Assembly: GCA_036226585.1 (NCBI GenBank)
Contig: CP108997.1
Location: 2,356,001-2,420,000, forward strand
Length of the DNA stretch: 64,000 nucleotides
DNA from: Streptomyces sp. NBC_00708
Lineage (GTDB): Bacteria; Actinomycetota; Actinomycetes; Streptomycetales; Streptomycetaceae
Reading direction: 5' to 3'
Below the pieces are notes generated by a model. It was not told the origin of the DNA, did no database searches, and worked only from the letters and a program-made list of their open reading frames with translations. Positions 1 through 64,000 of this stretch are shown here, one piece after another; position 1 is the first letter of the stretch, and each line of letters begins with the position of its first letter. The position numbers and the translations under genes were made by a program.

Positions 1-19
1 GTGGGTTCGCCTCGCATGC

Positions 20-1006
20 TCAGGCCCTTTCGCTGTGTGCGGTGACCGCGCCCTCGTCGAGGGCGGCCTCGACCTCGTGCGGGAACGGCATGGCGGAGGA
101 GCAGGCGAGCCGGGCGGCGACGATGGCTCCGGCGGCGTTGGCGTAGCGCATGGTGCGGGCGGTGTCCCAGCCGCTCAGCAGCCCGTGGCAGAGCGCGCCT
201 CCGAACGCGTCTCCCGCGCCGAGGCCGTTGACCACGTCCACGGGGAGCGGCGGCACGTCGGCGGTGGTCCCGTCCCGGTGGACGGCGAGGACGCCCGCCG
301 GGCCCTGCTTGACCACGGCCAGCTCGACGCCGGCCCCGATGAGGGCGTGGGCCGCCGCGTACGGTTCGCGCTCGCCGGTGGCGACCTCGCACTCGTCGAG
401 GTTGCCGACGGCGACGGTCGCGTACGCCAGGGCCTCGCGGTAGCGGGCGGCCGGGCTCGGTCCGGACGCGTCGGAGGGCCAGAACATCGGGCGCCAGTCG
501 AGGTCGAAGACGGTGATGCCGGAGCGGTCGCGGGCCCGCAGCGCGGCGAGCGTCGCCGTACGGCTCGGCTCGGCGCACAGGCCGGTGCCGGTCATCCAGA
601 ACACCCGGGCGGCCCTGACCGCGTCCAGGTCGAGTTCGGAGGCGTGGATCTCCAGGTCGGGGGCCTTGGGCTGCCGGTAGAAGTAGAGGGGGAAGTCGTC
701 GGGCGGGAAGATCTCGCAGAAGGTCACCGGGGTCGGATAGGCGGCGACGGGCGTCACCCACCGGTCGTCCACCCCGAACTCCCGCAGCTGCTCGCGCAGG
801 TAGTCGCCGAAGGGGTCCCGGCCGGTGCGGGTCACCACGGCGGTGCGCCGGCCGAGGCGGGACGCGGCGACGGCGACGTTGGACGGGGAACCGCCGAGGA
901 ACTTCCCGAAGGTGTCGACCCGGGCCAGGGGCACGCCCGTCCGCAACGGGTAGAGGTCCACTCCGATCCGTCCCATGGTGATCACGTCGTACGGCTGCTC
1001 AGGCAT
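20..1006 (-). CDS. iolC: 5-dehydro-2-deoxygluconokinase (PfkB family)
   Basis: PfkB-family sugar kinase of about 328 residues. In myo-inositol catabolism IolC phosphorylates 5-dehydro-2-deoxy-D-gluconate in the cytoplasm. The N-terminus reads DVITMGRIGVDLYP, the GGSPSNVA substrate loop follows, and the C-terminal part carries NGLGAGDAFGGAL with the catalytic Asp and anion hole. An upstream in-frame start at 1087 exists, but the ATG at 1006 has a strong GGAAGGGAAG ribosome site and gives the usual IolC N-terminus. It is divergent from a sugar isomerase at 1204, which supports an inositol-type role. The family is clear; the exact substrate is inferred from similarity to iolC. Confidence 0.88.
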   Translation of the reverse strand: MPEQPYDVITMGRIGVDLYPLRTGVPLARVDTFGKFLGGSPSNVAVAASRLGRRTAVVTRTGRDPFGDYLREQLREFGVDDRWVTPVAAYPTPVTFCEIFPPDDFPLYFYRQPKAPDLEIHASELDLDAVRAARVFWMTGTGLCAEPSRTATLAALRARDRSGITVFDLDWRPMFWPSDASGPSPAARYREALAYATVAVGNLDECEVATGEREPYAAAHALIGAGVELAVVKQGPAGVLAVHRDGTTADVPPLPVDVVNGLGAGDAFGGALCHGLLSGWDTARTMRYANAAGAIVAARLACSSAMPFPHEVEAALDEGAVTAHSERA

Positions 1007-1146
1007 TCGGCTTCCCTTCCGCTGGGCGCCCTTCGGGCCACCGGCGAGAGCGGCCGCCGCGGCGGCGGCGACCGGCCTCCCGCCCAACTCTTCCCCGTCG
1101 CTTCCTCTCCGTCCCCCTCTTCTCCGCGATCACCTTCCCCCACTTG

Positions 1147-1161
1147 TACGGACATACGGAC
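1147..1161. promoter_or_regulatory. Direct heptamer repeat between iolC and isomerase, operator candidate
   Basis: TACGGAC occurs twice (1147-1153 and 1155-1161), separated by one A, in the 197-bp divergent intergenic region. A TTGACA-like -35 follows at 1168-1173 in the plus direction, without a convincing -10. The placement suits a shared operator for a GntR- or LacI-type regulator of inositol genes, but no regulator gene is adjacent in the window. Confidence 0.3.
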
Positions 1162-1203
1162 CTATCCTTGACACCCGTCTCCCCGCGTGATGAGGGTTGA
1201 CGC

Positions 1204-2133
1204 ATGATGTCCTCCTCCCCCTCCGCACCGGCCCGCATCCGTATCGGCTCGGCGCCCGACTCCTGGGGGGTGTGGTTCCCCGACGATCCGCGGCAGGTGC
1301 CCTGGCGGCGCTTCCTGGACGAGGTCTCCGCCGCGGGCTACGAGTGGATCGAGCTGGGCCCGTACGGCTACCTCCCGACCGATCCGGCCCGCCTCGCGGA
1401 CGAGACGGCACGCCGTGGGCTGTCCGTCTCGGCGGGCACCGTTTTCACGGGATTGCACCACGGCCCGGACGTCTGGGACCGGACCTGGGCGCATGTCGCC
1501 GACATCGCGGCCCTCACCCAGGCGATGGGCGCCGGCCACCTTGTGGTCATCCCCTCGTTCTGGCGGGACGACAAGACGGGCGAGGTGCTGGAGGACCGCA
1601 CCCTCACCGCCGGGCAGTGGCGTCATCTCACCACCCAGACCGAGCGGCTGGCCCGCGAGGTCCAGGACCGCTACGGGCTCCGCATCGTTGTCCACCCGCA
1701 CGCCGACACCCACATCGACACCGAGGAGAACGTCGCCCGCTTCCTCGACGCCACCGACCCCGGCCTGGTCTCGCTCTGCCTCGACACGGGCCATTACGCG
1801 TACTGCGGCGGCGACAGCGTCGAGCTCATCGAGACCTACGGCGAGCGGATCGGCTACCTCCACCTCAAGCAGGTGGACCCGGAGATCCTTGCCGAAGTGG
1901 TGGCCGACGAGGTGCCGTTCGGGCCCGCCGTGGCGCGCGGCGTCATGTGCGAGCCGCCGGGCGGCCTCCCTGCTCTGGAACCCGTCCTCGCCGCCGCCCG
2001 CCGGCTGGACGTCGACCTCTTCGCCATCGTCGAGCAGGACATGTACCCCTGCCCGGCCGACCGCCCCTTCCCGATCGCCCGCCGCACCCGCGACTACCTC
2101 CGCTCCTGCGGAGCGCCCCGGGCGGGGCGCTGA
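1204..2133 (+). CDS. Xylose-isomerase-like TIM-barrel protein (sugar phosphate isomerase/epimerase family)
   Basis: A 309-residue AP-endonuclease-2/xylose-isomerase-like TIM barrel, probably metal dependent. Sequence blocks such as SAPDSWGVW near the start, VHPHADTHIDT, LDTGHYAYCGGDS and YLHLKQVDPE supply the His, Asp and Glu ligands expected of this fold. The family includes IolE (inosose dehydratase), IolH and IolI. Being divergent from iolC, it most likely acts on an inosose or related keto-sugar; which step cannot be told from sequence. Two consecutive ATGs (1204, 1207) are both possible; GAGGG lies 8-12 bases upstream. Confidence 0.75.
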   Translation: MMSSSPSAPARIRIGSAPDSWGVWFPDDPRQVPWRRFLDEVSAAGYEWIELGPYGYLPTDPARLADETARRGLSVSAGTVFTGLHHGPDVWDRTWAHVADIAALTQAMGAGHLVVIPSFWRDDKTGEVLEDRTLTAGQWRHLTTQTERLAREVQDRYGLRIVVHPHADTHIDTEENVARFLDATDPGLVSLCLDTGHYAYCGGDSVELIETYGERIGYLHLKQVDPEILAEVVADEVPFGPAVARGVMCEPPGGLPALEPVLAAARRLDVDLFAIVEQDMYPCPADRPFPIARRTRDYLRSCGAPRAGR

Positions 2134-2142
2134 GGGGGCGGG

Positions 2143-2166
2143 GCCCGAGCGCCCGTGGGCTCGGGG
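2143..2166 (+). terminator. Possible terminator hairpin after the isomerase gene
   Basis: CCCGAGC (2144-2150) pairs with GCTCGGG (2159-2165) around an 8-nt loop, just downstream of the stop at 2133. There is no U tract, as is common in Streptomyces. The rest of the interval up to 2317 shows no other clear feature. Confidence 0.3.
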
Positions 2167-2317
2167 CTCCCGGGGGCCCGTCCCCCGGTCTTCCGCCCGG
2201 TTCGGGCGGCTTGGCCGGGATCCGGCAGTGACGTGACGCCGGTGCGAACTGTTGTCCTCGGTGAGACCGGGCCCACGGGCCCGCCCCCCCCTGACCTCAC
2301 CGCTAGGAGCGAGCCCC

Positions 2318-2713
2318 ATGCCCCGAATCTCTCTCACCCCGCGCCGCAGCCTCGTCGCCGGGGCGCTGGCCTGCCTCGTGCTGGCGGCCACCCTCGCCGC
2401 GGCCCCGGGCGCCGCCGCCGACGCCGAGAACGTGCCGCCGGCCGGCTCCAGCCCCGTGTGCGCCTTCTACGACGGGGACGGGCTCACCGTCTTCGGCGAC
2501 CAGGGCGACCGGGCCTTCCAGGTGCAGTGCATGCTGGCCAACCGGACGTACCTGCCGTGGGACGCGGTCGACGGGACGTTCGGCCTGCGCACCCTCGACG
2601 CCGTCCAGCGCTTCCAGGCCGCCCACCCGCCGCTCCTGGCCAGCGGCGTGGTCGACGCGGACACCTGGGCCGCGCTCTGGCGCGGCGACGCGCCCGCGGC
2701 CCCAACCGCGTGA
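2318..2713 (+). CDS. Secreted peptidoglycan-binding domain protein
   Basis: A 131-residue exported protein. The N-terminus has Arg residues followed by a hydrophobic stretch and an Ala-rich cleavage region ending about AAADA (Sec signal, residues 1-35). The remainder holds one PG_binding_1 repeat: QVQCMLANRTYLP, the conserved DGTFGLRTLDAVQRFQ segment, and VVDADTWAALW. Such domains anchor proteins to cell-wall peptidoglycan; no catalytic domain is attached, so this is a stand-alone wall-binding protein. The start ATG 2318 is chosen for its AGGAGCGAG ribosome site and because the signal peptide begins there. Two Cys residues could form an extracellular disulfide. Confidence 0.8.
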   Translation: MPRISLTPRRSLVAGALACLVLAATLAAAPGAAADAENVPPAGSSPVCAFYDGDGLTVFGDQGDRAFQVQCMLANRTYLPWDAVDGTFGLRTLDAVQRFQAAHPPLLASGVVDADTWAALWRGDAPAAPTA

Positions 2714-2730
2714 CTTCCGTGCCGCGTTGA

Positions 2731-2763
2731 GCGCCGGGCAGGCGCGGCGAGCCTGCCCGGCGC
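2731..2763 (+). terminator. Terminator hairpin after the peptidoglycan-binding gene
   Basis: A perfect 13-bp stem, GCGCCGGGCAGGC (2731-2743) with GCCTGCCCGGCGC (2751-2763), and a 7-nt loop, 18 bases after the stop at 2713. No T-run follows. Confidence 0.7.
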
Positions 2764-2950
2764 CCCTCGAAGATCACCCCCTTGTCACGCATATCTCCGT
2801 TACGCGGGTTTTCCGTCACAGGCGCTCGACAGGCCCGCCCGGTGCCGGCCGCTGCCGGTCACCCCGCACAGGCTGAGTGATCGTCAGCGACCGCGGCGCA
2901 GCTCCCCCGACGGCTTCCAGGCCGCCGCCGCGGTGCAGAGAGGTGGCACC

Positions 2951-3148
2951 ATGACGGACACAAGGCTCTGGTCCTACAAGGACATCGCCGCGCACATCCG
3001 GGTTCAGCCGGACACGGTCCGCTCCTATCGCAAGCACGGTCTCCTCCCGGCCCCCGACCATGTGGAGAGCGGCAAGCCCTACTGGTACGCGGACACCGTG
3101 CGGGCCTGGGTGGCGGCCCGGCCGGGGAACCGGGGGCGGCGGGGCTGA
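2951..3148 (+). CDS. Small helix-turn-helix (MerR/AlpA-type) DNA-binding protein
   Basis: A 65-residue protein consisting only of a winged-helix DNA-binding domain: SYKDIAAHIRVQPDTVRSYRKHGLLPAPD reads as helix-turn-helix, then a wing (SGKPYWYADTVRAWVAARP). It resembles the helix_turn_helix_17/AlpA excisionase-type domain. No effector domain and no integrase neighbour is present, so an excisionase role is not supported; a small transcription factor is more likely. ATG 2951 is preceded by GAGAGGTGG. The protein ends in a basic Gly/Arg tail. Confidence 0.7.
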   Translation: MTDTRLWSYKDIAAHIRVQPDTVRSYRKHGLLPAPDHVESGKPYWYADTVRAWVAARPGNRGRRG

Positions 3149-3167
3149 GGGGGCGGGGCCCCGGGCC

Positions 3168-5414
3168 TCACGTCCCGCTGGGGACCCTCTCCGGATCGGA
3201 CGCCGGGTCCGGTATCGCCTCGGTCCCGGGCCCCGGCCGTCCTGCCGCAGGCTCCGGCGCCGCCGTCTCCCCCTCGCTCAGCCCGAACCGCTGGTGGAAC
3301 CTCCGCATCGGTGCCGGTGCCCACCAGCTCGCCCGGCCCATCAGCTTCATCACCGTCGGGACGAGCAGGCTGCGGACCACCATGGCGTCCATGAGGACGG
3401 CGAGCGCGATGCCGAGGCCGAGCATCTTGGTGTTGGTCACCCGCGAGGTGCCGATGGCGACCATCACGACCGCCAGGATCACGGCCGCCGCGGTGATCAG
3501 CCCGCCGGTGCGCCGCAGTCCGAAAGCGACCGCCTGCTCGTGGTCCCCGGTACGGTCGTACTCCTCCTTGATCCGGGAGAGCAGGAACACCCCGTAGTCC
3601 ATGGAGAGCCCGAAGGCGACGCAGAACATGAGGACCGGGAGTGTCGTCTCGATGTCCCCGGTGCTGGTGAACGAGAGCGGCCCGGACAGGTGGCCGTCCT
3701 GGAAGACCCAGACCACCGCCCCGAACATCGCGGTGAGACTCAGGGCGTTGAGCACCACGGCCTGAAGGGGTATCAGCACGCTTCCGGTCAGCAGGAAGAC
3801 CAGCAGCAGCGTCACCACGGCGATGATGCCCACCGCCCACGGCAGCCGGTCGCCGATGGCGGCCTTGGAGTCGACCAGCACCGCCGCCGTCCCCGTCACG
3901 GAGGTCTCGAACGGTGCGGGTTCGGCCCGCAGGTCCTTCACCAGCCGCTGGGTCTCCTCCCCCACCGGCTCCCCCTTCCCCAGCACGCTGAAGTAGGCGG
4001 TCCGCCCCTCCGTGAGCGGGCCGTCGACGCGGAGGACTCCGGGCAGCGCGGCGAGCCGGCTGCGGTACTCGGCGTACTGCGCGGGTGTCGTTCCGCCCTC
4101 CGCGAGGATGTCGAGGCTCCCGCCGGGGCTGCCGGGGAAGCCGTCCCGCAGATGCTGCTGCACCACGTGGGACTCGGAGGACGCGGGGAGCTGCCGGTCG
4201 TCCGCCGTACCGAACTTGACGCCCAGGAACGGCAGCCCGAGGAGGACGAGCCCCACGCTCGTGACGATCGCGAAGACCGGTGCCCTGCGCATCACCAGCG
4301 CGGTGAACCGGGCCCAGCCCGCTCCGGCCTCCGTCTGCGGCTTCGCGCGGCCCCGCCGCAACAGCTTCCGGAGGTCCAGGGAGTTGACCCGGGGGCCGAG
4401 GAGCATCAGCGCGGCCGGCAGGAGGATCAGCGCGGCAGCGGCGGCGAGCAGCACCACGGCGATCCCGGCGTACGCGAAGGAGCGCAGGAAGTACTGCGGG
4501 AAGACCAGCATCGCGGCGAGCGACACCGCGACCGTCAGCGCCGAGAACAGCACCGTCCGGCCCGCCGTGCGCAGCGTCGTCCCGATGGCCGTCCTGGTCG
4601 GGGCGCCGGCCGCCAGCTCCTCGCGGAAGCGGCGCACGATGAACAGGGCGTAGTCGATGGCGAGTCCGAGCCCGAGCGCCGTGGTGAGGTTCTGAGCGAA
4701 GACCGAGACGTCGGTGAACTCGGTGATGCCGCGCAGCACGGCGTTGGTCCCCAGGATGGCGACGATGCCCACGCCCAGGGGCAGCAGGGCGGCGATCGCG
4801 CTGCCGAAGACCATGACGAGCAGCACCAGCGTCACCGGCAGGGCGATCATCTCGGCCCGCAGCAGATCGTCCTCGATGATCGTCTGCATCTCGTGCTGCA
4901 CGGCCACGGGGCCGCCGATCGTGACGCGCACCGGCCCGTGCTCTCCCCGGTAGGCCGGGGCTATCCGGTCCAGCACCTCCCCCGACGCCTTGTCGTCGCC
5001 CTCGATGCGGGCGGCGATGAGCGCCTCCTTGCCGTCCTCGGCGCGCAGCGCGGGCGCCTTGTCCTGCCAGTAGGAACGGACGCCCACGACATCCGCCTCG
5101 CCGGCGAGCCGCTTCGCCAGGCGCGCCGCCTCGGCGGCCACGGCCGGGTCGTCCACGGAGGCACCACCGCTGTCGACGAGCAGCAGGAGGTTCGGCTGGG
5201 AGGCGGGGAACTCGCGTTCCAGCGCCTTCGTGGCGTAGGTCGACTCGGCGTCGGGAGCCTGCCAGCCACCACTGCCCATCCGGTCGGCGACCCCGCTGCC
5301 CGCGAGGACCGCGAGCGCGGTGATCACCAGAGCCGCCAGCAGCGTGAGCCGGGGACGCGCGGTGACGAAGCGCGTCCAGCCCCCCAGTCGCTGCGGGCCG
5401 TTGACTTCAGGCAT
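3168..5414 (-). CDS. MMPL/RND-family membrane exporter
   Basis: A 748-residue inner-membrane transporter of the MMPL (RND superfamily) type, with the internal duplication typical of the family: a TM helix near residues 20-40, a large extracytoplasmic domain, five clustered helices (roughly 165-350), a second loop and another five helices. The GLGLAIDYALFIVRRFREE and AFGLSMDYGVFLLSRIKEEYDR segments hold the paired proton-relay Asp residues on matching helices. MMPL proteins export lipids or hydrophobic compounds using the proton gradient. It is divergent from a TetR gene with tandem operators between them, so it is probably repressed by that regulator and induced by its substrate. ATG 5414 has an AAGGGGAC ribosome site. 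Confidence 0.9.
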   Translation of the reverse strand: MPEVNGPQRLGGWTRFVTARPRLTLLAALVITALAVLAGSGVADRMGSGGWQAPDAESTYATKALEREFPASQPNLLLLVDSGGASVDDPAVAAEAARLAKRLAGEADVVGVRSYWQDKAPALRAEDGKEALIAARIEGDDKASGEVLDRIAPAYRGEHGPVRVTIGGPVAVQHEMQTIIEDDLLRAEMIALPVTLVLLVMVFGSAIAALLPLGVGIVAILGTNAVLRGITEFTDVSVFAQNLTTALGLGLAIDYALFIVRRFREELAAGAPTRTAIGTTLRTAGRTVLFSALTVAVSLAAMLVFPQYFLRSFAYAGIAVVLLAAAAALILLPAALMLLGPRVNSLDLRKLLRRGRAKPQTEAGAGWARFTALVMRRAPVFAIVTSVGLVLLGLPFLGVKFGTADDRQLPASSESHVVQQHLRDGFPGSPGGSLDILAEGGTTPAQYAEYRSRLAALPGVLRVDGPLTEGRTAYFSVLGKGEPVGEETQRLVKDLRAEPAPFETSVTGTAAVLVDSKAAIGDRLPWAVGIIAVVTLLLVFLLTGSVLIPLQAVVLNALSLTAMFGAVVWVFQDGHLSGPLSFTSTGDIETTLPVLMFCVAFGLSMDYGVFLLSRIKEEYDRTGDHEQAVAFGLRRTGGLITAAAVILAVVMVAIGTSRVTNTKMLGLGIALAVLMDAMVVRSLLVPTVMKLMGRASWWAPAPMRRFHQRFGLSEGETAAPEPAAGRPGPGTEAIPDPASDPERVPSGT

Positions 5415-5509
5415 GGTGCGATGTCCCCTTTTCCCCGGATCCGGGCGCGCCGGGCGGCAGCACGAGGCGACCGCGCAGGGCAGCATGGATCAGTCATTGC
5501 CACCTACAC

Positions 5510-5570
5510 TGGCAAACACGAGTCATCGCTCGCGTTTCACAAGAATGCGAGCGACCTCTCGTGTTTGTCA
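5510..5570. promoter_or_regulatory. Tandem TetR-type operators between MMPL exporter and TetR gene
   Basis: Two 24-bp dyads with the same architecture: AAACACGAG (5514-5522) with CTCGCGTTT (5529-5537), and GAATGCGAG (5543-5551) with CTCGTGTTT (5558-5566), each with a 6-bp spacer. The pair forms one larger palindrome centred on 5540, with outer arms TGGCAAACACGAG (5510-5522) and CTCGTGTTTGTCA (5558-5570) matching at 12 of 13 positions. This fits cooperative binding of two TetR dimers controlling both divergent genes. Confidence 0.75.
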
Positions 5571-5571
5571 A
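5542..5571 (-). promoter_or_regulatory. Predicted promoter of the MMPL exporter
   Basis: On the minus strand TTGACA (5571-5566) is followed after 18 bp by CATTCT (5547-5542). The -35 hexamer overlaps the outer arm of the TetR operator and the -10 overlaps the second operator, so bound repressor would block polymerase. Confidence 0.5.
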
Positions 5572-5597
5572 CCGCTCACGAAAGCTGGGGATTCACC

Positions 5598-6353
5598 GTG
5601 TCGCAGGCCAGGTCCGGGAGCGCCGAGCCGGCGGAGGGCGCCGCGCCCGCGGGAGGCGCCGCGCGAGCCGGCGATGCCGCGCGAGCCGGGAAGGCGGGCA
5701 GGGCGGAGGCCCCCGCCAGGCCGCGCAGGCGGCAGGCCCGGGGCGAGGCCCGTATCGCGCAGTTGCTCAAGGCCGCCGCCCACGTGTTCTGCACGACCGG
5801 GTACACCGCCGCGAGCACCAACGCCATCGCCCGCGAGGCCGGCGTCTCGCCCGGCACGCTCTACCAGTTCTTCCCCAACAAGGAGGCCATCGCGATCGAG
5901 CTCGGCGACCAGCTCCTGGCCCGCTGGCGGGAGACCTACGGGGCCGCCTTCCTGGCCGGCCACCTGGAACTGCCGCTGGACGGGATGCTCGACGCCACCC
6001 TCGACCCGCTGATCGAGTTCAACTGCGAGAACCCGGCGTTCACAGTCCTGATGCACGGCTCCGAGATCCCCGGCATGGTCACCAAGGACCACGACGCCGT
6101 GCACGTCACGATGCTCGCGCGCGTCGAGACGATCCTCGCCGGATACCTGCCGGACGCACCACCGGCCGAGGTCACCCGGATCGCCACGATGATCTTCAAC
6201 ATCTTCAAGTCCGGGCTGGACGTGATCATGGCGCACGAGGGGGACGAGCGCGAGGCGTACATCCGGGAGCTGAAGACGGTCCTCCACCGGTACCTCGAAC
6301 CCATGATCCCCGGCGACACGGCCGCGCGGACCGACTCGCGCCATACCCCCTAG
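5598..6353 (+). CDS. TetR-family transcriptional regulator of the MMPL exporter
   Basis: About 251 residues. An unusual Ala/Gly/Arg-rich leader of about 50 residues precedes a canonical TetR helix-turn-helix (ARIAQLLKAAAHVFCTTGY, then STNAIAREAGVSPGTLYQFF with the family's GTLYxxFxNK pattern) and a C-terminal ligand-binding domain. GTG 5598 has a GGGGAT element; a later start would remove the disordered leader. Position and tandem operators indicate autoregulation and repression of the exporter. The gene's stop codon overlaps the copper operator of the next unit. Confidence 0.85.
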   Translation: MSQARSGSAEPAEGAAPAGGAARAGDAARAGKAGRAEAPARPRRRQARGEARIAQLLKAAAHVFCTTGYTAASTNAIAREAGVSPGTLYQFFPNKEAIAIELGDQLLARWRETYGAAFLAGHLELPLDGMLDATLDPLIEFNCENPAFTVLMHGSEIPGMVTKDHDAVHVTMLARVETILAGYLPDAPPAEVTRIATMIFNIFKSGLDVIMAHEGDEREAYIRELKTVLHRYLEPMIPGDTAARTDSRHTP

Positions 6354-6362
6354 GGGTATAAA
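6343..6362 (+). promoter_or_regulatory. CsoR-type copper operator with -10 element
   Basis: ATACCCCCTAGGGGTAT (6343-6359) is a perfect palindrome of the CsoR box type (TACCCC...GGGGTA). A TATAAA -10 hexamer (6357-6362) overlaps its right end. It overlaps the tetR stop codon and lies 73 bp before copZ. In Streptomyces, CsoR releases such sites when it binds Cu(I), inducing chaperone and ATPase. No csoR gene is in the window. Confidence 0.8.
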
Positions 6363-6431
6363 GTGGGGAGCATGGAGGCGCACCGGTGTGCGTCCCTCCA
6401 TCCCCGTGCGCCCGTCGAAGAGGAGAACACC

Positions 6432-6740
6432 ATGACCGCCGAGACCCAGCTCCCCCAGGCGACCGGCTCCTGCTGCTCGCCCAGCGGTTCCTGCCACGAC
6501 AGCGCGGGCACGGACGCCGGGCAGACCGGCGTGACCACCGTCTACGAGGTGACCGGCATGACCTGCGGGCACTGCGAGGGCGCCGTCTCCGAGGAGATCT
6601 CCGCCATCGAGGGTGTCACCTCGGTGAAGGCCGTGGCGTCCACCGGGCAGGTGACGGTGGTCTCGCAGGGCCCGCTGGACGACGAGGCCGTACGCGCCGC
6701 CGTCGACGAGGCGGGCTACGAGCTCACCGGCCGCGCCTGA
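6432..6740 (+). CDS. copZ: Copper chaperone, heavy-metal-associated domain protein
   Basis: A 102-residue cytosolic metallochaperone. The single HMA domain (from about residue 35) has [13 protein letters not shown], with Cu(I)-binding Cys45 and Cys48. A roughly 35-residue N-terminal extension contains a CCSPSGSCH stretch, extra Cys residues not found in minimal CopZ, which might hold another thiolate site. It would pass Cu(I) to the CopA ATPase 115 bp downstream. ATG 6432 follows an AGGAG ribosome site. Expression is expected to be copper induced through the upstream CsoR box. Confidence 0.88.
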
Positions 6741-6855
6741 CCGCCCCGGGAGCCCTCGCGCCCCCGCATCACTCGCACCACCCGTCACCGCCGGGCCGGA
6801 CCGACCAGCAGATACTGGTGGGGTACGGCCCGGTCGGCGTTCCAGGAGTTCGGAC

Positions 6856-9294
6856 ATGCACAGCGCATCGGATACGCACAGCGCGACGAAGACCGGGACC
6901 CCGGCGGCGGAGCTCTCGCAGGCCGAGTTCGTGATCGGCGGCATGACCTGCGCGTCCTGCGCGGCCCGCGTCGAGAAGAAGCTCAACCGGATGGACGGCG
7001 TCACCGCCACCGTCAACTACGCCACCGAGAAGGCCCGCGTCAGCTACGACGGCGCCGGTGTCTCCGTGCGGGACCTCGTCGCCACCGTCGAGAAGACCGG
7101 CTACACGGCGAAGCCGGTGCCCCGGCCCGCCCCGCAGGCCCCCGCACCCTCCCGCGCCGCCGAGCCCGCCCACCCGGAACCGCCGGAGACGCGGGACCCC
7201 GAACCCGTGCCGGTACGGGAACGGGACCGCGCGCCGGCACGTGAAGCGGAACCGGAACCGGAGGAGCCGCGACACGCAGAACCGGCGGAGCCGCAGCACA
7301 CCGATCCCGATGACATCCCCGACCCCGCCCTGGCCTCCCTCCGGCAGCGCCTCGTCGTCTCCGCCGTGCTCGCCGCCCCCGTCGTCGCCCTGGCGATGAT
7401 CCCGGCGCTCCAGTTCGACAACTGGCAGTGGCTCTCGCTCACCCTCGCCGCACCCGTCGTGGTCTGGGGCGCCCTGCCCTTCCACCGGGCCGCCTGGACC
7501 AACTTGCGGCACGGCGCGGCGACCATGGACACGCTCGTCTCCGTCGGGACCCTCGCCGCCTTCGGCTGGTCGCTCTGGGCGCTGTTCCTCGGTGACGCCG
7601 GGATGCCCGGGATGCGGCACGGCTTCGATCTGACGGCCTCCCGGACCGAGGGCTCGACGACCATCTACCTGGAGGTCGCGGCGGGCGTCGTCACCTTCAT
7701 CCTGCTGGGCCGCTATCTGGAAGCGAAGTCCAAGCGGAGGGCCGGGGCCGCACTGCGGGCGCTGATGCACCTGGGCGCCAACGACGTGGCCGTCCTGCGC
7801 GGCGGGGCCGAGGTGCGCGTCCCTGTCGGCCGGCTCGTCGTGGGCGACCGCTTCGTCGTCAGGCCGGGCGAGAAGATCGCGACGGACGGCACGGTCGTCG
7901 AAGGCGGCTCCGCCGTGGACGCGTCCATGCTCACCGGTGAATCCGTTCCCGTGGACGTGGGCACCGGGGACCAGGTCGCAGGGGCCACCGTGAACGTCTC
8001 GGGCCGGCTCGTCGTCGAGGCGACCCGCGTCGGCGCGGACACCCAGCTCGCCCGGATGGCGAAGCTCGTCGAGGACGCGCAGAACGGCAAGGCCGAAGTG
8101 CAGCGGCTGGCCGACCGGATCTCGGCGGTCTTCGTCCCGGTCGTCCTGCTGATCGCCCTGTCCACCCTGATCGCCTGGCTGCTGACCACGGACGACGTGA
8201 CGGCGGCGTTCACGGCGGCGGTGGCCGTCCTGATCATCGCCTGCCCCTGCGCCCTGGGCCTCGCCACGCCCACCGCGCTCATGGTCGGCACCGGACGCGG
8301 CGCGCAGCTCGGCATCCTCATCAAGGGCCCCGAAGTCCTGGAATCCACCCGCCGCGTCGACACGATCGTCCTGGACAAGACCGGCACCGTCACCACCGGC
8401 CGCATGACCCTCCAGGCCGTCCACACGACCTCGGGGACCACCGAGACCGACGTCCTCCGCCTGGCCGGAGCCCTGGAGCACGCCTCGGAACACCCCATCG
8501 CCCAAGCGGTCGCCACCGCAGCCGCCGACCGCACCGGCGCGCCCCTCCCCACCCCCGAGGACTTCGCCAACGTCCCCGGCCTCGGCGTCCGGGGCACCGT
8601 GGAGGGCCACACCGTCCTCGTCGGGCGCCCCCGGCTGCTCACCGACGCCGGGATCACCCTCCCCGACACCCTGGCCGCCGCCTTCACGGAGGCCGCCGCT
8701 CAAGGGCGTACGGCCATCGCGGTCGGCTGGGACGGTGAGGCACGCGGCGTCCTGGAGGTGGCCGACGCGGTCAAGGACACCAGCGCCGAGGCCGTCGCCG
8801 CGCTCCGGGATCTCGGCCTGACGCCGGTCCTGCTGACCGGTGACAACCGCGCCGCGGCGGAGTCCGTGGCGCGCGAGGTCGGCATCGACGAGGTCCGCGC
8901 CGAGGTGCTGCCCGAGGAGAAGGCGCACGTCATCCGGGGTCTGCAGGCTCAGGGGCGGGTGGTCGCCATGGTCGGTGACGGGGTCAACGACGCCGCCGCG
9001 CTGGCCACCGCCGACCTGGGTCTGGCGATGGGCACCGGCACCGACGCGGCGATCGAGGCGAGCGACCTCACCCTCGTTCGTGGAGATCTCAAGGTGACAG
9101 CAGACGCCATCCGTCTCTCCCGACGCACCCTCACCACCATCAGGGGCAACCTTTTCTGGGCATTCGGCTACAACGTGGCCGCTCTACCCCTTGCGGCATT
9201 TGGGCTGCTCAACCCTATGATTGCTGGAGCGGCGATGGCCTTCTCCTCGGTCTTCGTCGTGACGAACAGCCTGCGCCTGCGGTCCTTCACGTAA
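6856..9294 (+). CDS. copA: Copper-translocating P1B-type ATPase
   Basis: An 812-residue Cu(I) efflux ATPase. One N-terminal HMA domain carries MTCASC (Cys32, Cys35). An unusual Pro/Glu/Arg/His-rich linker of about 70 residues precedes the first membrane helices. The transport motif CPC is at 463-465, the phosphorylation motif starts at Asp507 (DKTGT), GEKIATDG and TGES lie in the actuator domain, and [10 protein letters not shown] marks the hinge; a final helix pair ends at the C-terminus. It exports Cu(I) delivered by CopZ. No ribosome site of consensus quality precedes ATG 6856. copZ and copA are probably co-transcribed from the CsoR-box promoter. Confidence 0.93.
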
Positions 9295-9373
9295 TGTCCA
9301 CAATGAGATCCAGATCACATCGGTTTCAGGGTAACCATTCGATGGGTTCGTAAGTCTTAGAGTGCGATGCCAA

Positions 9374-9418
9374 GGATGTCTTGGGGGACGTCCGGCGGAG
9401 CATCTTGGGGGATGCTCC
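9374..9418. repeat. Two tandem hairpins with identical loops
   Basis: Hairpin A: GGATGTC (9374-9380), loop TTGGGG, GACGTCC (9387-9393). Hairpin B: GGAGCATC (9397-9404), the same loop TTGGGG, GATGCTCC (9411-9418). Stem sequences differ but loops are identical. Read on the minus strand the loops begin with runs of C, like the 6C hairpins 190 bp away. They could be part of a longer minus-strand RNA or of a plus-strand transcript after copA. Confidence 0.6.
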
Positions 9419-9563
9419 GGGCAAGTGGGCCGGGGCACGTACACCGGGGAGCTTTGAGCGGCCCTCCCGTCGGTACGTACCCCGGCAGACCACAGGGCAG
9501 GAACGCACGCGTAGTACCCGCAGTACCGAGGCACCACCCAGGAGCTACGGCTCCCACAGAACG

Positions 9564-9655
9564 CCCGGCCGGATCCCGTGGGGGGAATCCGCTCCGGGAT
9601 ATGGGAAGCGCCTCGCTGTCGGCCCGTGGGGGGATCGATGGCGAGGCGCTTCTCG
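9564..9655 (-). ncRNA. 6C-type small RNA (two C-loop hairpins)
   Basis: On the minus strand, stem-loop 1 has a perfect 12-bp stem (9641-9652 with 9605-9616) and a 24-nt loop holding six consecutive C (9633-9628). Stem-loop 2 has a short stem (9591-9587 with 9574-9570, extended by outer CCGG pairing) and again six C in its loop (9585-9580). Both loops share TCCCCCCACGGG. Two stem-loops each with at least six cytosines define the actinobacterial 6C RNA, which in mycobacteria pairs with G-rich mRNA regions. The exact 5' and 3' ends are unknown. The rest of the 9295-9820 interval has no credible coding frame. Confidence 0.75.
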
Positions 9656-9661
9656 CTTACC

Positions 9662-9675
9662 CGGGAGCGCTCCCA
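9662..9675. promoter_or_regulatory. CebR-like box between citrate synthase and the 6C RNA
   Basis: CGGGAGCGCTCCCA matches the CebR consensus TGGGAGCGCTCCCA at 13 of 14 positions. It lies about 10 bp upstream of the first 6C stem on the minus strand. It may be an operator, or part of a hairpin closing the citrate synthase transcript. Confidence 0.4.
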
Positions 9676-9820
9676 GGCCTACGCGCCGCCGGGACCCCGC
9701 CCCGCCCGCCCCCGGAAACGCGCAACGCCCCGGACTCCGCGTCGCTCGGGGCGAGGGCGCGGCAGTACGGGGCGAGGGAACCGGCGTCAGTCAGGGCCGG
9801 GATGACGCGGGAGGGGTCGC

Positions 9821-11119
9821 TCAGCGGCCCTCGACCGGGACGAAGTCGCGCAGGACCTCGCCGGTGTAGATCTGGCGCGGGCGGCCGATGCGGGAACCCG
9901 GCTCCTTGATCATCTCGTGCCACTGGGCGATCCAGCCGGGGAGCCGGCCGAGCGCGAAGAGCACGGTGAACATCTCGGTCGGGAAGCCCATCGCGCGGTA
10001 GATGAGGCCCGTGTAGAAGTCCACGTTCGGGTAGAGGTTGCGCGAGACGAAGTACTCGTCGGAGAGCGCGTGCTCCTCCAGCTTGAGCGCGATGTCGAGC
10101 AGCTCGTCGGACTTGCCGAGCGCGGACAGCACGTCGTGCGCGGCGGCCTTGATGATCTTGGCGCGCGGGTCGAAGGACTTGTACACCCGGTGGCCGAAGC
10201 CCATCAGGCGGACGCCGTCCTCCTTGTTCTTCACCTTGCGGATGAAGGAGTCCACGTCGCCGCCGTTGGCCTGGATGCCTTCCAGCATCTCCAGGACCGA
10301 CTGGTTGGCGCCGCCGTGCAGGGGGCCCCAGAGCGCGGAGATGCCGGCGGAGATCGAGGCGAACATGTTCGCCTGCGAGGAGCCGACCAGGCGCACGGTG
10401 GAGGTCGAACAGTTCTGCTCGTGGTCCGCGTGCAGGATGAGCAGCTTGTCGAGCGCCGAGACCACGACCGGGTCGAGCTCGTACTCCTGGGCCGGGACCG
10501 AGAAGGTCATGCGCAGGAAGTTCTCGACGTAGCCGAGGTCGTTGCGCGGGTAGACGAACGGGTGACCGATCGACTTCTTGTACGCGTACGCGGCGATGGT
10601 CGGGAGCTTGGCGAGCAGCCGGATCGTCGAGAGGTGGCGCTGCTCCTCGTCGAACGGGTTGTGGCTGTCCTGGTAGAACGTGGACAGCGCGCTGACGACC
10701 GAGGACAGCATGGCCATCGGGTGGGCGTCGCGCGGGAAGCCGTCGAAGAACCGCTTGACGTCCTCGTGCAGCAGGGTGTGCTGGGTGATCTCGTTCTTGA
10801 AGGTCGACAGCTCGTCGACCTTGGGAAGCTCACCGTTGATCAGCGTGTACGCGACCTCGAGGAACGTCGAGCGCTCGGCGAGCTGCTCGATGGGGTAGCC
10901 GCGGTAGCGCAGGATGCCCTGCTCGCCGTCGAGGTAGGTGATGGCCGATTTATAGGCCGCGGTGTTGCCGTATCCGCTGTCCAGCGTCACCAGGCCGGTG
11001 TTCGCCCGGAGCTTCCCGATGTCGAAGCCCTTGTCGCCGACGGTGCTGTCGATCACCGGGTAGGTGTACTCGCCATCGCCGTACCGCAGTACCACAGCGT
11101 TGTTGGTGTGCTCGCTCAC
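9821..11119 (-). CDS. gltA: Citrate synthase
   Basis: A 432-residue type II-like (hexameric-class length) citrate synthase, condensing oxaloacetate and acetyl-CoA to citrate. Visible are the N-terminal beta domain (DSTVGDKGFDIGKL, RYRGYPIEQLAE), the LHADHEQNCSTSTVR catalytic His segment, GPLHGGANQ with the second His, and MGFGHRVYKSFDPRA with substrate-binding Arg residues. An upstream in-frame GTG at 11173 would add 18 residues, but GTG 11119 has a GAGGGATGAC ribosome site and matches the expected N-terminus. It is transcribed alone; a minus-strand small RNA lies about 165 bp downstream. In S. coelicolor the gene is called citA. Confidence 0.95.
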   Translation of the reverse strand: MSEHTNNAVVLRYGDGEYTYPVIDSTVGDKGFDIGKLRANTGLVTLDSGYGNTAAYKSAITYLDGEQGILRYRGYPIEQLAERSTFLEVAYTLINGELPKVDELSTFKNEITQHTLLHEDVKRFFDGFPRDAHPMAMLSSVVSALSTFYQDSHNPFDEEQRHLSTIRLLAKLPTIAAYAYKKSIGHPFVYPRNDLGYVENFLRMTFSVPAQEYELDPVVVSALDKLLILHADHEQNCSTSTVRLVGSSQANMFASISAGISALWGPLHGGANQSVLEMLEGIQANGGDVDSFIRKVKNKEDGVRLMGFGHRVYKSFDPRAKIIKAAAHDVLSALGKSDELLDIALKLEEHALSDEYFVSRNLYPNVDFYTGLIYRAMGFPTEMFTVLFALGRLPGWIAQWHEMIKEPGSRIGRPRQIYTGEVLRDFVPVEGR

Positions 11120-11226
11120 GTCATCCCTCACCGACGTAGTGCCTCTTCTTCGAGGTTCCCTGACTGTCTCCACCCTCCCCCATTTGGCTCAGGAGAGTGC
11201 ACTCGGGGTCGTCCATTGGACCTACT

Positions 11227-11245
11227 CGCGGCACTGAGTGCCGCG
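11227..11245. promoter_or_regulatory. 19-bp palindrome upstream of citrate synthase
   Basis: CGCGGCACT-G-AGTGCCGCG is a perfect dyad. It lies 4 bp after the helicase stop (minus strand) and about 110 bp upstream of citrate synthase, so it may be a terminator of the first or an operator of the second. No T-run follows. Confidence 0.45.
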
Positions 11246-11248
11246 AAC

Positions 11249-13567
11249 TTAGCCATCCTGCCCCCTTGACTGCGGTTCCGGAAGACCTCCGTGATGTTTC
11301 CCACCGTTTTGATCGATCATTTTTACCGATGATCCTCCGTCGGCGTCTCCGCGCAGCCGGTGATCCAGCGCCGTACAGCGTCTGCCTGCGGAAACCGTGC
11401 GAACCGCCTGTCCGATCGCCTGCCGGGAGCCGACCAGGACGACGAGCTTCTTGGCCCGCGTCACGGCCGTGTACAGCAGGTTCCGCTGGAGCATCATCCA
11501 CGCGCTCTTCGTCACCGGAATGACGACGGCGGGGTACTCGCTGCCCTGCGAACGGTGGATCGTCATGGCGTACGCGTGGGCCAGCTCGTCCAGCTCGTCG
11601 AAGTCGTAGCCGATCTCCTCGTCCTCGTCGGTGAGGACGGTCAGCCGCTGTTCGTCCAGGTCAAGGCCGGTGACGACGCCGACCGTGCCGTTGAAGACGC
11701 CGTTCTCGCCCTTGTCGTAGTTGTTGCGGATCTGGGTGACCTTGTCCCCGACGCGGAAGACCCGGCCGCCGAACCGCTTCTCCGGCACCCCGGGCCGCGC
11801 CGGGGTGATCGCCTGCTGGAGCAAGCCGTTGAGATGACCGGCCCCGGCCGGGCCCCGGTGCATCGGCGCGAGCACCTGGACGTCGCGGCGCGCGTTCAGC
11901 CCGAACTTGGCCGGAATACGACGGGCTGCCACGTCCACCGCGAGTACACCCGCGTCCTCCGTCTCGTCCTCGACGAAGAGGAAGAAGTCGCTGAGCCCTT
12001 GAGTGAGGGGCGGTACGCCGGAATTGATGCGGTGCGCGTTGGTGACGACGCCCGACTGCTGGGCCTGGCGGAAAATGGTGGTCAGCCGGACCGCCGGCAC
12101 CGGACCGCCGTCCGCGAGCAGGTCCCGCAGCACCTCCCCCGCGCCCACCGAGGGCAGTTGGTCCACATCGCCGACGAGCAGCAGGTGGGCACCGGGTGCC
12201 ACCGCCTTGACCAGCTTGTTGGCGAGCAGCAGATCGAGCATCGACGCCTCGTCGACGACGACCAGATCGGCGTCCAGTGGACGGTCCTTGTCGTACGCCG
12301 CGTCGCCGCCCGGCTTCAGTTCCAGCAGCCGGTGCACGGTGGACGCCTCGGCCCCCGTCAGCTCCGAGAGCCGCTTCGCCGCGCGGCCGGTGGGTGCGGC
12401 CAGCACCACCTTGGCCTTCTTGGCGCGGGCCAGCTCCACGATGGACCGGACCGTGAACGACTTGCCGCAGCCGGGCCCGCCGGTCAGCACGGCGACCTTC
12501 CGGGTCAGGGCGAGCCGTACGGCGGCCTCCTGCCCGGGCGCCAGCGTGGCGCCGGTCCGGCCGGCGAGCCACTTCAGGGCCTTGTCCCAGTCCACGTCCG
12601 CGAAGCCGGGCATCCGCTCCTCCGGCGTCCGCAGCAGCCGCCGCACCTGCGCGGCGAGCGAGATCTCCGCCCGGTGGAACGGCACCAGGTACACCGCCGT
12701 GACCGGCTCCCCGCCCTCGGGCGACGGCACCTTCTCCCGTACGACGCCCTCCGGTTCCCCGGCCAGCTCCGCCAGGCACTCGATGACCAGCCCGGTGTCC
12801 ACCTGGAGCAGCTTCACCGCGTCCGCGATCAGCCGCTCCTCGGGCAGGAAGCAGTGTCCCTGGTCCGTGGACTGCGACAGCGCGTACTGCAAGCCGGCCT
12901 TGACCCGTTCCGGGCTGTCGTGCGGGATGCCGACGGCCTGGGCGATCTTGTCGGCGGTCAGGAAGCCGATGCCCCAGACATCGGCGGCCAGCCGGAAGGG
13001 CTGGTTCTTCACGACGGAGATCGAGGCGTCCTCGTACTTCTTGTAGATCCGCACCGCGATGGACGTCGAGACGCCGACGCCCTGGAGGAAGACCATGACC
13101 TCCTTGATCGCCTTCTGCTCCTCCCACGCGGCGGCGATCATCTTCGTCCGCTTGGGCCCGAGCCCCGGAACCTCGATCAGCCGCTTGGGCTCCCGCTCGA
13201 TGATGTCGAGCGTGTCCACGCCGAAGTGGGTGGTGATCCGGTCGGCCATCACGGGCCCGATGCCCTTGATCAGCCCGGAGCCGAGATAGCGCCGGATGCC
13301 CTGGATGGTGGCGGGGAGGATCGTCGTGTAGTTCTCCACGACGAACTGCTTGCCGTACTGCGCGTGGGAGCCCCAACGCCCCTCCATCCGCAGCGACTCC
13401 CCCGGCTGCGCCCCGAGCAGCGCCCCCACGACGGTGAGCAGGTCGTTGCTCCCCCGCCCGGTGTCGACGCGGGCGACGGTGTACCCGTTCTCCTCGTTGG
13501 CGTACGTGATCCGTTCGAGTACGCCTTCGAGGACGGCCATGTTCGGCACGGTGGGCGTGGTGGACAT
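11249..13567 (-). CDS. recD2: RecD2-type SF1B DNA helicase
   Basis: About 772 residues; a 5'-3' superfamily 1B helicase of the RecD2 (stand-alone RecD) class. The N-terminal OB/HhH region (LERITYANEENGYTVAR, IKGIGPVMADRI, VPGLGPKRTKMI) precedes the helicase core: Walker A GGPGCGKSFT, motif Ia APTGRAAKRL, Walker B VVVDEASML, motif III LVGDVDQLPSVGAG, motif IV TTIFRQ, and motif VI YTAVTRAKKLVVLVG. RecD2 proteins act in DNA repair without RecBC. The start is ambiguous: ATG 13567 or ATG 13540, neither with a strong ribosome site. A C-terminal tail of about 40 residues is low complexity. Confidence 0.9.
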   Translation of the reverse strand: MSTTPTVPNMAVLEGVLERITYANEENGYTVARVDTGRGSNDLLTVVGALLGAQPGESLRMEGRWGSHAQYGKQFVVENYTTILPATIQGIRRYLGSGLIKGIGPVMADRITTHFGVDTLDIIEREPKRLIEVPGLGPKRTKMIAAAWEEQKAIKEVMVFLQGVGVSTSIAVRIYKKYEDASISVVKNQPFRLAADVWGIGFLTADKIAQAVGIPHDSPERVKAGLQYALSQSTDQGHCFLPEERLIADAVKLLQVDTGLVIECLAELAGEPEGVVREKVPSPEGGEPVTAVYLVPFHRAEISLAAQVRRLLRTPEERMPGFADVDWDKALKWLAGRTGATLAPGQEAAVRLALTRKVAVLTGGPGCGKSFTVRSIVELARAKKAKVVLAAPTGRAAKRLSELTGAEASTVHRLLELKPGGDAAYDKDRPLDADLVVVDEASMLDLLLANKLVKAVAPGAHLLLVGDVDQLPSVGAGEVLRDLLADGGPVPAVRLTTIFRQAQQSGVVTNAHRINSGVPPLTQGLSDFFLFVEDETEDAGVLAVDVAARRIPAKFGLNARRDVQVLAPMHRGPAGAGHLNGLLQQAITPARPGVPEKRFGGRVFRVGDKVTQIRNNYDKGENGVFNGTVGVVTGLDLDEQRLTVLTDEDEEIGYDFDELDELAHAYAMTIHRSQGSEYPAVVIPVTKSAWMMLQRNLLYTAVTRAKKLVVLVGSRQAIGQAVRTVSAGRRCTALDHRLRGDADGGSSVKMIDQNGGKHHGGLPEPQSRGQDG

Positions 13568-13620
13568 GGATGCGACGGTATCGGGCGGGACCGACAGAGC
13601 GCGGGCCGCACCCGAGAAGT

Positions 13621-13646
13621 CGCCGGTGCCATGAGCGGCACCGGCG
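13621..13646 (-). terminator. Terminator hairpin after the NAD-binding protein gene
   Basis: CGCCGGTGCC (13621-13630) and GGCACCGGCG (13637-13646) form a 10-bp stem with a 6-nt loop, 11 bp beyond the minus-strand stop at 13658. Confidence 0.6.
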
Positions 13647-13657
13647 CCCCGCAACGG

Positions 13658-14302
13658 TCAGGAAGCCACCGCGGTCAGTGAGCGGCTGTGCTTCGGGGTC
13701 TCGATCTCGTCGACCAGGGCGACCGCCAGGTCCGCGTACGAGAGGGAATCGGCGTCCGGCAGCAGCGCGTTGCCGCCCGTCCGGTAGTGGCCGGTGCGCT
13801 CGGCCTCGTCGTCCAGGAAAACCGGCGGCGGGGCGAGCACCACCCAGTCGACGGCCGTCCCGGCGGCGCGCAGCACGTCCAGTTCCGCCGCGTGGCCGAG
13901 CGAGAAGGTCCGGGCGTCCGCCGGGAAGCCGGGGGTGTCGTGGAGCATGACGCCCGGGGCCGCCTCCAGCGTCGTACCGATCCCGACCAGCACCAGCCGG
14001 GGCACGCCCGCCCGCTCCAGGCCGGCCAGCAGCGCGTGCGCCGCGCCCACGAAGAACTCGGCCGACGGCATGTCCGTCCGCGCCGCCGCGCCGATCGCCG
14101 CGTCATGGCCCTCGGCCACCGCCGCCACGCTCTCCGCGTCGGTCACGTCCCCGGCGACCACGCCCACCCCGGGCCCGCCGAGCCCCGGATGCGCGGCGGG
14201 GTCCCGCACCACGGCCGTCACCCGGTGCCCCCGCGCCACGGCCTCCGCGACCGCCCGCCGCCCCGCGCGTCCACCGGCTCCGAACACAGCGATCCTGCTC
14301 AT
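13658..14302 (-). CDS. NAD(P)-binding epimerase/NmrA-like protein
   Basis: A 214-residue atypical short-chain dehydrogenase with an N-terminal Rossmann motif (RIAVFGAGGRAGRRAVAEA) and an acidic strand end (AGDVTDAESV). It belongs with NAD(P)H-binding proteins such as YwnB or NmrA. The classical YxxxK catalytic pair is not evident, so it may act as a redox sensor rather than an oxidoreductase. It is divergent from an HxlR regulator, a common pairing in which HxlR represses a quinone- or aldehyde-responsive reductase. ATG 14302 follows GGGGGGACAACCC. Confidence 0.7.
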   Translation of the reverse strand: MSRIAVFGAGGRAGRRAVAEAVARGHRVTAVVRDPAAHPGLGGPGVGVVAGDVTDAESVAAVAEGHDAAIGAAARTDMPSAEFFVGAAHALLAGLERAGVPRLVLVGIGTTLEAAPGVMLHDTPGFPADARTFSLGHAAELDVLRAAGTAVDWVVLAPPPVFLDDEAERTGHYRTGGNALLPDADSLSYADLAVALVDEIETPKHSRSLTAVAS

Positions 14303-14379
14303 GGGTTGTCCCCCCGTCAGGGCCCGCGTCGTCCGCGGGCCGTTGCCGTGACGCTAGACGGGCACCCCATGGTTTCCGC

Positions 14380-14389
14380 AACGATAGTT
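14380..14389. promoter_or_regulatory. Short dyad/-10 region between NAD-binding protein and HxlR gene
   Basis: AACGATAGTT (near-palindrome AACNATNGTT) lies 17 bp before the HxlR start. It contains GATAGT, a plausible -10, so it may be both promoter and autoregulatory operator. Confidence 0.4.
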
Positions 14390-14405
14390 ACGTACGCTCG
14401 ACGGC

Positions 14406-14786
14406 GTGAGCGAACCTCTTGACGCCGGCATGTTCACCGGCTGCGACCACACCGAATCGCCGTTCCGCCTGGGCGGCAAGTGGACCGCGAAGATCGTCCG
14501 GTGCCTGGAGGACGGCCCCCGGCGCTTCTCCGAACTCGCGGTCCCGCTGCGCGGCATCACCCCGAAGGTCCTCACCGAGACCCTTCGCTCCATGGAACGG
14601 GACGGCCTGATCACCCGTACCGTCGGCGACGGGATCCCGCCCCGCGTCGACTACGCGCTCTCCCCGCTCGGCCGCTCGGTGCTCGCGCCCATGGCCGCCT
14701 GCTGCGCCTGGGCCGCCGCGCATCTGCCGGAGGTGGAGGGCGCGCGCGAGGCCTACGAGGAGACGGCCGGGCCGGCCCTCCGCTGA
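14406..14786 (+). CDS. HxlR-family transcriptional regulator
   Basis: A 126-residue winged-helix protein of the HxlR family. Visible are GGKWTAKIVRCLEDGPRRFSEL, the signature PLRGITPKVLTETLRSMERDGLI recognition region, and RVDYALSPLGRSVL in the wing. Cys residues (CDH near residue 13, and ACCAWA near 98) could sense thiol-reactive or oxidising compounds, as in other HxlR proteins. GTG 14406 starts only a few bases after a -10-like element, so the transcript leader is very short. It probably controls the divergent NAD-binding protein. Confidence 0.85.
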   Translation: MSEPLDAGMFTGCDHTESPFRLGGKWTAKIVRCLEDGPRRFSELAVPLRGITPKVLTETLRSMERDGLITRTVGDGIPPRVDYALSPLGRSVLAPMAACCAWAAAHLPEVEGAREAYEETAGPALR

Positions 14787-14878
14787 ACGGGCCGCCACCG
14801 CCCCCCGGAATCCTGTCATCCGGCGGTGCAACCCCTGTACGGTGAGCGTCTTTCCCGATCGCTGAAAGGTGCTTCCGC

Positions 14879-15430
14879 ATGCGCACGACCCGTGCCCTCA
14901 CCCTGCCCCTCATAGCCCTCACCGCCTCCGCGCTGGCTCTTACGGGCTGCTCGTCGGACAGCAAGGACTCCGGTAAGGACAAGGGCGGTTCGTCGGCGAG
15001 CACGCCGGCCGAAGCCGGGAAGGACACCGGTAAGGACGAGGGGAACGCGGAGCCCGCCGGGGACGGGAAGGGGTCCGCGAAGCTCACCTACAGCGGCGGG
15101 GAGAGCGGCGAGGTCACCATCAACAGCGTGAGCTGCGCCGTGATGGGCGGGAAGCTCGCCGCCATCACCGCGCCGGACAGCGCGGACAGCGCCACCCCCG
15201 CGAAGCCCTCGTTCACCGCCGTCATGAGCGACGACAAGGCGATGACCACGCTCACCACGACGGACGGCAAGAGCTATCTGCACACGGCCGCGCCCGGGAT
15301 CACCGGCAGCAAGAGCGGCGGCACCTGGGTCGTCACCGTGTCCGGGCTGAAGCTGGGCCCGACCGACCCGACGGGTGACTCGATCACCGTCGAGGGCACC
15401 ATCACCTGCGGATCCGTCGCCGGAGTCTGA
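14879..15430 (+). CDS. Secreted lipoprotein of unknown function
   Basis: A 183-residue lipoprotein. The signal peptide ends in the lipobox LTGC (Cys23), followed by a Ser/Lys/Asp/Gly-rich linker to about residue 65 and a beta-rich domain with two Cys (SVSCAVMGG and TITCGSV) that could form a disulfide. The domain resembles the many Streptomyces lipoproteins of unknown role; I do not recognise a specific family. ATG 14879 has a GAAAGGTGC ribosome site. Confidence 0.8.
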   Translation: MRTTRALTLPLIALTASALALTGCSSDSKDSGKDKGGSSASTPAEAGKDTGKDEGNAEPAGDGKGSAKLTYSGGESGEVTINSVSCAVMGGKLAAITAPDSADSATPAKPSFTAVMSDDKAMTTLTTTDGKSYLHTAAPGITGSKSGGTWVVTVSGLKLGPTDPTGDSITVEGTITCGSVAGV

Positions 15431-15440
15431 CGCACCGCCC

Positions 15441-15487
15441 GGCCGCCCCCGGGGCCCGGACCGCACAGCCGGGCCCCGGGGGCGGCC
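15441..15487. terminator. Bidirectional terminator between convergent genes
   Basis: A perfect 19-bp stem (15441-15459 with 15469-15487) and a 9-nt loop, between the lipoprotein stop and the minus-strand isomerase stop. Confidence 0.8.
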
Positions 15488-15491
15488 TCGT

Positions 15492-16319
15492 TCAGCAGGC
15501 GTGCTCGGCGTAGCGGGCCGCCACCTCCGCCAGGACCTCCGCGCCGTCGCGCGCCCACAGGTCCTCGTTGAAGATCTCCACCTCGACCGGCCCGTCGAAG
15601 CCCGTCGCCTCCACCGCCTCGCGGAAGAACCGGAAGTCCACACTGCCGTCGCCGAGCTGGCCCCGGCCGAGCAGGACGCCCGCCGGGAGCGGGGTGATCC
15701 AGTCCGCGAGCTGGAAGGAGTGGATGCGGCCGCCCGCACCGGCCCGCGCGATCTGGGCGGGCGCTTGGTCGTCCCACCAGAGGTGGTACGTGTCCACGAC
15801 CACGCCCACCTGCTCGGCCGGGAAGCGCTCCGCGAGGTCCAGGGCCTGGGAGAGCGTCGAAACCACGCAGCGGTCCGAGGCGAACATCGGATGCAGCGGC
15901 TCGATGGCGAGGCGCACCCCGCGCTCCGCCGCGTACGGGACCAGCTCGGCCAGGGCGTCCGCGATGCGCTCGCGGGCGCCGTACAGGTCCTTGCTGCCCT
16001 CCGGGAGGCCGCCCGAGACGAGGACCAGGGTGTCCGTGGACAGGCCCGCCGCCTCGTCGAGCGCGGCGCGGTTGTCGTCCAGGGCGCGGGCCCGTTCCGC
16101 CGGGTCCGGGGCGGTGAGGAAGCCGCCCCGGCACAGGCTGGTGACGGTCAGGCCGTGGTCGGCGAGGAGCCGGGCCGTCGCCCCGACCCCGTACGACTGG
16201 ACGGGAGCCCGCCACAGGCCCACCTTGTCGACGCCCGCCTTCGCGCAGCCCTCGGCCAGCTCCGGCAGCGACCACTGCTTGATGGTCTCCTGGTTGAGGG
16301 AGAGACGGCCGTCGCTCAT
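15492..16319 (-). CDS. TIM-barrel sugar phosphate isomerase/epimerase
   Basis: A 275-residue xylose-isomerase-like TIM barrel. Conserved pieces are LAIEPLHPM (metal-ligand Glu), VVDTYHLWWDD (Asp/His ligands), IHSFQLADW and GPVEVEIFNEDLW (final Glu). It overlaps the upstream DUF993 gene by 4 bp (ATGA), so the two are translationally coupled. Together with a MocA-type dehydrogenase it forms a three-gene operon controlled by the divergent LacI gene at 18769. The substrate is unknown; an isomerisation, epimerisation or dehydration of a keto-sugar is likely. Confidence 0.75.
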   Translation of the reverse strand: MSDGRLSLNQETIKQWSLPELAEGCAKAGVDKVGLWRAPVQSYGVGATARLLADHGLTVTSLCRGGFLTAPDPAERARALDDNRAALDEAAGLSTDTLVLVSGGLPEGSKDLYGARERIADALAELVPYAAERGVRLAIEPLHPMFASDRCVVSTLSQALDLAERFPAEQVGVVVDTYHLWWDDQAPAQIARAGAGGRIHSFQLADWITPLPAGVLLGRGQLGDGSVDFRFFREAVEATGFDGPVEVEIFNEDLWARDGAEVLAEVAARYAEHAC

Positions 16320-17461
16320 CGGGTGCCTCCGTTGACCGTGAGGAGGGCGCGCATCCGGGACTCGGCCAGCTCCGGGTCCGGGAACAGGCCCAGGCCGTCG
16401 GCGAGTCGGTACGCCTTCGCCAGGTGCGGCAGCGAGCGGGCCGACTGGAGGCCGCCCACCATGGTGAAGTGGTCCTGGTGGCCGGCCAGCCAGGCCAGGA
16501 ACACCACGCCCGTCTTGTAGAAGCGGGTCGGTGCCTGGAAGAGGTGCCGGGACAACTCGACCGTGGGGTCGAGGAGTTCGCGGAATCCCTTCGTGTCACC
16601 GGTGTCCAGGACCCGTACCGCGTGCGCGGCCAGCGGGCCCAGCGGGTCGAAGATGCCGAGCAGCGCGTGGCTGAAGCCCCGGTCGTCGCCCGCGATCAGC
16701 TCCGGGTAGTGGAAGTCGTCGCCGGTGTAGCAGCGCACCCCGCCCGGCAGCCGGCGGCGCACGTCGATCTCGCGGTCCGCGTCGAGCAGCGACATCTTGA
16801 TGCCGTCGACCTTGTCCGGGTGTTCCGCGATGACCTGGAGGAACGTGTCGGTGGCGAGGTCCAGGTCGGTGGAGCCCCAGTAGCCTTCGAGCGCCGGGTC
16901 GAACATCGGGCCCAGCCAGTGCAGGACGACCGGTTCGGTGGCCTGGCGCAGCAGGTGGGCGTACGTGTCCAAGTAGTCCTGGGGGCCCTTCGCGGCGGCG
17001 GCGAGGGCGCGGGAGGCCATCAGGATGGCCTGGGCGCCGCTCTCCTCGACGACGGCGAGCTGTTCCTCGTACGCGGAACGCACCTCGGCGAGCGTGGCCG
17101 GGCCGGGCGGCAGCTGGTCGGTGCCGACGCCGCAGGCGATGCGCCCCCCGACCGCCCTGGCCTCGGCGGCCGAGCGGCGGATCAGCTCCTCGGCACCCGC
17201 CCAGTCCAGGCCCATGCCGCGCTGCGCGGTGTCCATGGCCTCGGCCACGCCCAGACCGTGCGACCAGAGGTGGCGGCGGAAGGCGAGCGTGGCGTCCCAG
17301 TCGACGGCGGCCGGCGAGTCGGGGCTGACATCGGCGTACGGGTCGGCCACGACGTGCGCGGCGGAGAAGACCGTACGGGAGGCGAGCGGCGACCCGGCCG
17401 GGGCCAGGTCGAGCGGGGTGGCCCGGGGTTCGTACGGGCCCTGCGGGAGATGGATGGTCAC
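16316..17461 (-). CDS. DUF993 family protein (aldolase/DHDPS-like fold)
   Basis: A 381-residue protein of the DUF993 family, which I place by overall similarity; it is related to the dihydrodipicolinate synthase/aldolase TIM barrels. Features include DWDATLAFRRHLWSHGLGVAEAMDTAQRG, VVLHWLGPMFDP, KVDGIKMSLLDADREI (a Lys in the Schiff-base position of class I aldolases) and CYTGDDFHYPELI. The context suggests a carbon-carbon lyase or dehydratase acting on the keto product of the neighbouring dehydrogenase. GTG 17461 follows AGGAG; it lies 37 bp after the dehydrogenase. Confidence 0.7.
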   Translation of the reverse strand: MTIHLPQGPYEPRATPLDLAPAGSPLASRTVFSAAHVVADPYADVSPDSPAAVDWDATLAFRRHLWSHGLGVAEAMDTAQRGMGLDWAGAEELIRRSAAEARAVGGRIACGVGTDQLPPGPATLAEVRSAYEEQLAVVEESGAQAILMASRALAAAAKGPQDYLDTYAHLLRQATEPVVLHWLGPMFDPALEGYWGSTDLDLATDTFLQVIAEHPDKVDGIKMSLLDADREIDVRRRLPGGVRCYTGDDFHYPELIAGDDRGFSHALLGIFDPLGPLAAHAVRVLDTGDTKGFRELLDPTVELSRHLFQAPTRFYKTGVVFLAWLAGHQDHFTMVGGLQSARSLPHLAKAYRLADGLGLFPDPELAESRMRALLTVNGGTR

Positions 17462-17498
17462 GGCGACGACTCCTGGGGGCCGAGGGGAAGGCGGCTGG

Positions 17499-18650
17499 TC
17501 ACAGCGACAGCTCCGGGACGTCCAGGCGGCGGCCCTCCGCGTGGGACTTCAGGCCCAGCTCCGCGAGCTGCACGCCACGGGCGCCGGCCATCAGGTCCCA
17601 GGCGTACGGCTCGTCGAGCACGATGTGGCGCAGGAACAGCTCCCACTGGGCCTTGAAGCCGTTGTCGAACACGGCGTTGTCCGGGACCTCCTGCCACTGG
17701 TCGCGGAAGGACTCGGTGACCGGGAGGTCCGGGTTCCAGACCGGCTTCGGGGTGACCGAGCGGTGCTGGACGCGGCAGTTGCGCAGGCCCGCGACGGCGG
17801 AGCCGTGGGTGCCGTCCACCTGGAACTCGACCAGCTCGTCGCGGTTGACCCGGACCGCCCAGGAGGAGTTGATCTGGGCGACGGCGCCGCCCTCCAGCTG
17901 GAAGATGCCGTAGGCGGCGTCGTCGGCGGTGGCCGCGTAGGGCTCGCCGCGCTCGTCCCGGCGCTCGGGGATGTGGGTCTGGACGTGCGCCTGGACCGAG
18001 GTGACCCGGCCGAACAGCTCGTGGAGCACGTACTCCCAGTGCGGGAACATGTCGACGACGATGCCGCCGCCGTCCTCGGCACGGTAGTTCCAGGAGGGGC
18101 GCTGCGCCTCCTGCCAGTCGCCCTCGAAGACCCAGTAGCCGAACTCGCCGCGCACGGAGAGGATCTCGCCGAAGAAGCCGCCGTCGATGAGGCGCTTCAG
18201 CTTGAGCAGGCCCGGCAGGAAGATCTTGTCCTGGACGACGCCGTGCTTGATGCCGGCCTCCTGGGCCAGGCGGGCCAGGTCGAGGGCGCCCTCGACGTCC
18301 GTGGCGGTGGGCTTCTCGGTGTAGATGTGCTTGCCGGCGGCGACGGCCTTCTTGATGGCCTCCACCCGGGCCTGGGTGACCTGGGCGTCGAAGTAGATGT
18401 CGACGGTGTCGTCCGCGAGCACCGCGTCGAGGTCGGTCGACCACTCGGTCAGACCGTGGCGGGCGGCCAGCTCCTCCAGGGCGTGGGCGCGGCGGCCGAC
18501 GAGGACCGGTTCGGGCCACAGCACGTCGCCGTCGCCGAGGTCGAGGCCGCCCTGCTCGCGGATCGCGAGGATCGAGCGCACCAGGTGCTGCCGGTATCCC
18601 ATGCGCCCGGTGACGCCGTTCATGGCGATGCGCACTGTCCTGCGTGTCAC
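17499..18650 (-). CDS. Gfo/Idh/MocA family oxidoreductase
   Basis: A 383-residue NAD(P)-dependent sugar dehydrogenase. The Rossmann region RIAMNGVTGRMGYRQHLVRS is followed by the family's AGKHIYTEKPTA motif with catalytic Lys (EKP) and the C-terminal alpha/beta domain (DGGGIVVDMFPHWEYVL, the position of the conserved DxxxH). MocA-type enzymes oxidise inositols, sugars or glycosides, often at C3. It is first in a three-gene operon; GTG 18650 has a GAAGGGAAC ribosome site. A LacI operator lies 23-40 bp upstream. Note that the N-terminus has GxxGxxG in a form slightly different from most MocA proteins. Confidence 0.8.
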   Translation of the reverse strand: MTRRTVRIAMNGVTGRMGYRQHLVRSILAIREQGGLDLGDGDVLWPEPVLVGRRAHALEELAARHGLTEWSTDLDAVLADDTVDIYFDAQVTQARVEAIKKAVAAGKHIYTEKPTATDVEGALDLARLAQEAGIKHGVVQDKIFLPGLLKLKRLIDGGFFGEILSVRGEFGYWVFEGDWQEAQRPSWNYRAEDGGGIVVDMFPHWEYVLHELFGRVTSVQAHVQTHIPERRDERGEPYAATADDAAYGIFQLEGGAVAQINSSWAVRVNRDELVEFQVDGTHGSAVAGLRNCRVQHRSVTPKPVWNPDLPVTESFRDQWQEVPDNAVFDNGFKAQWELFLRHIVLDEPYAWDLMAGARGVQLAELGLKSHAEGRRLDVPELSL

Positions 18651-18672
18651 GAAAGTTCCCTTCGTACGGCCG

Positions 18673-18690
18673 ATAGCAAGCGCTTTCTAT
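18673..18690. promoter_or_regulatory. LacI-family operator for the sugar catabolic cluster
   Basis: ATAGCAAGCGCTTTCTAT is an 18-bp dyad with one mismatched pair and the central AAGCGCTT typical of LacI/GalR operators. It lies just upstream of the MocA-type dehydrogenase and 79 bp before the divergent LacI gene. Confidence 0.75.
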
Positions 18691-18768
18691 GCGGGATGAC
18701 GCTAGCCTGCCGACAGCGGCCCGGACAAGAGGGGCCCGTCAATCGGCCACAGGCCACGGAGGAGAGCG

Positions 18769-19833
18769 ATGACAGTCACCCTGGCGGACGTGGCGGCCCG
18801 CGCCCGGGTGTCCCCGGCCACCGTCTCCCGTGTGCTGAACGGCAACTACCCGGTGGCGGCGTCCACCCGGGAGCGGGTGCTGCGCGCGGTGGACGATCTC
18901 GACTACGTGCTGAACGGGCAGGCCAGCGCCCTGGCGGCGGCCACCTCGGACCTGGTCGGCATCCTCGTCAACGACATCGCCGACCCGTTCTTCGGGATCA
19001 TGGCGGGCGCGGCGCAGACCGAGATCGGCGGGCCCGGCGACGGGTCGGGCCGGGCGGGCGGCGAGAAACTGGCGGTCGTCTGCAACACCGGCGGCTCCCC
19101 CGCCCGCGAACTGACCTATCTCACCCTGCTCCAGCGCCAGCGCGCCGCGGCCGTCGTCCTCACCGGCGGCGCGGTGGAGGACCCGGAGCACCAGACGGCG
19201 ATGGCCGCGAAGCTGGCCAAGCTCGCGGAGGCGGGCACCCGGGTCGTGCTGTGCGGGCGTCCGCCGCTGCCGGACGGGGCGGCCGTGGTGGCCGCGCTCG
19301 CCTTCGACAACCAGGGCGGCGCCCAGCGGCTCACCAAGCACCTGCTCTCGCTGGGGCACCGCAGGATCGGCTATGTCGCGGGCCCGCTGGAGCGCACCAC
19401 GACCCGGCACCGGCTGGCCGGCCATCGCGAGGCGATGCGCGGGGCGGGGGCGGCCGGCGACGAGGACCGGCTGACCGTGCACGGCTCGTACGACCGGGGC
19501 TCCGGCTACGACGCCACCGTCGAACTCCTGCGCCGCGAACCGGAGATCACCGCCGTCGTCGCCGCCAACGACACCGTGGCGCTCGGCGCGGCGGCGGCCA
19601 TCCGCGACCGGGGACTGCGCATCCCGGAGGACATCTCGGTGGCCGGCTTCGACGACCTGCCGTTCTCGGTGGACGTGGTCCCGGCCCTGACGACCGTACG
19701 GCTGCCGCTCTTCGAGGCGGGGGCGCGGGCGGGCCGGCTGGCCCTGGGCAAGGAGGAGCCGCCGCCGGGCGGCATCGCGCTGATCCCGGCCGAGCTGATG
19801 GTGCGCGGATCGACGGCGCCGCCCCGGGGGTGA
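18769..19833 (+). CDS. LacI-family transcriptional regulator of the sugar cluster
   Basis: A 354-residue LacI/GalR regulator. The N-terminal HTH plus hinge reads VTLADVAARARVSPATVSRVLNGN with the minor-groove hinge helix near residues 48-58. The periplasmic-binding-like effector domain follows (VGILVNDIADPFFG, LGHRRIGYVAGP, AVVAANDTVALGAA, DISVAGFDDLPF). A Gly-rich insertion GGPGDGSGRAGGEK near residues 86-100 is not typical. It is divergent from the dehydrogenase operon and upstream of a second isomerase. ATG 18769 follows GGAGG. Expected role: repression relieved by a cluster substrate. Confidence 0.9.
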   Translation: MTVTLADVAARARVSPATVSRVLNGNYPVAASTRERVLRAVDDLDYVLNGQASALAAATSDLVGILVNDIADPFFGIMAGAAQTEIGGPGDGSGRAGGEKLAVVCNTGGSPARELTYLTLLQRQRAAAVVLTGGAVEDPEHQTAMAAKLAKLAEAGTRVVLCGRPPLPDGAAVVAALAFDNQGGAQRLTKHLLSLGHRRIGYVAGPLERTTTRHRLAGHREAMRGAGAAGDEDRLTVHGSYDRGSGYDATVELLRREPEITAVVAANDTVALGAAAAIRDRGLRIPEDISVAGFDDLPFSVDVVPALTTVRLPLFEAGARAGRLALGKEEPPPGGIALIPAELMVRGSTAPPRG

Positions 19834-19915
19834 GCGCCCCCGGGCAGGGGTACGCGTCAGGGCGCCCCGCCTCCCGCAGGACGGGGCGGCACGGTACGAC
19901 GAAAGGAACACGCAC

Positions 19916-20704
19916 GTGAAGCTCGCTTTCTCCACCCTCGGGGTTCCGGGGCTGCCCATCGCCGACGTCGTCCGGCTGGCCGCCGACAACGGCTACCAGG
20001 GGGTGGAGCTGCGTGCCCACCCGGAGGAACCGGTGCACCTGGGGCTCGGGCAGGCCGAACGCGCCTCGGTGGTCGCCGAGTTCGAGCGCGCCGGGGTCCA
20101 GGTCCTGGGCGTGGCGGGGTACGCGAAGGTGGCCGCCGAGGGGTACGACCAGCCGGTCCTGGACGAACTGGCCGCGCTGACCGAGCTGGCCCGGGACCTG
20201 GGCGCGCCGTACGTCCGGGTGTTCCCGGGCGGCGGGGACCTGGACCCGTCGAAGGCCGACCAGATCGCCGCGCGCCGGCTGGGCGCCGCCGCGCCGTACG
20301 CCGCCGACCTGGGCGTATGCCTCCTGCTTGAGACCCATGACTCGCACCGGGCGGGGGCCGACGTGGCCCGGGTGGCCGGGACGGTGGGGCACAAGAGCGT
20401 CGGCGCGCTGTGGGACGTCATGCACACCTGGCTGGCGGGCGAGGAGCCGGTGGCCAGCCACGCGGTACTGGCCCCGCACCTGGGCTACGTACAGGTGAAG
20501 GACATCGCCTCGGCCGAGGACACCACGCCGCTGGCGCTGGGCGCGGGGGTGCTGCCGCTGCGGGCGTGCCTGGACACGCTGGACCCGGACGGCTGGGTGT
20601 GCTGGGAGTACGAGAAGCGCTGGTACCCGGGGGCGGCGGAGCTGCCGGGGCTGCTGGGCGCGGGGCGCGAGCACCTGCTGCGGCTGGGCGCGCCCAAGCA
20701 GTAA
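19916..20704 (+). CDS. TIM-barrel sugar phosphate isomerase/epimerase (second of cluster)
   Basis: A 262-residue xylose-isomerase-like TIM barrel. Conserved stretches are LAFSTLGVPGLPIADVV at the N-terminus, LLLETHDSHRAG (Glu, His, Asp), GALWDVMHTW (Asp/His), YVQVKDI and WVCWEYEKRWYP (last metal Glu). It follows the LacI gene by 82 bp and is read away from the dehydrogenase operon, so the cluster holds two non-identical isomerase-like enzymes. GTG start with GAAAGGAAC ribosome site. Its substrate cannot be stated. Confidence 0.75.
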   Translation: MKLAFSTLGVPGLPIADVVRLAADNGYQGVELRAHPEEPVHLGLGQAERASVVAEFERAGVQVLGVAGYAKVAAEGYDQPVLDELAALTELARDLGAPYVRVFPGGGDLDPSKADQIAARRLGAAAPYAADLGVCLLLETHDSHRAGADVARVAGTVGHKSVGALWDVMHTWLAGEEPVASHAVLAPHLGYVQVKDIASAEDTTPLALGAGVLPLRACLDTLDPDGWVCWEYEKRWYPGAAELPGLLGAGREHLLRLGAPKQ

Positions 20705-20710
20705 GCGGTA

Positions 20711-21610
20711 TCAGGTGGGCGTGGGTTCGGCGGCCGGTTCCGGGGCGGGCGCGCGGCGCTTCCCGGTCAGCGAGGTGAGCGCCACCCCGCCGACCAGGAG
20801 CGCAGCCGCGCACCACCGCAGCCCGCTCACCGACTCGTCGAGGAGCAGCGCGGCCGAGGACATCCCGAAGACGGGCACCAGCAGGGTGAACGGGGCCACG
20901 GAGGACGCCTGGTAGCGGCTGAGCAGGAAGCCCCACGCCCCGAAGCCGAAGACCGTGGCGATCCAGGCGACGTAGACGATGGTCCCGGCCCCGCTCCAGT
21001 CGAGCCCGGTCAGCGCCGCCCGGTCGCGGTCCCAGCCCTCGAAGAGCAGCGAGAGCCCGAGCAGCGGCAGGACGGGCACGGTCGAGACCCACACCATGAA
21101 GTTGAGCGGGTCGGGCGGGGCGGCCTTGCGGGTCAGCACGTTCGACACGCCCCAGCAGGCCGCCGCCGCGATCACCAGGACGAAGGCGAGCACGGGCCCG
21201 CTCGCGCCCTCGTCGACCGCCGCGACGCCGATGCCGGCGAGCGCCACCGCCATGCCCAGGAGCCGTACGCGCCCCGGCCGTTCGCCGAGCGCGACGGCCG
21301 CGAAGAGGGCGGTGAAGACGGCCTGGACCTGGAGGACGAGCGAGGAGAGCCCGGCGCCCATCCCCCGGTCCATCCCGATGAAGAGCAGCCCGAACTTCGC
21401 GACGCCGAGGGCGATTCCGACGCCCACGATCCACTTCCAGGCGACCTTGGGACGCCCGACGAAGAAGACGGCCGGAAGGGCGGCGACCAGGAAGCGGAGG
21501 GCCGAGAAGAGGAGCGGCGGGAAGTGGGCGAGACCCAGTTCGATGACGACGAAGTTGACACCCCAGACGGCTGCCACCAGGGCGGCCAGGGCGATGTGGA
21601 GGGGACGCAT
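20711..21610 (-). CDS. EamA-family (DMT) membrane transporter
   Basis: A 299-residue ten-helix drug/metabolite transporter with two EamA repeats: VAAVWGVNFVVIELGLAHFPPLLFSALRF opens the first and AAACWGVSNVLTRKAA the second. Proteins of this type (RhaT/YedA/RarD class) export amino acids or small metabolites. It is divergent from a LysR gene, a standard pairing in which the LysR protein activates the exporter. It converges with the isomerase gene, whose stop is 6 bp away. ATG 21610 is preferred over 21637 because the first helix begins immediately after it. Confidence 0.88.
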   Translation of the reverse strand: MRPLHIALAALVAAVWGVNFVVIELGLAHFPPLLFSALRFLVAALPAVFFVGRPKVAWKWIVGVGIALGVAKFGLLFIGMDRGMGAGLSSLVLQVQAVFTALFAAVALGERPGRVRLLGMAVALAGIGVAAVDEGASGPVLAFVLVIAAAACWGVSNVLTRKAAPPDPLNFMVWVSTVPVLPLLGLSLLFEGWDRDRAALTGLDWSGAGTIVYVAWIATVFGFGAWGFLLSRYQASSVAPFTLLVPVFGMSSAALLLDESVSGLRWCAAALLVGGVALTSLTGKRRAPAPEPAAEPTPT

Positions 21611-21712
21611 GCACCGAGGATCACCCGGCCCGACCATGTAGCACCAGCGCGGGTTTCTTCATGGTGGAATTGAGCATCGCTAACGATTCACGGCCCGTTC
21701 CGGAGGCTTCGG

Positions 21713-22621
21713 ATGCTCGATCTCGCCCGGCTGCGCGCCCTGCACGCGGTGTCCGTCCACGGCTCGGTCGCGGGTGCGGCGGCGGCCCTCGGCTACACCC
21801 CTTCGGCCGTCTCGCAGCAGATCACCAAGCTGGAGCGGGAGACCCGCACGACCCTGCTCGAGCGGCGCGGGCGCGGGGTGGCGCTGACCGAGGAGGCCGT
21901 CCATCTGGTGGCCGCCGCCCAGCAGTTACTGGCGATCGTGGAGCGCGCCGAGACGTCCCTGGAGGAGCGCCGGGGGCTGCCCACGGGGCGGCTCTCGGTG
22001 GGGGCGTTCCCCTCGGCGGCGCGCGGGCTGCTGCCCGGAGCGCTGGCGGATCTGGACCGCGAGCACCCAAAGCTGGACGTGCGGATGACCGAGGTGGACC
22101 CGCATCTCTCCGTGGACCTGGTCGCCAAGGGCGTGATCGACCTGGCCGTGGCGCACGACTGGGACATCGCCCCGCTGCCCGCGCCGGACGGCGTGGAACA
22201 GGCGGTGATCGGCGACGACCTGTGCGATCTGCTGGTCCCCGCGGGCCACCGGCTGGCGGGGCGGGACGGGGTGCGGCGCGAGGAACTGGCGCGGGAGCGG
22301 TGGATCTGCCAGCCGCCGGGGACGGTCTGCCACGACTGGCTCGTACGGACGCTGCGCGCGGCGGGGTACGCGCCGGACATCCGGCACCAGGCGGAGGAGA
22401 ACCACACCCAGCTCGCCCTGCTGGCCGCCGGTCTCGGGGTCGCGATGATCCCCCGGCTGGGGCGCGGGCCGCTGCCCGGGGGCGTGGTGGCGGTGCGGAT
22501 GGACCCGGTGCCGGTGCGGCGGCTGTACGCGCTGTGGCGTACGGGGGCGGCCCGCCGGCCCGCGATCACGGCGGCGGTCGCGGCGCTCCAGGCGCACGGG
22601 GCGGGCGTGGGGCTGCGGTAG
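21713..22621 (+). CDS. LysR-family transcriptional regulator
   Basis: A 302-residue LysR protein. The winged HTH is LARLRALHAVSVHGSVAGAAAALGYTPSAVSQQITKLERE at residues 4-43, followed by the linker helix and a type 2 periplasmic-binding effector domain (GRLSVGAFPSAARGLLP onward). ATG 21713 follows GGAGG. The 102-bp intergenic region to the EamA transporter contains a loose T-N11-A type element (GAATTGAGCATCGCTAACGATTC is too degenerate to call). It probably regulates the divergent transporter. Confidence 0.9.
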   Translation: MLDLARLRALHAVSVHGSVAGAAAALGYTPSAVSQQITKLERETRTTLLERRGRGVALTEEAVHLVAAAQQLLAIVERAETSLEERRGLPTGRLSVGAFPSAARGLLPGALADLDREHPKLDVRMTEVDPHLSVDLVAKGVIDLAVAHDWDIAPLPAPDGVEQAVIGDDLCDLLVPAGHRLAGRDGVRREELARERWICQPPGTVCHDWLVRTLRAAGYAPDIRHQAEENHTQLALLAAGLGVAMIPRLGRGPLPGGVVAVRMDPVPVRRLYALWRTGAARRPAITAAVAALQAHGAGVGLR

Positions 22622-22750
22622 GCGAGGGGCACCTGAGACGCGCTCAAAACGGTCCGCACCCTTGACCGGAAGTTATTTTCTGGATATCCGTGCTCCTTGG
22701 AAGTTTCTTTCACCACCCCCTCGTCACCGAGTACGGCCGAAGGAGCTCAC

Positions 22751-24601
22751 GTGCACCACCGCACCTCCAGACGCACCCTCCTCACCGCCACCGCGGCCAC
22801 CGCCGTCGCGGCGGCCGCGGGCATGGCGACCGCCCCCGGGGCCCTCGCCTCCCAGGGCTCCGCGCACAGCAGCCACACCTCCGCAGCCACGACCCGGCGG
22901 CTGAAGCGGCTCATCTCCCGGATGAGCCTGGAGGAGAAGGTCGGCCAGCTCTTCGTCATGCGGGTCTACGGGCACTCCGCCACCGACCCCGACCAGGCCG
23001 ACATCGACGCCAACCTCGCCGAGATCGGGGTGCGCACGGCGGCCGAGATGATCGCCAAGTACCACGTCGGCGGCATCATCTACTTCGCCTGGGCGCACAA
23101 CACCCGCGACCCGCACCAGATCGCCGAGCTCTCCAACGGCATCCAGCGCGCGGGCCTCGCGGGGCCGACGCCCCTGCCGCTGCTGATCTCCACCGACCAG
23201 GAGCACGGCATCGTCTGCCGCGTCGGCGAGCCCGCCACGCTGATGCCGGGTGCGATGGCGCTGGGCGCGGGCGGTTCGCGCTCCGACGCCCGCACGGCCG
23301 GGCAGATCGCGGGCGCCGAACTGGCCGCGATCGGCATCAACCAGAACTACGCGCCGGACGCGGACGTCAACGTGAACCCGGCCAACCCGGTGATCGGCGT
23401 ACGGTCCTTCGGCTCGGACCCGCAGTCCGTGGCCGGGATGGTCGCCGCGCAGGTGAAGGGGTATCAGAGCGCCGGGATCGCCTCCACGGCCAAGCACTTC
23501 CCGGGCCACGGCGACACCAGCACCGACAGCCACACCGGTCTTCCGGTCATCGGCCACACCCGCGCGCAGTGGGCGGAGCTGGACGCACCGCCGTTCCGGG
23601 CGGCCATCGCGGCGGGCATCGACTCGATCATGACCGCGCACATCGTGGTGCCGGCACTCGACCCGGCCGAGGACCCGGCGACCCTGTCGAAGCCGATCCT
23701 CACCGGCATCCTGCGCGAGGAGCTGGGCTACGACGGGGTGGTGGTCACCGACTCGCTGGGCATGGAGGGCGTGCGCACGAAGTACGGGGACGACCGGGTG
23801 CCGGTGCTCGCGCTCCAGGCCGGCGTCGACCAGCTGCTCAACCCGCCGAGCCTGGACGTCTCGTGGAACGCGCTGCTGGCGGCCGTCAAGAGCGGTGAGG
23901 TCAGCGAGGCCCGGCTCGACGAATCGATCCTGCGCATCCTGCGCCTGAAGACGAAGCTGGGGCTCTTCGACCGGCCGTTCGTCACCGGGCGCGGCGTGGA
24001 CCGCACGGTGGGCACCCGGGCGCACCTGGCCGCCGCCGACCGGATCGCCGAGCACACGACGACCCTGCTGGCCAACGAGGGCCGGCTGCTGCCGCTGTCG
24101 CGCCGCTCGCACAGGAACCTGCTGGTGGTGGGCGCCGACCCGGCCTCGCCCTCGGGCACCACGGGCCCGCCGACGACGACGCTGGCGGAGGCGTTCAACG
24201 AGCTGGGGTACGCGGCGACCGCGTTGTCCACCGGGACCGCGCCCGCCAAGGCGGCCATCGACGCGGCGGTGGCCGCGGCGCAGGGCAAGGACGCGGTGGT
24301 GGTGGGGACGTACAACGTCTCGGCGACCAGTGCGCAGCGGACGCTGGTGAGCGCGCTGGCGGCGACGGGCGTCCCGGTGATCACGATCGCCATCCGCAAC
24401 CCGTACGACATCGCCCAGCTCGCGGGCACGGGGCACCGGGCGCATCTGGCCGCCTACTCCTGGACGGATGTCGAACTGCGCGCGGCGGTCCGGGTGATCG
24501 CGGGCCGGGCCCGGCCGGAGGGCAGGCTTCCGGTCCCGGTGCAGCGGGCGGACGACCCGTCGAAGGTGCTGTACCCGGTGGGGTACGGGCTGAAGTACTG
24601 A
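22751..24601 (+). CDS. Tat-exported glycoside hydrolase family 3 (NagZ-like beta-N-acetylglucosaminidase)
   Basis: A 616-residue secreted GH3 enzyme. A Tat signal (SRRTLL) occupies about residues 1-35. The N-terminal barrel has the NagZ signature KHFPGHGDT at 248-256 with a downstream DSH, and the nucleophile Asp334 in TDSLGMEGV. A C-terminal GH3_C domain follows (VVGADPASPSGTTGPP onward). The GHGD loop indicates beta-N-acetylglucosaminidase rather than beta-glucosidase activity, so it may release GlcNAc from chitin or muropeptides. GTG 22751 with GAAGGAG is chosen over an ATG at 22697 because the signal peptide begins there. No dre site was found upstream. Confidence 0.85.
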   Translation: MHHRTSRRTLLTATAATAVAAAAGMATAPGALASQGSAHSSHTSAATTRRLKRLISRMSLEEKVGQLFVMRVYGHSATDPDQADIDANLAEIGVRTAAEMIAKYHVGGIIYFAWAHNTRDPHQIAELSNGIQRAGLAGPTPLPLLISTDQEHGIVCRVGEPATLMPGAMALGAGGSRSDARTAGQIAGAELAAIGINQNYAPDADVNVNPANPVIGVRSFGSDPQSVAGMVAAQVKGYQSAGIASTAKHFPGHGDTSTDSHTGLPVIGHTRAQWAELDAPPFRAAIAAGIDSIMTAHIVVPALDPAEDPATLSKPILTGILREELGYDGVVVTDSLGMEGVRTKYGDDRVPVLALQAGVDQLLNPPSLDVSWNALLAAVKSGEVSEARLDESILRILRLKTKLGLFDRPFVTGRGVDRTVGTRAHLAAADRIAEHTTTLLANEGRLLPLSRRSHRNLLVVGADPASPSGTTGPPTTTLAEAFNELGYAATALSTGTAPAKAAIDAAVAAAQGKDAVVVGTYNVSATSAQRTLVSALAATGVPVITIAIRNPYDIAQLAGTGHRAHLAAYSWTDVELRAAVRVIAGRARPEGRLPVPVQRADDPSKVLYPVGYGLKY

Positions 24602-24608
24602 GCCGGTT

Positions 24609-24648
24609 CCCGCCCCGGCGGCCGTGTCACCACGGCCGCCGGGGCGGG
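24609..24648. terminator. Bidirectional terminator between GH3 and peptidase genes
   Basis: A perfect 18-bp stem (24609-24626 with 24631-24648) and a 4-nt loop TCAC, between two convergent stop codons. Confidence 0.85.
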
Positions 24649-24654
24649 TTCATG

Positions 24655-26169
24655 TCACGGGCGCCGGACGCCGAGGCGGTGGTCGGTCGTCAGGTCCTTG
24701 TTGTCGAGCCGGGCGTCGAACTTCGCGAGCGGCTTCGCCTTCGACTCGTCCTGCTGGACGGCGGCAGGGGCGACGCCCGCCCAGCGCAGGATCGCGGCCG
24801 TGGCCGTGGCGTTGTCCGAGGGGACGAGCCCCGCGACGTTCGAGCCGTGGTTCCCGCCGGGCACGGTGAAGACGTAGCTGTCACGGGCGCCGGCCCCGAG
24901 CCGGAAGCGCTCCGAGCCCCAGGGGTCGTTCTCGCCGTAGACGTACAGCATGTGTGTCGCGTGGTGCTTCACCCAGGTGTCGACGTCCCGCATCGCCCGG
25001 GGCTGGAACGTCATCGGGATGGAGCGCGGCACGAAGTTGCGCGGCGGCTGGTAGCCGTAGCGGCTCAGCTTGCCGAGCCAGGGCTGCTTGATGTCCGGCG
25101 AACCGAGCTGGGTGCCCGCCTGGTAGTAGTACGGGGTGTAGGTGGCCAGGCCCTGGTCGGCGTAGGCGGAGAAGCCGGAGATCCCGTCGACCGAGTCCCA
25201 GATCTCCTGGTCGGTGGCCTTCTTCGCGTCGGCCGGGAGGCTGTCGCAGTCGGCGAGCAGGCTGTACTGCCAGAACGCCCACACGTAGTCCATGACGACG
25301 GCCTCGTACGCCTTGTCCAGGGAGCCGACGGTGTCGAAGGTGTAGCCGTTGTCGGCGGCGTACTGGGCGTACTTCTTCTCCAGCGGGGCGCGGCGGACCA
25401 GGGCCTCGCGCTGGACTCCGCTCAGCTTGTCGCGGCACTCCTTCGTGCCGACCTTCGCGAAGAACCGGTCGTAGGCCGAGTCCTCGTTGTTGACCACGTC
25501 GTTGGGTGCGACGTACGCGACGACGCCGTCCATGTCCTTCGGGTAGAAGCGCTCGTAGTACGTGGCGGTCATGCCGCCCTTGGAGCCGCCGGTGGTCAGC
25601 CAGTTCTTGGAGTAGATCCGCTTGAGCGCGGTGAAGACCCGGTGCTGGTCACTGGCCGCCTGCTGGATGTCGAGCTTGGACCAGTCGGCGGGCGAGGGGC
25701 GCGACGGGGTGAAGAATCGGTACTCCAGTGAGACCTGGTTGCCGTCGACGATCCGGGTGGGCTCGGAGCGGCTGGGGTTGGTGGAGACGTTGTAGCCGCT
25801 GGTGAAGAAGACCGTGGGGCGGGAGGTGTCCTTGTGCAGCAGGGTGATGCGCTGCTGGAACGTCCCCTTGGACGGGTGGCGGTGGTCGATGGGCTGCGTG
25901 TAGCTGAGGACGAAGTAGCGGTAGTCCGGAGTGGGGTCTCCCCTGCTCGAACGAAGTTGAGAGCTTGGGGAAGGCTTCTCCTCGATGAGACTCATTCCCG
26001 GGATGGCCAGGATGCGGTCCTTGATGTCCGTGCTCGTCCCGCTGTCGCTCGCGGCGGTGCGGAGCGAGGCCGGTTCGGCGGCGGTGGCCGCCCCGGCCGA
26101 GGCACCCGTCGCACTCACCGTGCCGATGAGCACCGCGAGCGACAGGATTCCTCTGAGCGCCTTGCGCAT
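24655..26169 (-). CDS. Secreted tripeptidyl aminopeptidase, S37 family
   Basis: A 504-residue secreted serine peptidase of the Streptomyces S37 (PS-10) type. The Sec signal covers about residues 1-33. The alpha/beta-hydrolase nucleophile elbow GGSKGG places Ser196, and GENDPWGS and PGGNHGSN supply the Asp and His. ATG 26169 has a GGGGAGGACG ribosome site. Residues 65-80 (beginning KPSPSSQLRS) are encoded by an inserted intergenic-type repeat in frame, in the loop between the propeptide-like N-terminus and the catalytic domain. The role is extracellular peptide degradation, cleaving tripeptides from protein N-termini. Confidence 0.85.
   Translation of the reverse strand: MRKALRGILSLAVLIGTVSATGASAGAATAAEPASLRTAASDSGTSTDIKDRILAIPGMSLIEEKPSPSSQLRSSRGDPTPDYRYFVLSYTQPIDHRHPSKGTFQQRITLLHKDTSRPTVFFTSGYNVSTNPSRSEPTRIVDGNQVSLEYRFFTPSRPSPADWSKLDIQQAASDQHRVFTALKRIYSKNWLTTGGSKGGMTATYYERFYPKDMDGVVAYVAPNDVVNNEDSAYDRFFAKVGTKECRDKLSGVQREALVRRAPLEKKYAQYAADNGYTFDTVGSLDKAYEAVVMDYVWAFWQYSLLADCDSLPADAKKATDQEIWDSVDGISGFSAYADQGLATYTPYYYQAGTQLGSPDIKQPWLGKLSRYGYQPPRNFVPRSIPMTFQPRAMRDVDTWVKHHATHMLYVYGENDPWGSERFRLGAGARDSYVFTVPGGNHGSNVAGLVPSDNATATAAILRWAGVAPAAVQQDESKAKPLAKFDARLDNKDLTTDHRLGVRRP
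25933..25973. repeat. REP-like palindromic element inserted in the peptidase gene
   Basis: A roughly 41-bp imperfect palindrome that starts GGGGTCTCCCCTGCTCGAAC and ends GAGAGCTTGGGGAAG. Elements of this form recur between and inside genes in many Streptomyces genomes (from memory). Here it keeps the reading frame and adds about 14-16 residues. Confidence 0.65.
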
Positions 26170-26312
26170 GCGCGTCCTCCCCTTGGGGGGCGCCTCGCCG
26201 ATCACGACCGGGTCCCGGGACACCCCTTGATTCACAGCTGACGCCGTGAACCTAGCGGGGCAACACCCGTACCACCAGACCTCCTTGCCGAGGTCCGGAA
26301 CACGTCACCCGG

Positions 26313-26726
26313 TCAGCACAGGATCCAGCTCGTGCGGCCGCCCTTGCCGTCGACCGTGCCGGAGACGCGCACACACCGGTTCAGCGCGTGGACGGTCACC
26401 GGTCCCGCCCGCTCGGTGTAGCGGCCCCGGTCCGTGACGGGGTGGCCGCCGCGCGGCTGGATGGTCACGGACATGGGGCGGCGCTTGCCGGGCCTGGCGA
26501 CGGCGGTGGCACACGCGTAGGCACGCGACTTGTACACGCGCAGCTCGCCCGTCGCGAACTTCACCGTCTTCTTGGGGCGCCCCGCGCAGACCGAGGCGGC
26601 GTCCGCGCTGCCCGCGACCGCCCCGCCGAGAACCAGTGCGAAGGCCGTCGCCAGGGCGAGGACCACGAAACGGCGGCCCAGCCCGCGTCTCGCGCCCCAG
26701 ACATGTCCTTCGGTCCCTCTGGTCAC
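26313..26726 (-). CDS. Small secreted protein of unknown function
   Basis: A 137-residue exported protein. An arginine-rich N-region (RRGLGRRF) and hydrophobic stretch VVLALATAFALVLGGAVAGSADA give a Sec signal of about 43 residues. The mature part resembles the secreted SSI-like/uncharacterised proteins of Streptomyces, with Cys residues at ASVCAGRP, YACATAV, NRCVRV and SWILC that could form two disulfides. No catalytic motif is visible. GTG 26726 is taken as the start; upstream in-frame codons give a low-quality sequence. It sits between the peptidase and another small secreted protein. Confidence 0.65.
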   Translation of the reverse strand: MTRGTEGHVWGARRGLGRRFVVLALATAFALVLGGAVAGSADAASVCAGRPKKTVKFATGELRVYKSRAYACATAVARPGKRRPMSVTIQPRGGHPVTDRGRYTERAGPVTVHALNRCVRVSGTVDGKGGRTSWILC

Positions 26727-26911
26727 AGCAGCCCCATCGCTTCGTCGAACATGAGCGCCCCTGCCCGACACCTGAGCGCATATGCGTATACCTGCGTACG
26801 ACGCGAGAGGCCATCCGGAGGTTGCACCCGGCGGGCCCGGCGCTCCTGGACGCCGGAGCGGCCCACCATGGAGCCGGACAGGACAGAACGCCATGAAAGG
26901 CAGGAACCGCC

Positions 26912-27400
26912 ATGATCCGCACCCGCTCCGCCCGGCGCACCGCCGCCCGTACGCTGCTCGCCTCCGCGCTCCTGGCCGCGGCCGTCGCCGTGCCCGCCTC
27001 CGCGGCTGCCCCGAGCGGGACGGCCAGGGTGGCACCGGCCGCCGACGAGACCGCCACCCAGGAGTCCCGGCTGGTCGACCACTTCTACGGCGCGTACACC
27101 GACGCCGTGGCCGCCGAGGACGGCGGCAAGCTCGCCACCGCGCTGCGGAGTTTCTACCTCACGCCCGCCCTGCGCGCCCGCCTCGCCGACTGGGAGGCGG
27201 CCAACCACGCGGACGGTGTGCTGCTCGCCCAGGACGTCCCGGCGGACTACCGGGTCACCCCCGGCCACAGCGGCGCCGGCCACACCTGGTCCACGGTCCG
27301 CCTCACCTGGGGCTCCGCCGAGGACCCCTCGTACACGTACCTGACCGTGCGCTCCGACCTGGCGACCGGGAAGATCTCCGCGATCCGCGACGGCGAATAG
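26912..27400 (+). CDS. Secreted protein of unknown function
   Basis: A 162-residue exported protein: Sec signal TLLASALLAAAVAVPASAA (residues 14-32), then a globular region with HFYGAYTDAV, LATALRSFYLTPALRARLADWE and TWSTVRLTWGS. It resembles DUF3828-like or SnoaL/NTF2-like secreted domains, but I cannot assign a family with confidence. It converges with the ABC exporter gene; stop codons lie 1 bp apart with no terminator between. Confidence 0.7.
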   Translation: MIRTRSARRTAARTLLASALLAAAVAVPASAAAPSGTARVAPAADETATQESRLVDHFYGAYTDAVAAEDGGKLATALRSFYLTPALRARLADWEAANHADGVLLAQDVPADYRVTPGHSGAGHTWSTVRLTWGSAEDPSYTYLTVRSDLATGKISAIRDGE

Positions 27401-27401
27401 C

Positions 27402-30400
27402 TCACACCCCGGCCGGCTCGTCCTCTCCTATGAAGGTGCGCCACAGCTGGGCGTAGTGCCCGTCGCGGGCGAGGAGTTCGTCGTGCGTGCCGTCCTCGAC
27501 GACCCGGCCGTGGTCCATCACCACGACCCGGTCGGCGCGCGCGGCGGTGGTCAGGCGGTGCGCGACGACGAGCGTGGTGCGGCGGCCCGCGAGCCGGTCG
27601 GTCGCCCGGTTCACCTGCGCCTCGCTGGCGAGGTCGAGCGAGGCGGTGGCCTCGTCGAGCAGCAGGATGTCGGGGTCGACGAGTTCGGCGCGGGCGAGCG
27701 CGATCAGCTGGCGCTGCCCGGCCGAGAGGTTGCGGCCCCGCTCGGCGACCTCGTGGAGGTAGCCGCCGTCCAGGGTGGCGATCATGTCGTGCGCGCCGAC
27801 CGCCCGGGCCGCCGCCTCCACCTCCGCGTCGGTGGCGTCGGGCCGCCCGTAGGCGATGGCGTCCCGGACCGTCCCGGAGAAGAGATACGCCTCCTGCGGT
27901 ACGACACCGAGCCGGCGCCGGTACGCGGTGAGGCCGAGGCCGCGCAGGTCGGTGCCGTCCACCGTGATCCGGCCGTCCGTCGGGTCGTAGTAGCGGGCGA
28001 CCAGCTTGACCAGGGTGGACTTGCCGGCCCCGGTCTCCCCGACGAACGCGACGGTCTGGCCGGCCGGGATGCGCAGGTCGATGCCCCGCAGGGCCTCCTC
28101 CTCGCCCCCGTACGCGAACGACACGTCCTCGAAGGCGAGCTCGCCGCGCAGTCCGGGCACCTCGCGGGCCTCGGCCCGGTCGGTGGTGGACGCCGGTTCG
28201 CGCAGGAGTTCCTGGATGCGGCCCAGCGAGACGGCGGCCTGCTGGTAGCCGTCGAAGACCTGGGAGAGCTGCTGGACGGGCGCGAAGAACAGGTCGATGT
28301 ACAGCAGATAGGCGACCAGCGCGCCCGCCGTGAGCGTGCCGTCGTCGACCCGGCCCGCGCCGACGATCAGCACCGCGGCGGCGGCCACCGAGGACAGCAG
28401 CTGGACGAACGGGAAGTAGACGGAGATCAGCCACTGCCCGCGCACCCGGGCCTCGCGGTACTCGTCGCTGCGCGCGGTGAACCGTTCGGCGCCGTCCCGC
28501 TCGCGCCGGAACGCCTGCACGATCCGGAGCCCGGCCACGGACTCCTGGAGGTCGCCGTTGACGACACCGATCCGCTCGCGGGCCAGCTCGTACGCCTTGA
28601 CGCTCTTGCGGCGGAAGAAGACCGTCCCGACGACGAGGACGGGCAGGGTCGCGAAGACGACGAGGGCCAGTTCCCCATCGAGGACCAGCAGCGCGACCAT
28701 GATGCCGAGGAAGGTGACGACGGAGACGAAAGCGGTGACCAGGCCGGTCTGCAGGAACGTGGACAGCGCGTCCACGTCCGTCGTCATCCGGGTCATGATG
28801 CGGCCGGTCAGCTCGCGCTCGTAGTAGTCGAGCCCCAGCCGCTGGAGCTGGGCGAAGATCTTCAGCCGCAGCGCGTACAGCACCCGCTCACCGGTGCGGC
28901 CCGTCATCCGGGTCTCGCCGATCTGCGCCGCCCACTGCACGAGGACGACGGCCAGGCCGAAGGCGGACGCCGCCCAGACCGCTCCCAGCGCCAGCTGGGT
29001 GACGCCGTCGTCGATGCCGTTCCTGATCAGCACCGGGAGCAGCAGTCCGGCCCCGGCGTCCACGGCGACCAGGCCGAGGCTCACCAGCAGCGGCAGTCCG
29101 AAGCCGCGCAGCAGCCTGCGCAGTCCGTAGGAGTCCTCGGTGTGCACGGCACGGGCCTCGTCGACGTCCGGGACGTCGTTCGCCGGGGGCAGCGCCTCGA
29201 CCTGGGCGAGCAGTTCGGGCGTCGCGGGCATGCCCGCCGCGTCGGTGCTCCGGTCCTTCTCCCCGCGGACCCACAGCTCGGGGGTGATCCCGCGCTCGGC
29301 CTCGGACTCGGCGTCGATCTCCTCCTGGAGCGCGCGGTCCCGCGCGGGGTCCTCGGCGCTCCTGGCGACCGCCGGGCGATGGCCGGGCGAGGGGGTGCCC
29401 AGCTCGTCCGGGTCGGTGAGCAGGCGCCGGTAGAGCGGCGAGCGGCGCTCCAGCTCCTCGTGGGTGCCGAGGTCGGCGAGGCGGCCGTTGTCCAGGACGG
29501 CGATCCGGTCGGCGAGGTTCAGGGTGGAGCGGCGGTGGGCGATGAGCAGGGTCGTGCGGCCGGCCATCACCTGGCGCAGCGCCTCGTGGATCTCGTGCTC
29601 GACGCGGGCGTCCACGGCGGAGGTGGCGTCGTCGAGGACGAGGAGCCGGGGGTCGGTGAGGATGGCGCGGGCGAGCGCGACGCGCTGGCGCTGGCCGCCG
29701 GAGAGGGTGAGCCCGTGCTCGCCGACCTCGGTGTCGTAGCCGTTCGGCAGTTCGGCGATGAACCGGTGGGCCTGGGCGGAGCGGGCGGCCTGTTCGATCT
29801 GTTCGTCGGTGGCGGCGGGCAGGCCGTAGGCGATGTTGGCACGGACGGTGTCGGAGAACAGGAAGCTGTCCTCGGGGACGAGTCCGACGGCGGCGCGCAG
29901 CGAGTCCAGCGTCAGTTCGCGCACGTCGTGGCCGCCGACGAGGACCGCGCCGTGCGAGACGTCGTAGAAGCGCGGGAGCAGCAGCGAGACGGTGGACTTG
30001 CCGCTGCCGGAGGCGCCGACGACGGCGACGGTCTCGCCGGGCTCGATGGTCAGCGAGAAGCCGTCGAGGACCGGGCGGCGCGTTGCGTCGTAGCCGAACC
30101 GCACGTCGTCGAACTCGACGCTCGCGGGGGCGTCGGCGGGCAGCTCCTTGGTGCCGTCCTTCAGGGAGGGCTCGGTGTCGATGAGTTCCAGGACGCGTTC
30201 GACGCCGGCGCGGGCCTGCTGGCCGACGGTGAGGACCATGGCGAGCATCCGGACCGGGCCGACGAGCTGCGCGAGGTACGTGGAGAACGCGACGAACGTG
30301 CCGAGGGTGATCTCGCCCCGGGTGGCCAGCCAGCCGCCGAGGGCCAGCATCGCGACCTGGCCGAGCGCGGGGACGGCCTGGAGGGCGGGGGTGTAGCGGG

Positions 30401-31151
30401 AGTTCAGCCGGATGGTGCGCAGCCGTCCCGCGAACAGCCTGCGGCCGACCTCGCGCAGCTTGCCGGTCTCCTGCTCCTCCTGCCCGAAGCCCTTGACGAC
30501 GCGGACGCCGGAGACGGCGCCGTCCACGACACCGGCGACGGCGGCGGCCTGCGACTGGGCGTACCAGGTGGCGGGGAAGAGGCGGGCGCGGGAGCGGCGG
30601 GCGATGTACCAGAGGGCGGGGGCGACGGCGACGGCGATGAGGGTCAGCGGGGGCGACAGCCACGCCATGACGACCAGGGAGATCAGGAAGAGCAGGACGT
30701 TCCCGATGGTCATCGGGAGCATGAACAGCAGGCTCTGGATCAGCTGGAGGTCGCTGGTGGCGCGTCCGACGACCTGCCCGGTGGACAGCTCGTCCTGGCG
30801 CTTTCCGTCGAGCCGGGAGATCGTCCCGTACATGCCGGTCCGCAGGTCGTGCTGGACGTCGAGGGCGAGCCGGCCGCCGTAGTAGCGGCGGATGTAGGTG
30901 AAGGCGTAGACGAGGACGGCCGCGACGATCAGCAGCCCGGTCCAGACGGCCAGGGAGCGGGTGTGCCCGACGACCACGTCGTCGATGATCACTTTGGTGA
31001 TCAGCGGGACGAGGGCCATGACGGCCATGCCGCCGAGCGAGGAACCGAGGGCCAGCAGGACGTTGCGCCGGTAGTTCCAGGCGTAGCCGGTCAGTCTCCG
31101 CGCCCAGCCGCCGCCCCGCTGCCCGCGCTCCGTCTCCCGTGCGTCCGCCAC
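27402..31151 (-). CDS. Fused two-half ABC exporter (TMD-NBD-TMD-NBD)
   Basis: About 1249 residues, a complete ABC exporter in one polypeptide. Half 1: six TM helices, Walker [10 protein letters not shown], signature LSGGQ, Walker [12 protein letters not shown]. Half 2: six TM helices, Walker [10 protein letters not shown], signature LSAGQ, Walker [12 protein letters not shown]. In half 1 the catalytic Glu after Walker B is replaced by Asp (DDAT), and half 2 has a non-consensus LSAGQ; this asymmetry is typical of heterodimeric exporters with one degenerate ATP site. A Glu/Arg-rich linker joins the halves. GTG 31151 (GGGAGG) is preferred over ATG 31214. Substrate unknown; probably a drug, peptide or lipid. 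Confidence 0.9.
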
Positions 31152-31230
31152 CCGGTGCCTCCCGTTCGACCTGTTCCGACGGAAGGCACCAACGCGGTGG
31201 GCTGCGGATTTCATCCCGCGTTTACAAATA

Positions 31231-31253
31231 CGGGACCTGGGACCTAGGTCCCG
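31231..31253 (-). terminator. Rho-independent-type terminator after the beta-lactamase-like gene
   Basis: On the minus strand, immediately after the stop at 31254, CGGGACC (31253-31247) pairs with GGTCCCG (31237-31231) around a 9-nt loop, followed by T-rich TATTTGTAAA. Confidence 0.75.
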
Positions 31254-32213
31254 CTAGCGCTTCCCGGCGGTGAGCATCCGGCCGGCGGGCGCCTCCGGGA
31301 CCGGCGGCACGGCTTCCTGCGGGGCGGCCGGCACGGTGAAGACCCTCGGGTGCATGATGCGCGGGTTGAGGTCCTTGTGGACGGCACGGGCGACGGCCTG
31401 GATGGTGTTGACGCCGTCGTTCATCGTCTTGTTGTCCTGGGTGAGCACCGTCAGCGCGTAGTCGTGGCCGTTGCCCGTGAAGGCGCCGATGCTGTGCACC
31501 CGCCAGCCGTGGGTGGCGCGCTGCAGCCAGCCGTTCTTGAGCTGGACGGTGGTCCCGGTGAGGGCGCCGGCCGGGGTTCCCCAGCGCTGCGAGGAGACGA
31601 CCTTGTTCATCAGCCCCAGCTCGTAGGAGCGGGCGCCGTCGGTGAGTACGGAGTTCTTCGAGGTGAGCAGGGTCAGCAGCCGCTGCTCGTCCTGGGCGGT
31701 TATCTGGGTCAGGCCCCAGTAGCCGTCGGAGCCGGGGACGGTGTGGGTCATCCCGGCCGCCTTGAGGAAGGCGTTGACCTTGGTGACGCCGAGCTGCTTC
31801 CACAGGCTGGTGGTGGCGTCGTTGTCGGACTTGGTGATCATCTTGGTGCTGAGGTCGATCTCGCGCTGGGTGAGGTAGCGGTTGTGCTTGGCGTTGTCCC
31901 ACAGGAGCGTGGCCAGCACGGTCGCCTTCACGACGCTCGCGGAGTCGTACTTGGTCGTGGCGCGCAGCGTGCAGGTGGTCTTGGTGGTCCGGTCGTAGAG
32001 CGCGACGGCGGCGGTGGAGCTGCGGCCCTTGAGCGCGGCGGTGATGTCCTTGGTCAGCTGCGCGGCGAGCCCGGCCCGGCCGGAGGTGCAGCTCACCTGC
32101 GCGGTCGCGGCCGACGCGGGCGCCGCGGCGAGGGCCACGGGTGCGAGGACCCCGGTGGCGACGGCGGCACAGAGCGCGGCGCGGGCGCGCCCGGACGTAC
32201 GGGACGTGGTCAT
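31254..32213 (-). CDS. Secreted class A beta-lactamase-like serine hydrolase
   Basis: A 319-residue exported serine hydrolase. The Sec signal ends about PASAATAQ (residue 35). The class A triad motifs are present: SxxK as SVVK (Ser93-Lys96), SDN in KSDNDA, and KNG (for KTG) in LKNGWL. The Omega-loop Glu166 region is not clearly conserved, so hydrolysis of beta-lactams is doubtful; such proteins may be D,D-peptidases or divergent lactamases. Pro/Ala-rich C-terminal tail. ATG 32213 follows AGGGGGAACC. It has its own terminator. Confidence 0.82.
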   Translation of the reverse strand: MTTSRTSGRARAALCAAVATGVLAPVALAAAPASAATAQVSCTSGRAGLAAQLTKDITAALKGRSSTAAVALYDRTTKTTCTLRATTKYDSASVVKATVLATLLWDNAKHNRYLTQREIDLSTKMITKSDNDATTSLWKQLGVTKVNAFLKAAGMTHTVPGSDGYWGLTQITAQDEQRLLTLLTSKNSVLTDGARSYELGLMNKVVSSQRWGTPAGALTGTTVQLKNGWLQRATHGWRVHSIGAFTGNGHDYALTVLTQDNKTMNDGVNTIQAVARAVHKDLNPRIMHPRVFTVPAAPQEAVPPVPEAPAGRMLTAGKR

Positions 32214-32340
32214 GGTGGTTCCCCCTGAGTGGTTCCTGCGGGCGGCCCCCCGGCACGCCCGCAAGAGATGACTCACGGGCACCCGGAAGGTTGTACGCCA
32301 CAGCGAACGCGGGGGCCTACGGGCGGGGGACCGGCAGATG

Positions 32341-32400
32341 CATGGGTGTGCGGAGGGTGCGTGGGTCTACGGATACGGGTGGTGTGTGGGTCTACAGGTG
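32341..32400. repeat. Short degenerate direct repeats between two minus-strand genes
   Basis: GTGGGTCTAC occurs twice (32361-32370 and 32387-32396) with related GGGTGTGCGG nearby, in the 178-bp space between the ThDP decarboxylase stop and the beta-lactamase-like start. It is a local GT-rich repeat with no assigned function. Confidence 0.4.
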
Positions 32401-34074
32401 CGTCGGCTCGAACATCGTGAGCAGGGCCGGGAGTACGACGACCGAGGGCCCGGGGCGTCCGAATGCCTCCGCCAGGTCCGCGGCCAGCGACTCCGGGCTC
32501 GTGCGCACGGCCGGGACGCCGAAGGACCCGGCGAGGGCGGTGAAGTCGGGCCGGGCCAGCTCCGTCCCGGTGGTCTCGCCGAAGGCGCCGGTCAGATACT
32601 CGCGGAGGATGCCGTAGCCGCCGTCGTCGACGATCAGCCAGGTGACCGGCAGGCCGTACTGCCGGGCGGTGGCCAGTTCCGCGACCGAGTACATCGCGCC
32701 GCCGTCGCCGGAGACCGCGAGGACCGGCCGGGCCGGGTCGGCCACCGCCGCGCCGAGCGCCGCCGGGAACGCGTAGCCGAGGCCGCCGGCGCCCTGCGCG
32801 GAGTGCATGGTGTTGGGGCGGCGGGCGTCGAACGCGGCCCAGGCCCAGTAGCCGAGGATCGTCATGTCCCAGAAGCTGGGCGAGGCGTCGGGCAGGGCGG
32901 TGCGGATCGCGGCCAGGAGGTTCTGTTCCAGCTCGCGTCCCTGGCCGGCGATCCGGTCCCGTACGCGGCCGAGCACCCCGGCGACGCGGTCCGCGGCGGC
33001 CGGGTCCTCGCGCGGGGCGACCGCGTCGATGAGGTCGGCGAGCGCGTCGCGGGCGTCCGCGTGGATGCCGAGCGCCGGGAGGTTGGCCTCCAGCTTGCCG
33101 GCGTCCGCCTCGATCTGGATCACCCGGCCGCGCGGGGCGAACGTGTAGTAGTTCGAGGAGAGTTCGCCCAGTCCGGAGCCGACGACGAGGAGGACGTCGG
33201 CGTCCTCCAGGAAGTCGGTGACGTGCCGGTCCTCCACCCACGACTGGAGCGAGAGGGGGTGCTCCCAGGGGAAGGCGCCCTTGCCGCCGTAGGTGGTGAC
33301 GACCGGGGCCTTGAGCCTCTCGGCCAGCGCGCGGAGCTTGCCGGAGGCGTCGGAGCGTACGACTCCGCCGCCCGCGACGATCGCCGGGCGCTCGGCCCGG
33401 GACAGCAGGTCGGCGGCGACCGCGATCAGTTCGGGGCGGGCGTGGAGTTCGCGCGGGGTGGCGTCGGGGGCCACGACGACGGGCAGCGCCGTCGCGGCGT
33501 CCAGGACGTCCTGCGGGATCTCGACCCAGACGGGGCCGTGCGGGGCCGTCAGCGCGGACTCCCAGGCGGCGGCGATCGCGGACGGGATCTGCGAGGCCGC
33601 GCGCACGGTGTGGACGGACTTCACCACGTCCCGGAACGACGCCTGCTGGTCGCGCAGTTCGTGCAGATGGCCGTGGCGCCCGCCGCCCAGACCCCGGACC
33701 GGGATCTGGCTGGAGACCGCGAGCACCGGCGCGGAGGCGGCCGCCGCCTCCTGGAGCGCGGCGAGCGAGGTCAGCGCGCCGGGCCCGGTCGACAGGAACA
33801 GCGGGGCGACCTCGCCGGTGATCCGCCCGTAGGCGTCGGCGGCGAAGCCCGCGTTGTTCTCGACGCGCAGGCCCACGTACTGGAGCGACGAGCGGCGCAG
33901 CGCGTCGAACAGGGCCAGCGCGTGCTGTCCGGGCAGCCCGAAGACGGTGGTCGCGCCGAGGCCCCGCAGGGTCTCGACGACGAGGTCGCCGCCGGTGCGG
34001 CCGGGTGGGGGGTTCAGCGCGGCCTCGATCTGCGCCGGGGTGAGCGCGGGCCGCTCGTCGTGGTCGTGACTCAC
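32392..34074 (-). CDS. ThDP-dependent enzyme of acetolactate synthase/2-keto acid decarboxylase type
   Basis: A 560-residue thiamine-diphosphate enzyme with the full three-domain layout: N-terminal PYR domain ([32 protein letters not shown] with the catalytic Glu), the central domain ([11 protein letters not shown]), and C-terminal PP domain ([24 protein letters not shown]). Its stop codon overlaps the start of the agmatinase-type gene upstream (4 bp), so the two are coupled. That pairing resembles 5-guanidino-2-oxopentanoate decarboxylase (AruI) with guanidinobutyrase, in arginine degradation by the transaminase route. Alternatively it is a divergent acetolactate synthase; no regulatory subunit gene is adjacent. 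Confidence 0.8.
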
Positions 34075-35039
34075 TGCTGGCGGGCCTCCGCGATCTGGCG
34101 GGTCATGATCGTCGTCAGCTCGTAGGCGGTGTGCGAGGCGGCGACGGAGGTGATCTCCGCGTGATCGTACGCGGGGGCGACCTCGACCAGGTCGGCGGAG
34201 ACCAGGTGGCAGGAGGACAGGCCGCGCACGATCTCAAGCAGCTCGCGGGAGGTGAGGCCGCCGGCCTCGGGGGTTCCGGTGCCGGGCGCGTGTGCCGGGT
34301 CCAGCACATCGATGTCGATGGAGATGTACAGCGGCCGGTCACCGATGCGCTGCCGCAGCTGGTCGGTGATCTCGTCGACGCCGCGCCGCATCACGTCGGC
34401 GGAGGTGACGATGCCGAAGCCCATCTTGGCGTCGTCGGTGAGGTCCTGCTTGCCGTAGAGCGGGCCGCGCGTGCCCACGTGGGAGAGCGCGGAGGTGTCG
34501 AGGATGCCCTCCTCGACGGCCCGGCGGAACGGGGTGCCGTGGGTGTAGGCGGCGCCGAAGTAGGTGTCCCAGGTGTCGAGGTGGGCGTCGAAGTGGAGCA
34601 GCGCGACCGGGCCGTGCTTCTTGGCGACGGAACGCAGCAGGGGCAGCGCGATGGTGTGGTCGCCGCCGAGGGTCATCAGGCGGGCGCCGGTGTCCAGCAG
34701 CGCGTCGGCCGCCGCCTCGACGGTCTCCACGGCCTCCTCGATGTTGAACGGGTTGGCCGCGATGTCCCCCGCGTCGGCGACCTGCGCCAGGGCGAACGGC
34801 GAGGCGTCCTGCGCCGGGTTGTAGGGGCGCAGCAGCCGCGAGGCCTCCCGGATCGCGTTGCCGCCGAAGCGGGCGCCGGGGCGGTAGGAGACACCCGAGT
34901 CGAACGGCACCCCGACGACGGCCACGTCCGCCGTGCCGACCTCGTCGAGGCGGGGCAGCCGGGCGAACGTCGCGGGCCCCGCGTACCGCGGGACGCGGGA
35001 GGAGTCGACGGGGCCGCGCGGCGTGTCGTTGCTGCTCAT
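34071..35039 (-). CDS. speB: Agmatinase/guanidinobutyrase (ureohydrolase)
   Basis: A 322-residue arginase-family Mn enzyme that splits a guanidino compound to amine and urea. Metal-binding motifs are [18 protein letters not shown] and [19 protein letters not shown]. Its overlap with the ThDP-dependent gene suggests the substrate is 4-guanidinobutyrate rather than agmatine, but sequence alone does not decide. ATG 35039 is preferred over an upstream in-frame start at 35126. The 131-bp region upstream lacks an obvious operator. Confidence 0.85.
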
Positions 35040-35171
35040 GGTGGGTCTGCCCTTTCCTACGGGGTGCGGGTGCCGGAGCGACGCTAGGCGGCCGCGGGGC
35101 CGGACTGAAGTGTACGTTTCGTCCACTCACCCACCGGAACGGATGAATCGCCGCGGTCCGCCCGGGGACGC

Positions 35172-35471
35172 TCAGGTGGAAACGGGCTCGGCGGGCGGGG
35201 CCGTTCCGGTGCCCGGCGCCGAGGCGGCGTCCGCACCCGGCGAACGCTCGAAGCGGGTGTGGCGCCAGCGGTAGAGGTTGCGCACGTAGATCACCACGAA
35301 GGCGAAGGAGAGGGCGATCATGCCCCATTGCTCCGTCGCCATCCCGTAGGCGACCCAGACCGTCTGACTGGCTATCCCGTAGGCCCAGCCGATCCGTGGG
35401 TTGATGCCGGCCACCCACAGGCCGATGATCGACACCGCTGCCGCCGCCCAGGACCACCATGCCGCGCTCAT
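35172..35471 (-). CDS. Small membrane protein, PnuC-like fragment
   Basis: A 99-residue protein with three TM helices (about 6-22, 27-43 and 50-66) followed by a basic tail RNLYRWRHTRFERSP and a Pro/Ala-rich end. GINPRIGWAYGIASQTVWVAYG resembles half of a PnuC/SemiSWEET-type transporter. Such short forms occur in Streptomyces and in actinophages, and may work as oligomers. ATG 35471 follows a strong GGAGGTATCGAT ribosome site. Function unknown. The 297 bp between it and the GntR gene hold no coding frame I can support. Confidence 0.65.
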   Translation of the reverse strand: MSAAWWSWAAAAVSIIGLWVAGINPRIGWAYGIASQTVWVAYGMATEQWGMIALSFAFVVIYVRNLYRWRHTRFERSPGADAASAPGTGTAPPAEPVST

Positions 35472-35768
35472 ATCGATACCTCCGTGTCAACGTTCGGTCG
35501 GGCTGTGCGGAAGCGGACGGGCCGGCGCGGGGGAACGAGGCCGTTCCCGGCGGACGACGGGGATGACGACGGGGATAAGGCCCGGTTTCGGGGCATGCGG
35601 AAGTTCTCCCTCTGCGGTTACGGGGCCGCGGCCCGGGGCCGGCCGTTCGCGGGCAGGGCGAAGCGGCTCGGCCGGGCGGCGGGATGAAGAGGGCGTGGCG
35701 GATCCACGCCCGGCAGGCGGTTCGCCTTCGGGTGGTGCCGGTGTCGGGGGCCGCGTGGCCCTAGCGGA

Positions 35769-36569
35769 TCAGGTGTCCCACTCGGTCAGCGGCGTTTCGA
35801 AGATGAGCGTCGTGCGGTCGGCGGGGAAGGGCAGATCGTTGACCTCCACCGCGCGGCCGGTGGTGGAGTAGGTGATTTTGCGGACCCGGATCACCGGGAC
35901 CGAGGGAGGGATGTCCTGCAGGACCGCCTCCTCCTCCGTCGCCTGCGAGGCCGTCACGCGGTCCTCGATCCGGCCGACCTCGATCCCCAGCATGTGGAGC
36001 TGGTGCTGGGATCCGCCCGGCCAGGGCTCGTTGCCCGGGTCGAACAGGTCGGGGTTCTGCTTGGCGATCTCGTACGGGATGTACGAGACGCCCGTGACGG
36101 CACCGGCCCCCTTGCGGGGGTGGCGGACGCCGACGCGTCTCAGCACGCTCGCCCCGGGCTCGATGCCCAGGACCTCGGCGATGTCGGGCGGGCACTTGAC
36201 CACGTCGACCGTCAGGGTGTCCCGGTGGGCGGAGGTCAGGGCCATCCCCGTGTCCATCTCCGAGACACCGGTCCCCCGGCGCTCGGCCTCGGACTTGAGG
36301 ACGAGGTCCTTCTCCGCCTGATAACGCGTGTTCCGGCGGACCGTCTGCGGCGGCGGGACCCGCACCCACGTCTTGCCCCCGATGCGCCCCGACAACAGGC
36401 CGCGCTCCTTGAGCACCTGCACCGCGCGGGAGGCGGTGTTCGGGGCGACGCCGAACCGCTTCGCCAGTTCGGTGACCGTAGGAAGCTGATCACCGGGGGC
36501 CAGCTCGCCCGAGGTGATCTTCTCGCTGAGCGCTTCCGCCAGTTCGAGGTACTTCCCCACGTTCACCAT
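35769..36569 (-). CDS. GntR-family regulator (HutC/UTRA type)
   Basis: A 266-residue regulator. N-terminal GntR winged helix (KYLELAEALSEKITSGELAPGDQLPTVTELAKRFGVAPNTASRAVQVLKERGLL) and a C-terminal UTRA effector domain (GASVLRRVGVRHPRKGAGAVTGVSYIP, and RVRKITYSTTGRAVEVNDLPFPADRTTLIFE). It is transcribed alone and does not sit next to an obvious metabolic target. Proteins of this sequence type include regulators carried on Streptomyces integrative elements (KorSA-like), but no integrase or transfer gene is nearby. A dyad lies in its promoter region. Confidence 0.82.
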   Translation of the reverse strand: MVNVGKYLELAEALSEKITSGELAPGDQLPTVTELAKRFGVAPNTASRAVQVLKERGLLSGRIGGKTWVRVPPPQTVRRNTRYQAEKDLVLKSEAERRGTGVSEMDTGMALTSAHRDTLTVDVVKCPPDIAEVLGIEPGASVLRRVGVRHPRKGAGAVTGVSYIPYEIAKQNPDLFDPGNEPWPGGSQHQLHMLGIEVGRIEDRVTASQATEEEAVLQDIPPSVPVIRVRKITYSTTGRAVEVNDLPFPADRTTLIFETPLTEWDT

Positions 36570-36607
36570 GAGGGAAGCCTCTCACGGGCGACGCAGTTTG
36601 AAAAGGG

Positions 36608-36619
36608 CAACTCAAGTTG
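36608..36619. promoter_or_regulatory. Dyad upstream of the GntR gene
   Basis: CAACTCAAGTTG has perfect 5-bp arms (CAACT/AGTTG) and lies 39 bp before the GntR start on its promoter side. It is a candidate autoregulatory operator. Confidence 0.45.
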
Positions 36620-36701
36620 AAATCGCGATGCGTCTTGCGTTCAAACGGCCGTGCTCCGCATCACCCTGGACAGCCCCGTGACCGCCGGGTAGCTTTTAAC
36701 C

Positions 36702-36725
36702 ATGGCTGAGCAAGCGCTTAGCCAT
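36702..36725. promoter_or_regulatory. 24-bp dyad upstream of acyl-CoA dehydrogenase
   Basis: ATGGCTGAGC (36702-36711) and GCTTAGCCAT (36716-36725) form an inverted repeat with nine of ten arm positions matching and a 4-bp centre. It lies 45 bp before the dehydrogenase start. The form fits a TetR- or LacI-type operator. Confidence 0.6.
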
Positions 36726-36769
36726 GCACCGGAAGACGTAGCAGCCGCAGCCGACCAGGGAGGCACCCC

Positions 36770-37927
36770 GTGCGCCGTACGGTATTCAACGAGGACCACG
36801 AGGCGTTCCGGGAGACCATCCGGGCCTTCATCGCGGCCGAGGTCGTGCCCGTGTACGACGAGTGGTTCGAGGCCGGGCAGGCGCCGCGCGAGTTCTACAA
36901 GCAGCTCGGTGAGCTGGGCGTCTTCGGGATCAACGTCGACGAGGAGTACGACGGGGCGGGCATCGACTCGCACAAGTACGAGGCCGTCATCTACGAGGAG
37001 ACCGCCCGCGCGGGCGTGTCCTTCGGCGGGTCCGGGGTGCACACGCTGCTCGGTCTGCCGTACGTCAAGATGCTCGCCACCGACGAGCAGAAGAAGCGCT
37101 GGCTGCCGAAGTTCGTCACCGGCGAGGAGATGTGGGCCCTCGCGATGACCGAGCCGGGCACCGGGTCGGACGTGGCGGGCATGAAGACCACCGCCAAGCT
37201 CTCCGAGGACGGCACGCACTACGTCCTCAACGGCGCCAAGACGTTCATCACCGGCGGGGTGCACGCCGACCGCGTCATCGTCTGCGCCCGTACCTCCGCC
37301 CCGCGCGAGGACGACCGCCGCTTCGGCATCTCGCTGTTCGCCGTGGACACCAAGTCCGAGGGCTACTCCGTCGGCCGCAAGCTCGACAAGCTGGGCCTGA
37401 AGGTCTCCGACACCGCCGAGCTGGCGTTCGTCGACGTCAAGGTGCCCGCCGAGGACCTGCTCGGCGAGGAGAACAAGGGCTTCGGCTACCTCGGCACCAA
37501 CCTGGCCTCCGAGCGCTGGGGCATCGCCTTCGGCGCGTACGCCCAGGCCGCCGCCGCCGTGCGGTTCGCCAAGGAGTACGTCCAGGAGCGCACCGTCTTC
37601 GGCAAGACCGTCGCCTCGTTCCAGAACACCAAGTTCGAGCTGGCCGCCTGCCAGGCCGAGGTGGACGCGGCCCAGGCCGTCGCCGACCGCGCGCTGGAGG
37701 CGCTGGACGCCGGTGAGCTGACCGCCGCCGAGGCCGCCTCCGCGAAGCTGTTCTGCACCGAGGTCGCGCACCGCGTGATCGACCGCTGCCTCCAGCTGCA
37801 CGGCGGCTACGGCTTCATGAACGAGTACCCGATCGCCCGCCTCTACGCGGACAACCGCGTCAACCGCATCTACGGCGGCACCAGCGAGGTCATGAAGTCG
37901 ATCATCGCCAAGTCCATGGGCCTGTAG
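36770..37927 (+). CDS. Acyl-CoA dehydrogenase
   Basis: A 385-residue FAD-dependent acyl-CoA dehydrogenase that makes the alpha,beta double bond of an acyl-CoA. Signatures are WALAMTEPGTGSDVAGM (flavin/substrate region), RTVFGKTVASFQNTKF and LQLHGGYGFMNEYPIARLYADNRVNRIYGGTSEVM near the C-terminus, which holds the Arg-Ile-Tyr-Gly-Gly motif. GTG 36770 follows GGGAGGCACC. TesB lies 16 bp after its stop, so they are probably an operon, perhaps for fatty-acid degradation. Chain length specificity is unclear. A 24-bp dyad lies upstream. Confidence 0.9.
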   Translation: MRRTVFNEDHEAFRETIRAFIAAEVVPVYDEWFEAGQAPREFYKQLGELGVFGINVDEEYDGAGIDSHKYEAVIYEETARAGVSFGGSGVHTLLGLPYVKMLATDEQKKRWLPKFVTGEEMWALAMTEPGTGSDVAGMKTTAKLSEDGTHYVLNGAKTFITGGVHADRVIVCARTSAPREDDRRFGISLFAVDTKSEGYSVGRKLDKLGLKVSDTAELAFVDVKVPAEDLLGEENKGFGYLGTNLASERWGIAFGAYAQAAAAVRFAKEYVQERTVFGKTVASFQNTKFELAACQAEVDAAQAVADRALEALDAGELTAAEAASAKLFCTEVAHRVIDRCLQLHGGYGFMNEYPIARLYADNRVNRIYGGTSEVMKSIIAKSMGL

Positions 37928-37943
37928 GGACCGCCCGACTCCC

Positions 37944-38816
37944 ATGAGCACCGCACTCGATTCCCTGCTCGATCTGCTCGACCTGGAGCGGATCGAGCAG
38001 GACATCTTCCGGGGCACCAGCCGTTCGGCGGTCGTGCCCCGGGTCTTCGGCGGACAGGTCGCGGCCCAGGCGCTCGTCGCCGCGGGCCGCACCGTCCCCG
38101 CCGACCGGTCGGCCCACTCCCTGCACGCGTACTTCCTGCGGATGGGCGACCCGGGCGCGCCGATCGTCTACACCGTCGACCGCATCCGGGACGGCCGGTC
38201 CTTCACCACCCGGCGGGTCGTCGCCGTCCAGCACGGGCAGCCGATCTTCCACCTCTCCGCGTCCTTCCAGACGTACGAGGACGGCCTGGAGCACCAGGCG
38301 GACATGCCGCCCGCGCCCGACCCGGAGACGCTGCCCACGGCGGCCGAGATGCTGCCCCGGTACGCGGACCGGTTCAGCGACCCGGGGATGGTGGACCGGC
38401 TGGTCGAGGCGCGGGCCGCGGTCGATCTGCGGTACGTGGACGCCCCGCCGTTCGGCACGGTGGGCGAGCCGCGCGAGCCCAGGTCCCAGGTGTGGTTCCG
38501 TACCAACGGCAAGCTGGCCGACGACCCGCTGCTGCACGTCTGCATGGCGACGTACGTCTCCGACATGACACTGCTCGACTCCGTGCTGCTCGCCCACGGG
38601 CGCGGCGGCTGGGCGGTCGGTGACGTGGTGGGCGCGAGCCTGGACCACGCGATGTGGTTCCACCGCCCGTTCCGGGCCGACGAGTGGCTGCTGTACGACC
38701 AGGAGTCGCCGTCCGCGTCCGGCGGGCGCGGCCTCGGCCAGGCCCGTATCCACACCCAGGACGGCCGCCTGGCGATCACCGTCATCCAGGAGGGTGTGGT
38801 CCGGGTCCCCCGGTAG
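37944..38816 (+). CDS. tesB: Acyl-CoA thioesterase II
   Basis: A 290-residue double-hotdog TesB thioesterase, cleaving acyl-CoA to free acid and CoA. The first hotdog has RVFGGQVAAQALVAAGRTV and LHAYFLRMGDPGAPIVYTVDRIRDGRSF; the second ends SLDHAMWFHRPFRADEWLLYDQESP and GQARIHTQDGRLAITVIQEGVVR. The catalytic Asp is in SASLDHAMWFHR-like sequence. It follows the acyl-CoA dehydrogenase by 16 bp with no strong ribosome site, consistent with co-transcription. The pair could manage CoA pools during acyl-CoA turnover. Confidence 0.92.
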   Translation: MSTALDSLLDLLDLERIEQDIFRGTSRSAVVPRVFGGQVAAQALVAAGRTVPADRSAHSLHAYFLRMGDPGAPIVYTVDRIRDGRSFTTRRVVAVQHGQPIFHLSASFQTYEDGLEHQADMPPAPDPETLPTAAEMLPRYADRFSDPGMVDRLVEARAAVDLRYVDAPPFGTVGEPREPRSQVWFRTNGKLADDPLLHVCMATYVSDMTLLDSVLLAHGRGGWAVGDVVGASLDHAMWFHRPFRADEWLLYDQESPSASGGRGLGQARIHTQDGRLAITVIQEGVVRVPR

Positions 38817-38881
38817 CCGGTCCGCCGGCCCCCGGCCGCGCGTCGGACATGAGCGTGCCGGTCGCGGACATACTCACCGGC

Positions 38882-39871
38882 ATGACTGACGCGAAAAGCA
38901 GTGGCGGGGGGTCCACATTCACCGTCGTCGTCGCGGCGCTCGCCAATCTCGGCATCGCCGTGGCGAAGGCGGTCGCCGGGCTGATCAGCGGATCGAGCGC
39001 GATGCTCTCCGAGGCGGCCCACTCCGTCGCCGACACCGTCACCGAGGTGCTGCTGCTCACCGCGCTCAAGCGCAGCGAGAAGCCGGCCGACGAGGACCAC
39101 CCGCTGGGGTACGGCCCCGAGCGGTACATCTGGGCGCTGCTCGCCTCCGTCGCGACCTTCGTCGGCGGCGCGGTCTTCTCGATCTACGACGGGGTGCACA
39201 CGCTGCTCGCGGGCGAGGACCTGGGCAGCCCGCTGCTCTCGTACCTGGTGCTGGTGGTGGCGTTCCTGCTGGAGGGCTTCTCGCTGCGGACCGGGCTGAA
39301 GCAGGTCCGCGAGGAGGCCGTGCGCCTCGGCGCGCCCGCCCGGCACTACTTCCGGCGCACCCCGGACACCGCGGTCAAGGCCGTGGTGATGGAGGACTCG
39401 GCCGCCCTGCTGGGCCTGCTGCTCGCGGCGGGCGGGCTGCTCGGCGGCCAGCTGACGGGCTCCGGGGTGTGGGACGGCATCGCCTCGCTGCTGATCGGTG
39501 TGCTGCTGGTGTACGTGGCCTGGGTGCTCGGCCGGTCCAACGTCCAGCTGCTGATCGGCCGGCCGGTGTCGGCGCCGATGCGGGAGGGCATCCGGGAGGA
39601 GCTGCTCGCGGTGGACCACCTCATCTCCGTACTGGAGCTGACCACGCTCATCCAGGGGCCGGACGAGATCCTGGTCGCCGCGAAGGTCGACTTCCTGGAC
39701 ACGGTCAGCGCCGAGCAGGTCGAGACGGCCTGCGAGCAGGCCGAGCGACGGCTGCGGGAGCGGTACGCGTCCATCAAGCGGGTGTACCTGGACCCCACGT
39801 CGGGCCGGGAGGCGCGCCGCCGGGCCGCCGCCGCCCGCGCGGCCCGGGAGGACCGGGAGGAGGGCGCCTGA
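38882..39871 (+). CDS. Cation diffusion facilitator (CDF) transporter
   Basis: A 329-residue CDF protein with six predicted TM helices and a C-terminal cytoplasmic domain. MLSEAAHSVADTVTE carries the family's His-Asp metal site in helix II, and AVVMEDSAALLGLLLA holds the matching site in helix V. CDF proteins export Zn, Co, Fe or Mn by proton exchange. ATG 38882 is chosen because helix I starts soon after it; an in-frame ATG at 38849 would add 11 residues, and neither has a strong ribosome site. The C-terminus ends in a basic Arg/Ala-rich stretch. Confidence 0.88.
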   Translation: MTDAKSSGGGSTFTVVVAALANLGIAVAKAVAGLISGSSAMLSEAAHSVADTVTEVLLLTALKRSEKPADEDHPLGYGPERYIWALLASVATFVGGAVFSIYDGVHTLLAGEDLGSPLLSYLVLVVAFLLEGFSLRTGLKQVREEAVRLGAPARHYFRRTPDTAVKAVVMEDSAALLGLLLAAGGLLGGQLTGSGVWDGIASLLIGVLLVYVAWVLGRSNVQLLIGRPVSAPMREGIREELLAVDHLISVLELTTLIQGPDEILVAAKVDFLDTVSAEQVETACEQAERRLRERYASIKRVYLDPTSGREARRRAAAARAAREDREEGA

Positions 39872-39877
39872 GTCCCC

Positions 39878-40657
39878 TCAGAGCAGCCCCGCCGCGTCCA
39901 GCAGATAGTCCGTCATCGGGTCGTAGAAGCGCGGGTCCAGCACATGGTCGTCGAGCGGGACGGCGACCTGGAGTGTGCCCTCGGACTCCCCGAGGAACAG
40001 CGCCGGGTCGTTGCAGTCCGCGTAACCGATGGCGTCCAGGCCGCGCTGCGCCGCGCAGCCGGCCCAGCCGTGGTCGGCGACGACCAGGTCGGGCAGCGGG
40101 CGCCCCTCCCGCTCCAGCCCGTCCAGGACGGCGGCCATCGGGGCCGGGGAGTGGGTGTGCCAGAGCGTCGCGCCGCGCTCCTGCACGGCGACGTCCGCGA
40201 ACTGGAAGACCATGCCCTCGTCGGCCATCAGCCCGCCCGGAATCCGTACGATCTCGCAGCCGGCCGCCCGCAGCGCCTGCGCCGTCTGCCGGTGCACGTC
40301 GAGCAGGCCGCCGGGATGGCCGGTGGCGAAGAGGACCCGCTCGGAGCCCTCGGCGGCCTTCCGCAGCCGGGCGGCTGCCCGGTCCAGGGCGTCGACGGTC
40401 AGCTCGGGGTCGATGGTGTCCTGCCCGAACCGGTGCTCCGGGTCGTCGCTGACCCCGCAGCGCTCGGCCATCACGGCCAGCACGTCCTGCTCGTCGCGCC
40501 ACCGGTCGCCCAGCTCCAGACCCAGCCAGTAGTACCGGTCGCCGTTGGCCAGGCTCCGGTAGTGGGCGAGGTTGTTGTCGCGCGGGGTGGCGACGTCCCC
40601 CGCGATGCGCGTACGGACGAGGTGTTCGACGAGGGCGGCGCGGCTGGGTATCGGCAT
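39878..40657 (-). CDS. Phosphatase-like protein of unknown specificity
   Basis: A 259-residue cytoplasmic protein annotated in other streptomycetes, as far as I recall, as a phosphatase. Recognisable pieces are NNLAHYRSLANGDRYYWLGLELGDRWRDE, LFATGHPGGLLDVHRQTAQAL, TLWHTHSPAPMAAVLDGL and LVVADHGWAGCAAQRGLDAIGYADCNDPALF; the last looks like a HAD- or sugar-phosphatase-type nucleotide-binding end but lacks a clear DxDxT. ATG 40657 has no good ribosome site. Its promoter is in the region with two DasR-like sites. I do not assign a substrate. Confidence 0.55.
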   Translation of the reverse strand: MPIPSRAALVEHLVRTRIAGDVATPRDNNLAHYRSLANGDRYYWLGLELGDRWRDEQDVLAVMAERCGVSDDPEHRFGQDTIDPELTVDALDRAAARLRKAAEGSERVLFATGHPGGLLDVHRQTAQALRAAGCEIVRIPGGLMADEGMVFQFADVAVQERGATLWHTHSPAPMAAVLDGLEREGRPLPDLVVADHGWAGCAAQRGLDAIGYADCNDPALFLGESEGTLQVAVPLDDHVLDPRFYDPMTDYLLDAAGLL

Positions 40658-40776
40658 GGGGTCATTGTGCCGTGACGGGTGCGCGGCGTCCCGGCCGTCC
40701 GGCGGCCGGATGTTGAGTGATCGTTCACCCGGCCGTGACCTGGAACTTTCCGCTCCGCCCGGCCCACCGGCGTGAA

Positions 40777-40849
40777 ATGGGTATAGACCACTGACTTTGC
40801 GCCAACCCCTGTCCGATTCACCGGCGGACGCCAAGTGGTCTATACCTTT
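40777..40849. promoter_or_regulatory. Two inverted DasR-like (dre) sites upstream of the GT2 gene
   Basis: ATGGGTATAGACCACT (40777-40792) and AGTGGTCTATACCTTT (40834-40849) each match the DasR consensus ACTGGTCTAGACCACT at 13 of 16 positions, the second on the minus strand. Their 13-bp cores GGTATAGACCACT and AGTGGTCTATACC are exact inverted repeats. The second lies just before a -10-like TAGGCT (40854-40859). DasR represses GlcNAc and chitin genes and is released by GlcN-6-P. Confidence 0.65.
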
Positions 40850-40902
40850 GGCACTAGGCTGGGTCACCCGATACCGGGACATGCACAGCCGTGGGGGGCT
40901 TT

Positions 40903-42576
40903 ATGACCGTGCATCACTTGCCGCAACCTCCGTCCGACCGCGAGCTCTACTGGTACTTCGGGCCGCAGCGCCGCTGGGTCCTGATCAGTTCCTCGCTCGC
41001 CTTCGTGCTCACGGCGGCGACCATGCTCACCTTCGCCCTGCGCACCCCGGCCCTCTGGGCCTTTCTCGCGGTGCTCTCCCTGAACGTCGTCGCGCTCGCG
41101 CTCTCGTCGGTCAACAGCCTGCGCGCCCGCCGGCTGACCCGGCGTTCGCACGAAGTCCTCGTCCATGCCTGGAACCCGCCCGAACTGCCCACCGTCGACC
41201 TCTATCTGCCGACCTGCGGGGAACCGCTCGCCGTCCTGGAGAACGCCTACCGCGCGGTCGCCGCCCTGGACTGGCCGGACGCGCTCACCGTCTGGGTGCT
41301 GGACGATGCCGACAGCCCCGAGGTGGCCGCGCTGGCCGGCGCGTACGGCTTCCGCTACGTCGTCCGGCCCGACCGGGGCCATCTGAAGAAGGCGGGCAAC
41401 CTCAACCACGCGCTCACCCTGAGCAGCGCCGAGCACATCGCCATCCTGGACGCCGACTTCGCGCCCAGGCCCGACTTCCTGCGCCACCTCGTGCCGTATC
41501 TGGCCGACCCCGGCGTCGGCATCGTGCAGAGCCCGCAGTGCTTCGACACCGACGAGACCATGGGGTGGATCCAGCGCGCCGCCGGATCGGCCCAGGAGTG
41601 GTTCTTCCGGTGGATCCAGCCGTCCCGGGACGCGAGCGACGCGGCGATCTGCTGCGGCAGCAACGCGGTCTACCGGCGCGCCGCCATCGACCGGGCCGGC
41701 GGCTTCGCCCGGCTCGACCACAGCGAGGACCTGTTCACCGGACTCGCCCTGCACGCCGAGGGGTTCCGGACCCTGTACGTACCGGTGCTGGTCGCCAAGG
41801 GCACCTCACCGGACAACCTCGCCTCCTACCTCAACCAGCAGTACCGCTGGGCGATGGGCAACCTGCACCTGCTGGGCACACCGGTCCTGAAGCGGATGGG
41901 CGCGCCCTGGCGGATGCGGCTCTGCTTCCACGAGGGGATCGTCGGCTACCTGACGACCGTGGTGAACACCTTCGCCGCCCCGCTGCCGCCGCTCGTGATG
42001 ATGATCTGGTACCCGGACCACATCCGGCCCTGGCACGTCCTGCCGCTCCTCGCGCCGCTGTGGCTGTGGCATGTGCTGCTGCCCCGGATCAGCCGGACCC
42101 GCTGGCGGACCGAGGTGATCCGGGCCAACGTCCTGATGAGCGTCGCCGCCGGGGCCGCCGTCTGGCACACCCTGCGCGGGCGCAGCGCCGCCTGGGTACC
42201 GACCGGGGCCGGCGGCGGGAAGTCCGGCGCCCTGGCCCGCCGGGTCATCCTCGTCTCGCTCGGCTGGCTGGTCTGCTCCACCTCGGCGGCGGCCGCCGGG
42301 CTCGCCCTGGCCGTCGCCCGCAACGGCTGGGAGCCCAACTGGGGCCTCGGCCTCTATCTGCTGGTCCAGCTCCAGATCAACGTCCCGCTGATCCGGGACC
42401 TGCTCACCGAACTGCGCCCGGCCGCCGCGCCCCGGCCCGCCCGCGCCCCGCGCGGCTCCCGCACCGCTGTCCTGCCCCGGCGCTGGCCCGAGGCGCTGGC
42501 CGTCACCGCCACGCTCGTGCTCACCGCGCTGCTCGCGTCCGGCTGGGTCAACCCCATGCTGCCCTGGCTGAGCTGA
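40903..42576 (+). CDS. Processive GT2 beta-glycan synthase, cellulose/curdlan synthase-like
   Basis: A 557-residue membrane glycosyltransferase. Two N-terminal TM helices (about 25-65) precede the GT2 domain with the D,D,D,Q/RxxRW set: Asp134-Asp135 (DDADS), Asp183-Asp185 (DADFAPR), Glu275-Asp276 (HSEDLFTG) and QxxRW as QQYRW (312-316). Several C-terminal helices form the export channel. This is the arrangement of cellulose, curdlan and hyaluronan-type synthases that polymerise and extrude a beta-linked glycan. No PilZ domain is present. ATG 40903 follows GTGGGGGGC. It is 15 bp before an acyltransferase-GH16 fusion gene, and DasR-like sites lie upstream. Confidence 0.85.
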   Translation: MTVHHLPQPPSDRELYWYFGPQRRWVLISSSLAFVLTAATMLTFALRTPALWAFLAVLSLNVVALALSSVNSLRARRLTRRSHEVLVHAWNPPELPTVDLYLPTCGEPLAVLENAYRAVAALDWPDALTVWVLDDADSPEVAALAGAYGFRYVVRPDRGHLKKAGNLNHALTLSSAEHIAILDADFAPRPDFLRHLVPYLADPGVGIVQSPQCFDTDETMGWIQRAAGSAQEWFFRWIQPSRDASDAAICCGSNAVYRRAAIDRAGGFARLDHSEDLFTGLALHAEGFRTLYVPVLVAKGTSPDNLASYLNQQYRWAMGNLHLLGTPVLKRMGAPWRMRLCFHEGIVGYLTTVVNTFAAPLPPLVMMIWYPDHIRPWHVLPLLAPLWLWHVLLPRISRTRWRTEVIRANVLMSVAAGAAVWHTLRGRSAAWVPTGAGGGKSGALARRVILVSLGWLVCSTSAAAAGLALAVARNGWEPNWGLGLYLLVQLQINVPLIRDLLTELRPAAAPRPARAPRGSRTAVLPRRWPEALAVTATLVLTALLASGWVNPMLPWLS

Positions 42577-42591
42577 AAGGCCCTCACCGCG

Positions 42592-45540
42592 ATGTCCGCT
42601 CCCGCCGCCCCGCGGCCCGCACACCCCCTCCCTGCTCCCGCTCCCCGGCCCGCCCACCGGACGCGCTTCCGCCCCGACATCGAGGGGCTGCGCGCGTTCG
42701 CCGTGCTGGCCGTCCTCGCCTTCCACGCCTCCGTGCCCGGACTGGCCGGCGGCTTCGTCGGCGTGGACGTCTTCCTCGTCATATCCGGCTACCTGATCAC
42801 CGGGCTCCTGGTCCGGGAGGCGGTCACCACCGGCCGGATCCGGCTGGGCGAGTTCTTCGCGCGCCGGGCCCGCCGGCTGCTGCCCTCGGCGGCCGTGGTC
42901 CTGGTCGCGGTCGCGGCGGCCGGGGCCTGGCTGACCGTGCCGCTGCGCCGCACGGACCTGGAGAACGACGTCGTCGCGGCGGCCCTGTCCGTGGCCAACT
43001 GGCGGTTCGTGCACCAGCGCACCGACTACCTGGCGGCCGGCCAGGACGAGAGCCCGCTGCTGCACTTCTGGTCGCTGGCGGTGGAGGAGCAGTTCTACCT
43101 GTGCTGGGGCCCGCTGCTCGCCCTGCTCGCCCTCCTGACCGCCCGCGCGGTGCGCCGGGGCCGGGCCCTGCGGCCGGCGGCCGTCGCCGTCACCGCCGTG
43201 CTGACCCTGGTCTCCTTCGCCCTGGCGCTGCGCTGGACGGACGACTCCGTCTCGCTGGCGTACCTCGGAACGCCGTCCCGGGTCTGGCAGTTCGGCGCCG
43301 GCGCGCTGCTGGCGCTGCTGCCCTGGCATCTGCTGCCCGGCCCGCGCGTACTGCGGCTGCTGTGCGGGTGGGCGGGCGCGGGCGCGCTCGTGTGGTGCGT
43401 GCTGCGGTACGACGCCTCGACGCCGTACCCCGGATACGCGGCGCTCGTCCCGACCCTGGCCACGGCGGCCGTCCTGCTGGCCGGCGCGCCCGGCCGGGGC
43501 CCGGAGACGCCCGCGCGCCTCGGGGTCGGGCGGCTGCTCGGCCTGCGCGGCCCCCGGGCGGCCGGGCGGCTGTCGTACACGCTGTACCTGTGGCACTGGC
43601 CGGTCCTCGTCCTGGCCGAGGCCCGCTTCGGCACCCTGGACTGGCCGGCCCGGGTCGCCCTCACGGCGGCCTCGGTGCTGCCGGCCCTGGCGACCCGGCA
43701 CTGGGTCGAACGGCCGCTGCGGCACAGCCGTACGGTCTCCGAGCTGCCCCGGCGGGGCCTCGCGCTGGGCGTCGCCTCCGTCGTCATCCCGGTCGTCCTG
43801 GCCCTGGTGGTCGGCACCACCACGCTGAAGCTGCTGGGCCCTGCCACCCCGGTGGACCTGAAGGGGCTGCCGCCGGGCGCGGTCACCGGCCCCGCCCTGC
43901 TGGCCCGGACCGGGGCGCAGCCCGGTGACGGTCCCCTCGTGCCGAACCCGGTCCAGGCCCGGCAGAGCTTCCCGCCGGACGGGGCGTGCGAGGTGGCCCC
44001 GGCGGTGACGAGCAGCCCGCCTTGTCTGTTCGGGGCGGTGGACAGCCCCGACCGGGTCGTCCTGCTCGGCGACTCGCACGCGGGGCAGTGGTTCTCGCCG
44101 CTGCTGAGCCTGGCGGCCGAGCGCGGCTGGGCGCTCCAGGAGCTGGTGAAGCAGGGCTGCCCGCTGCCGGAGCTGTCGGTGGTGAACCCGCAGCTGGGGC
44201 GGGTGTACCACGAGTGCGACACCTGGCGGGCGGACAGCCTGGCCCGGCTGGCCGAGGGCCCCAGGCCCCGGCTGATCGTCGTGTCCTCGCTGAACCGCTA
44301 CACGGACGACGAGCGCGCGCTGCTCAGGGGCTGGGAGCGGACGCTGAAGCCGCTGCGGGCGCTCGGGGTGCCGATCGTGTACATCGAGGACACCCCGGCC
44401 CCGGGCCGCGACGTGCCCGCCTGCGTCTCCGGTCACCTCGCGGACCCGGAGGCCTGCGCCTTCGACCGGAAGAAGGCCCGGTGGCCCGACCCGCTGGCCC
44501 GGAAGGCGGCGGCCGGCGGGCTGCCCGGGGTGCGGTCCGTCTCGGTGAACCCGGTGCTGTGCCCGGCCGCGGGCCCGACGTGCCCGGCGGTCCTGGACCG
44601 GGTCCTGCTCTACCGCGACGACACCCATCTGACCGATGTGGCCGCCGTGGTGCTGGCCCCCCGCCTCGAACGGCTCGTCACCGAGGCGGCGGGCGTCGGG
44701 ACCCGCGACGGCCGGACCACCCTGCTGGACGAGAAGTTCGACGGCCCGGCGGGCAGCCGCCCGGCCGCCTCCCGGTGGCTGTACGACCGGGGCACCTGCT
44801 ACCCGGGCTGCCCGGCCGCGCAGTGGGGCACGGGCGAGGTCGAGACCATGACGGACTCCACGGACAACGTCCGGCTGGACGGCAGGGGGGCGCTGGAGAT
44901 CGTGCCGACGCGCCGTGACGGACGCTGGTACTCGGGCCGTATCGAGTCCCGGCGCTCCGACTTCGCGCCGCCGCCCGGGGGCGTCCTGCGCATCGAGGCG
45001 TCGATCGCCCTGCCGGACGTGTCGGGCGAGGCGGCCGGTGGTTACTGGCCCGCGTTCTGGACGATGGGCGCCGGGCTGCGCGACGGCTACACCGGCTGGC
45101 CCGCCACCGGCGAGATCGACGTCATGGAGTCCGTCAACGGGCGCGAGTCGGTCTTCGGCACCCTGCACTGCGGGACGCTCGACGGCGGCCCCTGCAAGGA
45201 GCCCCTGGGGCTCACCTCGCCCCGGCAGAAGTGCGCGGGCTGCCGCGGCGCGTTCCGTACGTACGCCGTGGAGGTCGACACCGCGCCGGGCGCCGAGGAG
45301 GTCCGCTGGTCCCTGGACGGCCGGGTGTACCACCGGGTGAAGGCGTCCACGACGGGCCGGGCGGCCTGGGAGGAGGCGCTGTTGCGCGGACAGTTCCTGA
45401 TCCTCAACGTGGCCATGGGCGGCGCGCTCCCGGCCGCCGACGGCGGTACGCCGGGCCCCGCGACGCGGCCGGGCCACCCGATGCGGGTCGACCGGGTCAC
45501 CGTGTCCACCCGGGAGGGAGCCGCCTCGGACAGGCCCTAA
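42592..45540 (+). CDS. Acyltransferase-3 / SGNH / GH16 triple-domain fusion
   Basis: A 982-residue protein with three domains in one frame. (1) Membrane acyltransferase-3 (OafA/YrhL type), about residues 22-390, opening RFRPDIEGLRAFAVLAVLAFHA and with SLAVEEQFYLCWGPLLALLAL. (2) SGNH hydrolase/acyl-carrier domain, about 455-700, with LLGDSHAGQW (Gly493-His496) and DDTHLTD (Asp676-Asp677, His679). (3) GH16 domain, about 710-975, with GEIDVMESVNG carrying Glu841, Asp843, Glu846. AT3-SGNH proteins O-acylate surface glycans; GH16 cleaves beta-1,3(4)-glucans. It probably modifies and trims the product of the GT2 enzyme 15 bp upstream. The three-way fusion is unusual. Confidence 0.85.
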   Translation: MSAPAAPRPAHPLPAPAPRPAHRTRFRPDIEGLRAFAVLAVLAFHASVPGLAGGFVGVDVFLVISGYLITGLLVREAVTTGRIRLGEFFARRARRLLPSAAVVLVAVAAAGAWLTVPLRRTDLENDVVAAALSVANWRFVHQRTDYLAAGQDESPLLHFWSLAVEEQFYLCWGPLLALLALLTARAVRRGRALRPAAVAVTAVLTLVSFALALRWTDDSVSLAYLGTPSRVWQFGAGALLALLPWHLLPGPRVLRLLCGWAGAGALVWCVLRYDASTPYPGYAALVPTLATAAVLLAGAPGRGPETPARLGVGRLLGLRGPRAAGRLSYTLYLWHWPVLVLAEARFGTLDWPARVALTAASVLPALATRHWVERPLRHSRTVSELPRRGLALGVASVVIPVVLALVVGTTTLKLLGPATPVDLKGLPPGAVTGPALLARTGAQPGDGPLVPNPVQARQSFPPDGACEVAPAVTSSPPCLFGAVDSPDRVVLLGDSHAGQWFSPLLSLAAERGWALQELVKQGCPLPELSVVNPQLGRVYHECDTWRADSLARLAEGPRPRLIVVSSLNRYTDDERALLRGWERTLKPLRALGVPIVYIEDTPAPGRDVPACVSGHLADPEACAFDRKKARWPDPLARKAAAGGLPGVRSVSVNPVLCPAAGPTCPAVLDRVLLYRDDTHLTDVAAVVLAPRLERLVTEAAGVGTRDGRTTLLDEKFDGPAGSRPAASRWLYDRGTCYPGCPAAQWGTGEVETMTDSTDNVRLDGRGALEIVPTRRDGRWYSGRIESRRSDFAPPPGGVLRIEASIALPDVSGEAAGGYWPAFWTMGAGLRDGYTGWPATGEIDVMESVNGRESVFGTLHCGTLDGGPCKEPLGLTSPRQKCAGCRGAFRTYAVEVDTAPGAEEVRWSLDGRVYHRVKASTTGRAAWEEALLRGQFLILNVAMGGALPAADGGTPGPATRPGHPMRVDRVTVSTREGAASDRP

Positions 45541-46163
45541 AGGCTGTCCCGCTCCCCCGCCGCCGCGAACGCGCCCCGGGCCAGCCGGTGCAGCAGGGCC
45601 GCCGTCTCCGTACGGCCCGGCTGGGCCCCGGGGCGGCCGAGGTGCGGGGTGGAGTTCAGCAGGCCGAAGACGGCGTGGACGGCGGCGCGGGCCTCGTGCT
45701 CGGGCAGGTCCGGGTAGAGGTCGCGGACGACGGCGACCCAGACCTCGACGTACTGGCGCTGGAGCCGGCGCACCCGCTTGCGGTCGGTGTCCCGCAGGCG
45801 GTCCAGCTCGCGGTCGTGCAGGGTGATCAGGGGGCGGTCGTCGAGGGCGAAGTCGATGTGGCCCTCGATGAGCGCGTCCAGCAGGGCCTCGGGCGATCCG
45901 TCGCCGGAGGCGGCGTCCTCGGACACCCGGAGCTCCCCGCCGGCCAGCAGCCGTTCGCTGATGCCGACGAGGAGCTCGGCGAGCATCGCGTCCTTGCCGG
46001 GGAAGTGCCGGTAGAGACCGGGGCCGCTGATGCCGACGGCGGCGCCTATCTCGTCGACGCCGACACCGTGGAAGCCGCGCTCGGCGAAGAGGCGGGCGGC
46101 CTCCCGGAGGATCTGCTCGCGGCGGGTGGGGGCCGCGACGCGGGCGGCGGCATGGGTGCTCAT
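45537..46163 (-). CDS. TetR-family regulator of the leucine catabolic operon
   Basis: A 208-residue TetR regulator: HTH RREQILREAARLFAERGFHGVGVDEIGAAVGISGPGLYRHFPGKDAML at about residues 14-62 and a helical effector domain. It is divergent from the carboxylase operon with paired operators between. Homologues in this position control acyl-CoA carboxylase/leucine genes and respond to acyl-CoA intermediates (inference). Its stop codon overlaps that of the convergent AT3-GH16 gene (4 nt shared), and no terminator separates them, so read-through antisense effects are possible. Confidence 0.88.
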   Translation of the reverse strand: MSTHAAARVAAPTRREQILREAARLFAERGFHGVGVDEIGAAVGISGPGLYRHFPGKDAMLAELLVGISERLLAGGELRVSEDAASGDGSPEALLDALIEGHIDFALDDRPLITLHDRELDRLRDTDRKRVRRLQRQYVEVWVAVVRDLYPDLPEHEARAAVHAVFGLLNSTPHLGRPGAQPGRTETAALLHRLARGAFAAAGERDSL

Positions 46164-46186
46164 GAGCAGCCATTCTAGACAGGCGG

Positions 46187-46228
46187 GTTAGCGCTCGTTA
46201 ACCTGTAGCCACGTTAACGCTCATTAAC
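46187..46228. promoter_or_regulatory. Paired TetR operators upstream of the carboxylase operon
   Basis: GTTAGCGCTCGTTAAC (46187-46202) and GTTAACGCTCATTAAC (46213-46228) are imperfect palindromes that match each other at 14 of 16 positions, spaced 26 bp start to start. They sit in the 119-bp interval between the divergent TetR and carboxyltransferase genes. Confidence 0.75.
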
Positions 46229-46282
46229 AAGGTGGCGTGGACGCTCAGGAACACTGCACAACGGGCAAGGGGGCTCGACAGG

Positions 46283-47890
46283 ATGCAGCAGGCACCGGTG
46301 CTGGCGAGCGCGGCCGATCCCGCCTCGGAGGCCTGGCAGGCCAACGAGGCGGCGCATCACGCGCTCGCCGACGAGCTGCGCAAGCGGCTCGCCACGGCCA
46401 GGCTCGGCGGGGGTGAGAAGGCCCGCGCCCGGCATGTGGCGCGCGGCAAGCTGCTGCCCCGGGAGCGGGTGGACACCCTGCTCGACGCGGGCTCGCCCTT
46501 CCTGGAGCTGGCTCCGCTGGCGGCCGAGGGGCTGTACGGGGGCGCCGCGCCGGCCGCCGGGGTGATCGCCGGGATCGGCCGGGTCAGCGGCCGGGAGTGC
46601 GTGATCGTCGCCAACGACGCGACGGTCAAGGGCGGCACGTACTACCCGATGACCGTGAAGAAGCATCTGCGGGCCCAGGAGGTGGCGCTGGAGAATCGTC
46701 TCCCCTGCCTCTACCTGGTGGACTCGGGCGGCGCCTTCCTGCCGATGCAGGACGAGGTCTTCCCCGACCGCGAGCACTTCGGGCGGATCTTCTACAACCA
46801 GGCCCGGATGTCCGGCGCCGGCATCCCGCAGATCGCGGCGGTGCTGGGCTCGTGCACGGCGGGCGGGGCGTACGTCCCGGCGATGAGCGACGAGGCCGTC
46901 ATCGTCCGGAACCAGGGCACGATCTTCCTGGGCGGCCCGCCGCTGGTGAAGGCCGCCACCGGTGAGGTCGTCACGGCTGAGGAGCTGGGCGGCGGCGAGG
47001 TGCACTCCCGTACGTCGGGCGTCACCGACCACCTCGCCGAGGACGACGCGCACGCCCTGCGGATCGTGCGCAACATCGTGGCGACCCTGCCGGACCGGGG
47101 CGCGCTGCCCTGGTCCGTGCGGCCGGCCGAGGAGCCGAAGGTGGACCCGGCCGGGCTGTACGGGGCGGTCCCGGTCGACTCGCGTACCCCGTACGACGTG
47201 CGCGAGGTGATCGCCCGGGTGGTCGACGGCTCGCGGTTCGCCGAGTTCAAGGCGGAGTACGGCACGACGCTGATCACCGGCTTCGCGCACATCCACGGCC
47301 ACCCGGTCGGGATCGTCGCCAACAACGGCATCCTGTTCTCCGAGTCCGCCCAGAAGGGCGCGCACTTCATCGAGCTGTGCGACCAGCGCGGCATCCCGCT
47401 GGTCTTCCTGCAGAACATCTCGGGCTTCATGGTCGGCCGGGACTACGAGGCCGGCGGCATCGCCAAGCACGGCGCGAAGATGGTCACCGCCGTCGCCTGC
47501 ACCCGGGTGCCGAAGCTGACCGTGGTCGTCGGCGGCTCCTACGGGGCGGGCAACTACTCCATGTGCGGCCGGGCCTACAGCCCCCGCTTCCTGTGGATGT
47601 GGCCCAACGCGAAGATCTCCGTCATGGGCGGCGAGCAGGCCGCCTCCGTCCTCGCCACGGTCAAGCGCGACCAGCTGGGCGACGACTGGAGCGCCGAGGA
47701 CGAGGAGTCCTTCAAGGCCCCGATCCGCGAGCAGTACGAGACCCAGGGCAACGCGTACTACGCCACCGCCCGGCTCTGGGACGACGGGGTGATCGACCCG
47801 CTGGAGACCCGGCAGGTGCTGGGGCTCGCCCTGACCGCGTGCGCCAACGCGCCCTTGGGCGACGCCGGCTTCGGCGTCTTCCGGATGTGA
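46283..47890 (+). CDS. accD1: Acyl-CoA carboxylase carboxyltransferase subunit (methylcrotonyl-CoA carboxylase beta)
   Basis: A 535-residue biotin-dependent carboxyltransferase. The crotonase-fold duplication is clear: [62 protein letters not shown] in the N-half, and [43 protein letters not shown] with [22 protein letters not shown] in the C-half. Together with the downstream biotin carboxylase it carboxylates 3-methylcrotonyl-CoA (operon context with HMG-CoA lyase). ATG 46283 lies after AAGGGGG; an earlier GTG at 46232 overlaps the operator and is unlikely. Confidence 0.9.
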
Positions 47891-47897
47891 GGAAGAG

Positions 47898-49988
47898 ATG
47901 ACGATGTTCGACACGGTCCTCGTCGCCAACCGCGGCGAGATCGCGGTCCGGGTCATCCGGACCCTGCGCGAGCTGGGCGTGCGCTCGGTCGCCGTCTTCA
48001 GCGACGCGGACGCCGACGCACGGCACGTACGGGAGGCCGACACGGCCGTACGGATCGGCCCCGCGCCCGCCTCCGAGAGCTATCTGAGCGCCGACCGCCT
48101 CCTGGAGGCCGCCCGCCGCACCGGCGCGCAGGCCGTCCACCCCGGCTACGGCTTCCTCGCGGAGAACGCGGCCTTCGCGCGGGCGTGCGCGGAGGCGGGG
48201 CTCGTCTTCATCGGGCCGCCCGCCGGCGCGATCTCGCTGATGGGCGACAAGATCCGGGCCAAGGAGACGGTCTCGGCGGCGGGCGTCCCGGTGGTGCCCG
48301 GCTCCTCCGGCAGCGGGCTGAGCGACGCCGAACTGGCGGACGCGGCGGCGAAGATCGGCATGCCGGTACTGCTGAAGCCCTCGGCGGGCGGCGGCGGCAA
48401 GGGCATGCGGCTCGTCCGGGACGCGGCGCTGCTCGCGGACGAGATCGCGGCGGCCCGGCGCGAGGCGCGCGCCTCCTTCGGGGACGACACCCTGCTGGTG
48501 GAGCGGTGGATCGACCGGCCGCGCCACATCGAGATCCAGGTCCTCGCCGACGCGCACGGCAACGTGGTGCACCTGGGCGAGCGCGAGTGCTCGCTCCAGC
48601 GCCGCCACCAGAAGATCATCGAGGAGGCCCCGTCCGTCCTGCTCGACGAGGCCACCCGGGCCTCGATGGGCGAGGCGGCCGTCCAGGCGGCCCGCTCCTG
48701 CGGGTACGTCGGCGCGGGCACGGTGGAGTTCATCGTCCCGGGCAACGACCCGTCCTCGTACTACTTCATGGAGATGAACACCCGCCTCCAGGTCGAGCAC
48801 CCGGTGACCGAGCTGATCACCGGCCTGGACCTGGTGGAGTGGCAGCTGCGGATCGCCGCCGGGGAGCCGCTGCCGTACGGGCAGGACGACATCACGCTCA
48901 CCGGGCACGCCGTGGAGGCCCGGGTCTGCGCCGAGGACCCGGCGCGCGGCTTCCTGCCCTCGGGCGGCACCGTGCTCGCGCTGCACGAGCCGCAGGGCGG
49001 CGGGGTGCGCACCGACTCCGGGCTCGGCGAGGGCGGCGAGGTCGGCAGCCTGTACGACCCGATGCTGTCCAAGGTCATCGCGTACGGCCCCGACCGGGCG
49101 ACCGCCCTGCGCCGGCTGCGGGTGGCCCTCGCGGACACCGTGGTCCTCGGCGTCCCGGTCAACGCGGGCTTCCTGCGCCGGCTGCTGGCCCACCCGGCCG
49201 TGGTGGCGGGCGAGCTGGACACCGGTCTGGTGGAGCGCGAGGTGGACGCGCTGGTCCCGGACGGCGTGCCGGAGGAGGTGTACGCGGCGGCCGCGCTGCT
49301 GCGACGGCACACCGCGTCGGCCGCCGCCCGCCCAGGCGCCGGCGCCTGGGCCGACCCGTTCTCGGCCGGGAGCGGCTGGCGGCTCGGCGGCACCCCGGCC
49401 CGGACGGTGTACGACTTCCACATCCCCGGCCACGACCCGGTCCAGGTGGGCCTGCGGCCGTGCGGCGGCGGGGACACGGAGCTGACGTTCGGCCATGTCG
49501 GCGAGGGCGCGAACCCGCCGCCCCCGGAGTCGGGCACCTGCGGGCCGCTCGGACCGCTGCCCGGTACGGCGGAGAAGGCCAGGACCCTCGCGGTCGGCGA
49601 GGGCCGGATCGCGCTCGAACTCGCCGGGGTCACCCATGTGTTCGCCTACGCCGTCTCCCCGGAGGGGCACTGGCTCGGCCGGGACGGCGACAGCTGGCAC
49701 GTGCGGGACCACGACCCGGTCGAGGCGTCACTGACCGGCGCCGGACGCTCGGGCGCCGACACGCTGGCCGCGCCCATGCCCGGGACGGTGACGGTGGTGA
49801 AGGTCGCGGTCGGGGACGAGGTCGCCGCCGGGCAGAGCCTGCTGGTGGTGGAGGCGATGAAGATGGAGCACGTCATCTCCGCACCGCACGCCGGCACCGT
49901 CACCGCACTCGACGTGACCGCGGGGGCCACGGTCGCCATGGACCAGGTGCTGGCCGTGGTCGTGCCCGCCGCCGGGGAGGACGTGTGA
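47898..49988 (+). CDS. accA: Biotin carboxylase/carrier subunit (methylcrotonyl-CoA carboxylase alpha)
   Basis: A 696-residue biotin-dependent subunit. Biotin carboxylase region: [22 protein letters not shown] at the N-terminus, ATP-grasp loop [44 protein letters not shown], and [15 protein letters not shown]. The C-terminal BCCP domain carries EAMKMEH with biotinyl-Lys655. It uses ATP and bicarbonate to carboxylate biotin for the partner carboxyltransferase, 7 bp upstream. The HMG-CoA lyase gene overlaps its end by 4 bp. ATG 47898 follows GAGGAAGAG. Confidence 0.92.
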
Positions 49989-50938
49989 CGACCGCCGCAC
50001 GAACCCTGCCGATGACCGTCCCGGCCGAAGGCCTGCCCGCCCGGGTCCGCATCCACGAGGTCGGCGCCCGCGACGGCCTGCAGAACGAGAAGGGGGTCGT
50101 CCCGACCGAGGTGAAGGCGGAGTTCATCCGCCGCCTCGCCGTCGCCGGGCTGACCACGATCGAGGCGACGAGCTTCGTGCACCCCAAGTGGGTGCCCCAG
50201 CTCGCGGACGCGGAGCAGCTGTTCCCGATGCTCGGGGACATCGCGGACGTGGGCGACGTGGCCCTGCCGGTCCTCGTGCCCAACGAACGCGGGCTCGACC
50301 GGGCGCTGGCGCTCGGGGCCCGGCGGATCGCGGTGTTCGGCTCCGCGACGGAGACCTTCGCCGCGCGCAACCTCAACCGGACGGTCGACGAGTCGCTGGC
50401 CATGTTCGCGCCGGTGGTGGCCCGTGCCAGGGCGGAGGCGGTGCATGTGCGCGGCTATCTGTCGATGTGCTTCGGCGACCCCTGGGAGGGGGCCGTGCCC
50501 GTCCCGCAGGTGGTCCGGGTCGCGAAGGCGCTGAGGGACCTCGGCTGCGACGAGCTGTCGCTCGGGGACACCATCGGCGTCGCGACCCCCGGCCACGTGA
50601 CCGCGCTGCTGACCGGGCTGAACGAGGCGGGTGTGCCCACCGATGTGATCGGGGTGCACTTCCACGACACGTACGGGCAGGCCCTGTCCAACACCCTGGC
50701 CGCGCTGCGGCACGGCGTGTCCACGGTGGACGCGTCGGCGGGCGGCCTCGGCGGCTGCCCGTACGCGAAGAGCGCGACCGGAAACCTCGCCACCGAGGAT
50801 CTCGTGTGGATGCTCGACGGCCTCGGCATCGAAACCGGGGTCGACCTCGACGAGCTGACCGCCACCAGCGTGTGGCTCGCCGGACACCTGGGCCGACCCA
50901 GCCCTTCCCGTACCGTCCGCGCACTCGCGGCGCAGTGA
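49985..50938 (+). CDS. hmgL: Hydroxymethylglutaryl-CoA lyase
   Basis: A 317-residue HMGL-like TIM-barrel lyase splitting 3-hydroxy-3-methylglutaryl-CoA to acetoacetate and acetyl-CoA, the last step of leucine degradation. [18 protein letters not shown] contains the catalytic Arg and metal Asp; [14 protein letters not shown] gives the two His metal ligands, and the flexible loop [15 protein letters not shown] carries the catalytic Cys. GTG 49985 overlaps the preceding stop (GTGA), so translation is coupled. It lies between the carboxylase and dehydrogenase genes. Confidence 0.93.
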
Positions 50939-50961
50939 ACGCCCACAAGGAGAACGTTTCC

Positions 50962-52128
50962 ATGTCCCTGGACCACCGGCTGACCGCCGAGCACGAGGAA
51001 CTGCGCCGTACCGTCGAGGAGTTCGCGCACGATGTCGTCGCCCCGAAGATCGGCGACTTCTACGAGCGGCACGAGTTCCCGTACGAAATCGTGCGCGAGA
51101 TGGGGCGGATGGGCCTGTTCGGGCTGCCGTTCCCCGAGGAGTACGGCGGGATGGGCGGCGACTACCTCGCGCTCGGCATCGCCCTGGAGGAGCTGGCCCG
51201 GGTCGACTCCTCGGTGGCGATCACGCTGGAGGCAGGGGTCTCGCTGGGCGCGATGCCGGTGTACCGCTTCGGCACCGAGGAGCAGAAGCGGCGGTGGCTG
51301 CCGAAGCTCTGCTCGGGCGAGGCGCTGGGCGCGTTCGGCCTGACCGAGCCGGACGGCGGTTCGGACGCGGGCGGCACCCGGACGACCGCCGTGCGCGACG
51401 AGGCGACGGGTGAGTGGGTGATCAACGGCTCCAAGTGCTTCATCACCAACTCCGGCACGGACATCACGGAGTTGGTGACGGTCACGGCGGTGACCGGCCG
51501 CAAGGAGAACGGCGCCCCGCTGATCTCCTCGATCATCGTCCCGTCCGGCACCCCGGGCTTCACGGTGGCCGCCCCCTACTCCAAGGTCGGCTGGAACGCC
51601 TCGGACACCCGTGAGCTGTCCTTCTCCGACGTGCGCGTCCCGCTGGAGAACCTGCTCGGCGAGGAGGGCCGGGGCTACGCGCAGTTCCTGCGCATCCTGG
51701 ACGAGGGGCGGATCGCCATCGCGGCGCTCTCGACGGGCCTGGCGCAGGGCTGTGTGGACGAGTCGGTGAAGTACGCCGCCGAGCGGCACGCCTTCGGGAA
51801 GCCGATCGGCGCCAACCAGGCCATCCAGTTCAAGATCGCGGACATGGAGATGCGGGCGCACATGGCCCGCATCGGCTGGCGCGACGCGGCCTCCCGGCTG
51901 CTGGCGGACGAGCCCTTCAAGAAGGAGGCCGCGATCGCCAAGCTGTACTCCTCCACGGTGGCCGTGGACAACGCCCGCGAGGCGACCCAGATCCACGGCG
52001 GCTACGGCTTCATGAACGAGTACCCGGTGGCCCGGATGTGGCGCGACTCCAAGATCCTGGAGATCGGCGAGGGCACCAGCGAGGTCCAGCGCATGCTGAT
52101 CGCCCGCGAGCTGGGGCTGCAGGCCTGA
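50962..52128 (+). CDS. acdH: Acyl-CoA dehydrogenase (isovaleryl-CoA type by context)
   Basis: A 388-residue acyl-CoA dehydrogenase. Signatures are AFGLTEPDGGSDAGGTRTTA, RHAFGKPIGANQAIQFKIADME and ATQIHGGYGFMNEYPVARMWRDSKILEIGEGTSEVQRMLIA. Sitting last in the carboxylase-HMG-CoA lyase operon, it most likely oxidises isovaleryl-CoA (or another branched acyl-CoA) in leucine catabolism; in Streptomyces, AcdH has been linked to branched-chain acyl-CoA oxidation. A methylglutaconyl-CoA hydratase is not in this operon. ATG 50962 follows AAGGAGAAC. Confidence 0.9.
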   Translation: MSLDHRLTAEHEELRRTVEEFAHDVVAPKIGDFYERHEFPYEIVREMGRMGLFGLPFPEEYGGMGGDYLALGIALEELARVDSSVAITLEAGVSLGAMPVYRFGTEEQKRRWLPKLCSGEALGAFGLTEPDGGSDAGGTRTTAVRDEATGEWVINGSKCFITNSGTDITELVTVTAVTGRKENGAPLISSIIVPSGTPGFTVAAPYSKVGWNASDTRELSFSDVRVPLENLLGEEGRGYAQFLRILDEGRIAIAALSTGLAQGCVDESVKYAAERHAFGKPIGANQAIQFKIADMEMRAHMARIGWRDAASRLLADEPFKKEAAIAKLYSSTVAVDNAREATQIHGGYGFMNEYPVARMWRDSKILEIGEGTSEVQRMLIARELGLQA

Positions 52129-52177
52129 GCCCGGCCCGCCCGTACGGGCCGGGGGCCGTCGACAGGTCGACATTGCG

Positions 52178-52196
52178 TGAGGTTAGGCTAGCCTTC
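52178..52196. promoter_or_regulatory. DmdR1-type iron box upstream of the siderophore receptor
   Basis: TGAGGTTAGGCTAGCCTTC matches the actinobacterial iron box TTAGGTTAGGCTAACCTAA at 15 of 19 positions. It lies 53 bp before the lipoprotein start, overlapping the likely promoter region, so expression should be repressed by Fe-DmdR1 and rise under iron limitation. Confidence 0.8.
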
Positions 52197-52248
52197 CCTT
52201 GAACGTGTCACCTGCCGGTCTCCGGCTCGTACGAAGGCGGATTCCGTC

Positions 52249-53280
52249 ATGAGCACAACCCGAGCGTCCCGTCCCACCCGCCGTGGCCTGCTGGCCATGG
52301 GCGGCGCCGTTGGTCTCGGCGCCGTGCTGGCGGCCTGCGGCGGCAGCGACTCGAAGGACTCCGCCGGCTCCGGCTCCAAGAGCTCCGCCGCCGGACCGTG
52401 GAAGTTCAAGGACGACCGGGGGCAGATGGCGGAGGCCAAGTCCGTCCCGAAGAACATCGTCGCCTTCACCGGCGTCGCCGCCGCCCTCCACGACTACGGT
52501 GTCGAGGTCAAGGCGGTCTTCGGCCCGACGAAGACCAAGGACGGCAAGGCCGACGTGCAGGCCGGGGACCTGGACATCAGCAAGGTCGAGATCCTGGGCA
52601 ACGTCTGGGGCGAGTTCAACGTCGAGAAGTACGCGGAGCTCGGCCCGGAGCTGCTGGTCACGGCGATGTGGGAGAAGGACGCCCTCTGGTACGTGCCGGA
52701 CCAGTCCAAGGACAAGATCCTGAAGCTGGCCCCGAGCGTCGCCCTGTGGGCCGCCCGGACCACGATGCCGAAGGCCATCCAGCGCCACGAGGACCTCGCG
52801 GCCTCGCTCGGCGCCGATGTGAAGTCCGCGAAGGTCACCGCCGCGAAGACCCGGTTCGAGAAGGCCGCCGCCCGGCTGCGCGCCGCGGCGAAGTCCAAGC
52901 CGGACGTCAAGGTCATGATCGGCTCGGCCAGCCAGGACCTGTTCTACGTCTCGCTCGCCAAGATGTCCGCCGACACCCTGTACTTCCAGGAGCTGGGCGT
53001 GAAGTTCGTCGAGCCGAAGGTCGACAAGGCGGGCTTCTTCGAGAACCTGAGCTGGGAGAACGTCGACAAGTACGACGCCGACATCATCATGATGGACAAC
53101 CGCTCCTCGGCGCTCCAGCCCGAGGCGCTGACCTCCAAGCCGACCTGGACGCAGCTGCCGGCCGTCAAGGCGGGCCAGGTCGTCCCGCGTACGACCGAGC
53201 CGATCTACAGCTACGACAAGTGCGCGCCGATCCTGGAGGACCTGGCGAAGGCCATCGAGAACGCCAAGAAGGTCGCCTGA
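52249..53280 (+). CDS. desE: Iron-siderophore ABC transporter substrate-binding lipoprotein (DesE-like)
   Basis: A 343-residue FecB/FhuD-type lipoprotein. Twin-Arg/Sec signal (RASRPTRRGLLAMGGAVGLGAVLAACGG) with lipobox LAAC. The mature protein has the PBP class III fold: NIVAFTGVAAALHDYGVEVKAVFGPTK, LGNVWGEFNVEKYAELGPELLVTAMWEKD, and ADIIMMDNRSSALQP. It would present ferric desferrioxamine-type hydroxamates to a permease. Position after acdH and before hexosaminidase matches S. coelicolor desE, but the desABCD biosynthetic genes expected between these neighbours are absent here. An iron box lies upstream. Confidence 0.85.
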   Translation: MSTTRASRPTRRGLLAMGGAVGLGAVLAACGGSDSKDSAGSGSKSSAAGPWKFKDDRGQMAEAKSVPKNIVAFTGVAAALHDYGVEVKAVFGPTKTKDGKADVQAGDLDISKVEILGNVWGEFNVEKYAELGPELLVTAMWEKDALWYVPDQSKDKILKLAPSVALWAARTTMPKAIQRHEDLAASLGADVKSAKVTAAKTRFEKAAARLRAAAKSKPDVKVMIGSASQDLFYVSLAKMSADTLYFQELGVKFVEPKVDKAGFFENLSWENVDKYDADIIMMDNRSSALQPEALTSKPTWTQLPAVKAGQVVPRTTEPIYSYDKCAPILEDLAKAIENAKKVA

Positions 53281-53290
53281 CCCGGCTGTT

Positions 53291-53330
53291 CACCGCCCCG
53301 GCGGCCGGAATCCCGGCCGCCGGGGCGGTG
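53291..53330. terminator. Bidirectional terminator between desE-like and hexosaminidase genes
   Basis: A perfect 18-bp stem, CACCGCCCCGGCGGCCGG (53291-53308) with its complement (53313-53330), and a 4-nt loop AATC, in the 55-bp convergent interval. Confidence 0.88.
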
Positions 53331-53335
53331 CCGTG

Positions 53336-54997
53336 TCAGCTTCCGCCCGTCTCCGAGGCGGGCCAGGGGACCTGCGGCGAGCGGTAGTAGTCGATGCCCT
53401 GGGCGGTGAACCGCTCCCCGAGCCCCGCCAGCCGTACCTTGTAGGTCTCCCAGTCGTGCGTCGACGCCGGCGACCAGGCCAGCTCGGCGGCGCCGGGCAG
53501 CCTCGGGAACGCCATCACGTCGATGTCGTCGCTGTCGGTCAGGGTCTCGGACCAGATCGGCGCCTCGACGCCGAGCACGGAGCTCTCCGGGGCGCCCGCG
53601 AGGTACGTCCCCGGGTCCCAGTCGTAACTGCGCTGGACCTCGACCAGTCCGGCCCACTTCAGGCCCAGTTCGGTCTCGTCGGTGTACTTCATGTCGAGGT
53701 ACACCCGGTCCGCCGGCGACAGCACCAGCCGGGTGCCGTTCTTCGCCGCGTCCACCACCTGCTGCCGGTCGGCGGCGCTGGTCTTGTCGTAGCCCCAGTA
53801 CTGGGCGACCGCACCCCTGACCGGGTCGGCCCCGGTGAGCTGGTGCCAGCCCATCACGGTCTTGCCGTACTTACCGACGACCGCCTGGGCCCGGGTCATG
53901 ATCGCCACGTAGTCCTCGTGGCTGGTGGAGTGCGCCTCGTCGCCGCCGATGTGGAAGTAGCGGCCGGGCGTGAGCGCGGCCACCTCCCGTACGACGTCGT
54001 CGATGAAGTCGTACGTCACGTCCTTGCCGGCGCACAGGGAGCTGAAACCGACCTTGGTGCCGGTGTAGAGCGGCGGCGCGACGCCGTCGCAGTTCAGCTC
54101 GGCGTACGAGGCGAGGGCGGCGTTGGTGTGGCCCGGCATGTCGATCTCCGGGACCACCTCCAGATAGCGGGATCCCGCGTACCGCACGATCTCCTGGTAC
54201 TGGGCCTTGGTGTAGTACCCGCCGGGCCCGCCGCCGACCTCGGTGGAGCCGCCGTACGTGGCCAGCCTCGGCCAGGAGTCGACGGCGATGCGCCAGCCCT
54301 GGTCGTCGGAGAGGTGGATGTGGAAGGTGTTGATCTTGTACTGCGCGACCTGGTCGATGTACCGCTTCACCTCGTCGACCGAGAAGAAGTGGCGCGAGAC
54401 GTCGAGCATCGCGCCCCGGTAGGCGTAGCGCGGGGTGTCGGTGATGGTGCCGCCGGCGACCCGCCACGGGCCCTGCTGGCGGCTGTCGCGCTCGATCTGG
54501 GCCGGCAGCAGCTGACGCAGCGTCTGGACGCCGTGGAAGAGGCCTGCGGGCTGCTTGGCGGTGATGGTGACGGAGCCGCGCCCCGAGGTGAGCGTGTAGC
54601 CCTCCGCGCCCAGCGTGCCGGCGCGGGGGTCGAGCCGGAGCCGGATGCCGTCGGCGCCGTCGCTGCCGGTGACCGGCAGGGCGTACCCGGTGGAGGGGCG
54701 GAGCACGCCCGCCAGGTACTCGCCGATCTTCCGGGCCTCGCCGGAGTAGCCGGTCGCCCGGATCCTGGTGGCCGGGGTGAGGACGTAGGGGTCGCCGCCG
54801 GGTCTGACCGAGGCGGGGGCGGGCACCACCTGGCCGAGCGGCCTGGGTGTCCACGCCACCGCGGTGGCCCCTGCGGCGGACGCCTCGGGGGCGGCACACG
54901 CGCTGGAGACAGCGGCCGCCGCGACGAGGAGCAGCGAGCCGAGGAGTCGGGGTAGAGCACGGGGAAGAGCACTGCGCCGGACCGTGTGCAGTCTCAC
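53336..54997 (-). CDS. hexA: Secreted beta-N-acetylhexosaminidase, GH20
   Basis: A 553-residue exported GH20 enzyme that removes terminal GlcNAc or GalNAc from chitobiose and glycans. Residues 1-43 form a signal peptide (SLLLVAAAAVSSACAAPEASA), possibly a lipobox at SSAC. A GH20b domain precedes the catalytic barrel with IHLSDDQGWRI and HIGGDEAHST, where Asp353-Glu354 are the catalytic pair for substrate-assisted cleavage. GTG 54997 follows AAGGGACC. A dre-like site lies about 90 bp upstream. The product GlcNAc feeds the amino-sugar pool served by glmS downstream. Confidence 0.92.
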   Translation of the reverse strand: MRLHTVRRSALPRALPRLLGSLLLVAAAAVSSACAAPEASAAGATAVAWTPRPLGQVVPAPASVRPGGDPYVLTPATRIRATGYSGEARKIGEYLAGVLRPSTGYALPVTGSDGADGIRLRLDPRAGTLGAEGYTLTSGRGSVTITAKQPAGLFHGVQTLRQLLPAQIERDSRQQGPWRVAGGTITDTPRYAYRGAMLDVSRHFFSVDEVKRYIDQVAQYKINTFHIHLSDDQGWRIAVDSWPRLATYGGSTEVGGGPGGYYTKAQYQEIVRYAGSRYLEVVPEIDMPGHTNAALASYAELNCDGVAPPLYTGTKVGFSSLCAGKDVTYDFIDDVVREVAALTPGRYFHIGGDEAHSTSHEDYVAIMTRAQAVVGKYGKTVMGWHQLTGADPVRGAVAQYWGYDKTSAADRQQVVDAAKNGTRLVLSPADRVYLDMKYTDETELGLKWAGLVEVQRSYDWDPGTYLAGAPESSVLGVEAPIWSETLTDSDDIDVMAFPRLPGAAELAWSPASTHDWETYKVRLAGLGERFTAQGIDYYRSPQVPWPASETGGS

Positions 54998-55083
54998 AAG
55001 CCGGGTCCCTTTCTACGGGGTCACTCTGCTGGGTCTCCTGACCTTTCTCCGTCGCCATGCGTACCGCGCGCCTCACGGATGGT

Positions 55084-55099
55084 CAAGGTGTAGACCACT
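55084..55099. promoter_or_regulatory. DasR-like (dre) site upstream of hexosaminidase
   Basis: CAAGGTGTAGACCACT matches the DasR consensus ACTGGTCTAGACCACT at 12 of 16 positions; the right half is exact. It lies 87-102 bp upstream of the hexA start. The hexosaminidase in this position of S. coelicolor is a reported DasR target, so the call agrees with known biology. Confidence 0.65.
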
Positions 55100-55261
55100 T
55101 ACCGGCGTTGACCGCTCCGGCGCCCTGGGGACGGTTTGCGGCTTATGTGTGAATTCACCCCTTCGGCTCCGACCACTGAGGCGACGACCCCACTCCGCAA
55201 CCGCGCACCGCCCTCTCGAAATCCACCCAAGACGCAAAAAAGAGGGCCCTCAACCCCATTC

Positions 55262-55281
55262 CCTGCCCGATATCGGGCAGG
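55262..55281. promoter_or_regulatory. Perfect 20-bp palindrome upstream of a leaderless gene
   Basis: CCTGCCCGATATCGGGCAGG is a perfect palindrome. It ends 4 bp before the -35 hexamer of the small gene at 55321 and lies about 265 bp upstream of the divergent hexosaminidase. The cognate regulator is not identified. Confidence 0.7.
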
Positions 55282-55285
55282 ATTG

Positions 55286-55314
55286 TTGCGCTCGGGCCTC
55301 TTCCACCGCAGTAT
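55286..55314 (+). promoter_or_regulatory. Promoter of a leaderless transcript
   Basis: TTGCGC (55286-55291), a 17-bp spacer, then CAGTAT (55309-55314). Transcription 7 bp later would start exactly at the GTG at 55321, giving a leaderless mRNA; no ribosome site precedes that GTG. Confidence 0.6.
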
Positions 55315-55320
55315 CGACGG

Positions 55321-55596
55321 GTGCTCGAACGCCTCTCGTCGTACGACGACCTCATTGACCACGTGGTGCGCAGCACCGCGCTCCCCCGCGGTGAAGCCGC
55401 CCGGGTGATCCTCGACGTGCTGGCGTACTTCGACGAGACGACCGAGGTCTTCGTCCGCCGCCGCCACCGCGAACTGCAGTCCGGCGGCCTGGTGAACACG
55501 GAGATCTTCGAACGGATCGCGGCCGAACTGCCGCACCGGGCGGTCGCGCCGCCGGAGCTCTCGCTCCGTCAGCTGCGCCGCATCGTCTACGGCTGA
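55321..55596 (+). CDS. Small conserved cytoplasmic protein of unknown function
   Basis: A 91-residue, mostly helical protein with clustered Arg residues (VFVRRRHRELQSGG) and no membrane segment. Visible pieces are YDDLIDHVVRSTALPRGEAARVILDVLAYFDE and LVNTEIFERIAAELPHRAVAPPELSLRQLRRIVYG. I do not recognise a named family; it looks conserved in this position between hexosaminidase and glmS in Streptomyces. It appears to be translated from a leaderless mRNA with a palindromic operator just upstream, so it is probably tightly regulated. glmS begins 57 bp later and may share the transcript. Confidence 0.75.
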   Translation: MLERLSSYDDLIDHVVRSTALPRGEAARVILDVLAYFDETTEVFVRRRHRELQSGGLVNTEIFERIAAELPHRAVAPPELSLRQLRRIVYG

Positions 55597-55653
55597 GGCC
55601 GCCTCACGGCCGGGTACCCCTTACTTGTTCGTCGATGGAGGGCAGAACGCTCT

Positions 55654-57483
55654 ATGTGCGGAATCGTCGGTTACATCGGAAAGCGTGACGTGGCTCCGCT
55701 GCTGCTGGAGGGCCTGCAGCGGCTGGAGTACCGGGGTTACGACTCCGCCGGCATCGTGATCACCGGGAAGCCCGCGGCCGGGAAGCCCGCGACGCTGAAG
55801 TCGGTCAAGGCCAAGGGCCGGGTCCGCGAGCTGGAGTCCCGGGTCCCCAAGCGCTTCGCCGGCACCACCGGCATCGCCCACACCCGCTGGGCCACGCACG
55901 GCGCCCCGAGCGACGAGAACGCCCACCCGCACCTGGACGCCGAGGGCAAGGTCGCCGTCGTCCACAACGGGATCATCGACAACGCCTCCGAGCTGCGCGC
56001 CCGGCTGACCGCCGAGGGCGTTGTCTTCCTCTCCGAGACCGACACCGAGGTGCTGGTCCACCTGATCGCCCGCTCGGAGGCCGGGACGCTGGAGGAGAAG
56101 GTCCGCGAGGCCCTGCGCTCCGTGGAGGGCACGTACGGCATCGCCGTCCTGCACGCCGACTTCAACGACCGCATCGTGGTGGCCCGCAACGGCTCCCCGG
56201 TCGTCCTCGGCATCGGCGAGAAGGAGATGTTCGTCGCCTCCGACGTCGCCGCCCTGGTCGCCCACACCCGCCAGGTCGTCACCCTCGACGACGGCGAGAT
56301 GGCCACCCTCAAGGCCGACGACTTCCGTACGTACACCACGGAGGGCTCGACCACGACGGCCACGCCGACCACCGTGGAGTGGGAGGCCGAGTCGTACGAC
56401 ATGGGCGGCCACGACACGTACATGCACAAGGAGATCTCCGAGCAGGCGGACGCCGTCGACCGGGTGCTGCGCGGCCGGATCGACGACCGGTTCTCCACGG
56501 TGCACCTGGGCGGCCTCAACCTGGACGCCCGCGAGGCGCGCGGGGTCCGCCGCATCAAGATCCTCGGCTGCGGCACCTCGTACCACGCGGGCCAGATCGG
56601 CGCGCAGCTGATCGAGGAGCTGGCCCGCATCCCCGCGGACGCCGAGCCCGCGTCCGAGTTCCGCTACCGCAACCCGGTCGTGGACCCCGACACGCTGTAC
56701 GTCGCGGTCTCGCAGTCCGGTGAGACGTATGACGTACTGGCCGCCGTCCAGGAGCTGAAGCGCAAGGGCGCCCGGGTCCTCGGTGTGGTCAACGTGGTCG
56801 GCTCGGCGATCGCCCGCGAGGCCGACGGGGGTACGTACGTGCACGCCGGCCCCGAGGTGTGCGTGGTCTCCACCAAGTGCTTCACCAACACCGTGGTCGC
56901 GTTCGCGCTGCTCGCCCTGCACCTGGGCCGCATCCGTGACCTCTCGGTCGCCGACGGCAAGCGGATCATCGAGGGCCTGCGCAAGCTGCCCGCCCAGATC
57001 AGCGAGATCCTGGAGGGCGAGGACGAGATCAAGAAGCTGGCCGCCGAGTACGCGGATGCGAAGTCGATGATGTTCATCGGCCGGGTGCGCGGCTACCCCG
57101 TGGCCCGCGAGGCCTCGCTGAAGCTCAAGGAGGTCTCGTACATCCACGCCGAGGCCTACCCCGCGTCCGAGCTGAAGCACGGCCCGCTCGCGCTGATCGA
57201 GCCCGCGATGCCGACCGTGGCGATCGTGCCGGACGACGACCTGCTGGAGAAGAACCGCGCCGCGATGGAGGAGATCAAGGCCCGCAGCGGCCGCATCCTC
57301 GCCGTGGCCCACCAGGTCCAGGAGAAGGCCGACCACACCATCGTCGTGCCGAAGAACGAGAACGAGCTGGACCCGATCCTCATGGGCATCCCGCTCCAGC
57401 TCTTCGCGTACCACACGGCGCTGGCCATGGGCCGGGACATCGACAAGCCGCGCAACCTGGCGAAGTCCGTCACCGTCGAGTAG
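55654..57483 (+). CDS. glmS: Glutamine-fructose-6-phosphate aminotransferase (isomerizing)
   Basis: A 609-residue GlmS making glucosamine-6-phosphate, the entry to amino-sugar and cell-wall synthesis. After Met, Cys2 is the glutaminase nucleophile (MCGIVGYIGKRDVAPLLLEGL). The N-terminal amidotransferase has HTRWATHGAPSDENAHPH, and the C-terminal isomerase has two SIS domains (ILGCGTSYHAGQIGAQLIEELARIP, and IGRVRGYPVAREASLKLKEVSYIHAEAYPASELKHGPLALI), ending KSVTVE with the conserved C-terminal tail. S. coelicolor has two glmS genes; which copy this is cannot be stated. GGAGGG lies before ATG 55654. A strong terminator follows. Confidence 0.95.
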   Translation: MCGIVGYIGKRDVAPLLLEGLQRLEYRGYDSAGIVITGKPAAGKPATLKSVKAKGRVRELESRVPKRFAGTTGIAHTRWATHGAPSDENAHPHLDAEGKVAVVHNGIIDNASELRARLTAEGVVFLSETDTEVLVHLIARSEAGTLEEKVREALRSVEGTYGIAVLHADFNDRIVVARNGSPVVLGIGEKEMFVASDVAALVAHTRQVVTLDDGEMATLKADDFRTYTTEGSTTTATPTTVEWEAESYDMGGHDTYMHKEISEQADAVDRVLRGRIDDRFSTVHLGGLNLDAREARGVRRIKILGCGTSYHAGQIGAQLIEELARIPADAEPASEFRYRNPVVDPDTLYVAVSQSGETYDVLAAVQELKRKGARVLGVVNVVGSAIAREADGGTYVHAGPEVCVVSTKCFTNTVVAFALLALHLGRIRDLSVADGKRIIEGLRKLPAQISEILEGEDEIKKLAAEYADAKSMMFIGRVRGYPVAREASLKLKEVSYIHAEAYPASELKHGPLALIEPAMPTVAIVPDDDLLEKNRAAMEEIKARSGRILAVAHQVQEKADHTIVVPKNENELDPILMGIPLQLFAYHTALAMGRDIDKPRNLAKSVTVE

Positions 57484-57504
57484 GCACGGCGCGCAGCGGC
57501 GCAC

Positions 57505-57551
57505 AGGAGCGGTCCCGCAGGCCACGAGAGGTGGCCCGCGGGACCGCTCCT
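57505..57551 (+). terminator. Strong terminator after glmS
   Basis: A 14-bp stem, AGGAGCGGTCCCGC (57505-57518) with GCGGGACCGCTCCT (57538-57551), with an inner GGCCAC/GTGGCC stem inside the loop, followed by TTCG. The rest of 57552-57770 shows nothing coding. Confidence 0.85.
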
Positions 57552-57770
57552 TCGCATACGAACGCGCTGTGCCGGGTGACGCGTATCCGCCCCTCACCAG
57601 CACGGAATCCCGCTCTACGCGTTGGTAGCGTCACTCATCCGGCGTTTTCCACAGGCGAGTTGACGCCACCGCGCGAGCGGCCCCGAACAGCCGGAATCAC
57701 GCCGCCCGGCGCACGGCCCGCGGACCGCTTCCCGGGGTACCGGTGACGGGCTGCGGGCCGCCGGCCAGGG

Positions 57771-58292
57771 CTACGGAATGACGACGACCGGGCGCTGCGC
57801 GCGGCGGGCCAGACGGCCCGCCACGGAGCCGAAGATCTTGCCCACCAGGCCGTGCGTGGAGCCCACCACGATGGCGTCGGCCGAGTACTCCCGGCCGACC
57901 TCCTCCAGCTCGTGGCAGATGTCCCCGCCGCGCTCCACGAGCACCCAGGAGACCTCGGCGAGATAGTCCGCGCAGGCGAGCTCCAGGCCGAGGACCTCGG
58001 TGCGGTGGTCCGGGACGTCGACGAAGACGGGGGGCTCGCAGCCCGCCCAGACCGTGGTCGGCAGCCGGTTGGCGACGTGGACGATGATCAGACCGGAGCC
58101 CGTCCTGCGGGACATGCCGATCGCATAGGCGAGGGCCCGCTCGCTGGAGGTCGAGCCGTCGAAGCCGACGACGACCCCATGCCGGAAGGCGGGGTCGCAC
58201 GGACGGCGCGCTTGTTCGGCCGCGAGCGGCTCCGACAGGGGGTCGGCTACCTGCTTGCGGTCCGCGGGTTCGGGGATTTCGTGACCGGCCAT
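57771..58292 (-). CDS. Universal stress protein (UspA family)
   Basis: A 173-residue USP with a roughly 35-residue N-terminal extension before the Usp fold. HGVVVGFDGSTSSERALAYAIGMSRRTGSGLIIVHVANR opens the domain. The ATP-binding pattern G-2x-G-9x-G(S/T) appears in VVGSTHGLVGKIFGSVAGRLARRAQRPVVVIP. It is a cytoplasmic stress-response protein of unclear specific role. It is divergent from adpA with about 0.9 kb between starts. Confidence 0.88.
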   Translation of the reverse strand: MAGHEIPEPADRKQVADPLSEPLAAEQARRPCDPAFRHGVVVGFDGSTSSERALAYAIGMSRRTGSGLIIVHVANRLPTTVWAGCEPPVFVDVPDHRTEVLGLELACADYLAEVSWVLVERGGDICHELEEVGREYSADAIVVGSTHGLVGKIFGSVAGRLARRAQRPVVVIP

Positions 58293-59186
58293 CGGTTTCT
58301 CGGCGAAGAGAGTCCTCGTGAGGAGAGCGACGTGGAAAGGTGCGTCAGCGGGCGGTGTCGTGGTGTCCGGGAATCATCTTCCCAACCCCTTACCCCCAAG
58401 GGTACGGCGCCACTCCTCCATTGCCCGCCCCGCGCACGGCGCATGCGACGTTTTCCGGAGCATGCCCGAGAGCGGCCCTGTATGGCAATGCCGGTTGCCC
58501 GGTACACAGACCGCCCGGTCCGCTCCCCGCACCCCTTCGGGCGCCCGGAAGAAACGCTTCGCCGGGTCCGGCGGGGGCGTCGGGCCGACGTACCGGAACC
58601 CACCCTTCCGGGGGAGCCGGCCGACCCGTCCGGAACCCGACGCGCGACCCGGCCCGCATGGAACCGCGTGGACGGTATTCGACTGCCGGCCCCGGCGGAC
58701 GCTCCGCCGGGCGCGCCGGCCCGGCCGTCGTGGCCGCGCGATCCCGCGAGGGGGCGCGCGGGAGTGGCCGGGCGCCCTCGGTTGTGCGCCGGTAGAACGA
58801 CTGATTTCCGTACACGCGACCGTACATTTTCAGCCAACTTCTGGGACCCGTTGATTCCTTGTCGAAATGGCCGATCAACCCCCTTGCCACCAGGCAGGAA
58901 GAGACCGGGCGGTACGCTTCCACCCCATGGGGACGGGCCATGAACGCCGGACGCACTTCCCTGCACGACCTGCGAGTGAAACGCTTCGTGATCGAACGCT
59001 TCCCGCCAGGTTGCCTTGTCGACAATGAGCCGGTTGGTGAACTTGTCACGACGGCACCACGGGACGCAGTAGATTCGATCTTGGGCGTCGAAGGCCGGGG
59101 ACTCGTGCACGACCGAGGGGACAAGTGCAGGTGCGACAGGCCCGTAAGGACCAGGAAGACGCGAACACCGAGGGGGGCTTAGCGTC
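58293..59186. promoter_or_regulatory. Long upstream region of adpA
   Basis: About 894 bp without a supported gene. Candidate parts: a promoter-like CTGATT-16-TACATT (58801-58828), and a near-consensus AdpA site, TGGCGGGAAG on the minus strand (58999-59008, nine of ten positions of TGGCSNGWWY), which would fit the known autoregulation of adpA. A 107-codon frame at 58859-59182 exists but lacks ribosome site and family resemblance. The adpA promoter in S. griseus is the target of the A-factor receptor ArpA; I cannot pick such a site with confidence here. Confidence 0.55.
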
Positions 59187-60407
59187 ATGAGCCAGGACTC
59201 CGCCACCGCAACGGAGGCTGTACGGAAGCTGGGCGGACGACGACGTCGTGAAGTCGTCGCCGTACTGCTGTTCAGCGGTGGCCCCATCTTCGAGAGCTCC
59301 ATCCCGCTGTCGGTGTTCGGAATCGACCGCCAGGACGCGGGAGTTCCGCGCTACCGGTTGCTCGTGTGCAGCGGCGAAGAGGGGCCCCTGCGCACCACCG
59401 GCGGACTCGAACTGACCGCGCCCTACGGGCTGGAGGCGATCAGCAGGGCCGGCACCGTCGTGGTGCCCGCCTGGCGCTCGATCACCTCGCCGCCGCCCAT
59501 GGAGGCCCTGGACGCGCTGCGCCGCGCCCACGAGGAGGGCGCCCGCATCGTCGGGCTGTGCACGGGAGCCTTCGTGCTCGCCGCCGCCGGGCTGCTGGAC
59601 GGCCGCCCCGCCACCACGCACTGGATGTACGCACCGACGCTGGCCAAGCGCTATCCGTCGGTCCACGTCGATCCGCGCGAGCTCTTCGTCGACGACGGCG
59701 ACGTGCTCACCTCCGCCGGGACGGCGGCCGGCATCGACCTGTGCCTCCACATAGTCCGCTCGGACCACGGCACGGAGGCCGCCGGGGCACTGGCCCGCCG
59801 GCTCGTCGTACCGCCCCGGCGCAGTGGCGGCCAGGAGCGCTACCTGGACAGGTCTTTACCGGAGGAGATCGGCTCCGACCCGCTCGCCGAGGTCGTCGCC
59901 TGGGCGCTGGAGCATCTCCACGAGCAGTTCGACGTGGAGACGCTGGCCGCGCGTGCCTACATGAGCCGGCGGACCTTCGACCGGAGGTTCCGCTCGCTCA
60001 CCGGCAGCGCACCGCTCCAGTGGCTGATCACCCAGCGGGTGCTGCAGGCGCAGCGCCTCCTGGAGACGTCGGACTACTCGGTGGACGAGGTCGCGGGCCG
60101 CTGCGGCTTCCGCTCGCCGGTCGCGCTGCGCGGGCACTTCCGCCGCCAGCTCGGCTCCTCCCCCGCCGCGTACCGGGCCGCCTACCGGGCCCGCCGTCCG
60201 CAGGGCGGGGTACCGGAGCCGGTCCCGGTGACGGAGCTCGCGGTGCCCGCCCAGGGCACCCCGGGGAGCCGCCGGGCCGCGGTCACGGGTCCGTCCGGCG
60301 CCGCGCCCGCGGTGCTGGACGCGGGCCGTCCGGACCCCGGGAAGGCGGGCACCGACGTCTTCGCCGCGGGGCGCCCGGCCCTGCCCGGACAGCGGAGCGC
60401 CCCGTAG
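59187..60407 (+). CDS. adpA: AraC/XylS-type global regulator AdpA
   Basis: A 406-residue AdpA, the master activator of morphological and secondary-metabolite genes. The N-terminal DJ-1/PfpI-like domain ([27 protein letters not shown] through [18 protein letters not shown]) mediates dimerisation. The C-terminal AraC double HTH is about residues 235-335 ([22 protein letters not shown], and [27 protein letters not shown]). Leu224 is encoded by the rare TTA codon (59856-59858), so translation depends on the bldA tRNA, as in known adpA genes. A variable Pro/Gly-rich tail follows. orn starts 10 bp downstream. Confidence 0.97.
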
Positions 60408-60417
60408 GGTGGGGCGC

Positions 60418-61020
60418 ATGAACGACCGCATGGTGTGGATCGACTGCGAGATGACCGGGCTCTCGTTGACGGAAGACGCACTCATCGAGGTGGCCGCGCT
60501 GGTCACCGACTCGGAGTTGAACGTGCTCGGCGAAGGGGTGGACATCGTGATCCGCCCGCCGGACGCGGCGTTGGAGACCATGCCCGAGGTGGTGCGGCAG
60601 ATGCACACCGCCTCGGGCCTCCTCGACGAGCTGGCCGGCGGCACGACGCTGGCCGACGCCGAGGAGCAGGTCCTCGCCTATGTCCGCGAGCACGTGAAGG
60701 AGCCCGGCAAGGCGCCCCTGTGCGGGAACTCGGTCGGTACCGACCGCGGCTTCCTGTCCCGGGACATGCCGCTCCTGGAGGGTTACCTCCACTACCGGAT
60801 CGTGGACGTCTCCTCCGTCAAGGAGCTGGCCCGCCGCTGGTACCCGAGGGCGTACTTCAACAGCCCGGAGAAGAACGGCAACCACCGGGCGCTCGCCGAC
60901 ATCCGCGACTCCATCACGGAGCTGCGGTACTACCGCGAGGCGGTCTTCGTCCCGCAGCCCGGCCCGGACTCCGAGCAGGCGAAGGCGGCCGCGGCGCGGG
61001 TGTCGCAGCCCCGGGGCTGA
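60418..61020 (+). CDS. orn: Oligoribonuclease
   Basis: A 200-residue DEDDh 3'-5' exonuclease that degrades 2-5 nt RNAs and pGpG from c-di-[14 protein letters not shown] gives the first Asp and Glu, [12 protein letters not shown] the second Asp, and [12 protein letters not shown] the catalytic His and last Asp. It begins 10 bp after the adpA stop, preserving the adpA-ornA pairing known in Streptomyces, where ornA mutants are growth- and development-impaired. ATG 60418 follows GGGTGGGGCGC. A terminator hairpin follows at 61028. Confidence 0.96.
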
Positions 61021-61027
61021 AGCCGCT

Positions 61028-61055
61028 GGTCACGGCCCTTCCGGGGGCCGTGACC
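61028..61055 (+). terminator. Terminator after adpA-orn
   Basis: GGTCACGGCCC (61028-61038) pairs with GGGCCGTGACC (61045-61055), 11 bp, around a 6-nt loop. Confidence 0.75.
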
Positions 61056-61135
61056 CACCGCCGGGGAATGAGGGCGCGAGCACCCTCCCGGACCCTGTAC
61101 ACTTTTTCTCGGCCGGTCGGAAACGACCGGACATG

Positions 61136-61208
61136 GTGGGTATAGCTCAGATGGTAGAGCACCTGGTTGTGGTCCAGGATGTCGCGGGTTCGAGTCCCGT
61201 TACTCACC
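61136..61208 (+). tRNA. hisT: tRNA-His (GTG anticodon)
   Basis: Cloverleaf reads GTGGGTA acceptor, CCTGG stem with TTGTGGT loop (anticodon GTG), TTCGAGT T-loop and TACTCAC 3' acceptor. A G at 61135 can pair with C73 at 61208, the G-1:C73 pair unique to tRNA-His. CCA is not encoded. A TACACT -10 lies at 61098-61103. Confidence 0.96.
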
Positions 61209-61215
61209 CTCTCAG

Positions 61216-61258
61216 GAAGAGCCCCTGGTCTGCGGAAACGCAGGTCAGGGGCTTCTTC
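61216..61258 (+). terminator. Terminator after tRNA-His
   Basis: A long interrupted stem (GAAGAGCCCCTG with CAGGGGCTTCTTC, and inner CTGCG/CGCAG) with a GAAA tetraloop. Confidence 0.8.
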
Positions 61259-61459
61259 GTTCCCTGAGCCGGCCGACGGAGCCGACGAACGCCGACCACG
61301 CCGCCGGGTCGAAGGCGAGTGCAGGGAGGCCTTGGAATCGCGCAGGCGGACGCCGGACGCGGGGCCGGGGGACAGCGCCACCTCGACGACCTCGGGGCCC
61401 GCCGGGTCGCAGGGGACGCGGCGGGGCTCCTCCCGCTCCCGGGCCCGGTCGGGGCCCGG

Positions 61460-61656
61460 TCGGGGCCCGGCTCCCCGGCGGCGCGGGCCTCGCGGCGTTC
61501 GGCCGCCAGTTGCTCGTCCCGTCGCTGCCGCTCCGGGCGGTCGAGTTCCACCGTCCTGGCCTTCAGGGCGCCGCGGTGCGCCGGCACGCCGGACGCGAGG
61601 GTGCCGGCCACCCCCACGACGGCGCCGACGAGAGCGGTCAGGGAAGGGGTCCACAA
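61460..61656 (-). pseudogene. Decayed remnant of a small membrane-protein gene
   Basis: On the minus strand a TTG-start frame opens WTPSLTALVGAVVGVAGT, a good TM helix, then a coiled-coil-like basic segment RPERQRRDEQLAAERREAR. The rest of the frame degenerates into Pro/Arg-rich low-complexity sequence, and neighbouring frames do not continue it well. It resembles the start of a common Streptomyces protein with one N-terminal helix and a long helical cytoplasmic part. The 61259-61710 interval therefore looks like a frameshifted or truncated gene rather than a functional one. Confidence 0.35.
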
Positions 61657-61710
61657 CTCAGAAACTACGCGAAGTGCGCCCCGGATGAACCGAGTTGCCG
61701 CGATCCGGCC

Positions 61711-62742
61711 TCACGAGGAGTCGCGGACCACCAGTTCCGTGGGGAGCACGATCTGGGCGCGGTCCGCGCTCTCGCCGGAGATCATGTCGAGCAGGACCCG
61801 GGTCATCGTGCGGCCCATCTCCTCGATCGGCTGGCGCACGCTGGTGAGGGCCGGGTCCATGTGGCGGGCCACGGCCGAGTCGTCGAAGCCGATGAGGGCG
61901 ACGTCGTCGGGGATGCGGCGGCCGGCCTCGCGCAGGACCTGGCGGGCGCCGGCGGCCATCACGTCGGAGGCGGCGAAGACCGCGTCCACGTCGGGGCGGC
62001 GGGCGAGCAGGTCGCGCATGGCCCGGACGCCGCCCTCCTCGGAGAAGTCGGCGGGGGCGATCAGCCGCTCGTCGGGCTCCAGGCCCGCGTCGCGGACGGC
62101 CTGGCGGTAGCCGTCCAGGCGGCTCTGGGAGGCGTAGACGTCGAGCCGGCCGGTGATCGTGGCGATGGTGCGGCGGCCGCGCGAGACGAGGTGTTCCACC
62201 GCGCCGCGGGCGCCCTCGAAGTTGTCGGAGTCGACCGAGGAGAGCGATTCGGCGGCGGATCTGCGGCCGTTCATCACGGCGGGCATGCCGAGCTGTTCCA
62301 GCAGGTCGGGCAGCGGGTCGTCGGCGTGCACGGAGACCAGCAGCACGCCGTCCACACGGTGCGCGGTGAGGTACTGGGCGAGCCTGCGGCGCTCGCGGTC
62401 GCTGCCGACGAGGGTGAGCAGCAGCTGCATCTCCGTATCGGCCAGGGCGGCGCCGACCCCGCGCACGATGTCGGAGAAGTACGGCTCCGCGAAGAAGCGG
62501 CTCTCCGACTCGGGCACGACGAGCGCGATGGCGTCGGTACGGTTGCCGGCCAGCGCACGGGCCGCGCGGTTGGGTACGTAACCCAGCTCGGCGACGGCGG
62601 CCTCGACCGCCTCCCTGGTGTGGGCGCTGACGCGGGGCGATCCGTTGATGACGCGCGAGGCCGTGCCCCGCCCGACCCCCGCCCGCGCCGCGACCTCTTC
62701 GAGCGTGGGCCGGCCCCCGCTCCGTACTCGCGCTGCCGTCAT
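61711..62742 (-). CDS. cebR: LacI-family regulator, CebR-like (cello-oligosaccharide repressor)
   Basis: A 343-residue LacI/GalR repressor. HTH RPTLEEVAARAGVGRGTASRVINGSPRVS with hinge helix about residues 55-65, and an effector domain containing VALVVPESESRFFAEPYFSDIVRG, VDGVLLVSVHADDPLPDLLEQL and SVDSDNFEGARGAVEHLV. The RFFAEPYFSDIVRGVG stretch and the exact CebR box upstream identify it as CebR-like; CebR represses cellobiose/cellotriose uptake and bglC and is released by cellobiose. It lies downstream of bglC on the same strand. ATG 62742 follows GGGAGGCAGCC. Confidence 0.85.
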   Translation of the reverse strand: MTAARVRSGGRPTLEEVAARAGVGRGTASRVINGSPRVSAHTREAVEAAVAELGYVPNRAARALAGNRTDAIALVVPESESRFFAEPYFSDIVRGVGAALADTEMQLLLTLVGSDRERRRLAQYLTAHRVDGVLLVSVHADDPLPDLLEQLGMPAVMNGRRSAAESLSSVDSDNFEGARGAVEHLVSRGRRTIATITGRLDVYASQSRLDGYRQAVRDAGLEPDERLIAPADFSEEGGVRAMRDLLARRPDVDAVFAASDVMAAGARQVLREAGRRIPDDVALIGFDDSAVARHMDPALTSVRQPIEEMGRTMTRVLLDMISGESADRAQIVLPTELVVRDSS

Positions 62743-62853
62743 GGCTGCCTCCCGTTCGCGGTCAATTTCTCACAGTCGGATAACCAAACCAAGTCCTGGT
62801 GTGGGTTCCCTTGACACTCTGCGGGACCGGTCGGCCGCTCCCCTCCCCCACTC

Positions 62854-62871
62854 AGTGGGAGCGCTCCCACT
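62854..62871. promoter_or_regulatory. Perfect CebR box
   Basis: AGTGGGAGCGCTCCCACT, an 18-bp perfect palindrome containing TGGGAGCGCTCCCA, the CebR consensus, 112 bp upstream of the LacI gene. It implies autoregulation. Confidence 0.88.
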
Positions 62872-62923
62872 CTACGCGCGTGGTCAAGCGTTCCGCACAG
62901 GCCGGGGGCGGAGCCGGGAAACG

Positions 62924-62955
62924 GCTGAGACCCGGCACGGATGCCGGGTCTCAGC
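62924..62955 (-). terminator. Terminator after bglC
   Basis: GCTGAGACCCGGCA (62924-62937) and TGCCGGGTCTCAGC (62942-62955), a 14-bp stem with a 4-nt loop, 42 bp beyond the bglC stop on the minus strand. Confidence 0.82.
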
Positions 62956-62997
62956 GGGCCGGTACGGGTCAGGACGTACCGGAGAGGGAGGGAGATG

Positions 62998-64000
62998 TCA
63001 GGCGAGGTCGCCCTGCGGGGGCAGTGCGTGGCGGCGGATCACATCGGCGTACCAGTGGGCACTGGCCTTCGGGATGCGGCGCTGCGAGGCGTAGTCCACG
63101 TACACGGCACCGAAGCGCTTCGAATAGCCGTACGCCCACTCGAAGTTGTCCATCAGCGACCAGAGGAAGTAGCCGCGCACATCCGCGCCGTCGGCCACCG
63201 CGCGCTGCACGGCGTCGAGGTGGCCGTGCAGGTAGGCGATGCGCTCGGGGTCCTGCACCCGGCCCTCGGGCGAGACGTAGTCGTCGAAGGCGGCGCCGTT
63301 CTCGGTGACCATGAGCGGGACGCCGGGGTGCTCGCGGGTGACGTCCATGAGCAGGTTGTAGAGCCCGTTGGGGTCGATCGACCAGTTCATGGCGGTGGTC
63401 GGCTTGCCGTCGGCGAGATGGAAGGCGACGTGCTCGGAGCCGGGCCAGGGCGAGTAGTCGCTGGCGCCGTGGCCGTCGTTGCGGGTGTCGCCGGCGCCCT
63501 CTGCGGGCGTGGAGACCAGGGTCGGCGTGTAGTAGTTGACGCCGAGGACGTCGACCGGGCGGGAGATCGCCTCCAGGTCGCCGTCCCGCACCAGCTTCGA
63601 CCAGTCCACCACGTGCGCGGTGTCCGTGAGCAGGTCCTCCGGGTAGGCGCCGTGCAGCATCGGTCCGGTGAAGACCCGGTTACCGACCGCGTCGATACGG
63701 CGGGCGGCGTCCGCGTCCTCGGGGCTCGGCGTCAGCGGGCGCACCTGGTGGAGATTGAGGGTGACCGAGGTCTGCGCGGTAGCGGGGAGTTGACCGCGCA
63801 GAACCTCGATCGCCCGGCCATGGGCGAGATTGAGGTGGTGGGCCGCCCGCAGGGCGGAGGCGGGCTCGGTGCGTCCGGGGGCGTGCACCCCGGAGCCGTA
63901 GCCGAGGAAGGCCGAGCACCACGGCTCGTTGAAGGTGGTCCACATGCCGACGCGGTCGCCGAGGGCGCCGGCCATGATCGCGGTGTAGTCCGCGAACCGC
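62998..64000 (-). CDS. bglC: Beta-glucosidase, GH1 (partial, 5' end outside window)
   Basis: The C-terminal about 334 residues of a GH1 beta-glucosidase that hydrolyses cellobiose in the cytoplasm. The acid/base Glu is in TTFNEPW (near 63930), and the nucleophile Glu in [12 protein letters not shown] (near 63300). C-terminal [19 protein letters not shown] is the conserved aglycone-binding stretch. The reading frame is open to the window end (upstream residues [14 protein letters not shown]). Next to a CebR-like regulator, it corresponds to bglC of the cellobiose-utilisation locus; the cebEFG permease genes would lie beyond the window. Confidence 0.9.

Follow-up and report, generated by a model that had tools for sequence, protein, structure and literature searches.

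The BgsBA system of Sinorhizobium meliloti makes a mixed-linkage beta-glucan and is one of the described systems that can be compared with the Streptomyces locus analysed here. Its synthase BgsA, which we confirmed as our reference with five residue numbers from the accessible part of the published report, has a C-terminal part that binds c-di-GMP (PMC5567048). A gene for an RND/HlyD-type adaptor adjoins the BgsA gene, and acyltransferase and glycosidase genes are absent from the 10.7 kb stretch examined. The BcsA cellulose systems, including the Wss system for acetylated cellulose and the Ccs system for clostridial cellulose, follow the logic proposed below, a synthase together with an acyltransferase or a cognate glycosidase, according to the listing entries of PMC10302187 and PMC7710045. 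RiGT2 of the Gram-positive bacterium Romboutsia ilealis, a mixed-linkage glucan synthase with D,D,D,QxxRW motifs (PMC10374906, from an extract), was likened to the present synthase by its description; unlike the latter it has a PilZ domain. The wps-1 cluster of Actinoplanes, which includes a GH26 gene, was considered as a counterpart and set aside as a predicted Wzx/Wzy system (PMC13390465, in the part available).

Acyltransferases of the OafA/OafB and OatA type share their AT3 and SGNH domains and motifs with the protein described here, which has GH16 as a third domain. In the available text of a review of AT3 proteins, the commonest fusions are those with SGNH and with alanine racemase, and the terms glycosyl hydrolase and glycoside hydrolase do not occur (PMC9558356). 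The GH16 endo-1,3-beta-glucanase of Streptomyces sioyaensis (PDB 3dgt) was solved as a stand-alone glucanase, whereas the GH16 described here forms the C-terminal part of a membrane-bound acyltransferase. Endoglucanase H, which we take to be the same enzyme as the GH26 lichenase CtLic26A, represents an alternative partner that occurs in related loci, not in the window (the whole 64-kb stretch of DNA that was analysed). The titles and abstract openings of open-licence PMC articles contained no description of an AT3-SGNH-GH16 fusion or of a mixed-linkage glucan from Streptomyces.

The locus has the following features:
40780..40790, minus strand, distal DasR-type (dre-like) box, TGGTCTATACC, exact
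40836..40847, plus strand, proximal DasR-type box, TGGTCTATACCT, with the exact core TGGTCTATACC at 40836-40846
40903..42576, plus strand, gene for a GT2 processive beta-glycan synthase, ATG to TGA, 557 aa
42592..45540, plus strand, gene for the AT3-SGNH-GH16 fusion, ATG to TAA, 982 aa, single frame
42676..43692, plus strand, AT3 membrane acyltransferase domain (residues 29-367, Pfam PF01757, 4e-30)
43747..43836, plus strand, last long hydrophobic helix before the extracytoplasmic part (residues 386-415, a helix in the model)
43987..44670, plus strand, SGNH acyl-transfer domain (residues 466-693, Pfam PF19040, 1.2e-28, fold match 6se1)
44725..45510, plus strand, GH16 endo-glucanase domain (residues 712-973, PDB 3dgt, 6.4e-80)

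In the ORF listing the GT2 stop and the ATG of the fusion are 15 bp apart; a GTG at 40891 would give a longer GT2 reading frame of 561 aa. The arrangement had been noted by an earlier, sequence-only reading as a GT2 gene followed after 15 bp by a 982-residue protein that joins the three domains in one frame, and the reading frames, Pfam and PDB matches confirm it. We propose that the pair forms a synthase-dependent exopolysaccharide system that makes an acylated beta-glucan and trims it with a membrane-tethered endo-glucanase. Our probability for this reading is about 0.7 and refers to the system, not to the linkage. The genes, domains and motifs, their conservation, the separate-gene counterparts, the agreeing trees and the recurring boxes described below suggest activities, substrates and an export route as follows. 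With a nucleotide sugar as substrate, GT2 would polymerise a beta-glucan chain, which would leave through the membrane channel of GT2 itself. The AT3 domain would take acyl groups across the membrane, the SGNH domain would put them onto the emerging glucan, and GH16, which the same polypeptide keeps at the membrane surface, would cut or release the glucan; in the sequence-only reading it possibly acts as a transglycosylase. One protein beside the synthase would combine the transport and transfer of acyl groups with the cutting of exopolysaccharide chains.

The motifs of the fusion are HFWSLAVEEQFY at residue 158, GDSH at 493, DDTHLT at 676, in which DDTH is the DxxH of SGNH proteins, and GEIDVME at 840. 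Scores of 105.4 bits for PF01757 (cut-off 31) and 101 bits for PF19040 (cut-off 27), together with GDSH and DxxH, place the protein in the AT3-SGNH class. The strongest hydrophobic stretch comprises residues 389-407, and the helix around it is taken as the 11th membrane helix according to the AT3-SGNH topology given in the available parts of PMC9558356 and PMC9833829. PF00722 did not report GH16 in the fusion, neither in the Pfam scan nor in a whole-genome search at E 1e-3, and over this region Pfam gave only a sub-threshold match to SKN1/KRE6 (19.1 bits, cut-off 30). Therefore, the GH16 assignment rests on the PDB sequence matches, 3dgt and also 7eo3 (from residue 705, 4.1e-75), and on the fold match to 3dgt (TM 0.86 by target length), while the predicted model by itself does not prove a substrate cleft, since parts of the region have low pLDDT. 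The intact catalytic motif noted earlier for GH16 is present as GEIDVME, which has the ExDxxE pattern, and the domain matches a solved endo-1,3-beta-glucanase in sequence and fold. Among the matches listed, 117 of 120 homologues keep the GH16 catalytic motif, and the motifs overall are kept in 116-119 of the 120.

The synthase has DD at residue 134, DADF at 183, QSPQ at 209, HSED at 273 and QQYRW at 312. With DD, DxD, (T)ED, QxxRW and a membrane channel it has the hallmarks of a processive GT2 beta-glycan synthase, and the best fold match of its model is BcsA. In contrast to the BcsA systems, its model is devoid of a PilZ-like barrel, a BcsB neighbour is lacking, and acyl transfer and glycosidase are united in one polypeptide. 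Against the curated CelA cellulose synthase model it scored 181.3 bits (cut-off 699.1), which does not place it in the BcsA family. BgsA likewise has no PilZ domain; the two cores are 40.9% identical over 235 columns, and the similarity to E. coli BcsA is lower in this core. At the equivalents of RsBcsA positions 276, 298, 299, 302 and 309 the alignment gives Gln, Gln, Glu, Phe and Arg. Four of these match BgsA, whereas Glu (299) matches BcsA and is cellulose-synthase-like.

The sequence-only reading had suggested a search for the domain order across genomes. Of the 246 genomes searched in the genus, 21 (our own included) have a near-full-length, single-frame fusion, as do 20 of the 79 loci retained from GTDB r220. 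Among the 21, the match in G074 contains a TGA within its aligned part. GT2 lies directly upstream in 39 of the 41 fusion loci; the other two loci begin 164 bp upstream of the match, and one of them contains the tail of GT2. Relatives carry the same single frame, which shows that the frame is natural and rules out a frameshift or assembly artefact joining two genes. Of the three findings named beforehand as contrary evidence, a frameshift join, absence of the fusion in relatives and a GH16 domain without a substrate cleft, none was encountered. The GH16 domain is missing from four nested Streptomyces loci of the fusion clade; a few Streptomyces lost it after the fusion, and S. parvus and S. 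sindenensis are species without it. It is also absent from locus L220 and truncated in locus L223. GH16 is thus not essential.

The related loci were collected by GT2 searches. The first gave 47 places in 41 of 296 genomes, of which 23 were taken in (among them the Streptomyces fusions G499 and G523 and a second place in G335); our own locus and G056 had already been counted as fusions, and the remaining 22 places were weaker, with E values from 2.4e-58 upwards, and did not enter the set. A later search added 10 new places, all taken in, and seven GH26 seeds were confirmed by Pfam. Searches across the phylum (5 of 396 genomes) and in the order of G326 (1 of 5 genomes) yielded almost nothing new. 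In another actinomycete family, f17, neighbouring but unfused genes encode GT2, AT3-SGNH and GH16. The f17 GH16 gene follows directly after AT3-SGNH in four loci and bears a lipobox; one of the four lacks the catalytic middle. Trees of GT2, AT3-SGNH and GH16 each group the Streptomyces fusions with these separate genes (SH-aLRT 99, 96 and 98); they come from short searches with SH-aLRT as the only support, gave long-branch warnings, including for L187, L180 and L181, and were built after rows matching half of the query or less had been dropped (L037 for GT2, L223 for GH16). The next relative in the GT2 and AT3-SGNH trees, L170, has consecutive genes for GT2, AT3-SGNH and GH26. GH16 also accompanies a second GT2 lineage (L180, L181), which the trees place far from the fusion clade. 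Of the 31 more distant GT2 neighbourhoods, 29 contain a GH26-like or GH16 gene, and in most of the distant loci examined a GH26 enzyme occupies the place of GH16.

That the same parts are separate neighbours elsewhere strengthens the earlier proposal of a system that polymerises, exports, acylates and trims a glucan, in which product, linkages, acyl group and export through the GT2 channel are predicted. GH16 was probably encoded by a lipoprotein gene of its own in this operon before it fused with the acyltransferase in the Streptomyces branch, whereby its lipid anchor would have been swapped for a fused membrane anchor; the anchor may be what mattered. Loci with unfused genes, with the fusion and with the glycosidase lost again form a natural series for comparison. 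The GH26 alternative, the lipobox-bearing GH16 genes and the descendants without GH16 are additions to the sequence-only reading.

The synthase alone does not reveal the linkage, and it is the GH26 partner, closest to lichenase where tested, that allows a concrete guess. Both GH26 proteins tested (L170, L185) have Endoglucanase H as their best solved relative. The product likely contains beta-1,3 linkages and is perhaps a mixed beta-1,3;1,4-glucan; the latter is our leading guess, at somewhat less than even odds, and a beta-1,3-glucan is the next, less probable guess. Tentatively, we extend this to a wide actinomycete family of mixed-linkage (beta-1,3;1,4) glucan synthase operons, each with its own GH26 lichenase or GH16 endo-glucanase. 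The Streptomyces version would make an acylated, chitin-induced surface glucan, with acyl transport, transfer and chain cutting in a single membrane protein next to the synthase. If true, this would add actinomycetes to the small number of bacteria with a reported mixed-linkage glucan. Among the GT2 references compared, the synthases of L171 and L172 have, after a cyanobacterial one, an Agrobacterium cellulose-synthase-like protein and not BgsA as best match.

The system could also work as proposed with a product that switches with the partner: GH26-type loci would make one beta-glycan, mixed-linkage or other, and those with GH16, in Streptomyces and f17, a curdlan-like beta-1,3-glucan. GH16 is closest to named endo-1,3-beta-glucanases, to which a beta-1,3-glucan is a more direct fit than a mixed-linkage one. 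The equivalent of RsBcsA 302 is Phe in 22 of 22 fusion rows, and aligned BgsA has Phe as well, while it is Tyr in 23 of 23 GH26-type rows. However, the f17 synthases with a separate GH16 retain Tyr (4/4), and the remaining specificity positions examined do not separate the two types of GT2. We regard such a switch as less likely than not.

GH16 might instead attack foreign beta-1,3-glucan, chiefly fungal walls, alongside the chitinases that share its boxes, with synthase and acyltransferase serving a separate envelope task. The names of its relatives 3dgt and 7eo3 (beta-1,3-glucanases) and its standalone relatives in many genomes of the genus are consistent with this. Yet GH16 is part of a membrane acyltransferase, and a synthase gene adjoins it in each of the 39 (of 41) loci able to show this, the f17 genes place a lipobox-bearing GH16 behind AT3-SGNH, and GH26 takes its place in related loci, which makes an attack on foreign glucan improbable.

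Similarly small is the chance that the acyltransferase acts on a different envelope polymer, for instance a cell-wall glycan, and has only its regulation and location in common with the synthase. In NCBIfam the fusion is closest to the acyltransferase SucT, although far below the cut-off (218 of 1275 bits) and not a SucT equivalog, and AT3-SGNH proteins about 35-45% identical occur without GT2 in the short stretches analysed (L027-L035). On the other hand, 12 of the 31 distant neighbourhoods have AT3-SGNH close to GT2 (upstream in some, downstream in others), the AT3-SGNH tree agrees with the GT2 tree as to the fusion clade, f17 and L170, and one predicted protein (P0215) unites GT2 and AT3.

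The claim that the proposed glucan operon is DasR-boxed holds up by motif. With tblastn matches defining the GT2 starts, all 23 loci examined, which are mutually related and not 23 independent cases, have upstream of GT2 a 12-mer that agrees with TGGTCTAGACCA at 10 or more positions, compared with 148 of 4600 random 300-bp pieces from the same loci. This rules out a chance occurrence. The exact core TGGTCTATACC is present in 22 of these 23 loci and TGGTCCATACC in the remaining one; 20 of the 23 have a second box scoring at least 9/12. In this genome such boxes, judged by the DasR consensus in the accessible part of PMC4398421, mostly mark chitinase and GlcNAc genes, as expected of the DasR (GlcNAc) regulon. 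The putative regulator DasR probably controls transcription together with the chitin and GlcNAc genes. If true, a Streptomyces mixed-linkage glucan under chitin/GlcNAc control would be relevant to pellet growth and to how the cells attach to fungi and insects. The boxes would also match an amino-sugar polymer (chitin- or PNAG-like) as the GT2 product, which is very improbable given a core 34-41% identical to BgsA and cellulose synthases versus 30% to NodC, and partners that are 1,3-glucanase-type GH16 and GH26. Allowing up to two mismatches, the 64-kb window contains nine boxes (4.03 expected from shuffling; 2 of 100 shuffles reach nine), and its only exact copies of TGGTCTATACC are the two upstream of GT2.

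A GT2 synthase gene is followed by the gene for a fusion protein that joins AT3, SGNH and GH16 domains:

40903-42576, + strand: GT2 synthase gene, 557 aa
42592-45540, + strand: fusion gene, one open frame of 982 aa, starting 15 bp after GT2
Residues 29-367 of the fusion: AT3 domain
Residues 466-693 of the fusion: SGNH domain
Residues 712-973 of the fusion: GH16 domain, matching the PDB structure 3dgt

The most likely function of the pair is beta-glucan synthesis, acylation and trimming at the cell surface under chitin/GlcNAc control. This kind is already known, namely synthase-dependent exopolysaccharide systems; new here are the triple fusion, the descent of its GH16 part from a stand-alone gene with a lipobox, and the exchange of GH26 and GH16. 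No paper on the triple-fusion system was found in the open-licence PMC literature. In the window, the pair sits amid conserved primary-metabolism genes. A TetR-type regulator gene (45540-46163, - strand) is convergent with the fusion gene, which its end adjoins, and scores above the NCBIfam cut-off of the SACE_7040 family (277.9 vs 250 bits).

The GH16 domain matches the sequence of the solved endo-1,3-beta-glucanase 3dgt with an E value of 6.4e-80. A Pfam scan gave no PF00722 report for this domain, thus annotation by PF00722 would miss it. An AlphaFold2 model of the whole fusion (mean pLDDT 79.2, pTM 0.69) matches the fold of 3dgt, which is from Streptomyces sioyaensis (TM 0.86 by target length), and its SGNH domain matches 6se1, the periplasmic domain of a Salmonella LPS acetyltransferase (TM 0.66). 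Local confidence is low in parts of the GH16 region; for the cleft, more weight is therefore given to how closely the sequence resembles 3dgt than to the model.

The single frame described in the sequence-only reading is natural: near-full-length relatives in one frame were found in 21 of 246 genomes of the genus, own genome counted (tblastn identity 72-100%), and make up 20 of the 79 loci kept from GTDB r220, all with Streptomyces titles. The finding is genuine and rests on firmer ground than the first look could show. Proteins of 540-1718 aa carrying this GH16 at E 1e-10 or better number at least 278, and the best 120 were examined. AT3 and SGNH annotations were both present on 118 of these 120, the remaining two (584 and 617 aa) having SGNH without AT3. 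Among the same best 120 of at least 278, all named organisms are Streptomyces or Kitasatospora, and the motifs are kept in 117 (GH16), 119 (GDSH), 118 (DxxH) and 116 (AT3) proteins. Of 41 near-full-length fusion loci, 39 have GT2 immediately upstream; the 41 should not be read as independent genomes, since the same genome may sit in both collections. The two exceptions, L007 and L037, seem to be a single sequence present in two collections; their DNA begins 164 bp upstream of the match, and L037 has a GT2 tail. Flanking phosphatase and TetR genes are present in only some of the loci reaching far enough, which shows that the pair occupies different genomic places.

The comparison took in 31 more distant GT2 neighbourhoods (36-57% identity), drawn from other actinomycete genera and, within the genus, from four genomes with a diverged GT2. 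In four loci of another actinomycete family, f17 (L169, L221, L222 and L223), GH16 is a frame of its own directly after AT3-SGNH, and each of these separate genes has a lipobox-like start. The GH16 gene of L223 (about 6843-6502, - strand) retains this start; the domain's first half and catalytic middle are missing, an apparent decay beside intact-looking GT2 and AT3-SGNH matches. The fusions group with the f17 genes in the GT2, AT3-SGNH and GH16 trees (SH-aLRT 99, 96 and 98), and a branch in the GH16 tree (support 93) separates the fused GH16 domains from the rest. The three-gene operon is thus likely to be the older form, and one fusion on the Streptomyces side accounts for the data. What persisted, we infer, is the anchoring to the membrane, by lipid first and by fusion later.

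Two further loci, L180 and L181, stand apart from the fusion clade in the trees, on long branches; GH16 has therefore either joined this GT2 family on more than one occasion or been exchanged. L180 lacks AT3; it has GT2 and a GH16 whose start resembles a signal peptide. At L181:4626-8612, one frame holds AT3 and then two SGNH-like stretches; it is overlapped by 4 bp by a separate GH16 gene that has a hydrophobic stretch at its N terminus, and a GH26-like gene follows further along.

GH16 has also been lost. In L052 (S. parvus), L053 (PTY087I2), L055 (WZ.A104) and L057 (S. sindenensis), GT2 and AT3-SGNH are kept, the AT3-SGNH frame stops after SGNH, and tblastn found no GH16 in the 14-kb loci. 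These four nest among fused relatives in the trees, so GH16 was lost, once or twice. Together with L220 of f17, which has GT2 and AT3-SGNH without GH16, they show that the pair can do without GH16.

The other partner is GH26. GH26-like genes were called in 24 of the 31 distant neighbourhoods with an HMM built from ten neighbours, a count not independent of the loci that supplied the seeds; the fetched stretches are 11-18 kb long, and a gene inside one is not necessarily in the operon. Two of the 24 matches are weak (L177, 1.8e-21; L178, 8.8e-16), and Pfam confirmed GH26 in all seven proteins scanned. GH16 occurs in six of the 31, both types in L181 and neither in L187 and L220. L170, the neighbour of the fusion clade in both the GT2 and the AT3-SGNH tree (99 each), has GT2, AT3-SGNH and GH26 consecutively on the same strand. 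The best PDB match of the two GH26 proteins compared is Endoglucanase H (L170, 3.5e-25; L185, 7.8e-38), the best entries of other name reaching 1.5e-12 and 1.2e-10, respectively. Endoglucanase H corresponds to the lichenase CtLic26A. The enzyme that accompanies related GT2/AT3 pairs is thus a lichenase-like GH26 in some and a glucanase-like GH16 in others. A mixed-linkage beta-1,3;1,4-glucan could be a substrate suiting both; on the other reading, the product changed along with the partner. L227 and L228 each have three GH26-like genes next to a single GT2 gene. A PMT_2-like (GT-C) membrane glycosyltransferase gene, which may add a further sugar, was found by HMM near GT2 in 17 of the 31 neighbourhoods (L172, L173, L175, L177-L179, L182-L186, L224-L229), with two further weak matches in L170 and L232.

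In its core, the synthase shares 41% identity with the Sinorhizobium meliloti mixed-linkage beta-glucan synthase BgsA, and less with an Agrobacterium cellulose-synthase-like protein (38%), E. coli BcsA (34%) and NodC (30%). Compared along its full length, it comes nearest to a Leptolyngbya plasmid protein (34% over 503 columns). BgsA, BcsA and the Agrobacterium protein score similarly (176, 164 and 161 bits), and BgsA falls slightly behind the Agrobacterium protein for the relatives L171 and L172, so the comparison leans only weakly to BgsA. The S. meliloti protein was identified as BgsA by five residue numbers, published in PMC5567048, which fit at offset 0. Positions differing between cellulose synthases and CrdS/BgsA are named in a beta-glucan synthase study (PMC6821405). 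At the equivalents of RsBcsA 276, 298, 299, 302 and 309, our GT2 has Gln, Gln, Glu, Phe and Arg, shared by all 22 fusion rows; by alignment four are BgsA-like and Glu is cellulose-synthase-like. Tyr stands at the 302 equivalent in 23 of 23 GH26-group rows and also in four f17 rows with separate GH16. This signature is mixed and alone decides nothing. The GT2 model (pLDDT 85.0, pTM 0.83) has BcsA structures as best fold matches and hyaluronan synthases and barley CslF6 at lower rank; its C-terminal part is modelled as helices, with no PilZ-like barrel seen. The only other GT2 of the own genome matched by this query (L207; G000:C1, about 2.60 Mb; 25-28% identity) comes after a polysaccharide-deacetylase-like part in one frame and presumably recalls the MatA/PgaC kind of synthase. 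P0215, a protein of 691 aa predicted from a JGI metagenome, combines the GT2 Pfam domains with the AT3 domain PF01757; synthase and acyltransferase may be joined in one chain elsewhere too.

The DasR assignment made in the sequence-only reading is well supported by motif. The DasR box (dre) has the consensus A(G/C)TGGTCTAGACCA(G/C)T (PMC4398421). All 23 loci that include DNA upstream of GT2 (19 fused, four GH16-less) have a related dre-like box at -61 to -137 from the GT2 match, with the exact core TGGTCTATACC in 22; a second box matching at least 9 of 12 lies further upstream in 20, of which 18 match at 10. In the own genome TGGTCYAKACCW has 23 sites, one at the GT2-fusion locus, vs five for the reversed control. 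The remaining 22 fall in 18 fetched stretches (L195 was left out of the scan), 14 of which have near-site genes for GH18, GH19, LPMO10, glucosamine-6-phosphate isomerase, SIS and solute-binding protein, or PTS EIIC. Outside these 14 are L189 with a lactonase, L203 with its site within a gene, and L201, where the box (site G000:C1:5178128) lies upstream of a GH25 (lysozyme-type) gene and would tie peptidoglycan cleavage to the chitin/GlcNAc regulon.
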